49,558 nt of DNA from Candidatus Eisenbacteria bacterium (GTDB lineage Bacteria > Eisenbacteria > RBG-16-71-46 > CAIMUX01 > JAHJDP01). The DNA is taken from the NCBI GenBank assembly GCA_018831195.1, contig JAHJDP010000048.1, positions 1 to 49,558 of the forward strand, given 5' to 3'. The notes below the pieces were generated by a model. That model made no database searches. It was not told the origin of the DNA and worked only from the letters and a program-made list of their open reading frames with translations. Shown here in pieces: positions 1 to 49,558 of the stretch (within the stretch, counting starts at the first letter, position 1; each line of letters opens with the position of its first letter). The position numbers and the translations under genes are program-made.

Positions 1-1
1 G

Positions 2-118
2 AGGCTCTTTGCCACACGGACGCGCTTACCGCGCAGGCTCAAACAATATTACAACCGCACGATTGAGACCCGCTGCATCCCGAAGAACCGCCGTCATGAG
101 CTGAAATACGCCTATTAG
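2..118 (+). CDS. C-terminal end of an unidentified protein (partial)
   Basis: The frame starting at base 2 is open from the window edge to a TAG at 116-118 and gives 38 residues rich in Arg, Lys and Tyr. A strong GC hairpin follows about 20 bases later, as expected at the end of a gene. The very basic tail would suit a nucleic-acid-binding protein such as a transposase or integrase, but nothing diagnostic is visible. The other two forward frames close sooner. The product is not identified. Confidence 0.35.
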   Translation, partial: RLFATRTRLPRRLKQYYNRTIETRCIPKNRRHELKYAY

Positions 119-136
119 ACCCACGGCGAGCATGAA

Positions 137-171
137 AAGCGCCTGGCGGCCGTAGGGACCGCCGGGCGCTT
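137..171 (+). terminator. GC-rich hairpin after the partial gene
   Basis: An 11-bp inverted repeat (139-149 with 159-169, loop of 9) is flanked by AA on the left and TT on the right, which extends the stem. There is no long T run after it. It lies between two gene ends that face each other (TAG at 118 on plus, stop at 208 on minus) and may serve as a weak or bidirectional terminator. Confidence 0.45.
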
Positions 172-207
172 GACCCCCTCAGATGCAATTTCCGAAGCAC
201 AACCCTT

Positions 208-774
208 CTATTTGATGCATTGGGGTCCCGGCTTCATCGGCTGAGACCGTTCCCACCAAGCCACCACTTTCCATACACTGTTGCCGTATTCGTCCAGCCA
301 GGGCATCTCTTTAAGGTCGAGAACAAACTCCCCGCCGACGCGAAACGTGTCAACGACGCCATCCTCCCGCCCTCGTGGAACCCTCATATCCAGGTCAGAG
401 AGAACCACACGGCCGTTGCATCCGGCGATGGGGCTGTCGATCAGGCTTCCCACGACCCAATCGACCGAGATCTTTCCGATCAGGGCATCGTCAAACAAGC
501 CCGAGACCGATTGGATCTCCCGCTCTTTCTTCCAAGAAGGCTGGAGATCGGGATTCCGGGCGACATCGCGCGGGTTGAAATGAAAGATAAAATCATCCGC
601 CAGGAGCGAGTCGTAGAGAACGATGCTCTTTCCTTCGATGGCTTGTTCGATAAAGAGCGGAATCTGCGCCCACGAGGTCGCTCTCAGGGCATTGTCGTTG
701 ATGATAGGGCTCTCGGGATCATGCGCGCATGAGAGAGCCGCAAAAGACAGGATAATAAAAAAGAAGCGTTTCAT
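208..774 (-). CDS. NTF2-like lipoprotein, function unknown
   Basis: A 188-residue exported protein. The start is the ATG at 774, seven bases after a perfect AAGGAGG; an ATG six bases upstream is too close to that site. The N-terminus is Met-Lys-Arg, a hydrophobic stretch and the lipobox LSC, so the mature protein should begin with a lipid-modified Cys at about residue 15. The body has the pattern of a SnoaL/NTF2-like fold: a helix with IPLFIEQAIEG, then LLADDFIFHF, and a Trp-rich last strand (VWKVVAWWER). Proteins of this type usually bind small molecules or are enzymes, but no catalytic set can be named here. It is transcribed alone, divergent from the next gene. Confidence 0.75.
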   Translation of the reverse strand: MKRFFFIILSFAALSCAHDPESPIINDNALRATSWAQIPLFIEQAIEGKSIVLYDSLLADDFIFHFNPRDVARNPDLQPSWKKEREIQSVSGLFDDALIGKISVDWVVGSLIDSPIAGCNGRVVLSDLDMRVPRGREDGVVDTFRVGGEFVLDLKEMPWLDEYGNSVWKVVAWWERSQPMKPGPQCIK

Positions 775-1333
775 TGTCATCCCTCCTTCAGACAGCGACG
801 ACCGGCATGATCCACGCCCCGGCTCCATCTTACTTGCCGGGATGAGGTTTCAACTCGCATGCCTGCTCGTCTAACCCCGGAGAGATAACTCTTAAATCGC
901 TCCTATATTTTCATCGATGGCTTTATTTGCACGCCATCTTTCAATCCCATACTAATCAATTCTGGTGAAGGAGTCGAGAGAGAAAACCAGGAACGACCTT
1001 GTTGCGTTCATATCGGTGGAGCGGATGGCGAGGATATCGGGATCCACGAACTGTCTTGAAAGCAGTCCGGCCCAAAAATGTAATTGTTATACTCTCCGCT
1101 CTCCTGTGCGGCTTAGTAGCATTGCTATTTCCTTCACGCGGCGAAGGCTTCGGGGGGCTGGTGTAGTACCCGGAATCACAATCTTCACTTGTTCCTCTGC
1201 CCGAGTCCCATGCTGAGCCGGTCCACCCGCAACCGATTCGACATCGGGGCGACTTTCCTATATACTTATGGGATAGAGTCGTCATACATCGGTATCGCCG
1301 TGCACCGGCGCAAGAGTACCATGGGATTTGGAA
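775..1333. other. 559-base intergenic region
   Basis: This gap lies between two divergent exported-protein genes. It holds a good sigma-70 promoter at 1238-1266 for the rightward gene. It also holds a possible short broken frame (TTG at 999 to TAG at 1166, open again to 1336) with one plausible membrane segment (VIVILSALLCGLVALLF). I see no convincing RNA gene or repeat. The short frames on the minus strand here have no protein-like composition. Confidence 0.5.
1238..1266 (+). promoter_or_regulatory. sigma-70-type promoter for the beta-propeller gene
   Basis: TCGACA at 1238-1243 and TATACT at 1261-1266 are separated by 17 bases. Each hexamer matches the consensus at five of six positions. 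The start codon at 1334 lies 67 bases downstream, which leaves a normal leader. Confidence 0.6.
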
Positions 1334-2626
1334 ATGAAGCGGAACCAACAACCCTCAGTCTTATCTCCGGCCGCGATGCTGGTCTTATTGTTATGCATTT
1401 GTCCCTGCCTTGCCGATTCACCCGGTTCACGAAGTGACATTGTTTATCCTGATTGGACATTTCTAACCGAGGATCCTTTTCCACTTTTTGCCCCTGTCGT
1501 CAATCCCGTCCTGACCGCCGCGGATGTCACCGATACACCGGCCAGCTTTCTTGCCGATCCCTTTATCATGTTTGTGGATGGGATCTGGTATATGTTTTTT
1601 GAGGTCTATCTGACCAATCCTGAGGATGCCAATATCGCCGTGGCGACGAGTCTGAACGGATTCGACTGGACCTATGATCGGCTGGTGCTTCAGGAGGAGG
1701 GTATCTTTTCATATCCTCATGTATTTAGATCGAACGGCGACTATTACATGATACCCACGGTGAGTTATGCCGAAGATGTTAAACTCTATCGGGCGGATAG
1801 CTTCCCTTACACATGGTCTCAAACAGCTATCTTGGTCGATGGCCACATCATGAGAGATTCCTCCATCCTCTACTATGATGAGACGTGGTGGTTGTTTGTC
1901 GGAGGGCAGGGAAGCCGGGATTGCTATCTTTACTATTCAGACAGCCTCGCCACGGGCTGGACGGAACACCCGATGAGCCCGATTATCGCCGATGATCCCA
2001 GCAAAGCGCGCCCGGCCGGGAGATTCCTGCTCCTCGACGACAACCGGATCATTCGCTTGGCTCAGAAATGTGATGAAAGTTATGGTGAGGCGGTCCGGGC
2101 TTTTGAGGTGGACCTCCTGACGCGGTCCGATTACGCGGAGCATGAAATGCCGGAGAGCCCGGTTCTGGAGAAATACGGCGATGGGTGGGCCCGTTCCGGC
2201 ATGCATACATGCGATGCCTGGTGGACGGGAGAGTACTGGATCGCGGCGGTGGACGGCTATGGACCCGGCGGGTGGTCGATCGGGATTTATCAATCCAGAC
2301 CGCTGGCCGCGGCGGATGAGTTTCTTCCCCCGGGAAGCCCGGGGCCGGAGCTTGGACTCATCACGCCCAATCCGGCCTACACAGAAACACAAATCGCTTT
2401 GCGGGTACCAGCGGGGATCGAGCAAACTCCCTTGCGATGCTCCATCTATGATCTCTCGGGCCGCCGGGTAAGGACCCTGCTGGATCAATCCAGACCGGAA
2501 GGAAGATACACCCTGACATGGGATGGTCAAACGGATTTCGGAAACGCCGCCTCTCCCGGGCAATATTATATCAGGCTTTCCTGGGAGCATAATTACCAAA
2601 CAGGAAAGATAACGTTCGTAAAATAG
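1334..2626 (+). CDS. Exported five-bladed beta-propeller protein with FlgD-like C-terminal domain
   Basis: A 430-residue protein. The ATG at 1334 gives a typical signal peptide (MLVLLLCICPCLA, cleaved near residue 28); a TTG two codons upstream is possible. Residues 50-320 repeat the pattern ADPFIMFVDGIWYMFFE ... YPHVF ... YYMIPT ... DSSILYYDETWWLFVG. This is characteristic of the beta-propeller fold related to glycoside hydrolase family 43, in particular the domain found at the N-terminus of glucosamine inositolphosphorylceramide transferase. Residues from about 337 match the FlgD-like immunoglobulin fold (ITPNP, IYDLSGRRVRTL, SPGQYYIRL), which serves as a C-terminal sorting or anchoring domain in many FCB-type bacteria. 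A role in binding or cleaving surface sugars is inferred. It lies 38 bases before the beta-helix gene and probably shares its transcript. Confidence 0.75.
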   Translation: MKRNQQPSVLSPAAMLVLLLCICPCLADSPGSRSDIVYPDWTFLTEDPFPLFAPVVNPVLTAADVTDTPASFLADPFIMFVDGIWYMFFEVYLTNPEDANIAVATSLNGFDWTYDRLVLQEEGIFSYPHVFRSNGDYYMIPTVSYAEDVKLYRADSFPYTWSQTAILVDGHIMRDSSILYYDETWWLFVGGQGSRDCYLYYSDSLATGWTEHPMSPIIADDPSKARPAGRFLLLDDNRIIRLAQKCDESYGEAVRAFEVDLLTRSDYAEHEMPESPVLEKYGDGWARSGMHTCDAWWTGEYWIAAVDGYGPGGWSIGIYQSRPLAAADEFLPPGSPGPELGLITPNPAYTETQIALRVPAGIEQTPLRCSIYDLSGRRVRTLLDQSRPEGRYTLTWDGQTDFGNAASPGQYYIRLSWEHNYQTGKITFVK

Positions 2627-2664
2627 ATGCGTAAAAAAACGTCAGAGAAATGAGGAGTTGGATG

Positions 2665-3696
2665 ATGGGTAATCTGTGCTCTTACACAATAGGTATCTTC
2701 CTTCTCTCGATGTTCCTTTCGTTTCCCTCCTTTGCCGCCGTTTATACCATCAGCCCCGATGGATTGGGAGATTACCCGACGATCCAGGAAGCCGTCACCG
2801 GCTGTGATCCGGGGGATATTATAGAGTTGACGGATGGAGTTTTTAACGGAGACGGCAATCGGGATATCGAATATCATGGCAAATCGATTATCGTACGGTC
2901 GCAGAGCGGCGACCCCGAATCCTGCATTATTGATTGCGAAGGCAGTGCGGTCGAATATCACCGGGGCTTCTATTTTCTCTATCAAGAAGACGCCGATGCG
3001 AGGGTAGAGAATTTAAAGATCATAAATGGCTATGTCAGTGGAGATGACTGAGTGTGCAAATCAGGGGGCGGGATCCTCTGTCGAAATGGTTCAAATCCGA
3101 CTATCGTTAATGTTCATTTTGTCGATAACTACGGCAGATACGGCGGCGGCTTTTACGCCTATAACGCCGAACCGACCGTTATTGATTGCACATTTTGGAA
3201 TAATTCCGTCGAGCTGCAAGGAGGCGCCATCCTGTGCACCACGGCATCTCCAATGATCATCGGCTGTACAATTTACGGCAATACGGCGCCCGACCAAGGC
3301 GGCGGGCTCTTCGCTGAAGAGGGCTCTTTCCCCGTTCTTGAACGGACAATCATCGCCGGCAGCCTCGATGGGGGATCGGTGTTGAGTTTACCCGGCAGCG
3401 CCATCAGTCTCAGCTGCTGCAATATCTATGGGAATGCCGGGGGTGATTGGGTTGCGTGTATCCAGGACCAGTATGGCTTTGACGGTAATATCTACGCGGA
3501 TCCCCTCTTCTGTCTTCCGGAAGCCGGGGATTTCACGCTGCAATCCGGGTCGTCCTGTCTTTACAGCCATCATCCCGGCGGGTGGGTCTGCGGCCTCATC
3601 GGAGCCCATCCGATCGGGTGTCCGGCATCCTCTGTTGCCGACGGTTCTGTCGAGGCCGCGACCTGGGGCGGGCTTAAAGCGCGGATCAATCGCTAG
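2665..3696 (+). CDS. Right-handed beta-helix exported protein with one in-frame TGA (candidate selenoprotein)
   Basis: The frame runs from ATG 2665 (seven bases after GAGGAG) to TAG 3694-3696, 344 codons, with a single TGA at codon 129 (3049-3051). Before the TGA there is a signal peptide (about residues 1-25) and the opening beta-helix strands (YTISPDGLGDYPTIQEAV, GDIIEL). After it come typical repeats (GGGILCRNGSNPTI, GGGFYAYNAEPTV, GGAILCTTASPMI, GGGLFAEE), then DPLFC and a C-terminal TWGGLK tail. The part after the TGA has no start with a ribosome site and no signal peptide, so it makes sense only joined to the first part. The TGA is followed by Val-Cys, giving U-V-C, and by a SECIS-like hairpin. 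Alternatives are a TGG-to-TGA nonsense mutation (pseudogene) or a sequencing error. Two separate open frames, 2665-3051 and 3052-3696, would be the conventional reading. Confidence 0.7.
3062..3080 (+). promoter_or_regulatory. SECIS-like hairpin after the in-frame TGA of the beta-helix gene
   Basis: CAGGGG (3062-3067) pairs with CCUCUG (3075-3080), six pairs including one G-U, around the loop GCGGGAU. The loop starts 16 bases after the UGA and begins with G. This meets the general bacterial SECIS pattern as I recall it: a loop 16-37 bases from the UGA with G in its first two positions. No lower stem is visible and the loop is not the classical GGUC, so this one is weaker than its partner at 3847-3875. 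Confidence 0.4.
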
Positions 3697-4307
3697 CGCA
3701 AATCATAGAGGGATTTTATCATTCCCCATGTATTTGAACGCACCGGTGTTGTGGCGGAGACAAGATCCAGAAAATCGAAACGCGTCCTTCCCTCTATTCC
3801 TCCCCGCATCACACGTATAAAATAAAAACCCGGTTCCAAGCAAATCACCTTCTCCGACTGGACCCAGTCGTAGGTGCAGGCTCAGGTCCCTTCACTAAGA
3901 CCAGGAATGGTGACGAGGGTGTCGGTGACAAGAATCTCGTGTTCATAGGTTCTGTAGGAGATATAATATTCCCGGATAAGCCCCAGGGATCCGGCGCTGC
4001 CGATATAATCGACAAAACAGATGGGCTGTTCAACCATCAGCTCATAATCACACCATTGGCCGGGGCGATTAAACCCATCAACCGCCAATAGATTAGAAGC
4101 ATGCATATCCGGCCAATCCGGGCAAAAAAGCGGATTGTCTAAATCTTCATAATCGATAAGGCTCTCCGCCTCGATGCGGAGAGGGAGTTCTTGAGCGGAT
4201 GCCGTCATTGCAATCAGGAGACAAAGGGGCAGGGCGGCTAGAAAGAAAGTGTGGGAATTTAATGACCGAATGGAATGATCCCTTGAGTTTTTGAACGGGT
4301 TCATCAT
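3693..4307 (-). CDS. Exported carbohydrate-binding-like protein with one in-frame TGA (candidate selenoprotein)
   Basis: Read from ATG 4307 (six bases after AAGGAGG) to TAG 3693-3695 there are 205 codons with one TGA at codon 142 (3882-3884). The N-terminus has a long signal peptide ending at about ASA-QE. The mature part begins RIEAESL and continues VDGFNRPGQWCDYELMV and YISYRTYEHEILV, which resembles CBM6/CBM35-type sugar-binding modules. After the TGA the frame continues A-C-T-Y-D-W-V, then EPGFYFIRVMRGG, a convincing last strand of the same fold, and ends TWGMIKSLYDLR. Without read-through the domain would be cut before its last strands. The motif is U-A-C, again U-x-C. A SECIS-like hairpin with a GGUC loop follows. 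A TGG-to-TGA mutation is the main alternative. Confidence 0.7.
3847..3875 (-). promoter_or_regulatory. SECIS-like hairpin with GGUC loop after the in-frame TGA
   Basis: On the minus strand CGACUG (3870-3865) and CAGUCG (3860-3855) pair perfectly around the tetraloop GGUC (3864-3861). A lower helix ACCU/AGGU (3875-3872 with 3850-3847) is separated by a bulged A and an internal GAGA. The loop begins 17 bases after the UGA. The E. coli fdhF SECIS also shows GGUC in its SelB-binding apical loop about 18 bases after the UGA. The match in loop sequence, stem and distance is striking. Function is inferred. Confidence 0.55.
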
Positions 4308-4525
4308 CGCATCCCTCCTTGGCCGCTGAAAAATCCGGACCTGATTTTCCCTGACGAATCGTCCCATTAAATGACACCAGCAGTATAGGATGAAAATTGC
4401 AAAATAGCATCCCCGGATAGACGGCCCTCCATAAAATCTGATTATGGAATTCCATCCAACGGCGATGCGACAACGGCTTGCTCTGCGCCTCGTTAGATGG
4501 TACGGATTAACCGGAGGTTGATATC

Positions 4526-6562
4526 ATGAATTCAATTCAGTCGGCCCGGCTCTTCCCGCCCAGGACCCTCTTTGGAATCCCCCGGATTCTTTCCGTTTTT
4601 CTTGTTCTCTGGATTGCCGCCTTCGTCTTCGGCGCCGTTCCATCGGCTGCGGCCCTGGAGCCGGGTGATCCCTTTATCGACTTTGAGCTTCCATGGCTCT
4701 CGATGGAGGGGTCTTTGGGAATCCGTGATCTGCTCTCGTCCTCCGACATGATTGTCTTGGTGCTATGGAACCGCGGGTGCCCCCATTGTACGGAAGTGGC
4801 GCTGGGCCTTGATGATTTCGTGGAGGCGGTCGCTCCCTACGGCGTCGAAGTTGCGGGGATCCTCTTCGGCCCGGATGATCCGCTGAGTCTGGAACTGCTG
4901 CTGGAGCGGGAAGAAGTCGACCTCCCGCAGCTCTGGGATGAGCATGCCAGGATCGCCGCGGCCTATGGGCTGGGGATGGAACATCTGGGGGTATTCGTCA
5001 TCGATTCGAACGGCATCGTTCGAGCGGTTTTTGACCATTCCATTCCAGATCTGACCGATGCGGTTCTGCCGGTGGTTCGGGATCTCTCCCAGCACCCGCA
5101 AAACTCCCGAGCGCCGCAGAACGATCCGTCATCAGCCTCCATTCCCGGCATGAGCTTGAACATGGATTTGCCGTCCCTCAGGACCGATGGGCGCTTCCGC
5201 TTTCTCAGCACCGAGAATGCGCGGCCGGGCGATCACGGTCTCTATGGCGAATCCTTGGAAAGCGGTGCTCTATTTCTTTACCGTTGGGATCTGAGGCTGC
5301 ATTGGGGCTTGGCGCGGGGTATCGAATTCGTACCCCTGCTGCGTGTCAGTAATGAAAGTGATGGAATCCTGACGGAAGGTCCGGAGAAGTTCTCAAGCCG
5401 GTACGGATCGGCCAGTCTCTATTTTCACCGCCGGCACGTCTCTTCGACATTCGGCGCCTTCAATGCCAGGATATCACCTTTAATTTTACAGAGATGGGAT
5501 GAAGAGGATGCGCCGCCGCTGGGGGGCGTCTCCGGCTGTGCAACCTGCGGCGCCGGCGCCTCCGGATTAAGCCAGCGGAGTTTGGAGGTGCTGGGTCCTG
5601 ATTATACATTCGAAGGACTGGCCGTCAAATGCAACCATCGTTATGTTAAAGCTGAAAGCTGGCTGGCCGTGCCCTCGTGGGAAGTGAGTGTTTCGAACAC
5701 CGCGACCCCCGAAGAAAAATCAGCGGCGCGCTATCGCCGGATTCTATACGGCGGATCGATCGATCTTGGACGTGTAGGTTCCGAAGAACCGATTTTCGGA
5801 CTTCCGACGCCGTATGGCCTTCGATTCGCCTACCTCAATGTGGGAGAGGACCGAAGAACATCAGGCCTGGAGGGTATTCGTCCATCAAGTGAATGGGACG
5901 AGCACTCTTATACATTGATGGCCGGGCTGGGACCCTGGCAGGGGTGTCGCGCGGAAGTCGAACATGTCTGGTGGCGCCTGGCCCTTATCGATCAATGGAG
6001 CACCGGCTGGGAAGTGGAGAAGATGAACCGCCGGGCCCTTCGCGCCGGTCTCCGCGGACGATGGCTGATGGGATCAACCGCTGTTTGGATCAAGGCGCAC
6101 CGGCTCTGGCTCGAGCAGGGATTCGATCCTCTCTATGGCGCCCTATCCTATGATGGAAATCATGAGGGGTGGCGTTTCTCCAGCGGTGTCCAGTTTTTTG
6201 ACCGGGATGGAGGGAGCCGGGAACGATTGTCGCTTTCGGGCTTCTATCGGGGCACTCAAGAGATAGACGATGAAGAAGCTCCCGGCTTTGGTCTGATGGA
6301 TAACAGTATCATCAGTTTTTCCCTCACGGGGCGGCCGGTGGGGGATCTCCTGGCAGGAATTCATTTTGTCCATACGGCAACGAACGTTCCGCATCCCTCA
6401 ATTCCGGATGAGGAGAGCAATGGATACTCCCTCGATTTGAGATGGGAGGGGGTACCCACGGTGGATCCTATTCTTCGTATTGACGCGATTCGCACGGACG
6501 ACGGATATAAAGAGGTCCGGACCGTCTGGCAAGGATACCTATCGGTCCGCGTTGTCAAATAG
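4526..6562 (+). CDS. Thioredoxin-like domain fused to an outer-membrane barrel-like domain
   Basis: A 678-residue protein; ATG 4526 follows GGAGG by eight bases. A signal peptide ends near residue 43 (SAAA-LEPG). Residues 45-190 are a redoxin/TlpA-like thioredoxin fold: DPFIDFELPWL, a C85-P-H-C88 active site (NRGCPHC), and VFVIDSNGIVRAVF. The position normally held by the cis-proline before the FxID strand appears to be Leu154, which is unusual for a working oxidoreductase. After a polar linker (190-215) residues 220-678 alternate hydrophobic and polar residues with many Tyr, Trp and Arg, as in beta-barrels, and end on a strand (VWQGYLSVRVVK). A second CxxC pair (C338, C341 in GCATCGAG) sits in this part. 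A periplasmic redox domain tethered to the outer membrane is inferred. The gene is divergent from the TGA-containing gene at 3693-4307. Confidence 0.7.
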   Translation: MNSIQSARLFPPRTLFGIPRILSVFLVLWIAAFVFGAVPSAAALEPGDPFIDFELPWLSMEGSLGIRDLLSSSDMIVLVLWNRGCPHCTEVALGLDDFVEAVAPYGVEVAGILFGPDDPLSLELLLEREEVDLPQLWDEHARIAAAYGLGMEHLGVFVIDSNGIVRAVFDHSIPDLTDAVLPVVRDLSQHPQNSRAPQNDPSSASIPGMSLNMDLPSLRTDGRFRFLSTENARPGDHGLYGESLESGALFLYRWDLRLHWGLARGIEFVPLLRVSNESDGILTEGPEKFSSRYGSASLYFHRRHVSSTFGAFNARISPLILQRWDEEDAPPLGGVSGCATCGAGASGLSQRSLEVLGPDYTFEGLAVKCNHRYVKAESWLAVPSWEVSVSNTATPEEKSAARYRRILYGGSIDLGRVGSEEPIFGLPTPYGLRFAYLNVGEDRRTSGLEGIRPSSEWDEHSYTLMAGLGPWQGCRAEVEHVWWRLALIDQWSTGWEVEKMNRRALRAGLRGRWLMGSTAVWIKAHRLWLEQGFDPLYGALSYDGNHEGWRFSSGVQFFDRDGGSRERLSLSGFYRGTQEIDDEEAPGFGLMDNSIISFSLTGRPVGDLLAGIHFVHTATNVPHPSIPDEESNGYSLDLRWEGVPTVDPILRIDAIRTDDGYKEVRTVWQGYLSVRVVK

Positions 6563-6577
6563 CCTTGCCTGCGCTGC

Positions 6578-6606
6578 TTGACATGGGATGCCAAGGATTT
6601 TATAAT
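6578..6606 (+). promoter_or_regulatory. Consensus sigma-70 promoter for the STAS gene
   Basis: TTGACA at 6578-6583 and TATAAT at 6601-6606, both perfect, are separated by 17 bases. The predicted transcript starts near 6613, about 47 bases before the STAS start codon. Such an ideal promoter suggests strong constitutive expression. Confidence 0.85.
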
Positions 6607-6659
6607 GGGTCCGTTTCAGTAGATGCTTTTTGAAAAACCAAGAAGAAGGGGTGTTGCCG

Positions 6660-7010
6660 ATGAAATTCAGTTCCAGAAAAGTGGATGATGTCCTTGTGTT
6701 CGATCTCAAAGGACCCCTTGAAGGGGGTGAAGAGTCATACAAAATCAAGGATGTGATCAAAGGTGAATTGGACGGCGGCGCAAAGAAGATCCTTCTGAAT
6801 ATGGATAAAGTCAGTTTTGTTAATTCAACCGGTATCGGTATCATCACAGCCGCCTTCGTCAGCATTCAAAATGCCGGCGCTCAGATGAAGATCGCCAATG
6901 CCAATGAGAAGATATCGAGAGTCATGATGGTCACGAAATTGCTGGAAGTCTTCGATTCATATTACGAGGAAGACGAGGCTTTAAAGGCTTTTCGGGGCGG
7001 TCCATCCTAA
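6660..7010 (+). CDS. STAS-domain anti-sigma factor antagonist-like protein
   Basis: A 116-residue protein that is one STAS domain: DVLVFDLKGPLEGG, KILLNMDKVSFVNSTGIGIITAAF, GAQMKIANANEKISRVM. Ser56 in VNSTGIG is the position phosphorylated in SpoIIAA/RsbV-type antagonists. Such proteins bind an anti-sigma kinase when unphosphorylated and release the sigma factor. The ATG at 6660 was chosen because the domain starts right after it; a TTG ten codons upstream is an alternative. No anti-sigma kinase or phosphatase is encoded nearby, so the partner must be elsewhere. The strong promoter just upstream makes this a single-gene unit. It converges with the crotonase gene. Confidence 0.85.
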   Translation: MKFSSRKVDDVLVFDLKGPLEGGEESYKIKDVIKGELDGGAKKILLNMDKVSFVNSTGIGIITAAFVSIQNAGAQMKIANANEKISRVMMVTKLLEVFDSYYEEDEALKAFRGGPS

Positions 7011-7040
7011 GGGTTTCAATCCGGCCGCGCAGGCGAGAGG

Positions 7041-7841
7041 CTATTCACCGCCTTTCCCGTTGTTGTGGAGTTTTTCCAAAACCCTTCCGAGCCGCCGCTG
7101 CGTTTCGGCGGAGTACCAAGCGTCAAGGAAAGGATTGTTATCGGGTTCTTGCTCCATCGACTGATACAATTCCAATTTCATTTGGGATTTCAGCAAGGCC
7201 GCCGTCCGTCCCGTTGAATGCGTAAGACGGGCGGCTTCTTTCTCAGCCGCCTCCCTCAATTCTCCGACACCGGCAACCCTGTCCACCATTCCCATCTGTT
7301 GGGCATCGCCGGGCGGAAACAGGTCTCCGGTCAGGGTTAAATTTAGGCGGTGAGTGAGGGATTCCAAAGACGTTCTCACCAGGGTGGCGGCAAAAGGGGG
7401 GAGTGGAACCCCAAGAGCGGATACCTTCATTCCAATATGGTAAGGCCTTCCTGATGAGGCCAGAGCTTGTTCGGCGATCCGTCGGTCGCAGGCAAGCAGC
7501 AGAAGACATCCGGCCCCGACGGCATGGCCATTAACGGCCGCAACCGTCGGCCGGGGACAGCATGCCAAATTAAGAAAGACTTCTTGGAATCGATTTAGAA
7601 AAAGATTCAACTCTTCCCGATTGTATGAAGAGAGAATCGAAATGTCTAATCCGGCAGAGAAAAAATCTCCATATCCGGTCAGGATAATCGGCCGGGCCGG
7701 GCCTTCCTCTTGTACAATGCTCATTCTCTTCAGAGCGGCATCCAATTGATTGAGAAACTCCGGCCCCACGGCATTCCCCCGGCCAAGGGAGATCTTCACC
7801 CAATCCCAATGCGCTTCTTCGGTAATCTCAATCTTCGACAT
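7041..7841 (-). CDS. Enoyl-CoA hydratase/isomerase (crotonase) family protein
   Basis: A 266-residue crotonase-fold protein. The start at 7841 overlaps the upstream membrane-protein gene by 14 bases. Family features are PIILTGYGDFFSAGLDISIL (the SAGxD oxyanion-hole segment), RPTVAAVNGHAVGAGCLLLLACDRRIA (second oxyanion loop), and a C-terminal helix region. The segment that normally carries the catalytic glutamate (FxxPExxLGLIP) reads YHIGMKVSALGVPLP here, with no glutamate at that place, so simple hydration of an enoyl-CoA is doubtful. An isomerase, dehalogenase-type or other CoA-ester reaction is possible. The pathway is not evident from the neighbours. Confidence 0.8.
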   Translation of the reverse strand: MSKIEITEEAHWDWVKISLGRGNAVGPEFLNQLDAALKRMSIVQEEGPARPIILTGYGDFFSAGLDISILSSYNREELNLFLNRFQEVFLNLACCPRPTVAAVNGHAVGAGCLLLLACDRRIAEQALASSGRPYHIGMKVSALGVPLPPFAATLVRTSLESLTHRLNLTLTGDLFPPGDAQQMGMVDRVAGVGELREAAEKEAARLTHSTGRTAALLKSQMKLELYQSMEQEPDNNPFLDAWYSAETQRRLGRVLEKLHNNGKGGE

Positions 7842-9627
7842 GATCCTGGCTGTTCCTTTCCTCATCCGTCCGGCCTCGTGACCGCAAACGCTCGACCGTA
7901 TTCCGGACTTCTTCCAGTTGATCCGGTTGGATATAGCGCGATGTCATGGCAGGATCCTCATCATGCGCCCTGAGGATTGTTTCGCCGGCGAGGCGCTTCT
8001 CGTGATCGTCGCCCCGCTGACCGGCGATCAGATATAGAAGGTAAACAGGTGGAAGATATCCGGAATTTCGCGCCAGAGCTTCAAGCGTCCAATAGCGGGC
8101 CTTGTCCAATTCCCCCGATTCATAGCAGGCGACGGCAAGGTTATACACCATCCGGGGGTCGTCCGGGTATTCCAAAACTCCCTGCTGCAGGACCTCCCGC
8201 CGCTGCTCTTGAAGATTGTTGGAATAAAAAAGAAAGGCGGCGTGCATGGGGGGAGGGTGATTCTGATAATAGGGCGCCGGATCATCGGCGATGATATCTT
8301 TGATTCTTTGGATCGATGCGTTCCCATGATTGATGGTAATAAAACTCCAGGTATTGCAGAGGGATAGAAAGAGAAGCAGGGTGATAAGCGGTTGACCCGT
8401 CTCCTTATACTTTCTATCCCGGATCCAGACAGATGCAAAGAGGATGAGGGGCAGTCCGGTGAAGGCGATGATATCCCAATCCGCCGAACCCAGAACCATC
8501 TTCATCAGTACGAGAACAACCACAGGGGGAAAGGCAGCGGCGGCCAGGATCAAGCGTTCGCGGTTTTGATAATCCCCTTTCACCAGGAACCTCAGCAGCA
8601 ACGGTAGGCCGATGAGCGCCCCCAGCGGCGCGGCCAGGATCAGGCCATTGAGGCGCTCCCACCAAAGGGCCGGTTGCAGCAACGTCAAATCACCCGGGCG
8701 GGGGGATGTATATTGATGAAAGAGCTCCGGCATCAAAAGCGGGGACGCCAGGGCGCCGAGAAGAATCATTAACGCGGTGAGGCGCACGGGGCCGGAACGG
8801 GGACGCTCCAGAAAATCACTAAAAGGCTCCGAAAAGAAATGTACAAGAAGGAGCAGCAGCGGAAGCGCAAAGAGGGCCGCGATGGCATGGAGCAGAACGG
8901 CGATGGCGAAAAAAATAAAGGGAAGCAGGCGGCTCTTTCCCTCAAAGGCCCTGAAAACGGCCGCCAGGGAGAGCGCGATAAAGGCCAGCGCCCAGGAGTA
9001 GGCTTCCACATAGCCGCAATAAAATTGCAGGGCCCCGATCGCAAGGAGACCCAGCTGGATGAATCCCCGCTGGTAGGCTGATTTCCCCAGGACCCTCGCC
9101 AGAAGGACGGATGCCGCCAGGTAGGGGAGCCCGGCCAGCGTATTGAGGATCGATAGAACCACACGGGGCTCGATTTTTAGGACGGCGGGGATCCATTTCA
9201 GGGCCTGATGAAACAGGACCATTGTGCCCCACTCATAGGGGAGATGAATCCCCCGCAGGGCTTGGTCGTATCGGAGCCAATTGTCACCGAGAAAGGCGTA
9301 TCGGGAGCGGAGGATCCAAAACAAGCCGACGAGCAGAACCGGGATTCCGGTATCCGCGATTCTTTTTCTAAAGGCCGAAGCCCCCCCATCCGCCAGCAGG
9401 TGGCCCCACGCCTCAATGCCCCGGCCGAAGAGACGGCCGGCCGGGCTCCAGAGGGTAAGGAGCGCGGCGGAGAGCCAAAATAGAAGCGAAACCGGCAGAG
9501 GGAAATAGGTAAGAAAATGAAATCCCCAGTTCCTTAGATGGACCGGCGCCCCGGGTTGATAGACGAGAAGGGCGAGAACCCCCAGGAGGGCCAGGGGGGG
9601 CAGGAATCTTCTTATGAGTGATTTCAC
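7828..9627 (-). CDS. Polytopic membrane protein with C-terminal TPR repeats (GT-C-like)
   Basis: About 599 residues from the GTG at 9627, which follows an AAGGGCGG site; a GTG at 9648 is an alternative. Residues 1-420 contain roughly ten membrane helices with a charged periplasmic-type loop early on (RYAFLGDNWLRYDQALRG), a layout like GT-C glycosyltransferases and related DUF2723-type proteins. The C-terminal 170 residues are soluble and form TPR-like repeats (PRMVYNLAVACYESGELDKARYW). A lipid-linked sugar transferase or an envelope assembly protein is possible, but the substrate cannot be told from sequence. It is translationally overlapped with the crotonase gene downstream. Confidence 0.7.
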   Translation of the reverse strand: MKSLIRRFLPPLALLGVLALLVYQPGAPVHLRNWGFHFLTYFPLPVSLLFWLSAALLTLWSPAGRLFGRGIEAWGHLLADGGASAFRKRIADTGIPVLLVGLFWILRSRYAFLGDNWLRYDQALRGIHLPYEWGTMVLFHQALKWIPAVLKIEPRVVLSILNTLAGLPYLAASVLLARVLGKSAYQRGFIQLGLLAIGALQFYCGYVEAYSWALAFIALSLAAVFRAFEGKSRLLPFIFFAIAVLLHAIAALFALPLLLLLVHFFSEPFSDFLERPRSGPVRLTALMILLGALASPLLMPELFHQYTSPRPGDLTLLQPALWWERLNGLILAAPLGALIGLPLLLRFLVKGDYQNRERLILAAAAFPPVVVLVLMKMVLGSADWDIIAFTGLPLILFASVWIRDRKYKETGQPLITLLLFLSLCNTWSFITINHGNASIQRIKDIIADDPAPYYQNHPPPMHAAFLFYSNNLQEQRREVLQQGVLEYPDDPRMVYNLAVACYESGELDKARYWTLEALARNSGYLPPVYLLYLIAGQRGDDHEKRLAGETILRAHDEDPAMTSRYIQPDQLEEVRNTVERLRSRGRTDEERNSQDHVED

Positions 9628-9846
9628 GGGATATCCGCCCTTCGCCACATCCTCGTCCTGCCTCGACCGCGCCTTTTTCAGCGAGCGATGGATCCAGATG
9701 GATAGAATAAGGGGGCAGGCGCGCCCCGCCCAGTCCTAAGCGCCGCCCGATCCCAGGAAAAGGAGAGAACTTCAGTGAGGGCTCCCCTCTGCCGATTATT
9801 CCATGGAGGCCCCTGAGATGGGCCCGACGAAATGGAGTCAGAGACC

Positions 9847-10248
9847 GTGGCGCGATTACTGATACTTGATGACAATACTGAGCTGCTCGAGACCTTCAAG
9901 GAACTCCTTGAGCTTCATGGGTATGATATTGTCACGTGTCCATCGGGATTACAGGGCCTCCTGCTCCTGGGGTATGAAAAACCGGATCTGCTGATACTCG
10001 ATCTCCAGCTCAAAGATTCCGAGGGATTTCAGATCTTCCGAATTCTCCGCGCGGATCCACGCTCTGCCGATCTTCCCGTGCTCTTCGTCTCCGGTGTCTT
10101 TCTAGAGAAGGAAGTAAAGATCAAGGATCTCGCGCCGGAGGGAGGGGGCCCGACCGCATTTCTCTCCAAACCCGTCGCCGAAGAGGTCTTGATCGCTGAA
10201 GTGGAGCGTCTGCTGGCCCTCTCACGCCGGATGAATAGCGCCGCGTAG
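9847..10248 (+). CDS. Single-domain response regulator (receiver protein)
   Basis: A 133-residue receiver domain with no output domain. The acidic pair is in LLILDDN, the phosphoacceptor is Asp52 (LLILDLQ), the conserved Ser is in VLFVSGVF, and the Lys is in AFLSKPV. The GTG at 9847 was chosen because it follows GGAG by nine bases and gives the usual receiver N-terminus; an ATG at 9832 is in frame. It may act by protein contact, like CheY or Spo0F. No kinase adjoins it directly; the nearest is at 11484. Confidence 0.85.
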   Translation: MARLLILDDNTELLETFKELLELHGYDIVTCPSGLQGLLLLGYEKPDLLILDLQLKDSEGFQIFRILRADPRSADLPVLFVSGVFLEKEVKIKDLAPEGGGPTAFLSKPVAEEVLIAEVERLLALSRRMNSAA

Positions 10249-10360
10249 GGCTTTACGCCGAATCGTCCGAAACCCCATCCCCACGAATCAGTGACAACGA
10301 ACCCAACCCTGAACTCTTCCCGCTTGGAGCCAGCCAAACCCTGAGGTAGGATGATGCGTC

Positions 10361-11314
10361 ATGAGTCGCAACTCCTTGAATCCCCCCCCGCATCGCTTGC
10401 GAGCGGACGCGGCCCTACTGGGCGTTGCGTTTATATGGGGGATTACCTTCTCCCTCGTGAAAGAAGCGCTGACCGATGGGCCGCCCTGCTTTTTTTTGGC
10501 CCTCAGATTCCTCATTGCCACCATCATTCTCTCCCCTTTCACATTAAGGGGGACCGGTTGGCCTTGGCGCAGCGGCGCCCTTCTGGGGATCCTCCTGGCC
10601 GCCGGATATATAACCCAGACAATCGGTCTGCAGTCGATCGAGCCGGGACGCAGCGCCTTTCTTACGGGATTGGCCGTCGTTTTTGTTCCGCTGCTCGGCG
10701 GACTTTTTCGCTGGGATCGGCTTTCCAGATGGGACCTCTTCGGAACTTTTTTGGCCTGGGTCGGCGTGACCTTTCTCACCGGTTGGATCTTTCATCCCGG
10801 CGGACGATGGCAGGTCGGGGATCTGCTGACCCTGGCTTGCGCCGTGACTTTCGCCTTGCACATTCTTGTTGTCGGCCGGAGTTCACCCCGCCATTCAATC
10901 CTCCGTCTGACCTGGATTCAGATTGTTACAGCGACGATTCTCCTCGGGGCCGGCGCCTTCATTTTTGAGCCGCAGGCTTTTCAGCAAGCCGGGAACCCGG
11001 TGAGCGGCTCGCCGACATTTCTTGGGATAAGCACCCTCTTTCTGTTCGCCGCCGCGGGAACCGGGCTCTTCGCGACGGCCTTGGCCTTTCTCACGCAAAT
11101 CCGCATGCAACGGGAGACAACACCCACGCATACCGCCGTCATCTTTACGATGGAGCCGGTCTTCGCCGCCCTTTTCAGCATTGTGGTGCGGCACGAGACG
11201 GCGGGTCTGGCCGAGATCCTCGGTGCCCTTCTGATCCTCACCGGGATCTTCTCCGTCCAACTGGGCCGGTCGCATCAACAGAATCGAAGAATCAAGTGGC
11301 AGAGTATCAAGTAA
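10361..11314 (+). CDS. EamA/DMT-family transporter
   Basis: A 317-residue inner-membrane protein with about ten helices arranged as two EamA repeats. The first repeat begins ALLGVAFIWGITFSLVKEAL and includes LRFLIATIIL and AGYITQTIGLQ. The second includes GVTFLTG, TFALHILVVGR and IFTMEPVFAALFSIVV, followed by ILGALLILTGIF. Members export small metabolites such as amino acids or purines; the substrate cannot be assigned. The C-terminus ends in a short basic tail. The ribosome site upstream of 10361 is weak. Confidence 0.88.
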   Translation: MSRNSLNPPPHRLRADAALLGVAFIWGITFSLVKEALTDGPPCFFLALRFLIATIILSPFTLRGTGWPWRSGALLGILLAAGYITQTIGLQSIEPGRSAFLTGLAVVFVPLLGGLFRWDRLSRWDLFGTFLAWVGVTFLTGWIFHPGGRWQVGDLLTLACAVTFALHILVVGRSSPRHSILRLTWIQIVTATILLGAGAFIFEPQAFQQAGNPVSGSPTFLGISTLFLFAAAGTGLFATALAFLTQIRMQRETTPTHTAVIFTMEPVFAALFSIVVRHETAGLAEILGALLILTGIFSVQLGRSHQQNRRIKWQSIK

Positions 11315-11483
11315 CAGAGAGCGAAAGAATCCTTCGTTCGGGTTGTTCGAAGCGATGGGGATTGATAGCCTTTGGTAGTATTGATTCATACGGCCCCAAC
11401 GAACCGAACGGCCCGAAGTCGCCCATCCGTCCGTTCCGGCTCACGGATCCGCAACCACCCTCTGGGGGGAGAGATTTGTCACC

Positions 11484-12953
11484 GTGCTGCCTTTCATTCG
11501 GCCGACCATTCGTTTCAGACTCCTCATGGCCTTTGCCGCCTTTCTCATCCTATTGGCCGGATTGTCCTACTGGATCGAACACCAGGCCAGGATTGCCCTC
11601 GAGAAAGAACTCGATAGCAAGCTGATCGCCATCGCGGCCGCGGCATCCAATCCGACCATTATCTCCAGTATTCAACTTCCCTTTGTTCTGGATTTCGTCC
11701 CTGGGGATGAGAACACGCGAACCTATCGCATCATCCGGGATCGTCTCCACCAGCTCAAAGAATCAACCGGTGTCGAGCGGCTCGGCATGTGGAATTTCGA
11801 GGGCCGGATCCTGATCGATTCCGACTCCAGCACGATTGCGGGACTCGGCGGTGTTACGGCGAATCTCTACCGCTCTCACCTGGAGCAGGCCCGTGGGGGA
11901 GAAGCCTCCGCCTCTTTTCTCTTCCCGGGCAGGGGCGACCAGGTTTACAAGATGGGTTTCGCGCCGGTGATCCGTGAGGGGATTCCACAGGCGGTGATTG
12001 TCGCCGAAGGGAATGCCGGCTTTCTCGCTTCGGCCGGGCGGATGCGGCAGGTTCTCATTTCAGTCGGTCTGGTGGCCCTGCTCCTCGGCGCGCTGGCCGC
12101 CTGGGGATTGGCCTCGAGTGTCACGAGCCCCCTCCGGCGGATGGCGCAGGCGGCGCGTCTCATCGGCGGGGGTGATCTGGAGAGCCCGGTCACCACCGCC
12201 GGTCCCGGCGAGGTCGGCGAACTCGGCCGTGTCCTCGAGGGGATGCGGCGGGATCTGCAGCACCGCGATCAACAGCTTCGCCTGATGGTGGCCGGCGTGG
12301 CGCATGAGATCCGCAATCCCCTGGGGGGATTGGTGCTCTATGCAGACCTTTTGGGACAGGATCCAACGCTGTCGGAAGAGGGGCGGGCGCAGGCGGCGAA
12401 GATTCTCAGGGAAGCCAATATCCTGGAGCGCATCGTCGAGGAGTTTAACATTTTCGCCCGTCCATCGGTGCCGGAGCTGGAGTCGATCCGCATGGCCATC
12501 CTCTGGGAGGAGGTCCGTCCGCTGGTTGAGGGACGGATGGTCGAAGAGCGGTCGGCGGCGCCCCCGGCCATCAAGTGGGTGGAGGAATGGGAGGCGGATG
12601 AATTTTCCGCCGACCGGCGGCAACTGCGACAAATCCTCCTGAATCTTGCCTTGAATGCGGCCGAGGCCTTGGGCGCCGCAGGAGGGATTATCCGGGTGCG
12701 GTCCCGCCGGGCGGCCGGTGAGATTGTTTTAGAGGTGGAGGATTCGGGTCCGGGCGTGGATCCCTCAAAGTATGAAGAGGCCCTGGAACCCTTTGTGACA
12801 ACCAAGGCCAGGGGCGCTGGTTTGGGATTACCGATGGTGCAGCGGCTGGCGCGGGCGCATGGCGGATCGGTGGCGCTGGATCGTAGTGATCTCGGCGGAC
12901 TGGCTGTTCGTGTCAGATTGCCGCAGGACGGTGATGCGGATTCAAGGGAGTGA
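11484..12953 (+). CDS. Membrane sensor histidine kinase, partner of the NtrC-type regulator
   Basis: A 489-residue kinase starting with GTG. A first membrane helix (about 14-30), an extracytoplasmic sensor region (30-190) and a second helix (VGLVALLLGALAAWGLASSV) are followed by a HAMP domain (PLRRMAQAARLIGGGDL), the phosphoacceptor His274 in the H-box VAHEIRNPLGG, and an ATPase domain (NLALNAAEALG, VEDSGPGVD, GAGLGLPMVQRLARAHGG). The regulator gene starts five bases after its stop, so the two are co-transcribed. The dimerisation and H-box type is that of NtrB/ZraS-like kinases, which usually control sigma-54 activators. Confidence 0.92.
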   Translation: MLPFIRPTIRFRLLMAFAAFLILLAGLSYWIEHQARIALEKELDSKLIAIAAAASNPTIISSIQLPFVLDFVPGDENTRTYRIIRDRLHQLKESTGVERLGMWNFEGRILIDSDSSTIAGLGGVTANLYRSHLEQARGGEASASFLFPGRGDQVYKMGFAPVIREGIPQAVIVAEGNAGFLASAGRMRQVLISVGLVALLLGALAAWGLASSVTSPLRRMAQAARLIGGGDLESPVTTAGPGEVGELGRVLEGMRRDLQHRDQQLRLMVAGVAHEIRNPLGGLVLYADLLGQDPTLSEEGRAQAAKILREANILERIVEEFNIFARPSVPELESIRMAILWEEVRPLVEGRMVEERSAAPPAIKWVEEWEADEFSADRRQLRQILLNLALNAAEALGAAGGIIRVRSRRAAGEIVLEVEDSGPGVDPSKYEEALEPFVTTKARGAGLGLPMVQRLARAHGGSVALDRSDLGGLAVRVRLPQDGDADSRE

Positions 12954-12957
12954 TGGT

Positions 12958-14343
12958 ATGAGCCACGTTCTTATTGTTGAAGATAATCGAACCTTGGGTG
13001 AAGCGATTCGGGATGTCCTTAAAAAGGGCGGCCTTCGAACCCAATTTGTGGAAACGGCTGAAGAGGCCTGGGAGAAGGCCCAGGATCAGTGGCCGGATCT
13101 CGTATTAACCGATCTTCGACTTCCCGGCGAAGATGGTTTGTGGCTCCTGGACAAATTGAAGGGACGGAATCCGACCTCGAGCGTCCTTGTTTTGACGGCG
13201 CATGGTTCGGTGGAGAAGGCGGTCGAGGCGATGAAGCGCGGCGCCTTCGATTTTCTCACCAAACCGATTCGCATGGATCAGCTCCTGCTCAAGGTGAATC
13301 AAGCCCTGGACCTGTCGAGGGAGTACCGGCTTCTGCTGGAGGAGAAATCGCTTCTGCATGAGGAGGTTCATGCGCGCTACAACTTTGGTGAAATCGTCGG
13401 GGAGAGTGATGAAATGCGGCGGATCTATGAGCAGATCCGCAAGGTGGCGCCGACCTCGAGTTCCGTTCTGATCTCCGGCGAGAGCGGGACGGGGAAGGAG
13501 GTCGTCGCCCGGGCGATCCATCTCAACTCCCAAAGGAAGGACCGCCCCTTTATCCGGGTCAACTGCGGGGCGCTGGCCGAGGGGGTCTTGGAGTCGGAGC
13601 TTTTCGGACATGAAAGGGGCGCCTTCACCGGCGCCGTGCGCCAGCGCCGGGGGCGGTTCGAATTAGCGCATGACGGATCGATTTTCCTCGATGAGATCAG
13701 TGAGATTCCTCCCTCGATTCAGGTCCGTCTTCTGCGAGTCCTCCAAGAAAGGGAATTTGAGAGGGTGGGGGGTGAGGAGACGATCAAGGTCAATGTCCGG
13801 GTGATGGCGGCGACCCATCGCGATCTGAAAAAGTCAGTGAAAGAGGGGAAATTCCGCGAGGATCTCTTTTACCGGCTCTATGTCATCCCGCTTCATATCC
13901 CTCCTTTGCGGGAGCGGCGGGGAGATATCCCCAGCCTCTGCGCCCACTTTCTCGAGCGGCTTACAAAAGAACTTGGGAAAAAATCACTGACTATGGATCC
14001 CGAGGCACTGCATTTGCTCAATCTATATGATTGGCCGGGCAATGTGAGGGAGTTGGAGAATGTTTTGGAACGTGCCGCCGTCCTCAGTGAGGACGAGAGA
14101 ATACGGCCCCGGGACCTGCCGTTCCAAGACCAGAAGAGGTCCCAATTGATCCCCCTGCCGGAGGGGATCCCACCCCTCAAAGAAGCGGTGGAAGAGATGG
14201 AAAAACAACTCATTAGGAGGGCGGTAGAGAGGGCGAAAGGCATCAAGGAAGAGGCAGCGAGACTGCTCGATTTGAAGCCCAGCACTCTGTACTACAAACT
14301 CGAGAAATACGGACTTTTAGAGGGCACATCAGAGAAGGAGTAG
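12958..14343 (+). CDS. NtrC-family sigma-54-dependent response regulator
   Basis: A 461-residue activator. The receiver domain (1-125) has Asp52 (LTDLRLPGEDG) and KPI. The AAA+ domain (about 140-375) has Walker A GESGTGKE near 175, the sigma-54 contact loop GAFTGA near 221 and Walker B IFLDEI. A Fis-type helix-turn-helix is at the C-terminus (KEEAARLLDLKPSTLYYKL). It should be phosphorylated by the kinase encoded just upstream and then drive open-complex formation by sigma-54 RNA polymerase. A well-spaced sigma-54 promoter occurs three genes downstream at 16776-16791, which is a candidate target. Confidence 0.95.
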   Translation: MSHVLIVEDNRTLGEAIRDVLKKGGLRTQFVETAEEAWEKAQDQWPDLVLTDLRLPGEDGLWLLDKLKGRNPTSSVLVLTAHGSVEKAVEAMKRGAFDFLTKPIRMDQLLLKVNQALDLSREYRLLLEEKSLLHEEVHARYNFGEIVGESDEMRRIYEQIRKVAPTSSSVLISGESGTGKEVVARAIHLNSQRKDRPFIRVNCGALAEGVLESELFGHERGAFTGAVRQRRGRFELAHDGSIFLDEISEIPPSIQVRLLRVLQEREFERVGGEETIKVNVRVMAATHRDLKKSVKEGKFREDLFYRLYVIPLHIPPLRERRGDIPSLCAHFLERLTKELGKKSLTMDPEALHLLNLYDWPGNVRELENVLERAAVLSEDERIRPRDLPFQDQKRSQLIPLPEGIPPLKEAVEEMEKQLIRRAVERAKGIKEEAARLLDLKPSTLYYKLEKYGLLEGTSEKE

Positions 14344-14348
14344 CACCT

Positions 14349-15404
14349 TTGCAGAGGCAGCGTTTCCCCGGAAAATTGCGGATGACCCTCAGGTTTCTGA
14401 TGGTGTCGATGGCGATTTCGGCTCTTTTGGCCGGATTTTCCCATCTTCATGCCCAGAATGCCGTCCATCCGGCCTCTTTAGAAAGACCGGAGATGTCGCT
14501 GGCGATGTCCGACCTCTCCGTACCTGAGACCCTCCAGGGAGACCCCGAGATCCGTCAGGCTTGGTCCATTTGGGTATTGGAGAAGAGCCAGTGGGATTCC
14601 CTCGTCATCGAGCGGAATCAACTGGAAATCTCGGCCCACAATTTGGACCTGCGGTTGGCTGAACTCGAAATTGACCCCGCATCCAACGAGCCCAAGAACC
14701 GTGTCGCGCATGCCGGCATCCTTGCGGATGGCGAATTGATCCGGGAGGAAGTTGATCGGATTGACGTGGAACTCGTTGTTTCCCGTAATCATCTTCGGGA
14801 AACCTCGCTGCGCATTCTGGAGCGGATTGATGCCGCCATCGGGGATCGTAAAGAAACAATCCCCCGAAATGTCCACGATTTTCGTGAAAACCTCTTGGTG
14901 TGGCAGGGGATGTCTCCCCTGATTCCCACCATCGAAGTTGAGATAGGCCCCGAAGATACCCCCGATGATTTGCGGGATAAAGCGGCCTATTTGAGAGATC
15001 TCGCCGATGGTTTGGATCATCTGGCGGGGGTTTTAGAACGGCGCCTCGAGAGCCTTCGACGGGAAGAGCGTCTCTTAAGAGGGGCCGAGGAACTCTGGGA
15101 TGAGGCCGACTTCCTCGATGATGGGGGATCCTGGCAGAGCCAGGGAGAGGCGCCTCTCAGATTCCGCATTGAAGGTGCTCACAGCCCAATTAACGCCAAA
15201 CCGGGGTCCGTCCTCTTCTATACCCCGGATGGCGCTTGGAACCTGGACGATCTACTGGAGGAGCGTCCCACCACAGAAGGAGAGATGCGTCGCGTTCTTG
15301 GTATCTTGAGTTCTGCCCAAGAAGAGGTAGCATTCCAGAGTGACTCTGCTCGGGCTCAAGCTGAACGGTTGGAAGAGGAAGCCGTGGAATTGGAAACTCC
15401 GTAG
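14349..15404 (+). CDS. Exported coiled-coil protein of unknown function
   Basis: 351 residues from a TTG at 14349, seven bases after AAGGAG; an ATG at 14382 would also keep the signal peptide. A hydrophobic segment MVSMAISALLAGFSHLHAQ predicts export, with cleavage near AQ-NA. The rest is highly charged and mostly helical, with heptad-like Leu/Ile spacing in about residues 70-150 and 200-250 and again near the C-terminus (QAERLEEEAVELE). No known domain is recognised. It begins five bases after the regulator gene and its end overlaps the next gene by 65 bases, so it belongs to the kinase-regulator transcript. A role in envelope sensing or as partner of the next barrel-like protein is a guess. 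Confidence 0.7.
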   Translation: MQRQRFPGKLRMTLRFLMVSMAISALLAGFSHLHAQNAVHPASLERPEMSLAMSDLSVPETLQGDPEIRQAWSIWVLEKSQWDSLVIERNQLEISAHNLDLRLAELEIDPASNEPKNRVAHAGILADGELIREEVDRIDVELVVSRNHLRETSLRILERIDAAIGDRKETIPRNVHDFRENLLVWQGMSPLIPTIEVEIGPEDTPDDLRDKAAYLRDLADGLDHLAGVLERRLESLRREERLLRGAEELWDEADFLDDGGSWQSQGEAPLRFRIEGAHSPINAKPGSVLFYTPDGAWNLDDLLEERPTTEGEMRRVLGILSSAQEEVAFQSDSARAQAERLEEEAVELETP

Positions 15405-16566
15405 GAAGTTACGGGGGCGTATCTATAGTTATAACCGTTGTTCGCTAAGGAGTCCGATCCAAAATCTATCGCGTGTCTTCTGCGCGTGTCTTGTCATCCT
15501 ATCTGTTGCGCTTCCTTGCGCAAGGGCTGGAAGTTCGCCCTGGCAGGGATCCATACAAGGTGGATGGATCTACGAAACCAATATTCAAGAGGCCCTTGAT
15601 CACAAGGCCGAAGAAGATGATCTGCTCCTCCGGCTCCTTTGTGATATCCGCCCTCCCCTTGTAAAGGCTCACCGACGGATTGGTTTTAGCACCCGTTTCC
15701 GGGGTGGTTTGGATCGGTATGCCCAGCTCATGGAAGAATCACGGTGGCTGGCCGAGGGTCAGATACAGGGACTTTGGGATATCGGAAGAGGGCGGCGTTT
15801 GCAGATCACGGGGAGCCTGTTTGATCAATCTTACCCCGACAGTCTGAACAGAGATTATCAGCGCCGGAGAGTTGAAATCAGCTTCCGGAAGACCTTTGAG
15901 AGCCGCCTGTCGTTGAGCATTCATGGAGACACCCGGTGGCTGGATTATCGTGAAACCCAGCGCACCGACGAAAAGGGCTGGGGCATCCGCCTGGCCGGAG
16001 GCCACCCCCTGAGATGGGGATGGCATGGGGAGGGGACCTTCCGGATCGGCGAAGATCGGTTTGGGCGCAGATCCCTCAAACCCCGCAGAGAACCGGAAGG
16101 GGATCATTACGAATACGAGCTGGGACCGGATCAGAAGGATGGCGTGAGAACGGTTGGCCTGTCACTCCGCCGGTTGAGACCCTTCATTTTTCGCACCGGT
16201 TATACCCTCACCGCCAGATCCAGTAATAGCTTTGGTTTCTCGCAAATCCGGCATGAGTTCTCCATGCTGGCTTCCCTTGCCCTCCCCTGGACGATGGATC
16301 TCCAGATATTGGGGACGTTGCAGTCGGCCCGGTATACCGATAGCGGGATAGATACCGTCTATGTCCTTCGCGCAGGAGAAGATGTGGAAGCGCGGGACGA
16401 CAACAACTCTCTCACCTTGAGGCTGCGCCGCCCTCTCCGAGATGGGCCGATCATTGAACTGCGTGCCGCTTGGTACCGAAATGAATCGCTTTTGGTCGGG
16501 CGGTATTATGACAAGTGGCAGGTCGGATGGGCTTTGCGCTGGGGTTTGCGAAAAGAGGATGATTGA
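15340..16566 (+). CDS. Exported outer-membrane barrel-like protein, function unknown
   Basis: Up to 408 residues from the GTG at 15340; this start is uncertain because no good ribosome site or other standard start codon precedes the signal sequence. The signal (VFCACLVILSVALPCARA) ends near residue 63. The remainder is a run of amphipathic strands rich in Arg, Tyr, Trp and Gly (IGFSTRFRGGLDRYAQL, LSLSIHGDTRWLDYRE, FRTGYTLTARSS, WQVGWALRWGL), ending close to an aromatic last strand as in outer-membrane barrels. No family is recognised. Its coding sequence overlaps the preceding coiled-coil gene, so translation is probably coupled. Confidence 0.65.
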   Translation: MTLLGLKLNGWKRKPWNWKLRRKLRGRIYSYNRCSLRSPIQNLSRVFCACLVILSVALPCARAGSSPWQGSIQGGWIYETNIQEALDHKAEEDDLLLRLLCDIRPPLVKAHRRIGFSTRFRGGLDRYAQLMEESRWLAEGQIQGLWDIGRGRRLQITGSLFDQSYPDSLNRDYQRRRVEISFRKTFESRLSLSIHGDTRWLDYRETQRTDEKGWGIRLAGGHPLRWGWHGEGTFRIGEDRFGRRSLKPRREPEGDHYEYELGPDQKDGVRTVGLSLRRLRPFIFRTGYTLTARSSNSFGFSQIRHEFSMLASLALPWTMDLQILGTLQSARYTDSGIDTVYVLRAGEDVEARDDNNSLTLRLRRPLRDGPIIELRAAWYRNESLLVGRYYDKWQVGWALRWGLRKEDD

Positions 16567-16667
16567 AACAGCGGGAGATTTTTAAGGAAGATAGAGGGAT
16601 GCCACGGAAATTTGAGGGTCATTGGTGGACAGGTCTCAGAAATTCGTGGATTCTGGACCATGGGAGG

Positions 16668-16678
16668 CGGTCGAACCG
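16668..16678. promoter_or_regulatory. Possible activator site upstream of the sigma-54 promoter
   Basis: CGGT-CGA-ACCG is an inverted repeat about 100 bases upstream of the -24 element at 16776, a usual distance for an NtrC-type enhancer site. It is short and unsupported by a second copy. Confidence 0.2.
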
Positions 16679-16775
16679 GGATTGCCTCTTGATCGTTGAA
16701 GTTTAATTCATTGTGGGAGAACAGGTTATCAGGTTCTTTGGGGCTCTGGATCTAGGGAACTCCCTCAGTCGTCGC

Positions 16776-16791
16776 TGGCACGACTTTGGCA
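16776..16791 (+). promoter_or_regulatory. Sigma-54 (-24/-12) promoter
   Basis: TGGCACGACTTTGGCA matches the consensus TGGCACG-N4-TTGCW at all but one position (TGGCA for TTGCA) and has the exact GG/GC spacing. Transcription would start near 16802, 23 bases before the lipoprotein ATG. An NtrC-type activator is encoded at 12958-14343. The other TGGCAC strings I found in the window lack the -12 part. Confidence 0.65.
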
Positions 16792-16824
16792 GTAGTATAG
16801 AAACGCGACGCAGCACAGGACACC

Positions 16825-17658
16825 ATGATTGACATCCGCAGAACAATCATCTGGGTGATCCTCCTCGGTGCCGGGGGATTCCTCATCAGTTGTGATGAGG
16901 GACCCCCGGTTCCCATTTCCCCAGAGACCACATGGACATCCCTTCGCTATCACGAGTACGGAGTTGAGGGCTCCGTGGATCTCGTATTGGATCACAATGG
17001 CAATATCGATGTGACCGATCTGCGCGATGGTAAGACGATCGCTCAGGATGGCTATCTGTCCAAAGGCTCTGTTGTTGAAATTGATAAACTCGTCGCTGCG
17101 GTGGAACCTGTGCCAAGTCGCGCTGAGGTTCCATGTTCTGAGGGCCCACGCTTTTTTGTCAGCATCATCCAGGATGATATGGTTCTCTCGTTTGGAGGGA
17201 GCCCCTGCCAGCCGGTCCCGGAGAATCAGGCGGCTCTCGCTGAAACTCTGGGCCGGATCGCCGGTTATCAATCCACCTTCAGGCCGATCGTCTATCATTC
17301 GATCGATCAAGGGCGTGGTCATTTGAAACCGGGCCACTATATTCTAAGAAGCCAGGATGATGTCAGTCGGACGCTGCAAGAGCTATCACCAAGCCAGCCG
17401 GTCATCTGGCCTTCGATTCGTTTCACAGAGGAGATGATCCTCGGGGTCGTCGGCGAGTGGGATCTTCTCGCGATTCAAGTGAGAGATCTCTCTTTGACCG
17501 AGGATGGCCAAGTGAAAATGACAGTGCTTGAGACGATTCCGTATGAATCGTGCCATATTGATGATGGATATCCTTTTCACTTCGTTCGTTTGCCGGTGAA
17601 CCACGGCGATCTATTTATCGAACGAGAGACGGAAAAGGTGCCCTGTGGGGATTTTTAG
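16825..17658 (+). CDS. Lipoprotein with PrcB-like C-terminal domain
   Basis: 277 residues. The N-terminus MIDIRRTIIWVILLGAGG leads to the lipobox LISC, so Cys23 should be lipid-modified. Residues 35-150 resemble periplasmic domains that carry a disulfide pair (VPCSEGPRF and GGSPCQPV). Residues 185-277 (YILRSQDDVSRTLQEL, EEMILGVVGEW, VKMTVLETIPYESC, YPFHFVRLPV) fit the C-terminal domain of PrcB, which in spirochaetes stabilises a protease complex. This assignment rests on pattern only. It has its own sigma-54 promoter and is likely controlled by the regulator encoded upstream. Confidence 0.65.
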   Translation: MIDIRRTIIWVILLGAGGFLISCDEGPPVPISPETTWTSLRYHEYGVEGSVDLVLDHNGNIDVTDLRDGKTIAQDGYLSKGSVVEIDKLVAAVEPVPSRAEVPCSEGPRFFVSIIQDDMVLSFGGSPCQPVPENQAALAETLGRIAGYQSTFRPIVYHSIDQGRGHLKPGHYILRSQDDVSRTLQELSPSQPVIWPSIRFTEEMILGVVGEWDLLAIQVRDLSLTEDGQVKMTVLETIPYESCHIDDGYPFHFVRLPVNHGDLFIERETEKVPCGDF

Positions 17659-17970
17659 TTTCCGGGATGGCATCCCCCAATCGGGAACATAATCCCAGGA
17701 ATATGTTTCCGGCATGCTCGGAAGGGTCCCTTGGGCTCTTCCGGTCATGAGGGTTTCGAGCCGGATTCTGTTGGTCCGGATCTAGTGTTGGATTGACTGG
17801 AAGGGAGATCGTAGCAGTCAACTAGTTGTGGCCACGTTGGTTTGCAGCAACGCTGGCTGCCCAACTCCATTGCTCGCACAAGCATGAGGGGGCCCCTTTC
17901 AGTCAAGAGTGTCTTCGCCGGGTTCTTCGGAATCCGGCGAAGCCTTTTTTTGAGATTATCCAACAGCCGA
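17659..17970. other. 312-base gap with an orphan terminator
   Basis: No convincing coding sequence is seen. A strong plus-strand terminator lies at 17913-17951, some 255 bases after the lipoprotein stop. The space is either a long 3' untranslated region or a small RNA ending at that terminator. No promoter for a small RNA is evident. Confidence 0.4.
17913..17951 (+). terminator. Rho-independent terminator
   Basis: CTTCGCCGG (17913-17921) pairs perfectly with CCGGCGAAG (17934-17942) and is followed by CC and seven T residues. It would end plus-strand transcripts from the lipoprotein gene. It lies just past the end of the minus-strand Mut7-C gene. Confidence 0.8.
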
Positions 17971-18537
17971 TCAAGACGACGGCGCATCCGCGGCGCCGAT
18001 GGGGAATCGGCTTCCAAAAATCTCTCTCCAAAAGGCCTCCTGTTTGGATGTCTGCGTCGCCCGCCAGAAGAGATGCCCGCATCGTTCACACCGGCCGATC
18101 CACCGTGTCGACGCCACCACATAATCCGGCACCGCGCCTCGGAATTTTTCGGGGGAATGACGGTTCAGTGGGCCTCCGCACCGGATGCAAAGGGTCCAAG
18201 GTCGCAGGATCCGGTTGATTTTGGCGATACGATCCAGATCGCGAAGTTGATCGCCGACCCGATCTGATTTCAGTAGGATCGTCGGAGGGAGGAAGGAGAG
18301 ATCCCGATCGGCGAGGAGACGATGGGAACGTGTGAGAAGGATGGGTGGGGGTTCTTTCGGAAGCCGCCCTCCGCTGAAGATCGACGTCTCACATCCCAGG
18401 GCCCGGAGTTCACGCCCCAGACGAACCACCGTCTCGTCACAGACCCAGATAGAAGGCTTGTGAAAAAAAGGGAGAAAGGCTAGGATGGCTCCATTCTGCC
18501 GGAAAGGTTTGGAACCAGGGAGGGTTGGGATTGACAT
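17971..18537 (-). CDS. Mut7-C RNase-domain protein
   Basis: 188 residues. The pattern CDETVVRLGRELRALGCET ... ILLTRSHRLL ... and a zinc-ribbon-like C-terminal half (LCIRCGGPL, RCERCGHLFWRAT) match the Mut7-C family (PIN-like RNase fold fused to a four-Cys zinc ribbon). An RNase or RNA-binding role follows from the family, not from direct evidence. The ATG at 18537 is the only usable in-frame start upstream of the domain, yet it overlaps the start of the divergent gene by seven bases and has no clear ribosome site. The final 20 residues are an extension beyond the domain. Confidence 0.8.
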   Translation of the reverse strand: MSIPTLPGSKPFRQNGAILAFLPFFHKPSIWVCDETVVRLGRELRALGCETSIFSGGRLPKEPPPILLTRSHRLLADRDLSFLPPTILLKSDRVGDQLRDLDRIAKINRILRPWTLCIRCGGPLNRHSPEKFRGAVPDYVVASTRWIGRCERCGHLFWRATQTSKQEAFWREIFGSRFPIGAADAPSS

Positions 18538-19745
18538 ATCTTAGAATCCTATGGGTTGTGTGGCTCCTGGTCCCCATGGGGCTGGCAGCCCAGGAAGTTC
18601 CGACGGCCGCGATAGATCCCCCCAATATCAAACCCAATAACATTCTCGTTCAAGATGCTCCTAACGACAATGGCGGGGCTTTGCGCATCACATGGGAAAT
18701 TCCCGCCTCGCTCCCTGAAACAGCTGAGCGAATTGAGCTGTTGCGCCAACGATTCCTAGAGGGGCAACCGGAGGGAGAGGTCGAGATCGCGGCTCAGCTG
18801 CCACCGATCATGATGGAGTATAATGATTCGGGCTTGGAGGATGGTTATAGTTATACCTATGCCGTCCGATTCAACGGGCCGATGGGGGCCGGTCCTGAAA
18901 TGTGGAGCCAGCTGCCGGTCAAACCGACAGCGCAATGGTTCCACACCGCGAAGTTTTATCTGCTTATGATCCTGATCTTCCTTTCCGGTGCCATTCTCAT
19001 TTCCTTGCAGATGGCCGCGCGGGGTAAAAAGTTCTTTATCCGCAAGATCGCGGGACTCGACGCGGTGGAAGAGGCCGTGGGGCGCGCCACGGAGATGGGC
19101 AAATCGGTACTTTTCATCCCCGGTATCCAGGATTTGGATAATGTCCAAACCGTGGCGGGACTGACGATTCTCGGATCCATCGCCAGACTCACCGCAAAAT
19201 ACGAGGCAGAGCTGCATGTTCCCGTTTCCCGTTCGCTCGTGATGAGCACCGCCCGGGAAACGATCAAAGAAGCTTATACAACAGAGGGGCGTCCCGATCT
19301 CTACTCCGAAGAGATGGCGCATTATCTCACCGATGAGCAGTTCGGATATGTCGCCGCCGTCGACGGTATCATGGTGCGTGAGAAGCCGGCCGCCTGTTTC
19401 TATATGGGCGCCTTTTTCGCCGAGAGCCTCATTCTCGCCGAGACGGGAAACTCGATCGGCGCCATCCAGATCGCCGGGACAGCGATGCCGACACAGCTGC
19501 CTTTCTTCGTCGCCGCCTGTGACTATACATTAATTGGCGAGGAATTGTTTGCCGCGTCGGTGTATCTCTCGCAGGACGCCCGCGCCATCGGCTCACTGAG
19601 GGGTCAGGATCTGGGGAAGGTTCTCGCAATGGTGGCCATTTTGATCGGGGCGGTCTTTGAGACGATCAGCCGCTTGAGTGACGGCTCCGGGGTCGCCACG
19701 ACGGTCGCGGAGTTCCTGAAGGACATGTTCAGTACGACATTTTAG
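18531..19745 (+). CDS. DUF6754-type membrane protein, first gene of a four-gene cluster
   Basis: About 404 residues from TTG 18531, seven bases after GGGAGG (TTG 18525 is possible). A signal peptide ends at LAAQ. Residues 25-140 look like a fibronectin type III domain (LRITWEIPAS, YTYAVRFNGPMG). One membrane helix follows (FYLLMILIFLSGAILISL) and then a cytoplasmic domain with a conserved-looking core (KKFFIRKIAGLDAVEEAVGRATEMGKSVLFIPG, AGLTILGSIARLTAKYEAELHVPV), ending with another hydrophobic segment. I recognise this as the DUF6754 type, which has no assigned function. Genes at 19773, 20471 and 21398 follow closely and encode three more membrane proteins, which suggests one complex. Confidence 0.75.
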   Translation: MTYLRILWVVWLLVPMGLAAQEVPTAAIDPPNIKPNNILVQDAPNDNGGALRITWEIPASLPETAERIELLRQRFLEGQPEGEVEIAAQLPPIMMEYNDSGLEDGYSYTYAVRFNGPMGAGPEMWSQLPVKPTAQWFHTAKFYLLMILIFLSGAILISLQMAARGKKFFIRKIAGLDAVEEAVGRATEMGKSVLFIPGIQDLDNVQTVAGLTILGSIARLTAKYEAELHVPVSRSLVMSTARETIKEAYTTEGRPDLYSEEMAHYLTDEQFGYVAAVDGIMVREKPAACFYMGAFFAESLILAETGNSIGAIQIAGTAMPTQLPFFVAACDYTLIGEELFAASVYLSQDARAIGSLRGQDLGKVLAMVAILIGAVFETISRLSDGSGVATTVAEFLKDMFSTTF

Positions 19746-19772
19746 CCGAGACAAGAAAGGAGATAGGGAGAG

Positions 19773-20468
19773 GTGTATACACTCAGGGTGCTCATCCCGA
19801 CTCTCATAACATTCATTGTGGGAATTGTGCTTGTCGCGGCGATATTTATCCCGCGCTCGCCGTTCCGGGAGATGGATCAGCATTTCTCCACCTATTTTGA
19901 TATTGTCGCCGCCTTTGCCTTTATTCTCGGCGGCGGTAATCTTGTGAGAATGCACGGTGATAAGGTCTATCGGAAGGCGAGGGATTGGCCGTTCAGTATT
20001 GTCGTCCTGGTGGGTTTTTTGGGAACCCTTATCTTCGGTCTTTTGAAATTGAGAATGAATTTCACCATCGTTCCCGCCGGTGATTACATCGGGACCGGAA
20101 CCTGGTTTAAATTTATCTTCGACTCGATGTTCACACCGCTGTCAGCCGCCATGTTCAGCCTTCTCGGTTTCTTTGTCGCGTCGGCTTCTTATCGCGCTTT
20201 TCGCGCGAAAACCCGCGAGGCGACGCTTCTGCTCGTCTCGGCTTTTATTATTCTTTTGGGGCGCACTCCGATGGGGCACTATATAACGGGTTGGCTTCCC
20301 GATTCCCTCAGCTGGTTGGACATTCCGAATCTCAGCAACTGGATTCTGTCATTCCCCAACGCCGCCGGGCAGCGGGCGATCATGATCGGTATCGCTCTGG
20401 GGATTGTCTCCACGTCGTTGAAGCTCATCTTGGGTATGGAGAGAACCCACTTGGGTGGGGAGGAGTAA
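19773..20468 (+). CDS. Polytopic membrane protein of the DUF6754 cluster
   Basis: 231 residues from GTG 19773, preceded by AAGGAG. About six membrane helices are visible: LIPTLITFIVGIVLVAAIF, the region IVAAFAFILGGGN, FSIVVLVGFLGTLIFGLL, MFTPLSAAMFSLLGFFVAS, TLLLVSAFIILLG and a final MIGIALGIVSTSLKLILG. No transporter or enzyme signature is seen. It ends two bases before the next ATG, which indicates translational coupling in the cluster. Confidence 0.75.
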   Translation: MYTLRVLIPTLITFIVGIVLVAAIFIPRSPFREMDQHFSTYFDIVAAFAFILGGGNLVRMHGDKVYRKARDWPFSIVVLVGFLGTLIFGLLKLRMNFTIVPAGDYIGTGTWFKFIFDSMFTPLSAAMFSLLGFFVASASYRAFRAKTREATLLLVSAFIILLGRTPMGHYITGWLPDSLSWLDIPNLSNWILSFPNAAGQRAIMIGIALGIVSTSLKLILGMERTHLGGEE

Positions 20469-20470
20469 CA

Positions 20471-21340
20471 ATGGCCGAGGTCAAAAAAGACTGGATCTAT
20501 AAACTGGGCCGCCTCGACCGACGGATCATCTTTTTTCTCATCTTCCTGGCTGTCGCTCTCCCATTATTGTTGAACTTGGTTCTGCCGGTGCATACCAGCC
20601 CCATTGTCGATCGTCTTTTCGACAAGATCGAATCCTTGCCGCCTGGATCGAAGGTTCTCCTATCCCTTGATTACGGTCCGGCGACGGCGCCTGAGAACCA
20701 GCCGATGGCCGAGTCGATGGCGCGCCATGCCCTCGAGCGGGATCTCAAATTGTACATTATGTCCCTCTGGGCGACCGGTCCCGGACAGGCCGTGCTTTTG
20801 ATCGATATGCTCGGCCGTGAATTTCCCGATAAGGTTCAGGGCGAGGACTGGGTTAATATCGGTTACAAGGCCGGGAATCAGGGTCTCATCAACGCCATTC
20901 TTCTCGATATGAAAGCGATGTACACAACCGATGTCAACGGAACGTCGGTCGACGACATTCCAATGATGGCCGATGTTGAGAACCTCACCGATATGCACCT
21001 CATCGCCGGGATCGGATCAGGATTCCCCGGGCTGAAGGAATGGGTTCAGTTCGCGGGCGACAGGGGCGATATTCCCGTCGGCGGCGGTGTGACGGCGGTG
21101 GAGGCGCCGCTGCTCTATCCCTATTACCCGAGCCAATTGCTTGGTTTGATGGGAGGGCTGCAGGGCGCCGCCGAGTATGAAGCGGCCTTGATTCGGACGT
21201 ACCCAAAATTCAAAGAGACGGCGGTCAACGCCGTGGAGCTGATGGGCCCGCAGGCGGTCGCCCATACCGTTATCGTCCTTTTCGTTCTGATCGGTAATAT
21301 CACATTCTTTATCGAGAGACGAAGAGAGAGAAAAATATAG
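20471..21340 (+). CDS. Membrane-anchored extracytoplasmic protein of the DUF6754 cluster
   Basis: 289 residues; the ATG follows a GGAGG site by five bases. One helix near the N-terminus (IIFFLIFLAVALPLLLNLV) and one at the C-terminus (VAHTVIVLFVLIGNITFFI) enclose a domain of about 220 residues. That domain has a Rossmann-like alternation (SKVLLSLDYGPATAPE, LKLYIMSLWATGPGQAVLLIDML, VNIGYKAGNQGLINAILLDM, DMHLIAGIGSGFPGLKEW, IPVGGGVTAV). Both ends anchor it in the membrane. No known family is recognised. An inverted repeat (GCGCCG/CGGCGC) lies between it and the next gene. Confidence 0.75.
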   Translation: MAEVKKDWIYKLGRLDRRIIFFLIFLAVALPLLLNLVLPVHTSPIVDRLFDKIESLPPGSKVLLSLDYGPATAPENQPMAESMARHALERDLKLYIMSLWATGPGQAVLLIDMLGREFPDKVQGEDWVNIGYKAGNQGLINAILLDMKAMYTTDVNGTSVDDIPMMADVENLTDMHLIAGIGSGFPGLKEWVQFAGDRGDIPVGGGVTAVEAPLLYPYYPSQLLGLMGGLQGAAEYEAALIRTYPKFKETAVNAVELMGPQAVAHTVIVLFVLIGNITFFIERRRERKI

Positions 21341-21397
21341 GACGCCGCGCCGCCGGGTGTCAGTCGAACGGCGCGATAATTCGGCAAGGAAACAAGG

Positions 21398-22078
21398 ATG
21401 CAGCTCTCATCAAGTGTGGAAATCTGGATCGGCGCTCTACTGACGATCATGATCTTCAGCTTCCTATTCAAGGATAATATCTTCTACAAATTCGCCGAGC
21501 ACCTCTTTGTCGGTGTCAGTGCGGCTTACTGGATGGTGGTCGGGTTCCACACGACGATCATGCCCAATCTTATCGCCAAGATCTGGCCCTCCCTGGTTGT
21601 GCGCGTTCTTCCCGCCGCTGCGGGAAATCAACCCGAATACCATTATCTCATACCGCTGATCTTCGGTATGCTGCTGCTGACGCGCTTGATCAAGAAGATC
21701 AGTTTTCTCTCCCGCTGGGCAATGGGCCTGGTGATCGGCTATGCCGCCGGTACAAACCTCATCCGCTATATGCAAAGCGATTTCATGAGCCAGATTTCGT
21801 CGACGATGAAACCGCTGATTGTCGTCAATGAGGGGGTTTTCGCTTTCGGCGCATCGCTCAGCAATATCGTCCTCTTCTTTGGCGTTATCTGCGGGCTTGT
21901 CTATTTCTTTTTCAGCAGTGAACACAAGGGGATCCTTTTGCCGGCCAGCCGTGTCGGCATCTGGGTTCTCATGGTCACCTTCGGCGCTTCATTCGGTTAT
22001 ACGGTGATGGCGCGTATCAGTCTTCTCACCGGCCGGGTGCAGTTTCTATTGAGGGATTGGCTAGGGATTATACAGTAA
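21398..22078 (+). CDS. Polytopic membrane protein, last gene of the DUF6754 cluster
   Basis: 226 residues with about seven helices: EIWIGALLTIMIFSFLF, HLFVGVSAAYWMVVGFH, LIPLIFGMLLLTRLI, WAMGLVIGYAAGTNLI, LSNIVLFFGVICGLVYFFF and VGIWVLMVTFGASFGYTVM are the clearest. The early motif FAEHLFVGVSAAYWMVVG resembles nothing I can name. The start is preceded by AAGGAAACAAGG. The gene ends nine bases before the stop of the convergent yjbQ gene. Confidence 0.75.
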   Translation: MQLSSSVEIWIGALLTIMIFSFLFKDNIFYKFAEHLFVGVSAAYWMVVGFHTTIMPNLIAKIWPSLVVRVLPAAAGNQPEYHYLIPLIFGMLLLTRLIKKISFLSRWAMGLVIGYAAGTNLIRYMQSDFMSQISSTMKPLIVVNEGVFAFGASLSNIVLFFGVICGLVYFFFSSEHKGILLPASRVGIWVLMVTFGASFGYTVMARISLLTGRVQFLLRDWLGIIQ

Positions 22079-22086
22079 GTCTTGAT

Positions 22087-22503
22087 TCATTCCCCCCGCA
22101 GCTGAATCGCGACGCGGCGCTGGCGGGGGCCGTTGTCAAAATCAATAAGCAAAATCTGCTGCCAGGTTCCCCGGATCAACCGCCCGCCGGCCACAGGAAT
22201 CTCAAGATGCGCCCCGAGCAGGGCGGCGCGGACATGGGAGAATCCATTCCCGTCACCCCAGCGCCGGTCATGCGCGTAGGTTATATCGGTGGGCGCCAAA
22301 CGTTCGATCGCATCCCGCAAATCCTGCAAGGCGCCCGCTTCGTACTCAATTGTCGTGAGCGCAGCGGTCGAACCCGGAACAAAAAGAAGAACCGATCCTT
22401 CCTTCAAGCCGGAAGAGGTGAGGAGCCGCTCTACACCCGGCGTCAGATCCAGCATGTCGCAATAACCACGTGTGTCCACTTGTATGAATTCGGTTCTTAT
22501 CAT
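22087..22503 (-). CDS. yjbQ: YjbQ family protein
   Basis: 138 residues, the size of the YjbQ/UPF0047 family. Features are the N-terminal strand TEFIQVDTRGYCDMLDLT, GSVLLFVPGSTAALTTIEYE, and the conserved GFSHVRAALLGAHLEIPV ... GTWQQILLIDFDNGPRQRRV. Members are reported to have weak thiamine-phosphate synthase activity, but their true role is unsettled. The start codon overlaps the stop of the glycosyltransferase gene upstream (ATGA), so the two are translationally coupled. Confidence 0.9.
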   Translation of the reverse strand: MIRTEFIQVDTRGYCDMLDLTPGVERLLTSSGLKEGSVLLFVPGSTAALTTIEYEAGALQDLRDAIERLAPTDITYAHDRRWGDGNGFSHVRAALLGAHLEIPVAGGRLIRGTWQQILLIDFDNGPRQRRVAIQLRGE

Positions 22504-23690
22504 TGTGATTCCCCTGTTGATTGTTCTCTTTCGGTCCATTCCTTGGGATCGATTTTCAAGAGGTCACACAAAAGTTTTCCGGTTGCATCGATCATCTGCT
22601 CCACCGTGAACTTCTCCCGGCAGATTTTTTGCCCTTCCTCGCCCATCCGCTTCCGCTGCTCCGGATCTTTTAAAACCAATGTTAAAGCCGCCGCGAGGGC
22701 GCCGGCGTCTCCATGCGGCACCAAAAGACCATTCCGCCCATCTTCGATCATTTCAGCCAACGCCCCGACACGGGTCGCCACAACGGGGATTCCTTTGTCC
22801 ATGGCTTCGAGCAGTGAGAGGGGGAGGGTCTCGACACGGGGATGGCTCGAAAGGACCGCCACGTCGAGTCCGGCCATCAACTCTCTTGCGTCCCGCCGGA
22901 GACCCAGAAAACGGATCGCGCGGTCCAGCCCCAGGTCCCCCGCCACACGCTCGAGTTCCTTGCGCCGGGTCCCCCCCCCAATCACCCACAGCTCTGCATC
23001 AGGGATAATCTTGCGTATCGTGGACAGCGCTTCAAAGAGCATCTCGTGATTCTTCTCAGGGCGGAGAACGGCGATGATGCCGATCACGGGGGTTTTCTCT
23101 GAAACACCCATGCGGACTCGGATGGCGGCGCGTTGACGAGCGCGCTCCCCGGCATCCGGCGACTCGAGGGAGATCCCATTGTAAATGACGGTCATTTTCT
23201 CCACCGGAAGCCCCTCTTCCCGGTGGAGATATTCCTTTTGCGCTTCGGCGATGGTGACAATCGATTTGATCCAGGGCATAACGAGGCGGATCGGTCTCCG
23301 GACACTGGGCCGCCCGCCCCATAGTCCCATGCTGTGGACCGGAACGATGCGGACACGGGCGGGCGCAAGGAAAGAGGCCAGGGTTGTGTAAAAGACGGCA
23401 TGGGGATGATCGAGAAAGTAGATCGCCTCAAAATTCCCCTGGCGGAGGAGCCGGGCGATTCGGAAGGGGACCAGGGGATCCATCCGGCCCGATCCGGTGA
23501 GTTCCGAGTGCGCCGGAATCCCCAGATCGCGGATCTCTTCACCAACCTCTCCCAGTTCCCGGAGGGCGAGCAACTCGATCTGAAAGGGGGGACGGTTCAG
23601 ACCCTTCGCCAGATAATAGAGGATTCGTTCCGCCCCGCCGGTGACAAAGGTCGATCCGGCGAGAAGGATAGGGTGGCGTTTCGCGCTCAA
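22500..23690 (-). CDS. GT4-type glycosyltransferase
   Basis: 396 residues from TTG 23690, seven bases after GGAGGG; an upstream TTG at 23714 is also in frame but lacks a site. The GT-B fold is clear: an N-terminal nucleotide-like fold with TFVTGGAERILYYLAKGL and a C-terminal donor domain with IAVLRPEKNHEMLFEAL, LWVIGGGTRRKELE and the retaining-enzyme motif HPRVETLPLSLLEAMDKGIPVVATRVGALAEMI. Substrate and acceptor are unknown; cell-surface glycan synthesis is likely. It is co-transcribed with yjbQ. Confidence 0.9.
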   Translation of the reverse strand: MSAKRHPILLAGSTFVTGGAERILYYLAKGLNRPPFQIELLALRELGEVGEEIRDLGIPAHSELTGSGRMDPLVPFRIARLLRQGNFEAIYFLDHPHAVFYTTLASFLAPARVRIVPVHSMGLWGGRPSVRRPIRLVMPWIKSIVTIAEAQKEYLHREEGLPVEKMTVIYNGISLESPDAGERARQRAAIRVRMGVSEKTPVIGIIAVLRPEKNHEMLFEALSTIRKIIPDAELWVIGGGTRRKELERVAGDLGLDRAIRFLGLRRDARELMAGLDVAVLSSHPRVETLPLSLLEAMDKGIPVVATRVGALAEMIEDGRNGLLVPHGDAGALAAALTLVLKDPEQRKRMGEEGQKICREKFTVEQMIDATGKLLCDLLKIDPKEWTEREQSTGESQ

Positions 23691-23835
23691 GTGGCGTCCC
23701 TCCAAAGGATTCAAGGTTTATTCTCCGGCTATCATGCTTCATCCAGGCTCTGAAGACGAGTCGAATTTCCAACCCGAATTTCCGGCCGGTTTCTCTCACG
23801 CAACCTCTGGCCCCGCGCCCCGGCGCGCGTTATCC

Positions 23836-23864
23836 TTGACTGGTCCCTCCGCCGCCCATAGCGT
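23836..23864 (+). promoter_or_regulatory. Possible promoter for the scpA operon
   Basis: TTGACT at 23836-23841 and TAGCGT at 23859-23864 are 17 bases apart. The -35 is good and the -10 is poor (three of six). It lies in the divergent gap upstream of scpA. Confidence 0.3.
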
Positions 23865-23955
23865 GTTCGCAATCCGGACCCTTTTTGGTTACCCTGGCGG
23901 AGTCATCTCAGGAAAACAGAATCCGGACCATTGTTCGGCCCGCAAGGAGTTTGGA

Positions 23956-24792
23956 ATGATACGGACCCTGCTCACGCGCCAGGATGCGGAAGCCCCCCAG
24001 TTTCAGGAGGTTCGCGTCCGCCTGCCCAATTTCGACGGTCCGCTTGATATGCTGCTGTACCTCATCAAGAAGGATCGGATCGAGATCACCGATATCTCAA
24101 TCTCACGGATTACCCGGCAGTATCTAACCCATTTGGAATTGATGAAGGTTCTCAATATGGAGGTCGCCGGCGAGTTTCTCGTCATGGCGGCCACCCTCAT
24201 GCGGATGAAATCCCAGATGCTGCTCCCCCGGCCTGAGTTGTTCGATGAGGATGGGGATGAGCCGTTGACCCAAGAGGAACTCATGGAGCGCCTGCTGAGG
24301 TACCATACCATCAAGGCGGCCGCACAAGACCTCAAGGAGCGTGAGGAGATGGCGCGTCACGTTCATCCGCGGGGGCATATTTCACAATTGCCGGAGGATT
24401 ATATATTACCCCTGAAACCGGTGAGCCTTTATACAATGGCGCAGGCGCTGCAAGATTTGCTCTCCCGCGCTGAGGATGAACCGACCCGGCATGAAGTGCA
24501 GATAGAAGATGTCCGGCTTGAAGATCAAACCGATTTGATTAAAAAACGCCTGGAAGAGGGAGGGGGGCGGATGCTCTTCCGCGACCTCTTTACTCCTCCC
24601 TACCGTCCGATTGAAGTTGCTGTGACATTTCTTTCGCTTCTGGAGCTTTGCCGCATGCAAATTCTTCTCATTTGCCAGCTATGGACCGAGGGAGATATCT
24701 GGATCCTCGACCGCCGTCCATCAACCCAAGTGGTCTCATCCGATGCATCTTCCAGCACCGACACGGAGACGGAGGAGGTTCTCAGCGAATGA
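23956..24792 (+). CDS. scpA: Segregation and condensation protein A
   Basis: 278 residues; the ATG at 23956 follows AAGGAG. The kleisin signature is clear: VRLPNFDGPLDMLLYLIKKD, IEITDISISRITRQYL, EVAGEFLVMAATLMRMKSQMLLPR and, at the C-terminus, VAVTFLSLLELCRMQIL. ScpA bridges the heads of SMC and binds ScpB in the chromosome condensin complex. Its last codons overlap scpB (ATGA). A Ser/Thr/Glu-rich tail follows the winged-helix part. Confidence 0.96.
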   Translation: MIRTLLTRQDAEAPQFQEVRVRLPNFDGPLDMLLYLIKKDRIEITDISISRITRQYLTHLELMKVLNMEVAGEFLVMAATLMRMKSQMLLPRPELFDEDGDEPLTQEELMERLLRYHTIKAAAQDLKEREEMARHVHPRGHISQLPEDYILPLKPVSLYTMAQALQDLLSRAEDEPTRHEVQIEDVRLEDQTDLIKKRLEEGGGRMLFRDLFTPPYRPIEVAVTFLSLLELCRMQILLICQLWTEGDIWILDRRPSTQVVSSDASSSTDTETEEVLSE

Positions 24793-25499
24793 AGGGATCC
24801 CTAAAGGCGAGTTTGGAAGCTCTCCTCTTCGCCAGTCATCATCCATTATCAATAGATGCCGCCGCGGAGGCCATGGATCTTGATAAACAGACGATCAAGG
24901 ACGCGCTGGGAGAAATGATTCAAGATTTCGAATCCTCGGAGCGGGGTGTTCATCTTGTCGAAGTAGCCGGCGGATGGCAGATTTTGACCCGCCCCGAGCA
25001 GGCGCCCTATGTCGAAAAGCTTCTCATCGGCCGCCGCCGCGCTCGGTTGAGCCGCGCCTCGTTGGAAACCCTGGCGGCCATCGCCTATAACCAGCCCATC
25101 ACCAGGGGGGAGATAGATACTTTGCGAGGGGTTGATTCTTCGGGCGCCTTGCGGACGATTCTCGAACGGGATCTTGTCGCGGTTAAAGGTAAATCGGATC
25201 GTATCGGGCGGCCGCTCATCTATGGGACGACGGCGACTTTTTTGGAATATTTCGGCCTGCCGTCCATAAATGACCTGCCCCAATTAGAGGATTTCGCCGC
25301 GCTGGTCGACCGGGATGCCGTGGAGGAAGAGGTCTCTTCGGCTGAAGCGGGCGATGCAGCGGCCCAGGAAGCTTCTCATGATGAAGATGCTGAAGCTCCA
25401 GAGATAGAAAATGATGATGAGGCCGTTGAATTGGAAGCCGGATTAGAAGCGTTGGATTTCGAGGAAGAAGTCCAGGAAAGCCCACCCCCATCCCCCTAA
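24789..25499 (+). CDS. scpB: Segregation and condensation protein B
   Basis: 236 residues. Two winged-helix domains are visible: ASLEALLFASHHPLSIDAAAEAM, with RGVHLVEVAGGWQILTRPE, and then LSRASLETLAAIAYNQPITRGEIDTLRGVDSSGALRTIL, with GRPLIYGTTATFLEYFGLPS. ScpB dimers bind ScpA in the SMC complex. The last 55 residues are a low-complexity acidic Ala/Glu/Asp tail of a kind seen in several proteins of this genome (also ribosomal protein S1). Translation is coupled to scpA. Confidence 0.96.
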   Translation: MKGSLKASLEALLFASHHPLSIDAAAEAMDLDKQTIKDALGEMIQDFESSERGVHLVEVAGGWQILTRPEQAPYVEKLLIGRRRARLSRASLETLAAIAYNQPITRGEIDTLRGVDSSGALRTILERDLVAVKGKSDRIGRPLIYGTTATFLEYFGLPSINDLPQLEDFAALVDRDAVEEEVSSAEAGDAAAQEASHDEDAEAPEIENDDEAVELEAGLEALDFEEEVQESPPPSP

Positions 25500-25506
25500 G
25501 GTACCG

Positions 25507-26280
25507 ATGAACAACGGGTCAGACGACGATCGTTTTTTGGGTATCCGCTTGAATCGTTATCTCGCTCTCTGCGGCGTCACCTCCCGGCGGAAAGCTCTTG
25601 TACAAATCCAGGAAGGACGGGTCACGGTCAACGGAGAAAAAATTCTGGAGCCCTCCGTCCGCATCATTCCCGGACGCGATGATGTCAGATATGATGGCCG
25701 CTTGATCTCCGCGCCGGAGGAGTGGATCGTCCTGGCCTTCAACAAACCGCCGGGATTCATCACCGCGCGATCCGATACCCACGGACGATCGACTATCATG
25801 GATGTTCTCGGCGGAACCGGCGCCGCGGTTTTTCCCGTCGGCCGGCTGGATCGGGATTCCGAGGGGCTTTTGCTATTGACCAACTGCGGGGATTTGGCGC
25901 ATGCGCTCCTGCATCCCCGCTATGGCATCCAGCGGGACTATCTTACGGTGCTGCAGTGGGAACCCTCTGATCAGGATATAAAGAAATTGCAGGAAGGCGT
26001 TTCTATCGGGCCGGGGGAGTGGGTGCAGCCGGAATCGGTCAAGCGGGGGGGCGCCAAAACAGCCCTCCGCATTGTCCTGACCGAGGGGAAGAAGCGGGAA
26101 GTCCGCCGGATGGTGCAGGCCGTGGGGCACCGGGTCATCCGTCTGGTCCGTCTTTCCTTCGCGGGGATCGAGTTGGGGGATCTTCCTTCAGGGAAAACCA
26201 GGCCGCTGACCCCGAGAGAGCGAAAGATGCTTGAGGAAATGACCGGTGTTGATTTGGGCCCGCTACCCTGGATCGAATAG
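25507..26280 (+). CDS. rluB: Pseudouridine synthase of the RsuA/RluB family
   Basis: 257 residues: an N-terminal S4 RNA-binding domain (IRLNRYLALCGVTSRRKALVQIQEGRVTVNG) and a catalytic domain with the active-site Asp in PVGRLDRDSEGLLLLTN, plus KREVRRMVQAVGHRVIRLVR. It should convert a uridine in 23S rRNA helix 90 (RluB, U2605 in E. coli) or a related site. The position after scpA-scpB is a frequent bacterial arrangement that favours RluB. The start is seven bases after the scpB stop. Confidence 0.92.
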   Translation: MNNGSDDDRFLGIRLNRYLALCGVTSRRKALVQIQEGRVTVNGEKILEPSVRIIPGRDDVRYDGRLISAPEEWIVLAFNKPPGFITARSDTHGRSTIMDVLGGTGAAVFPVGRLDRDSEGLLLLTNCGDLAHALLHPRYGIQRDYLTVLQWEPSDQDIKKLQEGVSIGPGEWVQPESVKRGGAKTALRIVLTEGKKREVRRMVQAVGHRVIRLVRLSFAGIELGDLPSGKTRPLTPRERKMLEEMTGVDLGPLPWIE

Positions 26281-26291
26281 GGAGATATTCC

Positions 26292-27590
26292 GTGACCTTG
26301 ACATTGAGGAGTGAACCCGGCCCTCCACTCTCGGGGCGGACGCGGGTAACCCCCGATAAGTCGATGACGCACCGGGCCGTGCTTTTGGGCGCCATCGCCA
26401 AGGGTGTCAGCCGGATAGCGAGGCCCAACTCCGGCGGCGATTGCCGGGCGACCGCCGAGGCGGCGCGGGCGCTCGGCGCAAAAACCCGGCTCACCGATGA
26501 GGAATGGGTGATTGAGGGATGTGAGGGTATCTTTCAGGAACCGGATCATGTTCTCGATATGGGGAATTCCGGCACCGGTATCCGGCTTCTGGCCGGCCTC
26601 CTATCAACCCAGCCCTTTCTTGCGATCCTGACGGGGGACTTGAGCCTTCGCTCCCGGCCGATGAGCCGGGTGGCCGACCCCCTGAGGGCGATGGGGGCCA
26701 CGATCCTCTCCCGGAAGGGCGGCCGCGCGCCGCTCGCCATCCTGGGGGGGCGCTGCCACCCGATCTCATATGAGATGCCGGTCGCCAGCGCCCAGGTGAA
26801 GAGCGCCCTCCTCCTGGCCGGTCTCGGCGCCGCACCGGGGGAATTGGTCGTCACGGAACCCGGTCCCGCCCGCGATCATACCGAACGATTGTTAAAGTAT
26901 CTTGGCGTTCCGATATTCGTGGAGGGATCCCGCATCAAACTCAAGACACCGGCCGCCATCCCTTCATTTGAATGGACGATCCCCGGAGATCCCTCCGCAG
27001 CCGCCTTTTACATTGTGGCGGCTCTCATTGCGCCGGGGTCCGAGCTTGTCCTTGAGGACGTCGCACTCAATCCGCGGCGTATCGGATTCCTCAATGTGCT
27101 GAGACAGATGGGGGCCGCGATTGAAATCTCGCCCCGTGGCGAACAAGAACCCGAGCCGCGCGGCGATATCACGGTTAAACATTGCGGTTTGAAGGGAATT
27201 ACGGTGCCGGGCGAAGCGGCGGTCACCTTTATCGATGAGGTGCCTGTTTTATCTGTGGCCGCGGCCTTCGCTGAGGGGGAGACGGTCTTTCAAGGCCTGG
27301 ATGAACTGCGGCACAAGGAGTCGGACCGGCTGGCGACAACAGCCAAGATGATACGTGATCTGGGGGGCGCCGTGGAAGAAACGGCCGACGGCCTCACCCT
27401 GCATGGAGGGGCGGGCGGTCTGCGGGGTGGAGTGGTGGAGAGCTTTAACGATCATCGCATCGCCATGTCCGGTCTTGTGGCCGGGTGCGCCGCGCGGGAG
27501 AGTGTGACGGTGCACGGCGGGGAGTCGATCTCGACTTCTGATCCCGCCTTTATTGAAACGTTGGCTGGATTAAGATCGATTCCACAATGA
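26292..27590 (+). CDS. aroA: 3-phosphoshikimate 1-carboxyvinyltransferase (EPSP synthase)
   Basis: 432 residues starting with GTG. It catalyses the sixth shikimate step, joining shikimate 3-phosphate and phosphoenolpyruvate. Signatures are DKSMTHRAVLLGAIAKG, the PEP-site loop DMGNSGTGIRLLAGLL, DLSLRSRPM, the segment with Ala-Gln-Val-Lys-Ser-Ala, GDPSAAAFYIVAA, and the C-terminal LRHKESDRL and FNDHRIAMS. The GNSGTGIR loop, rather than GNAGTAMRP, places it near class II-type enzymes, which tend to be less sensitive to glyphosate; sensitivity itself cannot be read here. It is in the operon scpA to rpsA. Confidence 0.97.
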   Translation: MTLTLRSEPGPPLSGRTRVTPDKSMTHRAVLLGAIAKGVSRIARPNSGGDCRATAEAARALGAKTRLTDEEWVIEGCEGIFQEPDHVLDMGNSGTGIRLLAGLLSTQPFLAILTGDLSLRSRPMSRVADPLRAMGATILSRKGGRAPLAILGGRCHPISYEMPVASAQVKSALLLAGLGAAPGELVVTEPGPARDHTERLLKYLGVPIFVEGSRIKLKTPAAIPSFEWTIPGDPSAAAFYIVAALIAPGSELVLEDVALNPRRIGFLNVLRQMGAAIEISPRGEQEPEPRGDITVKHCGLKGITVPGEAAVTFIDEVPVLSVAAAFAEGETVFQGLDELRHKESDRLATTAKMIRDLGGAVEETADGLTLHGGAGGLRGGVVESFNDHRIAMSGLVAGCAARESVTVHGGESISTSDPAFIETLAGLRSIPQ

Positions 27591-27612
27591 TCTTTTAGGA
27601 TAAGGATCTCTC

Positions 27613-28296
27613 ATGACGCCGGATATCATTGCTATCGACGGCCCCGCGGGAACAGGCAAGACGACCAGCGCCGCCGGTGTGGCCCATGAACTCGGGTTCG
27701 CCTATATCGACAGCGGAGCGGTTTATCGGGCGATCGCCGTCGCCGCCGTCGATGCCGGTATTGAGAACCTCCCGGATCCCCGCGTTGATGCGCTGCTGAC
27801 CCAGGTCACGGTAACCGCTGACACGTCCGCCGGGCTCTTTCGTGTTTTTGTCAATGGGGATGAGGTGACGGCCCGGCTGCGCGAGCCCCGGGTTTCAAAC
27901 CTCTCATCCGTTCTGGCCGTCCGGGTCGATGTCCGCGAGAAGGTTGATCGGGTTCTCCATCGCTTGGCGGAATCCCAATCCGTCGTGATTGAAGGGCGCG
28001 ATATCGGGACGGTGGTCTTTCCCGATGCCATCCTTAAAATCTTTCTTACCGCGGACCGTCGTGAGCGGGCTCAGCGGCGTTTGAAAGACCTGGAAAAATT
28101 AGGATCCGCACCATCCGTGGATGAGGTCGAGGAAGAAATCGCCGAGCGCGATAGCAGGGATTCGGGACGGGCGGTGGCTCCGCTGAAGCGGCATCCCGAC
28201 GCCATTGTTATCGATACCACGGCCATGACGCCGGCGGAACAAATTCAATGTATTGTACAAGCCTATCGCCGGCGCCGCGCGCCGGGCGGTCTGTGA
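27613..28296 (+). CDS. cmk: Cytidylate kinase
   Basis: 227 residues, the full family length. The P-loop IDGPAGTGKTTSA, GFAYIDSGAVYRAIA, the CMP-binding region RVSNLSSVLAVR, GRDIGTVVFPDA and LTADRRERAQRR are all present. It phosphorylates CMP and dCMP using ATP. It lies between aroA and plsC ahead of rpsA, an order seen in many bacteria. Confidence 0.97.
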   Translation: MTPDIIAIDGPAGTGKTTSAAGVAHELGFAYIDSGAVYRAIAVAAVDAGIENLPDPRVDALLTQVTVTADTSAGLFRVFVNGDEVTARLREPRVSNLSSVLAVRVDVREKVDRVLHRLAESQSVVIEGRDIGTVVFPDAILKIFLTADRRERAQRRLKDLEKLGSAPSVDEVEEEIAERDSRDSGRAVAPLKRHPDAIVIDTTAMTPAEQIQCIVQAYRRRRAPGGL

Positions 28297-28347
28297 GATC
28301 CGGCGCCATGAGCCGGACTGCGGGCGGGATCGACGGAGTATGAACTG

Positions 28348-28956
28348 ATGCATGGCATGCCGTTTCACTATTTTTTGATATGGCGGTTTGTCCGTACGAT
28401 CGGTGTCGTCTTTCTCGGCCTCCGTTCCGAACCGCCGAAACCGGTCCTCCCGGAGGGCGGGTGTCTTCTGGCGGCCAACCATAAAAGCTACCTCGATCCT
28501 CCCATGATCTCGGTCGTCCTCTTTGAGGCGATCCACTTTCTGTCGAAGATTGAGCTCTTCCGCGTTCCGGTTCTCGGCCCTCTCATCCGGTCCCTCGGAG
28601 CCCTGCCTGTAAAACGGGGAGCGGTCGATCTCAGGAGCATCAAGATCTATGTCAACGCCCTTCGGACCGGCCGGCCGGTTCTGATCTTCCCCGAGGGAAC
28701 CCGCAGGCCCGAGCCCGGTTTTCGAAAGCCGCGCGGCGGGGTGGCCTTCCTGGCCAGAATGGCAGGTGTCCCGGTCGTCCCCATTTATATCGGTGGCACA
28801 TCAGGTTGGTGGAAAGCCCTGATCCGCAAGCGAAGGGTCACCGTGCGGTTCGGAGAGCCCATCCATCCTGGGGATGAGGATGAGAAGATCTTCAGCCAAA
28901 GGGTCATGCAAGCGATTGCCAAAATGGCCGATCCTATCGATCGAAATAGCGAATAA
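28348..28956 (+). CDS. plsC: 1-acyl-sn-glycerol-3-phosphate acyltransferase (PlsC family)
   Basis: 202 residues. The catalytic HX4D motif (NHKSYLDP) near residue 46, SKIELFRVPVLGPLIRSLGALPVKRG, the glycerolphosphate-binding FPEGTRR, and GVAFLARMAGVPVVPIYI are typical. It transfers an acyl chain to lysophosphatidate at the inner membrane. An N-terminal hydrophobic stretch (FHYFLIWRFVRTIGVVFLGL) can anchor it. It follows cmk by 51 bases and precedes rpsA; fusion or linkage of cmk, plsC and rpsA is known from other phyla. Confidence 0.93.
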   Translation: MHGMPFHYFLIWRFVRTIGVVFLGLRSEPPKPVLPEGGCLLAANHKSYLDPPMISVVLFEAIHFLSKIELFRVPVLGPLIRSLGALPVKRGAVDLRSIKIYVNALRTGRPVLIFPEGTRRPEPGFRKPRGGVAFLARMAGVPVVPIYIGGTSGWWKALIRKRRVTVRFGEPIHPGDEDEKIFSQRVMQAIAKMADPIDRNSE

Positions 28957-28961
28957 GGGGA

Positions 28962-28988
28962 TTGAGACCGGAACGTCCTTGATATAAT
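28962..28988 (+). promoter_or_regulatory. Promoter of rpsA
   Basis: A perfect TATAAT at 28983-28988 is preceded by TTGAGA at 28962-28967 with a 15-base spacer, shorter than ideal. It would give rpsA its own transcript in addition to read-through from plsC, with a leader of about 66 bases. Confidence 0.5.
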
Positions 28989-29060
28989 CTGCTGAGATAC
29001 CCGGCCAGGGCTGCGGCTCGGCGGCCGGGAATTTTAAATGCAAGGAGGAAGTTTACCAAA

Positions 29061-31133
29061 ATGTCCGAAAACCAAAAACAACCCGAGGAAGAAAGCCCGG
29101 CCACGGAGAGTCGCAGGATTCCCAAGGCGGCTGGAGTCATGACCGGCGTCGCCGAGAGGACAAGAAACGTCGGCATCTTCGATACTTCCGAGGACGATGA
29201 TGATGATGATCTGGATTCCATGTCCGAGGGTCGCAGGGGTAGCGGGAGACCCAAACCAAAACCCAAAATCCTGAACCGCGACGCGGAAGAGATGGAGAAC
29301 CCGGAAGAAATCGAAGAACTGGCTTCACTCGTCGGCATGTACGAGGACTCCCTGAGCCATCTCGAAGAGGGTGAGATTCTCAAGGGCAGGATTATCCGGG
29401 TGGATGAGAAAGACGTGCTTGTGGACATCGGTTTCAAATCCGAAGGGATTATAGCCATTTCGGAATTCTCTGAGCTCGACACAATAAAAGTCGGCGACAC
29501 GATCGATGTCTTCCTTGAGAGGCTTGAGAATCAGGACGGACTCGTTGTTCTGTCCAAGCAGCGGGCCGACTTCGTCAAGGTATGGGACCGCGTCAAGGAT
29601 GCCGCGGAAAAGGGCGAAGTTGTCGAGGGGCGGTTGGTCAAAAAGATCAAAGGCGGGTTTGTCGTCGATTTGTTCGGCGTCGAAGCCTTTCTCCCCGGCT
29701 CGCAAGTTGCGCTTCGGCCTTCTCAATCCGTCGAAGGCTTGATGAATGAGACATTAAAGTTCAAAATCATCAAGTTGAACAAGCGACGTCGTAATATCGT
29801 CGTCTCCCGCAGGCTGGTTCTCGAAGAGGAGCGGGCCTGGGCCAAGACGAACATTCTCAAAGAGCTGGAAGTCGGTCAGATCCGCGAGGGATTTGTCAAA
29901 AACATCACAGATTTCGGCGCCTTTGTGGATCTCGGCGGTATTGACGGGCTCTTGCACATTACAGACATGTCTTGGGGCCGCATCCGGCACCCGAGCGAAG
30001 TCCTTAATGTGGGTGACAAAATCGAGGTCAAGGTTCTTTCCTTTGATCCGGATCGCGAGAGGATCAGTCTCGGTCTGAAGCAGCTGTCGGAGTACCCTTG
30101 GGAGCGGGTGGAAGAGAAATACCCCGTGGGTTCAAAACTCTCCGGCCGGGTGGTGAGTCTCACCGATTACGGCGCCTTTGTTGAATTGGAAAAGGGCGTT
30201 GAAGGACTCATCCACGTCTCCGAGATGTCCTGGACAAAGCATGTTCGCCATCCGTCCAAGATCCTCCAGGAGAATCATGAAGTTGAATGCATGGTTCTCA
30301 AAGTAGACAAAGAGAATGAAAAAATCTCTCTGGGTCTAAAGCAGGTGGAACCCGATCCATGGCTCACCCTGGACGAAAAATATCCGATTAATTCAGTGGT
30401 TGAGGGGAAGGTTCGCAACCTCACCAATTTCGGCGCCTTTGTCGAGTTGGAAGAGGGGATCGACGGATTGGTGCATATCTCCGACCTTTCCTGGACTCGC
30501 CGCGTCGGCCACCCCAGTGAGGTGGTAAAGAAGAGCCAGGATGTCAGTGTGCGCGTTCTTGCCATTGATAAAGTCGCAAGAAGAATCTCTCTCGGTCTCA
30601 AGCAGGTTGAGGATGATCCGTGGCCTCAACTGATCGAAACCTTCACCATCGGAGCCGTCGCCAAACCCGTTGTCAACAAGATCACCGATAAAGGGTTGGT
30701 TGTGATGCTCGAAGACAAGGTGGAAGGATTCATTCCAGTGGCGCATCTCGGGATCGACAAGATCAAGGATCCCGCGGATCACTTCAAAGAAGGGGATGAG
30801 CTCGACGCCAAGGTTCTGCGGGTCGATTCGGTCAACCACCGGATCCTTCTCTCTGTGAAGGCTTATTATGAAGATCAGGAGAAGGAAACCCTCGAGGAAT
30901 TCCAGACGAAATTTGGAAAGAGGGGGCAGACGGTAGGGGATGCGATCGGAGACGCTGCGGAGGCGGGCGATGAATCCGAGGCCGAAGGGTCCTCATCAGA
31001 GGGCACTGATGAGATCGCCGACTTGGTGGATGAAGCGGTGGAAACCGATGAATCCGCCGGCAAGGCGGTCGATGAGGAGACCCCCGAGGCCGAGGCGGCT
31101 GAAGATTCCAAGGATACCCCACCGGCTGATTAG
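29061..31133 (+). CDS. rpsA: 30S ribosomal protein S1
   Basis: 690 residues, longer than the usual 550-580. AAGGAGG precedes the ATG by 12 bases. Six S1 (OB-fold) domains follow one another from about residue 101: EILKGRIIRVDEKDVLVDIG, VVEGRLVKKIKGGFVVDL, IREGFVKNITDFGAFVDLGG, KLSGRVVSLTDYGAFVELEK, VVEGKVRNLTNFGAFVELEE and VAKPVVNKITDKGLVVMLED. The first two bind the ribosome and the others bind mRNA in known S1. The first 100 residues are an extra acidic and basic extension with a run of six Asp (45-50) and a KPKPK stretch. The last 70 residues are an acidic Ala/Glu/Asp tail. Confidence 0.97.
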   Translation: MSENQKQPEEESPATESRRIPKAAGVMTGVAERTRNVGIFDTSEDDDDDDLDSMSEGRRGSGRPKPKPKILNRDAEEMENPEEIEELASLVGMYEDSLSHLEEGEILKGRIIRVDEKDVLVDIGFKSEGIIAISEFSELDTIKVGDTIDVFLERLENQDGLVVLSKQRADFVKVWDRVKDAAEKGEVVEGRLVKKIKGGFVVDLFGVEAFLPGSQVALRPSQSVEGLMNETLKFKIIKLNKRRRNIVVSRRLVLEEERAWAKTNILKELEVGQIREGFVKNITDFGAFVDLGGIDGLLHITDMSWGRIRHPSEVLNVGDKIEVKVLSFDPDRERISLGLKQLSEYPWERVEEKYPVGSKLSGRVVSLTDYGAFVELEKGVEGLIHVSEMSWTKHVRHPSKILQENHEVECMVLKVDKENEKISLGLKQVEPDPWLTLDEKYPINSVVEGKVRNLTNFGAFVELEEGIDGLVHISDLSWTRRVGHPSEVVKKSQDVSVRVLAIDKVARRISLGLKQVEDDPWPQLIETFTIGAVAKPVVNKITDKGLVVMLEDKVEGFIPVAHLGIDKIKDPADHFKEGDELDAKVLRVDSVNHRILLSVKAYYEDQEKETLEEFQTKFGKRGQTVGDAIGDAAEAGDESEAEGSSSEGTDEIADLVDEAVETDESAGKAVDEETPEAEAAEDSKDTPPAD

Positions 31134-31157
31134 CCAAGAGGCTGGTGGTCTGTAACG

Positions 31158-31186
31158 GGGGCGGCCTTTTGGCCGCCCCTTTTTTT
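31158..31186 (+). terminator. Rho-independent terminator after rpsA
   Basis: GGGGCGGCC (31158-31166) pairs with GGCCGCCCC (31171-31179) around a TTTT loop and is followed by seven T residues. This is a textbook strong terminator that separates rpsA from lapA. Confidence 0.95.
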
Positions 31187-31206
31187 ATCCCGGTGCGGAG
31201 CCCGGC

Positions 31207-31235
31207 TTGAAGGGGGGCTGGGACCGTTCTAGAAT
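31207..31235 (+). promoter_or_regulatory. Promoter of the lapA-lapB operon
   Basis: TTGAAG (31207-31212) and TAGAAT (31230-31235) are separated by exactly 17 bases, just after the rpsA terminator and 38 bases before the lapA start. Confidence 0.65.
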
Positions 31236-31273
31236 GACGAAGGTCTAACTGTATCAGAGGAGGGAATATCACG

Positions 31274-31627
31274 GTGTGGTTTCTAAAGACTCTTGTTATT
31301 CTAATCGTTGTGCTGGTTCTGTTGTGGTGTTTGCTACCCAACATGAATACCAGCGCCACGATATCGGTCCTCTGGCCGGTGAGTCGTTCGCTGGAATTGC
31401 CACTGGCGATGGCCCTTTTCCTGGCCTATTTTTTAGGCATTCTCACCCTCTATGTGATCTCCCTTGCTCGGGATCTCCGGATGCGAACCCAATTCCATCG
31501 TCTGAAAAGAGAGAACAAACAGCTTCAGGAAGAGGTCAAGAGGATGCGCCGCGCCCCGATAGAGGAACTTGAAAAGAGCCTGGAACCCTCCGGAAGGAGG
31601 GGAATGAAGGATCGGCCGGAGGAGTGA
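31274..31627 (+). CDS. lapA: LapA-domain membrane protein
   Basis: 117 residues from GTG 31274 after GGAGGG. Two membrane helices (LVILIVVLVLLWCLLP and LPLAMALFLAYFLGILTLYVI) enclose a short loop with NTSATISVLWPV, the pattern of LapA (DUF1049). A charged coiled-coil follows (RLKRENKQLQEEVKRMRR). In enterobacteria LapA and LapB adjust LpxC turnover and lipopolysaccharide supply. Its stop overlaps the lapB start. Confidence 0.85.
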   Translation: MWFLKTLVILIVVLVLLWCLLPNMNTSATISVLWPVSRSLELPLAMALFLAYFLGILTLYVISLARDLRMRTQFHRLKRENKQLQEEVKRMRRAPIEELEKSLEPSGRRGMKDRPEE

Positions 31628-32790
31628 TGGGTGATCGCTATTTGATTCTGCTGGCCCTTCTTGCAGCGGGCGCCGCTGTTCTCATCATCGTTTTTCTCTT
31701 CAGGAAGGGGGGCGTGAGCCACAAGCCGGATCGTTCCGAGCTTTATCGGAATGTTTCAGAAGCGCTGGTCGAGGGCGATGTCACGCAAGCTCTCCGTCTC
31801 CTGCGGCGGATCGCTCTTGAATACTCCGACGATTGGAATTCCCAACTTCTATTGGGAGATCTCCTGAGAAGCTCGGGCCGAGCTCAAAAGGCGCTCCCCC
31901 TTCATCAGATGCTGGTCACGCAAGTTCCTGGAGATAGACAATCCATGGTTCGGATTTTTGAATCGGTCGCCCGGGACAACCTTGCTCTTGCGCTTCCAGA
32001 AAAGGCCCTGGATGCCGCTCATGAAATGCTGGAATTGGATCGTCAAAATACCACTGCACACGAAATCAGCTGGCGGGCCTATGATTCCCAGGGTGAATGG
32101 GAAGCGGCTTGGGATGAGCTTCAGCGCTTCTACAAAAGGGCGGAGGTCATCCCGGGAGGAGTTCCGTCGCCGGCGCTGTATAAGGTCTTTATGGGCCATA
32201 AGAGCCTTGAAAGCGGTGATCTGAAAAACGCCCAGCAGCATCTGCGTCTAGCCCTGCGTCTTGATCCGGAACTTCATCTGGCGAAAGTCTTTCTTGGCGA
32301 TACCAAAAGCCGGGGGGGGCATGAAAACGAGGCGATCGACCTTTGGAAGGATTTTGCGAAACACCGGCCCGACGACGCCGAGCTTGTCTTCGGACGTCTT
32401 GAACGAACACTCTTCGCCCTGGGTCGCTTCGGCGAGCTAAACGCCGTCTATGAAGATATCCTGGGTGACGATGCTGAACATCCGGGGGCTCTGGCCGCGC
32501 TGGCAAGAATGTGTATCAAACGGGGCATGTATGAGGAAGCCGACCGCTATCTTCAACTCCTTCACGAAAAGTTTCCTGAGGATCGGAGGGGGCGGCGGCT
32601 CCTGGTTGAATCCCTGCTGTCGGCGGGTAAAACGGCAGAAGCCCTGGAATATATGGAAACGTGGATGGAGGAGAATCCTACCCTCCAAACACAGTGCACC
32701 TCTTGCGGATACCGGGGTTCGGATCTTCTCATTCGTTGCCCTCAATGCAATGCTTGGCAGCATGCGCCGTCGGCACCTTCCATCCGGTAG
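31627..32790 (+). CDS. lapB: LapB-like TPR protein with C-terminal zinc ribbon
   Basis: 387 residues. One N-terminal membrane helix (LILLALLAAGAAVLIIVFLF) is followed by a string of TPR units through residue 345 and a rubredoxin-like metal site at the end (QCTSCGYRG ... RCPQCNAW). This is exactly the LapB (YciM) architecture. LapB is the adaptor that regulates FtsH-dependent degradation of LpxC. The ATG at 31627 overlaps the lapA stop; a GTG one codon earlier is possible. An intact metal site and the pairing with lapA support the assignment and imply that the cell makes lipopolysaccharide. Confidence 0.9.
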   Translation: MGDRYLILLALLAAGAAVLIIVFLFRKGGVSHKPDRSELYRNVSEALVEGDVTQALRLLRRIALEYSDDWNSQLLLGDLLRSSGRAQKALPLHQMLVTQVPGDRQSMVRIFESVARDNLALALPEKALDAAHEMLELDRQNTTAHEISWRAYDSQGEWEAAWDELQRFYKRAEVIPGGVPSPALYKVFMGHKSLESGDLKNAQQHLRLALRLDPELHLAKVFLGDTKSRGGHENEAIDLWKDFAKHRPDDAELVFGRLERTLFALGRFGELNAVYEDILGDDAEHPGALAALARMCIKRGMYEEADRYLQLLHEKFPEDRRGRRLLVESLLSAGKTAEALEYMETWMEENPTLQTQCTSCGYRGSDLLIRCPQCNAWQHAPSAPSIR

Positions 32791-33520
32791 AGGAAAGAGA
32801 GAGGCGCCCGGCCTGTCTCTTCTTCCGATTCTTTTTCTGGCTGGAATATTATGCTTATCCGCGGATCTCTCCCTTGCGCAAGCGCCAGTGGAACCTCCCG
32901 CCATAGATCCGTTGATGGGCGAATTCAGAGAGATTCTATCCAAGCCGACGCGATCAGAGATAGTGACACTGCTCAAGGAGTTCATTCGGCGTAGACCGGG
33001 GGCTCCGGCGGCCCGCCAGGCCCGTCTCTGGTTGCTTGAGGATGCTATCGTCGGGGGAGACTGGAATCGCCTCTCCGTCGATCTGGAGTCGATGGATTTG
33101 AATCTGTTTCCGACCGACTCAACCCTATCCCCGCGCCTGCGATACTTGATCTCGTTGTCTCAGTTCAAGTCAAGTCAAAGAGATACAGCATTTACTTCGT
33201 CTTCTTTCTCAGCCCCACGCCCTAATGACAGACCTCGTTATTCATGGGACGCTCTGAGGGATTGGATCGAAATCCGGAAGGCTCTTGATCGCCTTCCTGA
33301 TGAAAAGGGCCTGCGCCCCTATCTGGAGTGGGAAGGCGCCGCGCGCGCCACTGGTTTCTTCGGCCTCTGGATGGCAGGATTGAGCCTCACCCCGGAGGGA
33401 AGCCGGGCGAGGAAAGCCCTCGGAGATCTTATCCAGCGGCACGGGAGATCGCTGACAGGTTCTTTGGAGGGGGTTTGGCTCGAACGGACGCAGCCTAGAG
33501 ACGGGTCCCCCCAAAAGTAG
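32762..33520 (+). CDS. Exported helical protein, function unknown
   Basis: 252 residues from ATG 32762, within the end of lapB (29-base overlap); ATG 32750 is an alternative. A signal peptide (LSLLPILFLAGILCLSADLSLAQ) is followed by a protein rich in charged helices (MGEFREILSKPTRSEIVTLLKEFI, QARLWLLEDAIVGG, EGAARATGFFGLWMAGLSL). The repeat spacing is reminiscent of solenoid proteins, but no family is recognised. Its overlap with lapB suggests co-expression and an envelope role. Confidence 0.7.
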   Translation: MRRRHLPSGRGKREAPGLSLLPILFLAGILCLSADLSLAQAPVEPPAIDPLMGEFREILSKPTRSEIVTLLKEFIRRRPGAPAARQARLWLLEDAIVGGDWNRLSVDLESMDLNLFPTDSTLSPRLRYLISLSQFKSSQRDTAFTSSSFSAPRPNDRPRYSWDALRDWIEIRKALDRLPDEKGLRPYLEWEGAARATGFFGLWMAGLSLTPEGSRARKALGDLIQRHGRSLTGSLEGVWLERTQPRDGSPQK

Positions 33521-33555
33521 ACGAAAAGCGATAAGACGAAAATGATGTTGGAATT

Positions 33556-36360
33556 ATGGCTCGGCGCAAAGAATTAAAAAAAATGGGTACGACCGGGTCA
33601 TTGACCGGTACATCCACCGGCGCATCCGTCGATCGAAGCCGGGCGACGCCGATGATGGCCCAATACTTCGAAATCAAGGCCCAACATCCTGATGCCGTTT
33701 TGCTCTACCGCATGGGCGATTTCTACGAGATGTTTTATGAAGACGCCGTCCTGGCCAGCAAGATTCTCGGTTTAACATTAACATCCCGCGACAAAGGACA
33801 GGAAAACAGCATCCCGCTCGCCGGTCTTCCTTGGCATAGCGCTGATCCCTATATCGCCCGGCTGCTCAAGGCCGGCCACAAGATCGCCATTTGCGAGCAG
33901 GTCTCCGACCCCCCTCTCAAGAGCGGCCTTATGGATCGCCGGGTGATAGAAGTCCTCACACCCGGGACGGCCCTTCAAGACGGTCTTTTGGAATCAAGAT
34001 CGAACAATTTTGTCCTGGCCATCAGAATCGCCGGAGAGATGATCGGATTCGCCGTCGCCGATATCAGCACCGGCGAGTTCTATGCCGGGGATCTGCCTTT
34101 TAGTGAAGCGGGCGCACAATTTGAACGATTCAGACCATCCGAGATGATTGTCGGCTCCGATCAGGTTCAGGATGAGGCGATAAAAGATCTTTTTAGGGAA
34201 TCGTCGCAACCCTATATAACAAAATTGGATCCCTGGCAATTCGAGGAGGCGCGGGCGGCAAACCGTCTCCGTGAGCATTTCGGCCTGTCGACTCTGGCCG
34301 GTTGGGATCTAGAAGACCTGGGACCGGGATTGGGGGCGGCCGCGGCATTGCTCGACTACGCGCGGGACCAAAAACAATCCGACCTTCCTCATATCCGATC
34401 GATTCGACGCCTCCGGCCCGGATCGACCATGGTTCTTGATGCGATCACGCTGCGCCATCTTGAGATCCTGGAGCCCCTGCTGGGAACCGACCGCGCGACG
34501 ACCCTTCTGTCGGTTCTCGATCGGACGTGCACCCCGATGGGGGCGCGGAAGCTGCGCTCCGCGTTACGCGCCCCGCTGATGGATCTAGAGGCCATCCGGC
34601 GGCGGCACACCGCGATCGGTCTCTTGATCGACCACCCCACCCAGCTGACACGATTGCGCCAGGCCCTGGGCAGGATCCGGGACATCGAGAGGATTCTGGG
34701 AAAGGTGACGACGGACAGGGCGACGCCGAGGGATTTGGCGGCTCTGCGGGATTCATTGGCATCGCTGCCCGCTCTGCAGAAGGAGTGCCTTGAGTTGACC
34801 GGGGGACAAAGCGGCCCCTCCCGTTCGGGTGAGATGCCGGTCATTCCCGGGGCCGATATCGATCTGCTGGCCGATATCCGGGATCTGCTCGAGCGTTCCC
34901 TCAGTGAATGCCCGCCGGCCACGCCGAATGACCTGGGGATTATCCGTGACGGATACGATCAGGAGCTCGACGCGATCCGGCAGGGATCCATCAGCGGGCG
35001 GGAATGGATCGCCGCGCTTCAAGAGATTGAAAGAAAGCAGACCGGCATACCGACGCTGAAGGTCGGCTTTAACAAAGTATTCGGTTATTACCTCGAGGTC
35101 ACCCACGCGCAACTTTCCAAAGTGCCCGATCACTATATCCGTAAGCAGACATTGGTCAATGCGGAGCGTTTTCTAACTCCGGAATTGAAGGAGAAGGAGG
35201 AGAAGGTCCTCGGCGCCGAGGCGGCGGAGAAGAAGCGTCAAAGGGAGATTCTCAGCGATCTTCAGTCCCGGACGGGAGGGGAAGCCTCCCGGATTCTTGA
35301 GACGGCCTCGCGGATCGCGGAATTGGATCTGCTGGCCGGATGGGCCGAAACAGCGCAGCGGGGCGGTTATATCCGTCCGGAGATGTCTGAGACGACGGGG
35401 ATCCGGATTAGTCAAGGCCGCCATTCGGTGGTGGAGAGTTTTGTGGGGGCCGGGCAATTCGTGGCCAATGATGTCCATCTCAATAATGGCGATCGGCAGG
35501 TTCAGATTCTAACGGGACCGAATATGGCCGGGAAATCGACCTTCCTCCGCCAGGTCGGGATTCTCTGCATTATGGCGCAGGCCGGATCGTGGATTCCCGC
35601 GGAGGAGGCGACCCTCGGTCTGGTCGACCGGATTTTCACCCGTGTCGGGGCCTCTGATAATATTGCGCTCGGTCAATCGACATTTCTCGTCGAGATGATT
35701 GAGACGAGCCGGATTCTCCATCAGGCGACCTCCCGGGCTCTCGTTCTGCTGGATGAGATCGGACGGGGAACCTCCACATATGACGGTCTCTCGCTCGCCT
35801 GGGCCGTCGCCGAAGAACTGCGGCGTGATCCCAAACGCCGTCCGATGGTTATCTTTGCGACCCACTTTCATGAGCTCACCCGTCTTGCCAGACAGGAAAA
35901 GGGTTTTATAAACCTCAATGTCCTTGTCCGTGAGTGGAATGACGAGGTGATCTTCATGCGAAAGGTGGCCGAGGGGGCGGCCGATCGAAGTTATGGGATT
36001 CATGTCGCCCGCCTGGCCGGTATCCCCGGCCCCGTGCTGAAACGGGCCGAGGAAATTCTGAGAAATCTCGAGGCGCGCGGTCCCCGGCCGGTCCCCGACG
36101 GCGGATTCCTGCAACCCCAGTTGCCCCTCTTTTCGGATCATGAGGTGGGAGAACTGATGTGGGATGAAGGGGGCGGTGAGGGGAGCGGGCGAGCAGGGGA
36201 TCCGGCGAGTGTCCTCAATGAGGAGAAGATGCGCCCGATTATCGATGAGATTCGGAGCATCGATCTGGATGGGATGAGTCCCCGGGAGGCGTGGGAATGC
36301 TTGGAAGACTGGCGCGCGCGGATCAAAGCCTCCCTTGACGGATCGGATGAGGGCTCCTAA
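33556..36360 (+). CDS. mutS: DNA mismatch repair protein MutS
   Basis: 934 residues. The mismatch-reading motif is YRMGDFYEMFYEDA with Phe and Glu of F-x-E in place. The connector, lever and clamp regions follow, then the ATPase with Walker A GPNMAGKSTFLRQ near residue 654, Walker B LVLLDEIGRGTSTYDG and the H-loop FATHFHELT. A 37-residue basic Ser/Thr/Gly-rich N-terminal extension precedes the usual start (MMAQYFEIK). The predicted ATG at 33556 has a weak ribosome site; ATG 33583 is possible. An acidic Gly-rich insertion lies near the C-terminus before the dimerisation region. No mutL lies in the window. Confidence 0.97.
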   Translation: MARRKELKKMGTTGSLTGTSTGASVDRSRATPMMAQYFEIKAQHPDAVLLYRMGDFYEMFYEDAVLASKILGLTLTSRDKGQENSIPLAGLPWHSADPYIARLLKAGHKIAICEQVSDPPLKSGLMDRRVIEVLTPGTALQDGLLESRSNNFVLAIRIAGEMIGFAVADISTGEFYAGDLPFSEAGAQFERFRPSEMIVGSDQVQDEAIKDLFRESSQPYITKLDPWQFEEARAANRLREHFGLSTLAGWDLEDLGPGLGAAAALLDYARDQKQSDLPHIRSIRRLRPGSTMVLDAITLRHLEILEPLLGTDRATTLLSVLDRTCTPMGARKLRSALRAPLMDLEAIRRRHTAIGLLIDHPTQLTRLRQALGRIRDIERILGKVTTDRATPRDLAALRDSLASLPALQKECLELTGGQSGPSRSGEMPVIPGADIDLLADIRDLLERSLSECPPATPNDLGIIRDGYDQELDAIRQGSISGREWIAALQEIERKQTGIPTLKVGFNKVFGYYLEVTHAQLSKVPDHYIRKQTLVNAERFLTPELKEKEEKVLGAEAAEKKRQREILSDLQSRTGGEASRILETASRIAELDLLAGWAETAQRGGYIRPEMSETTGIRISQGRHSVVESFVGAGQFVANDVHLNNGDRQVQILTGPNMAGKSTFLRQVGILCIMAQAGSWIPAEEATLGLVDRIFTRVGASDNIALGQSTFLVEMIETSRILHQATSRALVLLDEIGRGTSTYDGLSLAWAVAEELRRDPKRRPMVIFATHFHELTRLARQEKGFINLNVLVREWNDEVIFMRKVAEGAADRSYGIHVARLAGIPGPVLKRAEEILRNLEARGPRPVPDGGFLQPQLPLFSDHEVGELMWDEGGGEGSGRAGDPASVLNEEKMRPIIDEIRSIDLDGMSPREAWECLEDWRARIKASLDGSDEGS

Positions 36361-36399
36361 CCTTAGGGCAGACGCTGGGGATGCGAAGGAGGCGAAGTC

Positions 36400-36837
36400 A
36401 TGCGCCGCATCGGCTTGATCCTGTTGGCCCTGTTCGTTCTGATCGGTTGTTCACGCCAGGTCACCGTGACGCCTCAAGATATTCGTCCGGGGATGGATAT
36501 CAAAGACGCCCAAGTGGTCACCCTTGATGGTTATGTCTACTATTTCGATCGCCTCGTTTTCGAGGCGGACAGCCTTTCCGGCTTTAATTCCGTTGTTGAA
36601 GAGAAAATTGAAAACGGGTCTATCGCCTATGTCGATGTGCCCCATGTCACCCGCATCCCTCTGGCGCTGGTGGAGAGCGTTCAGCGACGGAAAAGGGAGA
36701 TGGGACAAACGATGCTCTACGGCGCCGGCCTTGTCGGTCTCGGCGTCATCATGATTGATCTGGCGAGTTCCGATGATCCCACCTATGAGAGCCAACCCAG
36801 GGGCAAGCCGCCGATCAGTGTGCCGGATGACAACTAA
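36400..36837 (+). CDS. Small lipoprotein, function unknown
   Basis: 145 residues; ATG 36400 follows AAGGAGG. The N-terminus MRRIGLILLALFVLIGC ends in a lipobox with Cys17. The body (TVTPQDIRPGMDIKDAQVVTLDGYVYYFDRLVFE ... IAYVDVPHVTRIPLALVESV) looks like a small beta-rich domain and is followed by a hydrophobic stretch (MLYGAGLVGLGVIMIDLAS). No named family is recognised. It is followed by its own terminator. Confidence 0.75.
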   Translation: MRRIGLILLALFVLIGCSRQVTVTPQDIRPGMDIKDAQVVTLDGYVYYFDRLVFEADSLSGFNSVVEEKIENGSIAYVDVPHVTRIPLALVESVQRRKREMGQTMLYGAGLVGLGVIMIDLASSDDPTYESQPRGKPPISVPDDN

Positions 36838-36860
36838 GCCGGCGCGATAAAGTAATAAAA

Positions 36861-36886
36861 GCCGCCCTGCATGGGGCGGCTTTTTT
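36861..36886 (+). terminator. Rho-independent terminator
   Basis: GCCGCCC (36861-36867) pairs with GGGCGGC (36874-36880) around a short loop, is flanked by AAAA upstream and is followed by six T residues. The A run upstream also makes it able to act on the convergent TPR gene. Confidence 0.9.
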
Positions 36887-36942
36887 GTTTTGGTTTCCGG
36901 GTTCAAGATCGAATGCGGCAACGCCTATTTTGTGCGCCTCTG

Positions 36943-37911
36943 CTATTGCGATCCGTCTCCCTCTTCCATTGCCGCGTCGGCCTCCGCCTCGGCTTCCCGT
37001 TTCTTCTCCAGATACTCCTTTATCATTTTCGCGTGGTCCCGCGCCTGGGTCGCTTTTGAAAAATGAGGATCGGCCGCCGCCGCTTCATAGGCATCAATCG
37101 CCTTTTCGTCCATATGGAGCTTGCTGTAGTAGATTTCGGCCAGCGCATATTGCGCCTTCCCATTGGGGGATTCCAATTCGATCGATGTCTTCAGCGCATC
37201 AACGGCGTCCTGGATTCGTGACATCTGATTCAGGAGCACACCGCGGTTGTAGTGAAGATCGGCGTTCGAGGCATCGTAACGGCAGGCCATGTCGTAATTG
37301 TGCAAGGCCTTCTCTTTATCGCCGGCATGATAATAGAGCTGCGCCAGCGAGCTGTAGGCCGAGCGGGCGCTGGAATGCCGCGGGGCTTTCTCGATCGCCG
37401 CCTCATACGCCTCTATGGTTCTCTGTTTATCTTCTTTGGTCTTGGCATGCCGGTGGAGGAGGGTGGCGATCGCATAATGAAGATCCGTCTGCGTTTCATC
37501 GAGGCTCAAGGCCGCCTCATATTGTTCAATCGCCTCGTCGATGCGAACAAGATCAGCCAGGAGCTCGCCGAGAATCCGGTGGGCCATCGCCGGCTGGGGA
37601 GCGCCGCTCAAAGATTGTTGAAGCTCCTCGACTGCCTTTTCCTTCTCGCCGAGCTGCCGGTAGATCAATCCCAAATTGTAGCGCGCCGCGGTGAAGGTCG
37701 GCGCCAGGGCGAGGGCTTCCTCGAATTTGAGGCTGGCCTCGGCGAATTGCTGGCTTCCCGCCAGCTCCAATCCGGCATTGTAGAGCTCCACCGCCGCAGC
37801 GGGGGGCGGGACGGAGATCTCGCCGACTTCTTGCGCCTTCACCGGAAGGCGGAGGATGGAGAGAATCCCCATGATGAGGACCATCTTTGAAATCCAGGTT
37901 CTGTTTTTCAT
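36943..37911 (-). CDS. Exported TPR-repeat protein
   Basis: 322 residues. ATG 37911 follows AAGGAGAGG. A signal peptide (MVLIMGILSILRLPVKAQ) precedes about seven tetratricopeptide repeats (AAVELYNAGLELAGSQQFAEA, PTFTAARYNLGLIYRQLGEKEKAV, DTLHYAI-type units, SSLAQLYYHAGDKEKALHNY). It ends with a charged Lys/Glu coiled segment. TPR proteins of this kind scaffold envelope complexes; the partner is unknown. It converges with the small lipoprotein gene. Confidence 0.85.
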   Translation of the reverse strand: MKNRTWISKMVLIMGILSILRLPVKAQEVGEISVPPPAAAVELYNAGLELAGSQQFAEASLKFEEALALAPTFTAARYNLGLIYRQLGEKEKAVEELQQSLSGAPQPAMAHRILGELLADLVRIDEAIEQYEAALSLDETQTDLHYAIATLLHRHAKTKEDKQRTIEAYEAAIEKAPRHSSARSAYSSLAQLYYHAGDKEKALHNYDMACRYDASNADLHYNRGVLLNQMSRIQDAVDALKTSIELESPNGKAQYALAEIYYSKLHMDEKAIDAYEAAAADPHFSKATQARDHAKMIKEYLEKKREAEAEADAAMEEGDGSQ

Positions 37912-38110
37912 ACCTCTCCTTGAATTTTCCTGTTCGGGACGCCGTCTGTCCATACGGGTTCCCGCATCTTTTCGTTCCTATTCGATGATGTCAAGTTAGG
38001 TTCTTCGTCCGGCCGCCTTGCCCCTGTGAGCGGCGCCGACTAGCATGGGGGGGACTTCCCAACCATGTCCGGGCGATACCCCCCCCCGGCCAACCGGCCG
38101 AAGGAGACCT

Positions 38111-38845
38111 ATGCATCCCTGGTATGAAGAGGCTTTTGGCGCTCTCTATCCCATCGTTTACCACCATCGGAATGACGCGGAAGCGATCGCCGTGGGGGAT
38201 CGTCTCCTTTCCATCCAGCCTGTCGCATCTCTCCGGCTTCTCGATCTCGCCTGCGGCGCGGGGCGTGTATCCCGGATCCTGAAGGATCTGGGCGCCGATG
38301 TCACCGGGCTCGATCTTTCGCCACAGCTCCTCGAGCAGGCCGGCCGGTCGGCGCCCCGCCTCTCCCTTGTCCGAGGGGATATGCGTTTCCTTCCCTTCCA
38401 ACCCAAACATTGGGATGGAGTTCTCTCGATTTTTACATCCTTTGGCTATTTCGAGAACGAATCTCAGGATCTTGGGGTCCTGGATGAGGTGAGACGCATC
38501 CTCAAACCGGCTGGATTCTTCATGCTCGATCTCGGCAATCCCGCATGGGTGCGGCGTTCGCTGGTTCCCATGTCGGAGCGGAGGGTGGGGGCGTGGACCA
38601 TCCGCGAGACCCGCCATCTCGAGGAGGAGGGGTGGAGAGTTGTCAAAGAGGTGTGGTTGCGGCACAGTGACACAAGCCGGGAAGAGCGGTGGACGGAGAG
38701 GGTCCGCCTCTATCCGCGGGATAGGATGGAGAAGGAGTTCCGGATCCGGGGCTTCGCCGTCGAACAGGTTTGGGGGAATTATGATGGATCCCCGCCGGAT
38801 GACGATGCGCCCCGGCTCTTCTTTTTCTGCAGGGCGGCAGACTGA
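38111..38845 (+). CDS. SAM-dependent methyltransferase next to bshC
   Basis: 244 residues; ATG 38111 follows AAGGAG. The class I fold is shown by motif I LLDLACGAGRVSRIL, the acidic residue in VTGLDLSPQLLEQA, VRGDMRFLPF and LDEVRRILKPAGFFMLDLG. The N-terminus WYEEAFGALYPIVYHHR is typical of small-molecule methyltransferases. bshC starts 13 bases later and bshA follows it. In Chlorobaculum a methyltransferase (CT1040 as I recall) makes N-methyl-bacillithiol, so a thiol-methylating role is a reasonable hypothesis. Sequence alone does not show the substrate. Confidence 0.85.
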   Translation: MHPWYEEAFGALYPIVYHHRNDAEAIAVGDRLLSIQPVASLRLLDLACGAGRVSRILKDLGADVTGLDLSPQLLEQAGRSAPRLSLVRGDMRFLPFQPKHWDGVLSIFTSFGYFENESQDLGVLDEVRRILKPAGFFMLDLGNPAWVRRSLVPMSERRVGAWTIRETRHLEEEGWRVVKEVWLRHSDTSREERWTERVRLYPRDRMEKEFRIRGFAVEQVWGNYDGSPPDDDAPRLFFFCRAAD

Positions 38846-38857
38846 GAGGTTTCATCA

Positions 38858-40429
38858 ATGACCGATCGTTTTTGGATTCGCCATGGAACATTGCTGGAAA
38901 CCGAGCCGCCGGCCTGGGAGGGGGGATTTACCGTGCAGGGTCCCCTGTTCCAACCGGAGGAAATGCCGGCGGGAGGCGGTGAGGGGATGCCGCCCCAGAC
39001 CGATTCCTTCTGGAACGATCTGCTGCAGCTGAACCGGAGGTTGGGAGCCACCAAGAAAGCCCTATCGCTCCTGAAAGATGTCTCGCGCGGCAAGGCCGAT
39101 GTGCTGATCACCGGCCAGCAGCCCGGCATCCTCGGCGGCCCTTTATACAATTTCCTCAAACTGGCCACCACGGTTGTGACGGCCCGGCGCTGGTCGGAGC
39201 ACTCCGGCCGTCCGGTGCTGCCGCTGTTTTGGGGTGTCACCGATGACACCGATTTCGGTGAGATCTCATGGACTCTGCTACCCGATCGCCAGCTCAGGTT
39301 GAACAAAATACGGATTGAGCCGGAGCCTGAATCGCAGCAAAACATGGTCGGATGTTTCCCGCGCGAATCCTGGCAGGAGGGTTTTGATCAGGCGCTGGGT
39401 CTAATAGGGGTGGAGGGGGATCTCAATCGGGAGCCGGTCTGGTTAAAATCACTGGCCGGCCTGCCGGGCGATGATTGGGGGGAGGCTTTTCTTGCCCTTC
39501 TGCTCCATCTGACCGGCCCCCATCCGCTCATCGTTGTCGACGGCCGGCGGCCGTCCCTGCTGTCTCCCGCCAGACCTCTCTTTGAAAAATATCTAGAGCA
39601 TTTACCGGCGGCGATGGATGCGATTAAATCCCGGGGTGAAGAGCTGCAGAAGCGGCAGATCACTCCACTGCTCGACAGCGAGTCGGCCCTCCGGCCCATA
39701 TACATTTTGAAAGAATCGAAACGGATCCGCCGCGACGGGGAAGCGGAGGGAATGTGGGCGCCCAATGTTATTCTGCGCCCCCTCATGCAGGGCTACCTGT
39801 TTCCCCAGAGGGGGGTTGTCGTTGGATTGGGGGAGATTCTTTACCGGATTCAGATGAGGGATTTGTATAAGATAATGGATCTCCAGCCACCGGCGCTCCT
39901 GCCACGGTTCAGCGCCACGATTCTTCCGCCCTGGGTTCAACAGCTGCCCAAGGATATTGTTCCCATGGAATGGCTCCTCGACATCGAAGCCGCACGCGCA
40001 AAGTTGGAGCGATCCCCGGCGGGAGAAAAATTGGGTCATCTATCGGGAGGATTCAGGAAGAAATTGCGGGCTATTCTTGCCGGCATGGCGGAGATCGGTT
40101 CGGAAGAGGATAAATCATATCCGCAACTGGTTGCTTCCGTGGAACGCAAAATCGATTTTCAGATAAAACGGTTGGAAGAAGGACTGCGGGCGAAAATCCG
40201 CGCCCGGCGGCTCAGAGAGAATCCCGGCTTGGCCCATTTTGAGGAGTTTTTAAGGCCGAAAGGACGCTTGCAGGAGCGCGGGCTTTCGCTTCTAACAGCG
40301 GGGCTTTTCTGCGGACCCGACATCTACTCCGAAATCCTTGATTGGGTGGAGGAATGGGGGAATCAGTGGAGCGGCTCGGAGGGAAAGTGGAGCCACTGGG
40401 TAATGGGTCCTCCGAAAGATAAGTCATAG
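38858..40429 (+). CDS. bshC: Bacillithiol synthase BshC (cysteine-adding enzyme)
   Basis: 523 residues, the usual BshC length. Diagnostic segments are VLITGQQPGILGGPLYNFLKLATTVVTARRW, RPVLPLFWGVTDDTDFGEI and a long C-terminal coiled-coil (YPQLVASVERKIDFQIKRLEE). BshC is proposed to join cysteine to GlcN-malate in the last step of bacillithiol synthesis. It stands between the methyltransferase and bshA in one transcription unit. The deacetylase gene bshB is not in the window. Confidence 0.92.
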   Translation: MTDRFWIRHGTLLETEPPAWEGGFTVQGPLFQPEEMPAGGGEGMPPQTDSFWNDLLQLNRRLGATKKALSLLKDVSRGKADVLITGQQPGILGGPLYNFLKLATTVVTARRWSEHSGRPVLPLFWGVTDDTDFGEISWTLLPDRQLRLNKIRIEPEPESQQNMVGCFPRESWQEGFDQALGLIGVEGDLNREPVWLKSLAGLPGDDWGEAFLALLLHLTGPHPLIVVDGRRPSLLSPARPLFEKYLEHLPAAMDAIKSRGEELQKRQITPLLDSESALRPIYILKESKRIRRDGEAEGMWAPNVILRPLMQGYLFPQRGVVVGLGEILYRIQMRDLYKIMDLQPPALLPRFSATILPPWVQQLPKDIVPMEWLLDIEAARAKLERSPAGEKLGHLSGGFRKKLRAILAGMAEIGSEEDKSYPQLVASVERKIDFQIKRLEEGLRAKIRARRLRENPGLAHFEEFLRPKGRLQERGLSLLTAGLFCGPDIYSEILDWVEEWGNQWSGSEGKWSHWVMGPPKDKS

Positions 40430-40463
40430 CGCTTGGCACCAGCGGAAGGAAAAGGAGACGTTC

Positions 40464-41591
40464 ATGTCGGACCGGCCCTTGCGAATCGGTATTGTCTGTT
40501 ACCCCAGCTCCGGCGGCAGCGGCATCGTCGCCACCGACTTGGCCCTGGCTCTGGCGCGTGGAGGGGATCAAGTGACCCTCATCAGTTATACGCGGCCGAT
40601 TCGTTTCCGTAGTTCCCTGCCGAACCTCGATTTCTTTGAAGTGCAGACAGAGCATTATCCGGTATTCCACCATCAACCTTATACATTAAGTCTCGCCGCC
40701 GGCATTACTTCACTGGCCCGGACGAAAGGGCTCGACATCGTCCATGCCCATTATGCCGTTCCTCACGCCACCGCCGCCTATCTGGCGAAACAGATCCTGG
40801 CGCCGCAGGAGCTGCCCGTTGTCACGACCCTGCATGGAACTGATATCACCCTGGTCGGCACGCGTCCCGCCTTCTATGAGACGACCCGGTTCAGTATCTT
40901 GAAGTCTGATCGTGTCACCACGGTGAGTCATTGGCTCGAGGCGGAAACCCGCGCCAAGCTCGATGTCGACATCCCGATCCAGGTTATTCCGAACTTCATC
41001 GACGGCGACATCTTTAAGCCGCGGGATTCAAGCCGTCCGCGCTGTTTTCCGGACGATCGCCCGATCATCATGCACATTTCGAATTTCAGGAAAGTGAAGA
41101 ATGTCCCCGCCGTGATCGAGGTTTTCCGGAGAGTCCGGCGTTGGATTCCGGCGCGCCTCGTCTTAATCGGTCACGGTCCGGAAAGACCGAAGGTGATTGA
41201 ACAGATCCGGGAACTGGGGCTTCAAGATGATGTTCTCGTCATGGGTCTTCAGAACAGTATCGAGCAAATTCTGCCCGAGGCTGATCTCGTTTTGACTCCC
41301 AGTGAGCATGAATCCTTCGGTTTGGTCGCTCTTGAAGCCCTGGCCTCGGGCGTACCCGTCATCACGACGAACATGGGAGGCGCCGTCGAGGTGATTGAGG
41401 ATGGAGTGACCGGGTTTCTTCGGGATCCCCGGGATCTTGAAGGGATGACTGAGGCGGCTTTAAAGATTTTAAAGAATCCCACGGTGAAAGAAGAGATGGG
41501 CCGCCTGGGCCGGGCATCGGCCCTGAAGCGCTTCTCGATCGACACGATCATCCGTCAATACCGCGAACTTTATCGGGAGATTCGTCCTTAG
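40464..41591 (+). CDS. bshA: N-acetyl-alpha-D-glucosaminyl L-malate synthase BshA
   Basis: 375 residues of a GT4 enzyme. The start RIGIVCYPSSGGSGIVATDLALALARGGDQV and FEVQTEHYPVFHHQPYTLSLA are characteristic of BshA, as are VHAHYAVPHATAAYLAK, TTLHGTDITLVG and the donor-site motif EHESFGLVALEALASGVPVI. It couples UDP-GlcNAc and L-malate in the first step of bacillithiol synthesis. It starts 34 bases after bshC. Its last 44 bases overlap the convergent pgeF gene. Confidence 0.93.
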   Translation: MSDRPLRIGIVCYPSSGGSGIVATDLALALARGGDQVTLISYTRPIRFRSSLPNLDFFEVQTEHYPVFHHQPYTLSLAAGITSLARTKGLDIVHAHYAVPHATAAYLAKQILAPQELPVVTTLHGTDITLVGTRPAFYETTRFSILKSDRVTTVSHWLEAETRAKLDVDIPIQVIPNFIDGDIFKPRDSSRPRCFPDDRPIIMHISNFRKVKNVPAVIEVFRRVRRWIPARLVLIGHGPERPKVIEQIRELGLQDDVLVMGLQNSIEQILPEADLVLTPSEHESFGLVALEALASGVPVITTNMGGAVEVIEDGVTGFLRDPRDLEGMTEAALKILKNPTVKEEMGRLGRASALKRFSIDTIIRQYRELYREIRP

Positions 41592-42390
41592 GCTGCATCA
41601 TGGAACCTGTGCTCGGGGTTATGACCATGACGGCGGCCATCCGTCCGGTTCGCCCCTTATCGCGTCTGTGCGAATAGTACAAGTCGGATCGGCAGGATGT
41701 GCAATGGGCCGAATGTTGCACCTGATGAGCGGATAAACCCAAACGGATCAATTTTTCATAAATTATCCGGCGGAGGTCGAGCCGCGGTTGTGGCGACCAT
41801 CGGTTCATCGCCAGAGGGGCCAATTGAACGGCGACATCCCAGTTTACGGGATAACATTCGCCTCCGATGCCGGGGCCGATCCAGGCGCAGAGCTCCGCCG
41901 GGGGCCTCCCGGCGGCGGCGCTGAGACGGTGGATCCCATTCTCGACCATGCCGCGGGCGACGCCCCTCCATCCGCAGTGAAGGAGGGAAATGACCGGACC
42001 GGGGGCCCAGAGGAAGAGGGGCGGGCAATCGGCGACCGTCATGACGAGGGGCAGGCCGCAGTGGCTTGTGATCATCCCATCGGCCCGGCCGGCGAGACCC
42101 GGATCGGTCACGGCGAGAATCCGCGAGCCATGATCCATCCTGATTCGAGCCCATCGGGGAGGGGGTATTCTCAGCAGATCTCCAATCCGTCGGAGATTCG
42201 CTTCGACTGATTGGGGATGATCACCGACGGTGAAGCCGCAGTTGAGGGAGTCGTACGGTTTCGGGCTTTCACCACCGATGCGGGTGGTCAGGAAACCCGT
42301 GACTTCCCCGGGCAATGAGGGTATCCAATTGAGGAGCAGGCCCTTTTCTTGCGTCAACCGGTCGGAGAACTCGATCCCATCTGGTCTCAT
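41548..42390 (-). CDS. pgeF: PgeF/YfiH family (multicopper-oxidase-like, purine nucleoside) protein
   Basis: 280 residues from ATG 42390. Family segments are GFLTTRIGGESPKPYDSLNCG, GDHPQSVEANLRRI, the metal-site motifs VADCPPLFLW and LLHCGWRGVARGMVENGI, and WIGPGIGGECYPV. Human LACC1 of this family acts on purine nucleosides, and E. coli YfiH has been linked to peptidoglycan quality control; either activity may apply. The C-terminus after HSAHCTSC carries about 40 residues, the last of which overlap bshA on the other strand. Confidence 0.9.
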   Translation of the reverse strand: MRPDGIEFSDRLTQEKGLLLNWIPSLPGEVTGFLTTRIGGESPKPYDSLNCGFTVGDHPQSVEANLRRIGDLLRIPPPRWARIRMDHGSRILAVTDPGLAGRADGMITSHCGLPLVMTVADCPPLFLWAPGPVISLLHCGWRGVARGMVENGIHRLSAAAGRPPAELCAWIGPGIGGECYPVNWDVAVQLAPLAMNRWSPQPRLDLRRIIYEKLIRLGLSAHQVQHSAHCTSCRSDLYYSHRRDKGRTGRMAAVMVITPSTGSMMQPKDESPDKVRGIDG

Positions 42391-42432
42391 GGCCCCATCG
42401 TAAAGGGGGCGGCCCATTGGGGGAAGTCCATC

Positions 42433-43017
42433 GTGTTGGAACGGATGATAGAGCTGGATGTCTTCGCCTTTCACTGGCTGCGGGAGGTTACGCGTTCCAC
42501 ATGGGGCGACGCCTTTTTCCCCTGGCTGACCGATCTGGACCACTTCCGCATCCCTATCCTCGTCGGATGGCTGCTGCTGATGATCTTTGGGGGCCTCCGC
42601 GGCCGGAAGGCCGGGCTCCTGCTGGCTGTGACCCTCATTCTAACGGATCAGATCTCCGCCTCGCTCCTCAAGGAAATGGTGGGGAGGGTTCGCCCATGCT
42701 TTGCCCTTGATGGAGTCAACCCTCTTATTTCCCAATCACATAGCTTCTCATTTCCGTCCAGCCATGCCGCAAACAGTGTGGGCGGCGCCGCCATCCTAGC
42801 CCTTGTCCTGGGGCGGTGGTGGTGGTCGGGGCTTCTTTTGGCCGGGGCGATCTCCTTCTCAAGGGTCTATGTCGGTGTGCATTACCCCCTGGATCTCATC
42901 GGGGGAGCCCTGATAGGCATGGGCCTCGCCCTGCTGCTCTACGCCACCGGAGGTCCCATCGCGACCAGGGTCGCTGGGTGGCGATGGAGGCGGAGATCCT
43001 CGCGGGATCCCGACTGA
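42433..43017 (+). CDS. PAP2-family membrane phosphatase
   Basis: 194 residues from GTG 42433, seven bases after GGGGGAAG; ATG 42445 is an alternative. All three phosphatase motifs are intact: KEMVGRVRP (KX6RP), FPSSHAAN (PSxH) and SRVYVGVHYPLD (SRX5HX3D). Five to six membrane helices carry them. Substrates in the family are undecaprenyl diphosphate, phosphatidic acid or lipid A phosphates; a cell-envelope lipid is likely. It is divergent from pgeF; the two starts are 42 bases apart. Confidence 0.9.
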   Translation: MLERMIELDVFAFHWLREVTRSTWGDAFFPWLTDLDHFRIPILVGWLLLMIFGGLRGRKAGLLLAVTLILTDQISASLLKEMVGRVRPCFALDGVNPLISQSHSFSFPSSHAANSVGGAAILALVLGRWWWSGLLLAGAISFSRVYVGVHYPLDLIGGALIGMGLALLLYATGGPIATRVAGWRWRRRSSRDPD

Positions 43018-43085
43018 ACAGCCGGCAATCCTTAGGATATCAAAGAGATGAGCCGATCTTCTGTAAGGAATCGGAAGGGAGAGGT

Positions 43086-44531
43086 ATGTCCGGCAAGGAA
43101 ACAGCGTCGGGGGGAACGTCGGTTTCTTCCGGCTGGGATAGACCGCTGCGTCTCTATGTCGGGGCCGTCATTTTGGCCTCGGTGGGGATTCTTTGCGCCT
43201 CCTTCCCATCCCTGCATGAATTCCGCCGGGCCGATCTCTGGATTTGGCTCATCATTTGCATCGGCGCCGAGTTTCTTTGGCTGGAGACGATCTCCGGCGA
43301 GGGCTCGGATTCCATGGCCTCCACCGTGAACTTCGCCGCAATCTACCTGCTGGATCTTCCAACCGTTCTGTTCGTCGTGCCGGTGAGCGTCTTTATTGCA
43401 ACGCGGTTTGTACAAAAGAGAAACTTTATCAAATCCCTCTTTGGATTCTCACAAATGATTGTAACGATTATCGCGGCGGGATCGGTGTTCCGATGGACAG
43501 GGGGATTGTTCACAGAACTGGAAGTGCTGCGCCATCCGATGTCTCTGCTGCCCTGTCTGGCAGCGGGGACGGTTTATACCGTCGTTAATTCAGGATTGGT
43601 CGCCTGCGCCGTTTCATTAGAGAATAAATCACCCCTCTTCAAGACATGGCGCGTCAATTTCGGATACCGGAATTACATCTTCTCTTCCGTCGCGCTGTTT
43701 ATTCTATCGCCGCTCCTCGTCATCGCCTATCTCGCGGTGGGGTATTGGGGCGTGCTGCTCTTCTTCCTGCCGATGTTTATCATTAAAAATCAGAACCGGG
43801 AGTATATCGAACTCCAGCGCACAACCCATGCCTTGATCAGCTCCGAGCGTATGGCGGCGCGGGGAGAGATGGCGGCTGAGATCTCCCATGAATTGGGCAA
43901 CTATCTCGCGATTCTCTCCGGCCGGGCGCAACTCCTCTCCGGCCGGGCGATGCGCGCCGGCGATGCCGCGATGGCGAAGGACGCCCAAACGATTAAAGAT
44001 CAAGTGGCCAATATGACGGTCCTGACGAAAGGTCTTCTAGACCATTCACACCGGGATGTAAAACCCCAGGATACGGATCTCAATGAGCTGACCAGTCGAA
44101 CCGTAGAATTCCTCAAACCGCAAAATCGCTTCGATAAGATCGAGCTTCGCGTGGAGCTGGGCGAGGGCATCGGGGACTGGTTCGTTGATGCAGGTCAAAT
44201 ACAGCAGGTCCTGATCAATCTCATCAAGAATTCCGCCGACGCCATCCTGGGTGAAGGGCGCGCTGAGGGTGTCATCCACATCTACAGTGAAGTCGACGCC
44301 AATGGAGGCGCGCATCTAATCGTCGAGGATGACGGACCGGGGATCCCGGAGAATAAGCGGGATGCGGTTTTCGAACCCGGTGTGACCACCAAACCGGATG
44401 GACATGGCTTCGGTCTTTATACCTGTCTCCGCATTCTGGAGAACCACGGTGGGAAAATCTGGGTCGACGCGAGCCCCCTTGGCGGCGCTCAGTTCCATCT
44501 TTCCCTGCCGGGATCTCGCAAAGCCGCCTAG
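43086..44531 (+). CDS. Membrane sensor histidine kinase without adjacent regulator
   Basis: 481 residues; ATG 43086 follows GGGAGAGG. About six to seven helices fill residues 20-235 (VGAVILASVGILCASF, IWLIICIGAEFLWL, LPTVLFVVPVSVFIATRF, ALFILSPLLVIAYLAVGYWGVLLFFLPMF), similar to MASE-type sensors. The kinase core has His268 in EISHELGNYLAIL, with Tyr where Pro is usual after Asn, and an ATPase domain (QVLINLIKNSADAI, VEDDGPGIPE, GHGFGLYTCLRILENHGG). No response regulator is encoded beside it. It sits just after the PAP2 gene and before the M23 peptidase gene. Confidence 0.92.
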   Translation: MSGKETASGGTSVSSGWDRPLRLYVGAVILASVGILCASFPSLHEFRRADLWIWLIICIGAEFLWLETISGEGSDSMASTVNFAAIYLLDLPTVLFVVPVSVFIATRFVQKRNFIKSLFGFSQMIVTIIAAGSVFRWTGGLFTELEVLRHPMSLLPCLAAGTVYTVVNSGLVACAVSLENKSPLFKTWRVNFGYRNYIFSSVALFILSPLLVIAYLAVGYWGVLLFFLPMFIIKNQNREYIELQRTTHALISSERMAARGEMAAEISHELGNYLAILSGRAQLLSGRAMRAGDAAMAKDAQTIKDQVANMTVLTKGLLDHSHRDVKPQDTDLNELTSRTVEFLKPQNRFDKIELRVELGEGIGDWFVDAGQIQQVLINLIKNSADAILGEGRAEGVIHIYSEVDANGGAHLIVEDDGPGIPENKRDAVFEPGVTTKPDGHGFGLYTCLRILENHGGKIWVDASPLGGAQFHLSLPGSRKAA

Positions 44532-44628
44532 TTTCGAGTGCGGGGCCGCTCTTTCGAACCGGCGAGGATCTCACACGATCAACCTTCACATTGACACACG
44601 CGGCGATGCACCGTACGGTCTTTCTGTT

Positions 44629-46026
44629 ATGGATCATTCCCGGAGTGACATCAGAGGCGAAGATCGGATCCTCATCCACGGGGCAGGTCCCTCTATCATT
44701 TCACGTTCCCTCCTTTTCCCCCTTTCGATCCTTTTCATCCTGCTCATTTCCATCCTTGCCGCCGGATGCAAGGGATCGAAAGGGGAGAAGGGCTTCACTG
44801 AGAATCAGGAGGCCTCAAAGGGGATCACGGTCGATCCAGAGCAGTATTGGACGACGTGGCGTGACACGGTGCGCCGGGGAGACACCCTCTGGGATATCCT
44901 GGATCGGCATCAAGTCTATATGGCTGACGTCAACCGGCTTCTCAATGGGGTTCATGGCGATGAACCTTTCTCGTGGCGGCATCTCATGCCGGGCCAGCTG
45001 TTAGAGGGGAAACATGATGAGATGGGTTCCCTGCGCCAGGTCCTTTATCTCCTCAACAGAGAAGATATTTTTCAGCTGGAATTGGCTGGGGATTCGGTTT
45101 CCGTCTCCGCCTGTTCCGTCGTGCGGGAAACCCAGTGGCGCCGTCTTCAGGCCGTGGTGAATAGTACGGTCGATGCCGCTCTGCGGCGGGCGGGGGGGAA
45201 TCCTCTCTTGCTTCATGAGCTGGCGGCGACCCTTTCCTGGGATCTTGATTTCTTCACCGATCCGCGCAAGGGAGATACCCTTGATCTTGTCGTCGAGGAA
45301 ATCTACATCGACGGTGAATTTTTCCGCTTTGGTGATATTCAATGGGTCACCTATCGGGGAGAGAAGGTCTCGACGACCGGCGTGCGGTTTCATGCCTTGG
45401 ATCGGGAAGGGCCGGAGTATTACGATCTTGAGGGGAGAAATCTGCGAAAGTCCTTCCTCAAATCTCCTCTGAATTATACGCGGATCAGCAGCACCTTCAG
45501 CCAGCACCGCTTCCATCCCATCCTAAAGAAATACAGGCCCCATCTGGGCGTTGACTACGCCGCCCCCTCCGGAACCCCGGTGGTATCGGTCGCCGACGGA
45601 GAGGTTTCCCAGGCGGAATGGAATGGGGGATTCGGCAGATATATCAAGATCAGACATGCCGGTCAGATCTACACAACCTATGGGCATCTGAGGAAGTTCG
45701 CGAAGGGAATCCGTCGAGGGGCCAGGGTCAAACAGAATCAAGTGATCGGATATGTTGGGGCGACGGGTTTGGCGACCGGACCCCACCTCGATTACCGGGT
45801 CATGCGGGATGGCCGGTTTGTCGATCCCCTTCGATTGAAGAATCCCCCGACGCACCCGATTCCAGAGACGGATTGGGACCGCTTTAGAGAGCACCTGACC
45901 TGGCTGGAAAAGGAGATCCACGATTTGCTCCCAGGAAAGAGGATTCCGGCGCCGTCGGCCCCGCATTTCTCTCCAAAGGATGGTGCGACGATTTCCGTGG
46001 CCGCCGCGGAAGGGGGTTCACCTTGA
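44629..46026 (+). CDS. LysM/M23-family peptidoglycan peptidase (lipoprotein-like)
   Basis: 465 residues from ATG 44629. A long N-terminal segment leads to LLFPLSILFILLISILAAGC, a lipobox-like site, so outer-membrane anchoring is likely. A LysM-like domain follows (RRGDTLWDILDRHQVYMADVNRLL), then a middle domain of the OapA/YebA type, then the M23 fold (RPHLGVDYAAPSGTPVVSVADG, YTTYGHLRKF, GYVGATGLATGPHLDYRVM). Zinc ligands would be His305 and Asp309, with His386 catalytic. The third ligand, normally His in HxH, is Asp388 (HLD). It probably cuts peptide cross-links or acts as an activator of an amidase. Confidence 0.9.
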   Translation: MDHSRSDIRGEDRILIHGAGPSIISRSLLFPLSILFILLISILAAGCKGSKGEKGFTENQEASKGITVDPEQYWTTWRDTVRRGDTLWDILDRHQVYMADVNRLLNGVHGDEPFSWRHLMPGQLLEGKHDEMGSLRQVLYLLNREDIFQLELAGDSVSVSACSVVRETQWRRLQAVVNSTVDAALRRAGGNPLLLHELAATLSWDLDFFTDPRKGDTLDLVVEEIYIDGEFFRFGDIQWVTYRGEKVSTTGVRFHALDREGPEYYDLEGRNLRKSFLKSPLNYTRISSTFSQHRFHPILKKYRPHLGVDYAAPSGTPVVSVADGEVSQAEWNGGFGRYIKIRHAGQIYTTYGHLRKFAKGIRRGARVKQNQVIGYVGATGLATGPHLDYRVMRDGRFVDPLRLKNPPTHPIPETDWDRFREHLTWLEKEIHDLLPGKRIPAPSAPHFSPKDGATISVAAAEGGSP

Positions 46027-46077
46027 CAGAGGGATCTTTCGACTGTTAGATTGCGTCGGTTGAGCTTGTCGGAATTC

Positions 46078-47139
46078 ATGAGATCTCAGTTGTGGGAATC
46101 GGAGGAAGGAGCCGATTTGAGCCTCTCTCATCTTGAGTCTTTCCTCAGAGCGGTGAATACCGATGAGAACCTGAAGAATGTCCAGAAGCCTGTGGGCGAC
46201 CGTCTCCAGAATGTCCGGCATGAGTTGAGGAACTTCTTCAAATCCGATATTCCAGTCGTTGAGAAAATCGGCGATTACACGGTCGCCGTTCCTGGGAAGA
46301 TGTTCCGGCCCACCCTCGTGCTTCTGGTAGCGGGTCACTTCGAAGGACGGCTGGACGATGCGATTTTCTCCGCATCGGTGGTCGAGTTGATCCACACCGC
46401 GACTCTGATTCACGACGATACCATTGATCGTAGCCAGCTGCGCCGGGGGCATCCCACGCTCAACGCTCTCTATGACGATATGGCCGCGACAATCGTCGGC
46501 GATTTTGTCTATACCAAGGCTTTTGTCTCTCTCATGGATCGAGGCCTCCATAATGTGCTCGAGGTCACCGCCCGCACCGCCTATCGAATGAGTCTGGGAG
46601 AGATGCTTCAGATCCAATACCGTGGGAATCCCGAGATGAGCGAGGAAAAGTACATGGAGCTCATCGATTGTAAAACCGCCTCTCTTATGAGCGCCGCCTG
46701 TGAGATTGGGGTTCTAGTGACGGAGGAGGCGGAGAGATACCGGGAAATGTTCAGGGCGTTCGGCCACTATCTCGGTCTGGCTTATCAGATTACGGATGAT
46801 CTCTTCGATTTTGTGGGGGATCCCGAGCAGTTGGGCAAGGTTCTGCGATCCGACCTCCGTGAAGGAAAAGTGACGCTTCCCCTGATCCATGTTCTCTCAA
46901 AAGCCACCGAAAAAGAAAAGATACGGATCAAGAGTATCATTCAAGGTCCTGAGATGGACGGCGTTGATTGGGAGCAAGTGCTCGAGCTTCTCGACCGCTA
47001 TGACGGACTCGAGTACGGACGCCTGAAAGCCCTCGAATATGCCGATCGCGCCCGCGCCCTCATTGAAGGGCTCGGCAGAACTCCCTACCTCGACGCGTTG
47101 GAACAGGCTGTGGATTATGCCGTTGTGCGGACGCACTAG
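46078..47139 (+). CDS. Polyprenyl diphosphate synthase
   Basis: 353 residues from ATG 46078; a TTG at 46051 is also in frame. Both Asp-rich motifs are present: LIHDDTIDRSQLRRG near residue 111 and DDLFDFVGD near 240, with GKMFRPTLVLL and the KT segment. It extends isopentenyl units on an allylic diphosphate, giving the side chain of a quinone or a similar long-chain product (IspB/HepT type). The residues before the first Asp motif are small (TATL), which fits a long-chain synthase. The gene follows the peptidase by about 50 bases. Confidence 0.93.
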   Translation: MRSQLWESEEGADLSLSHLESFLRAVNTDENLKNVQKPVGDRLQNVRHELRNFFKSDIPVVEKIGDYTVAVPGKMFRPTLVLLVAGHFEGRLDDAIFSASVVELIHTATLIHDDTIDRSQLRRGHPTLNALYDDMAATIVGDFVYTKAFVSLMDRGLHNVLEVTARTAYRMSLGEMLQIQYRGNPEMSEEKYMELIDCKTASLMSAACEIGVLVTEEAERYREMFRAFGHYLGLAYQITDDLFDFVGDPEQLGKVLRSDLREGKVTLPLIHVLSKATEKEKIRIKSIIQGPEMDGVDWEQVLELLDRYDGLEYGRLKALEYADRARALIEGLGRTPYLDALEQAVDYAVVRTH

Positions 47140-47229
47140 ACTATTCATCGTGATTCACCGCCTGATTTCACAGAGGTTATCGATCCATCTGAACAGGACC
47201 CCACGGGTTGGTATTCCAAGGAGTCACCC

Positions 47230-47685
47230 TTGAAGATGCGTCCCCGCGGTGATAAAATCCCAAAGCATGGAAAGGCGGCCCCCAATTTGAATGCAGCCTC
47301 AAAAGATGTTGCATCCGCGGATAGGGCATCCGGGGATATCTCTAACCACGAACTGGCCCGATGGTGCGCCCGGGAGGCGGTGGAACGAAAAGGCGAGGAT
47401 GTGCTTCTCCTCGATCTTCGAGAGATATCCTCTGTCTGCGATTTCTTCGTCGTCATCAGCGCGACATCCGAGGCGCATGTTTGGGCTCTCGCCGAGGGGC
47501 TTCGCCGGCAGTTGAAAGATGAATACGGGATTCGGCCCTGGCATGTCGAGGGCAGAACAGGTGACCGATGGGTTCTCCTGGATTGTGTTGATTGGGTCGT
47601 TCACATCTTCCATCACGAAACCCGGGAACACTATCAGCTTGAGCGCCTTTGGGGAGATGCCCCCCGGGAAACCTTTAAATCGTAG
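47230..47685 (+). CDS. rsfS: Ribosomal silencing factor RsfS
   Basis: 151 residues. TTG 47230 lies six bases after AAGGAG, a better fit than the ATG at 47236. The conserved core is ISSVCDFFVVISATSEAHVWALAEGLRRQL, RPWHVEGRTGDRWVLLDCVDWVVHIFHHETREHYQLERLW. RsfS binds ribosomal protein L14 and blocks subunit joining when nutrients are low. A 45-residue polar N-terminal extension precedes the domain. Confidence 0.95.
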   Translation: MKMRPRGDKIPKHGKAAPNLNAASKDVASADRASGDISNHELARWCAREAVERKGEDVLLLDLREISSVCDFFVVISATSEAHVWALAEGLRRQLKDEYGIRPWHVEGRTGDRWVLLDCVDWVVHIFHHETREHYQLERLWGDAPRETFKS

Positions 47686-47715
47686 CGCCGGATCGAGGGT
47701 CCACGGAGAACCGGA

Positions 47716-48702
47716 ATGCCCCAAGACAAAGGACGGAATGCCGCAACGCCGATTCTTGTTGTCGGATCCGTCGCGCTGGACACCATCTCGACTCCGCAAG
47801 CAAAGGGTGTGGAGGTTCTCGGCGGGTCGGCCTCATATGTCAGTTTGGTTTCATCCGTCTTTGCGCCGGTTCGCATCGTCGCGGTCGTTGGTGAAGATTT
47901 TCCGGAGAAACATCATGAGGTGCTTGCCTGCCGGGGGATCGATCTCACGGGCCTCTCCGTCGCACCCGGAAAAACGTTTCAATGGGAAGGTGTCTATGAA
48001 GCCGATCTGGTCGGACGGCGTTCTTTAAGGACGGATCTCAATGTTTTTGAGATATTTCGGCCGGTCATTCCCGACTCATTCAGACAAACACCCATTGTCT
48101 TTTTGGCGAATATAGATCCGGATCTCCAAGCCTCTGTTCTTGATCAAATGGATAAACCCGAGTGGGTCGTCCTCGATACGATGGATTTCTGGATGAACGG
48201 GGCCAAGCGAGATTCTTTATTGAGACTCCTCGGACGCGTGCATGCCGTCCTGGTCAATGATGAAGAGGCGAAACTTCTGACAGGTCTGAATGTGATTCCC
48301 GATGCGGCCTGTTGGATTCAGGACAGGGGACCGGAGGTGGTCGTTGTCAAACGCGGAGATTGCGGGGCCCTGGCGCGGATTCGATCCACCTGGTTTTGGG
48401 TGCCGCCTTTTCCCGAGGGGAGGGTCGTCGATCCGACCGGGGCCGGGGATAGCTTTGCCGCAGGTTTTCTGGGTTCTTTAGCCCGCTGGGGATTGGATGA
48501 TGTGGGGCTCCGCCGATCGCTCTTGATCGGAGGGGCTTCGGCATCGTATGCCATCGAGAGGTTCGGGGCTGAGGCCCTGGTCAATTTGAAACGAAGTGAG
48601 ATCCTCTCCAGGGCTCTGATCCTTCGGGAGATGGGATCGGTCCCCTATCCCGATGAGGCCCTCGATGGTGAAACCGATATAGAAGAGATGCGAGTAAGAT
48701 GA
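47716..48702 (+). CDS. PfkB-family sugar or nucleoside kinase
   Basis: 328 residues of ribokinase fold. The N-terminal segment PILVVGSVALDTI and VLGGSASYVSL bind the substrate, and DPTGAGDSFAAGFLGSL carries the catalytic Asp and the anion hole. The middle DTMDFWMNGAKRDSL and LVNDEEAKLLTG are typical of a subgroup of actinobacterial and FCB sugar kinases of unknown substrate. It is encoded 30 bases after rsfS and just before the unknown gene and purM, so it could act on a nucleoside; this is inference. Confidence 0.9.
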   Translation: MPQDKGRNAATPILVVGSVALDTISTPQAKGVEVLGGSASYVSLVSSVFAPVRIVAVVGEDFPEKHHEVLACRGIDLTGLSVAPGKTFQWEGVYEADLVGRRSLRTDLNVFEIFRPVIPDSFRQTPIVFLANIDPDLQASVLDQMDKPEWVVLDTMDFWMNGAKRDSLLRLLGRVHAVLVNDEEAKLLTGLNVIPDAACWIQDRGPEVVVVKRGDCGALARIRSTWFWVPPFPEGRVVDPTGAGDSFAAGFLGSLARWGLDDVGLRRSLLIGGASASYAIERFGAEALVNLKRSEILSRALILREMGSVPYPDEALDGETDIEEMRVR

Positions 48703-48717
48703 GGGGAGGGGTTTCCA

Positions 48718-49461
48718 GTGGATCCTGAGCGATTGGGCCGCATAGAACGGGATCTGTCGGAACTCCGCGCCGTACGGGCCGTTCGTTTGATGGCGGACGG
48801 TGAGCAGATTCAAGAGGTTCACATCATCGCCCTCCCCGGCCGGGATGTGAAGGGGATTGTCCGTGATGTGGTGACCACGCTGTTTGCTTGGCACGGAATC
48901 CGACTCAACCACCGCAAAATAAGTGTTGCGGTAATGGGACAGCACGATATGAAGAAAGTAAAGGAATCGGACGCGGTGGAAGTCTCAACGGATCAGCGGC
49001 TGGAATATGTTAGTGTCAACTCATTGCTGCAGGGCTCCCGCGTCGAAGCTCAGGTTGAACTTTCCTGGGGCGGAGGGTCTCTCTTTGGGTCCCAGACCGG
49101 GGCTAATACGCCCGAGTCCCGATTGCGTCTGGTGGGTGAGGCGGCTCTTGATGCCGTTCAGCAGGCGACGCGTGAGGGGCATCAATGGAGTTTGGGCGAT
49201 GCTCTGAAGTTCAGGTTGGGGGAGGGAGAGGCGATTGCTGTAAAGGTCTTATTGCTATCGGGGCGCCGCCGCAGCGAGATGGCCGGATGCGCCCTGATCG
49301 GATCTTATCCCGATGAGGCCGTTGTTTTCGCCGTGCTCCAAGCGACCAACCGGGCGGGCTCTCAGCTCTTGAGACCCGTTTGGACGGAGTATGACATCAC
49401 CGCCACTTCCGAAATCGATAACGGCGTGGCGGCCGGCCGGGAATCGGTCGGCGGCCCCTGA
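48718..49461 (+). CDS. Conserved protein of unknown function
   Basis: 247 residues from GTG 48718, preceded by GAGGGG. The N-terminal 85 residues (IERDLSELRAVRAVRLMADGEQIQEVHIIALPGRDVKGIVRDVVTTL split into VRAVRLMADG, EVHIIALPGRDVKGIVRDV, and HGIRLNHRKISVAVMG) form a small alpha/beta module. The remaining 150 residues contain two similar strands-and-helix units (RLRLVGEAALDAVQQAT; AIAVKVLLLSGRRRSEMAGCALIG). No signal peptide or membrane helix is seen. I do not recognise a named family. Its place between a PfkB kinase and purM hints at metabolism or its control. Confidence 0.75.
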   Translation: MDPERLGRIERDLSELRAVRAVRLMADGEQIQEVHIIALPGRDVKGIVRDVVTTLFAWHGIRLNHRKISVAVMGQHDMKKVKESDAVEVSTDQRLEYVSVNSLLQGSRVEAQVELSWGGGSLFGSQTGANTPESRLRLVGEAALDAVQQATREGHQWSLGDALKFRLGEGEAIAVKVLLLSGRRRSEMAGCALIGSYPDEAVVFAVLQATNRAGSQLLRPVWTEYDITATSEIDNGVAAGRESVGGP

Positions 49462-49506
49462 GAGAAGGAACCCCGGCGGGGATGAAGGTGGTGGGGAGGT
49501 CTACTT

Positions 49507-49558
49507 GTGGATCGCTACAAAGAAGCCGGGGTTGATAGGGGCAGGGCTGACCTCGTCC
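49507..49558 (+). CDS. purM: Start of phosphoribosylformylglycinamidine cyclo-ligase (partial)
   Basis: GTG 49507 follows GGAGG by seven bases. The 17 residues available read MDRYKEAGVDRGRADLV, and the YKEAGVD start is the hallmark of PurM (AIR synthase) in purine biosynthesis. The gene runs off the right edge of the window. Confidence 0.8.
   Translation, partial: MDRYKEAGVDRGRADLV

Follow-up and report, generated by a model that had tools for sequence, protein, structure and literature searches.

The stretch of DNA analysed here (the window, 49,558 nucleotides) corresponds to contig C48 in a Candidatus Eisenbacteria genome of 5.24 Mb (G000; 99.3% complete), and the genomes with which we compared it are metagenome-assembled or draft. 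Within the window, two convergent genes for exported proteins each carry a single in-frame TGA. On the plus strand, a gene for a right-handed beta-helix protein occupies positions 2662 to 3696, starting at an ATG at either 2662 or 2665 behind a Shine-Dalgarno-like GAGGAG (2652-2657), and its open frame (2650-3696) is broken once, by a TGA at 3049-3051 in the context GYVSGDD-U-VC-KSGGG (U134 counted from 2650). This candidate selenocysteine (Sec) codon falls within the first coils, in a loop flanked by INGYVSGDD and GGGILC, and is followed at 3062-3080 by a SECIS-like hairpin, CAGGGGG[CGGGA]UCCUCUG, whose loop lies 17 nt past the TGA and which folds at -7.0 kcal/mol. On the minus strand, a gene for a CBM35/CBM6-like protein occupies 3690 to 4307, with a Shine-Dalgarno-like AAGGAGG just upstream of 4307 on the same strand. 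Its open frame (3690-4367) is likewise broken once, by a TGA at 3884-3882 in the context GLSEGT-U-AC-TYDWVQS, and the hairpin CGACUG[GGUC]CAGUCG at 3855-3870 again places its loop 17 nt past the TGA. Both proteins have N-termini that resemble signal peptides by eye. Codon scores are positive on either side of both TGAs, with the proposed frame scoring best, and the codon next but one is TGC in each gene, as a preliminary description of this DNA had reported. That description had also placed both hairpin loops 16-17 bases from the TGA with G as the first loop base; the spacing stands at 17 nt in both genes, but in the best fold of the plus-strand hairpin G is the second loop base and comes first only if the loop is taken as 7 nt.

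The folds that had been proposed for the two proteins, a beta-helix and a carbohydrate-binding-like fold, agree with profile and structure comparisons. The beta-helix protein matches PF13229 at 41.3 bits, above the curated cut-off of 25.9, and its AlphaFold model is a confident beta-helix (pLDDT 83, pTM 0.82). The predicted structure of the CBM-like protein is of moderate quality (pLDDT 64, pTM 0.60), and Foldseek aligned it to CBM35/CBM6 structures in the PDB (2w1w, 2w47; best E 7.8e-6, TM 0.74 on the target). Two of ten members of its family match PF16990 (CBM_35) weakly, with a best E of about 4e-4, and the window member gave no match to this Pfam model; the family is marked in sequence by EAED, ASGG and AG-Y-RV.

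Both proteins end in a C-terminal tag of the family [ST]WG.IK..Y(R), namely TWGGLKARINR in the beta-helix protein (3661-3693, plus strand) and TWGMIKSLYDLR in the CBM-like protein (3693-3728, minus strand). The tag, more fully P-T-P....[ST]TWG.[IL]K..Y(R), ends many exported proteins, about 20 in 1.42 Mb of G000, and is also found in other phyla (loci L217, L218 and L219), for example as TSWGSIKAMYR and ATWGRIKSMYR. None of the tagged proteins tested had an NCBIfam match to it; a novel signal for sorting or anchoring is one possibility. The beta-helix gene is adjoined at 1328-2626 by a gene for an exported protein with GINT1_N and FlgD-type C-terminal domains. Divergent from the CBM-like gene, at 4526-6562 on the plus strand, lies a gene for an exported protein with an AhpC/TSA-redoxin domain (WNRGCPHC) and a long C-terminal part.

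The genome that holds the window encodes the full Sec machinery. It has a tRNA-Sec with anticodon UCA (68.4 bits), SelB (348.8 bits), SelA (509 bits) and SelD (366.7 bits), the last with an in-frame TGA of its own in the context SSCAG-U-AAK, indicating that SelD is a selenoprotein too. Across the phylum, a selA and tRNA-Sec match was obtained in 26 of 26 good genomes, and 38 of all 45 genomes have a tRNA-Sec match above the family cut-off. TGA is also the commonest ordinary stop in the window genome, where it closes 323 of 725 long ORFs; it has therefore not been reassigned, and we rejected a global code in which UGA specifies Trp (table 4).

To judge how often such an arrangement arises by chance, hairpins of -7.0 kcal/mol or lower in SECIS position were counted in 1.42 Mb of the window genome. 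They follow only 4.0% of the 323 ordinary TGA stops there, and at 2900 random coding sites their frequency is 4.9%, in keeping with the earlier view that the placement of the two window hairpins is not fortuitous. An unbiased scan of 1.44 Mb, about 27% of the window genome, for a TGA with a hairpin and coding sequence on both sides returned six sites, which include both window TGAs, a paralogue of the beta-helix gene and one selenoprotein of a known family. The same scan with the other stops returned two TAG sites and no TAA site; TGA is the more frequent codon, and its excess here (6 versus 2 versus 0) does not on its own exceed what that frequency gives. The known-family match (G000:C32:22746-24764, minus strand; locus L074) serves as the positive control of the scan and is an exported thioredoxin-like WUGYC protein with an FlgD-type C-terminal domain, scoring 42.9 bits against the Omp28-related selenoprotein model NF045500, below its curated cut-off of 200. 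Two other ways of finding read-through genes were set aside, namely a codon-score survey, which is too weak when used alone, and an all-against-all alignment spanning in-frame stops, in which antisense and off-frame matches swamped the signal. A plasmid search gave no matches.

Conservation of the TGA is strictest in the CBM-like family. Among 59 genomes searched, homologues were found in four other genomes of the order, each with exactly one TGA, and the TGA occupies the same column, 4-5 residues upstream of [YW]DW[VS]QS. Profile A1, built from these, recovered no CBM-like form lacking a TGA from 47 genomes of the phylum. When it was run over 385 genomes, four genomes from other phyla contributed five more members at 17-38% identity, each also with a single TGA in that column. 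The family thus stands at 11 members, from five genomes of the order and four of other phyla, and has TGA in 11 of 11. Neither Cys, Trp, TAA nor TAG occurs at the site among these members (385 genomes), so that the Cys homologue that is usual, if not obligatory, for a selenoprotein family was not found. A tandem pair of CBM-like Sec genes lies outside Eisenbacteria at G256:C73:79259-80434 (loci L213/L216).

Bacterial SECIS elements are described as lying 16-37 nt past the UGA with G in the first two loop bases (PMC13188914), and hairpins of this kind were found in both families. A hairpin obeying these spacing and loop rules follows the TGA in all 11 CBM-like members, compared with 5.9% of ordinary TGA stops (p = 3e-14, with members taken as independent). 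In the Eisenbacteria it lies in the DWVQS codons and has the loop GGUC or GUCU; in members from other phyla it lies in other codons, mostly those of AAGS, and has the loop CGGGA or GGUCG. The predicted hairpin structure is thus retained although the encoded peptide differs. The covariation test for this family is weak on its own, with 104 of 500 shuffles scoring equally, because stem bases scarcely vary among the five Eisenbacteria sequences.

The beta-helix family is large in the GTDB order of the window genome, and we surveyed its loops with profile A4 and by aligning 75 distinct coils. Twelve of these have a TGA in one loop between the marks TI..G and GGG..C, and none has TAA or TAG there. 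The remaining coils show a gap (19), Gly, Ser, Trp (6), Phe (5) or other residues in the aligned loop, with a clear Cys in one coil only of the 75 (G006:C6, GECCE); as the column accommodates such a variety of residues, Sec would not be essential to this fold. A strong hairpin follows the TGA in 11 of the 12 coils, the sole TGA site without one in SECIS position being G001:C13:11725-11958 (locus L069), where the TGA abuts the GGG motif. Where the loop has a TGA, hairpins are far stronger than where it has another residue (p = 1.4e-5), and coils with Trp, Phe, Ser or Gly at the site mostly have none. Nine of the hairpins, all from relatives of the window gene, share a stem of 7-8 bp with a triloop, GGY or GUU, located 20 (once 23) nt past the TGA. 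Their stems covary, with A-U, C-G and U-A each occurring in threes at one pair and G-C and C-G alternating at another, and their covariation score was matched by none of 500 shuffles. The same geometry is seen in the SelD hairpin of the window genome, UCUCCGGA[GGC]UCUGGAGA, which has an 8 bp stem and a GGC triloop at 20 nt, and related hairpins occur in the window beta-helix gene (17 nt) and in its paralogue on G000:C37 (18 nt). On a tree of the coils (74 rows) the Sec label must change at least 8 times, compared with 11.3 for shuffled labels, and the well-supported branches are also compatible with a single origin of Sec. Two tandem beta-helix genes with TGA, in different frames, were observed at G006:C315:68-1623 (locus L063).

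Together, the machinery, the covarying SECIS-like hairpins and the in-frame UGA kept in homologues of both families with coding sequence on either side support the earlier proposal of two selenoproteins, and on these comparative grounds Sec is very probably inserted at both window UGAs, making both genuine selenoprotein genes. One alternative is that the UGAs are read as Trp, either by near-cognate tRNA-Trp or by a dedicated suppressor. Trp is common in the CBM6/35 loop that corresponds to the Sec site of the CBM-like protein, and six beta-helix homologues have Trp in their loop, which lends this reading some appeal; yet the CBM-like family has 11 TGA and no TGG codons, the hairpin tracks TGA and is mostly missing from the six TGG coils, and a complete Sec system is present beside the use of TGA as a normal stop, leaving Trp insertion very unlikely. 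Gene decay, through nonsense mutations or sequencing errors, is more improbable still. Variable surface-protein genes in general often carry single stops, but a decaying gene would not be expected to show TGA alone in the same column of 11 distant homologues, on the strength of which we rejected mutation or error for the CBM-like family, nor coding constraint that runs past the TGA to an intact C-terminal tag.

A hairpin past a stop can also increase read-through, and a short form might be made beside the long one, so that the UGAs could mark programmed read-through or deliberate truncation, with the hairpin as a stimulator and no Sec involved. This explanation gives no reason for the exclusive use of TGA, and the hairpins match both the published SECIS spacing and loop rules (PMC13188914) and the geometry of the SelD element; we consider it very unlikely.

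Neither family appears among the 119 prokaryotic selenoprotein families and subfamilies in Table 1 of a 2026 review (PMC13188914), NCBIfam has no model for a CBM-like or a beta-helix Sec family, and a literature search returned no report of either, in accord with the preliminary description, which had not recognised them as known families. We regard them as two new families of secreted bacterial proteins that, judged from their sequences, almost certainly carry Sec. They resemble the listed families in having a UGA, a SECIS element within 16-37 nt and SelABCD, and their export recalls that of some of them (DsbG-like, UshA-like and TonB-dependent receptor). In contrast to listed selenoproteins, the CBM-like family showed Sec without any Cys counterpart in the 385 genomes searched. 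Most characterized selenoproteins have a thioredoxin-like fold (PMC13188914). The Omp28-related type NF045500, listed as hypothetical protein GOS_C with a UxxC motif, is also an exported Sec protein type of the window genome, but its representative there (L074) has a thioredoxin-like WUGYC domain and a fold unrelated to those of the window proteins. With CBM35/CBM6 modules (PF16990) the CBM-like protein shares its fold and sequence marks; it differs in being stand-alone and exported with Sec in a loop, and its carbohydrate binding is putative. The beta-helix protein scores above the Pfam cut-off and has the same fold as right-handed parallel beta-helix proteins (PF13229; Chlam_PMP/POMP repeats), whose family descriptions do not mention Sec in an inter-coil loop.

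In the mechanism that we propose, a UCA tRNA-Sec would be charged by SelA with selenophosphate from SelD, and SelB bound to the hairpin just past the UGA would direct selenocysteine into the chain in place of termination. The full-length proteins would then be exported via their N-terminal signal peptides and end in the lineage-specific C-terminal tag; we infer both SelB-dependent insertion and export in the cell from sequence features. In the beta-helix protein, Sec would be exposed on a loop among the first coils. The CBM-like protein would consist of one small CBM35-like beta-sandwich standing alone, and its Sec would occupy a loop that precedes a strand and lies near the sugar-binding place of CBM6/35 proteins. 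Sec would thereby provide an extracytoplasmic selenol on a surface or matrix-binding protein, able to react with oxidants or with Cys of the same or another chain, and a periplasmic redoxin, for example the product of the adjacent gene, could recycle it.

An extracytoplasmic redox role is the most likely function of Sec, and we hold it with moderate confidence, at roughly even chances. The preliminary description had given weight to U-x-C as a redox motif, but this motif did not bear that weight, since Cys at U+2 occurs in only 2 of 11 CBM-like and 2 of 12 beta-helix members, and a redox role is accordingly inferred rather than read from a conserved UxC or UxxC. No strictly conserved partner Cys was found in either family. 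A Cys just upstream of ASGG in 7 of 10 CBM-like members (alignment read by eye) might serve as a partner of Sec there, and five of the 12 beta-helix loops have vicinal Cys-Sec, four as G-C-U-G and one as F-C-U-G (also by eye). Our preference for redox chemistry follows from the redoxin gene at 4526-6562, which adjoins the CBM-like gene in G000 and also in G005, and whose close orthologues occur in four of the five CBM-Sec genomes of the order, with distant homologues or none elsewhere in the order. The redoxin is not adjacent in G004, beside the G001:C6 copy or at the other-phylum loci, and its product is a possible redox partner of the Sec protein. At G004:C92:2026-2550, the gene for a distantly related redoxin carries a single in-frame TGA, and its product is possibly another selenoprotein.

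The main rival to a redox role holds that both proteins are surface selenoproteins in which Sec serves for cross-linking or covalent anchoring, or else as a metal ligand. The non-enzymatic folds, the exposed loop, the lack of a conserved resolving Cys and the vicinal Cys-Sec pairs speak for it; nothing speaks directly against it, with the adjoining redoxin mildly favouring redox chemistry, and we regard it as a serious if less probable reading. A similarly tentative standing applies to the broader picture of a CBM35-like secreted family, present in several phyla, that always requires Sec and never substitutes Cys for it, together with beta-helix surface proteins that gain and lose a loop Sec, where Sec would act at the cell surface as a structural or covalently linking residue and not in thioredoxin-type redox chemistry.

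A 2025 study concluded that no known selenoprotein seems to be without a Cys-containing homologue (PMC12013277). Its prediction tool uses this property as a filter, because of which proteins such as these would be missed. With Sec in 11 of 11 members and no Cys form found, the CBM-like family offers a testable counter-example to this rule. With these two families, the known range of selenocysteine would come to include secreted proteins of beta-helix and lectin-like fold, and the purpose of an extracellular selenol becomes a question to ask. Throughout the candidate phylum, similar genes for surface proteins may be misannotated as split or truncated.
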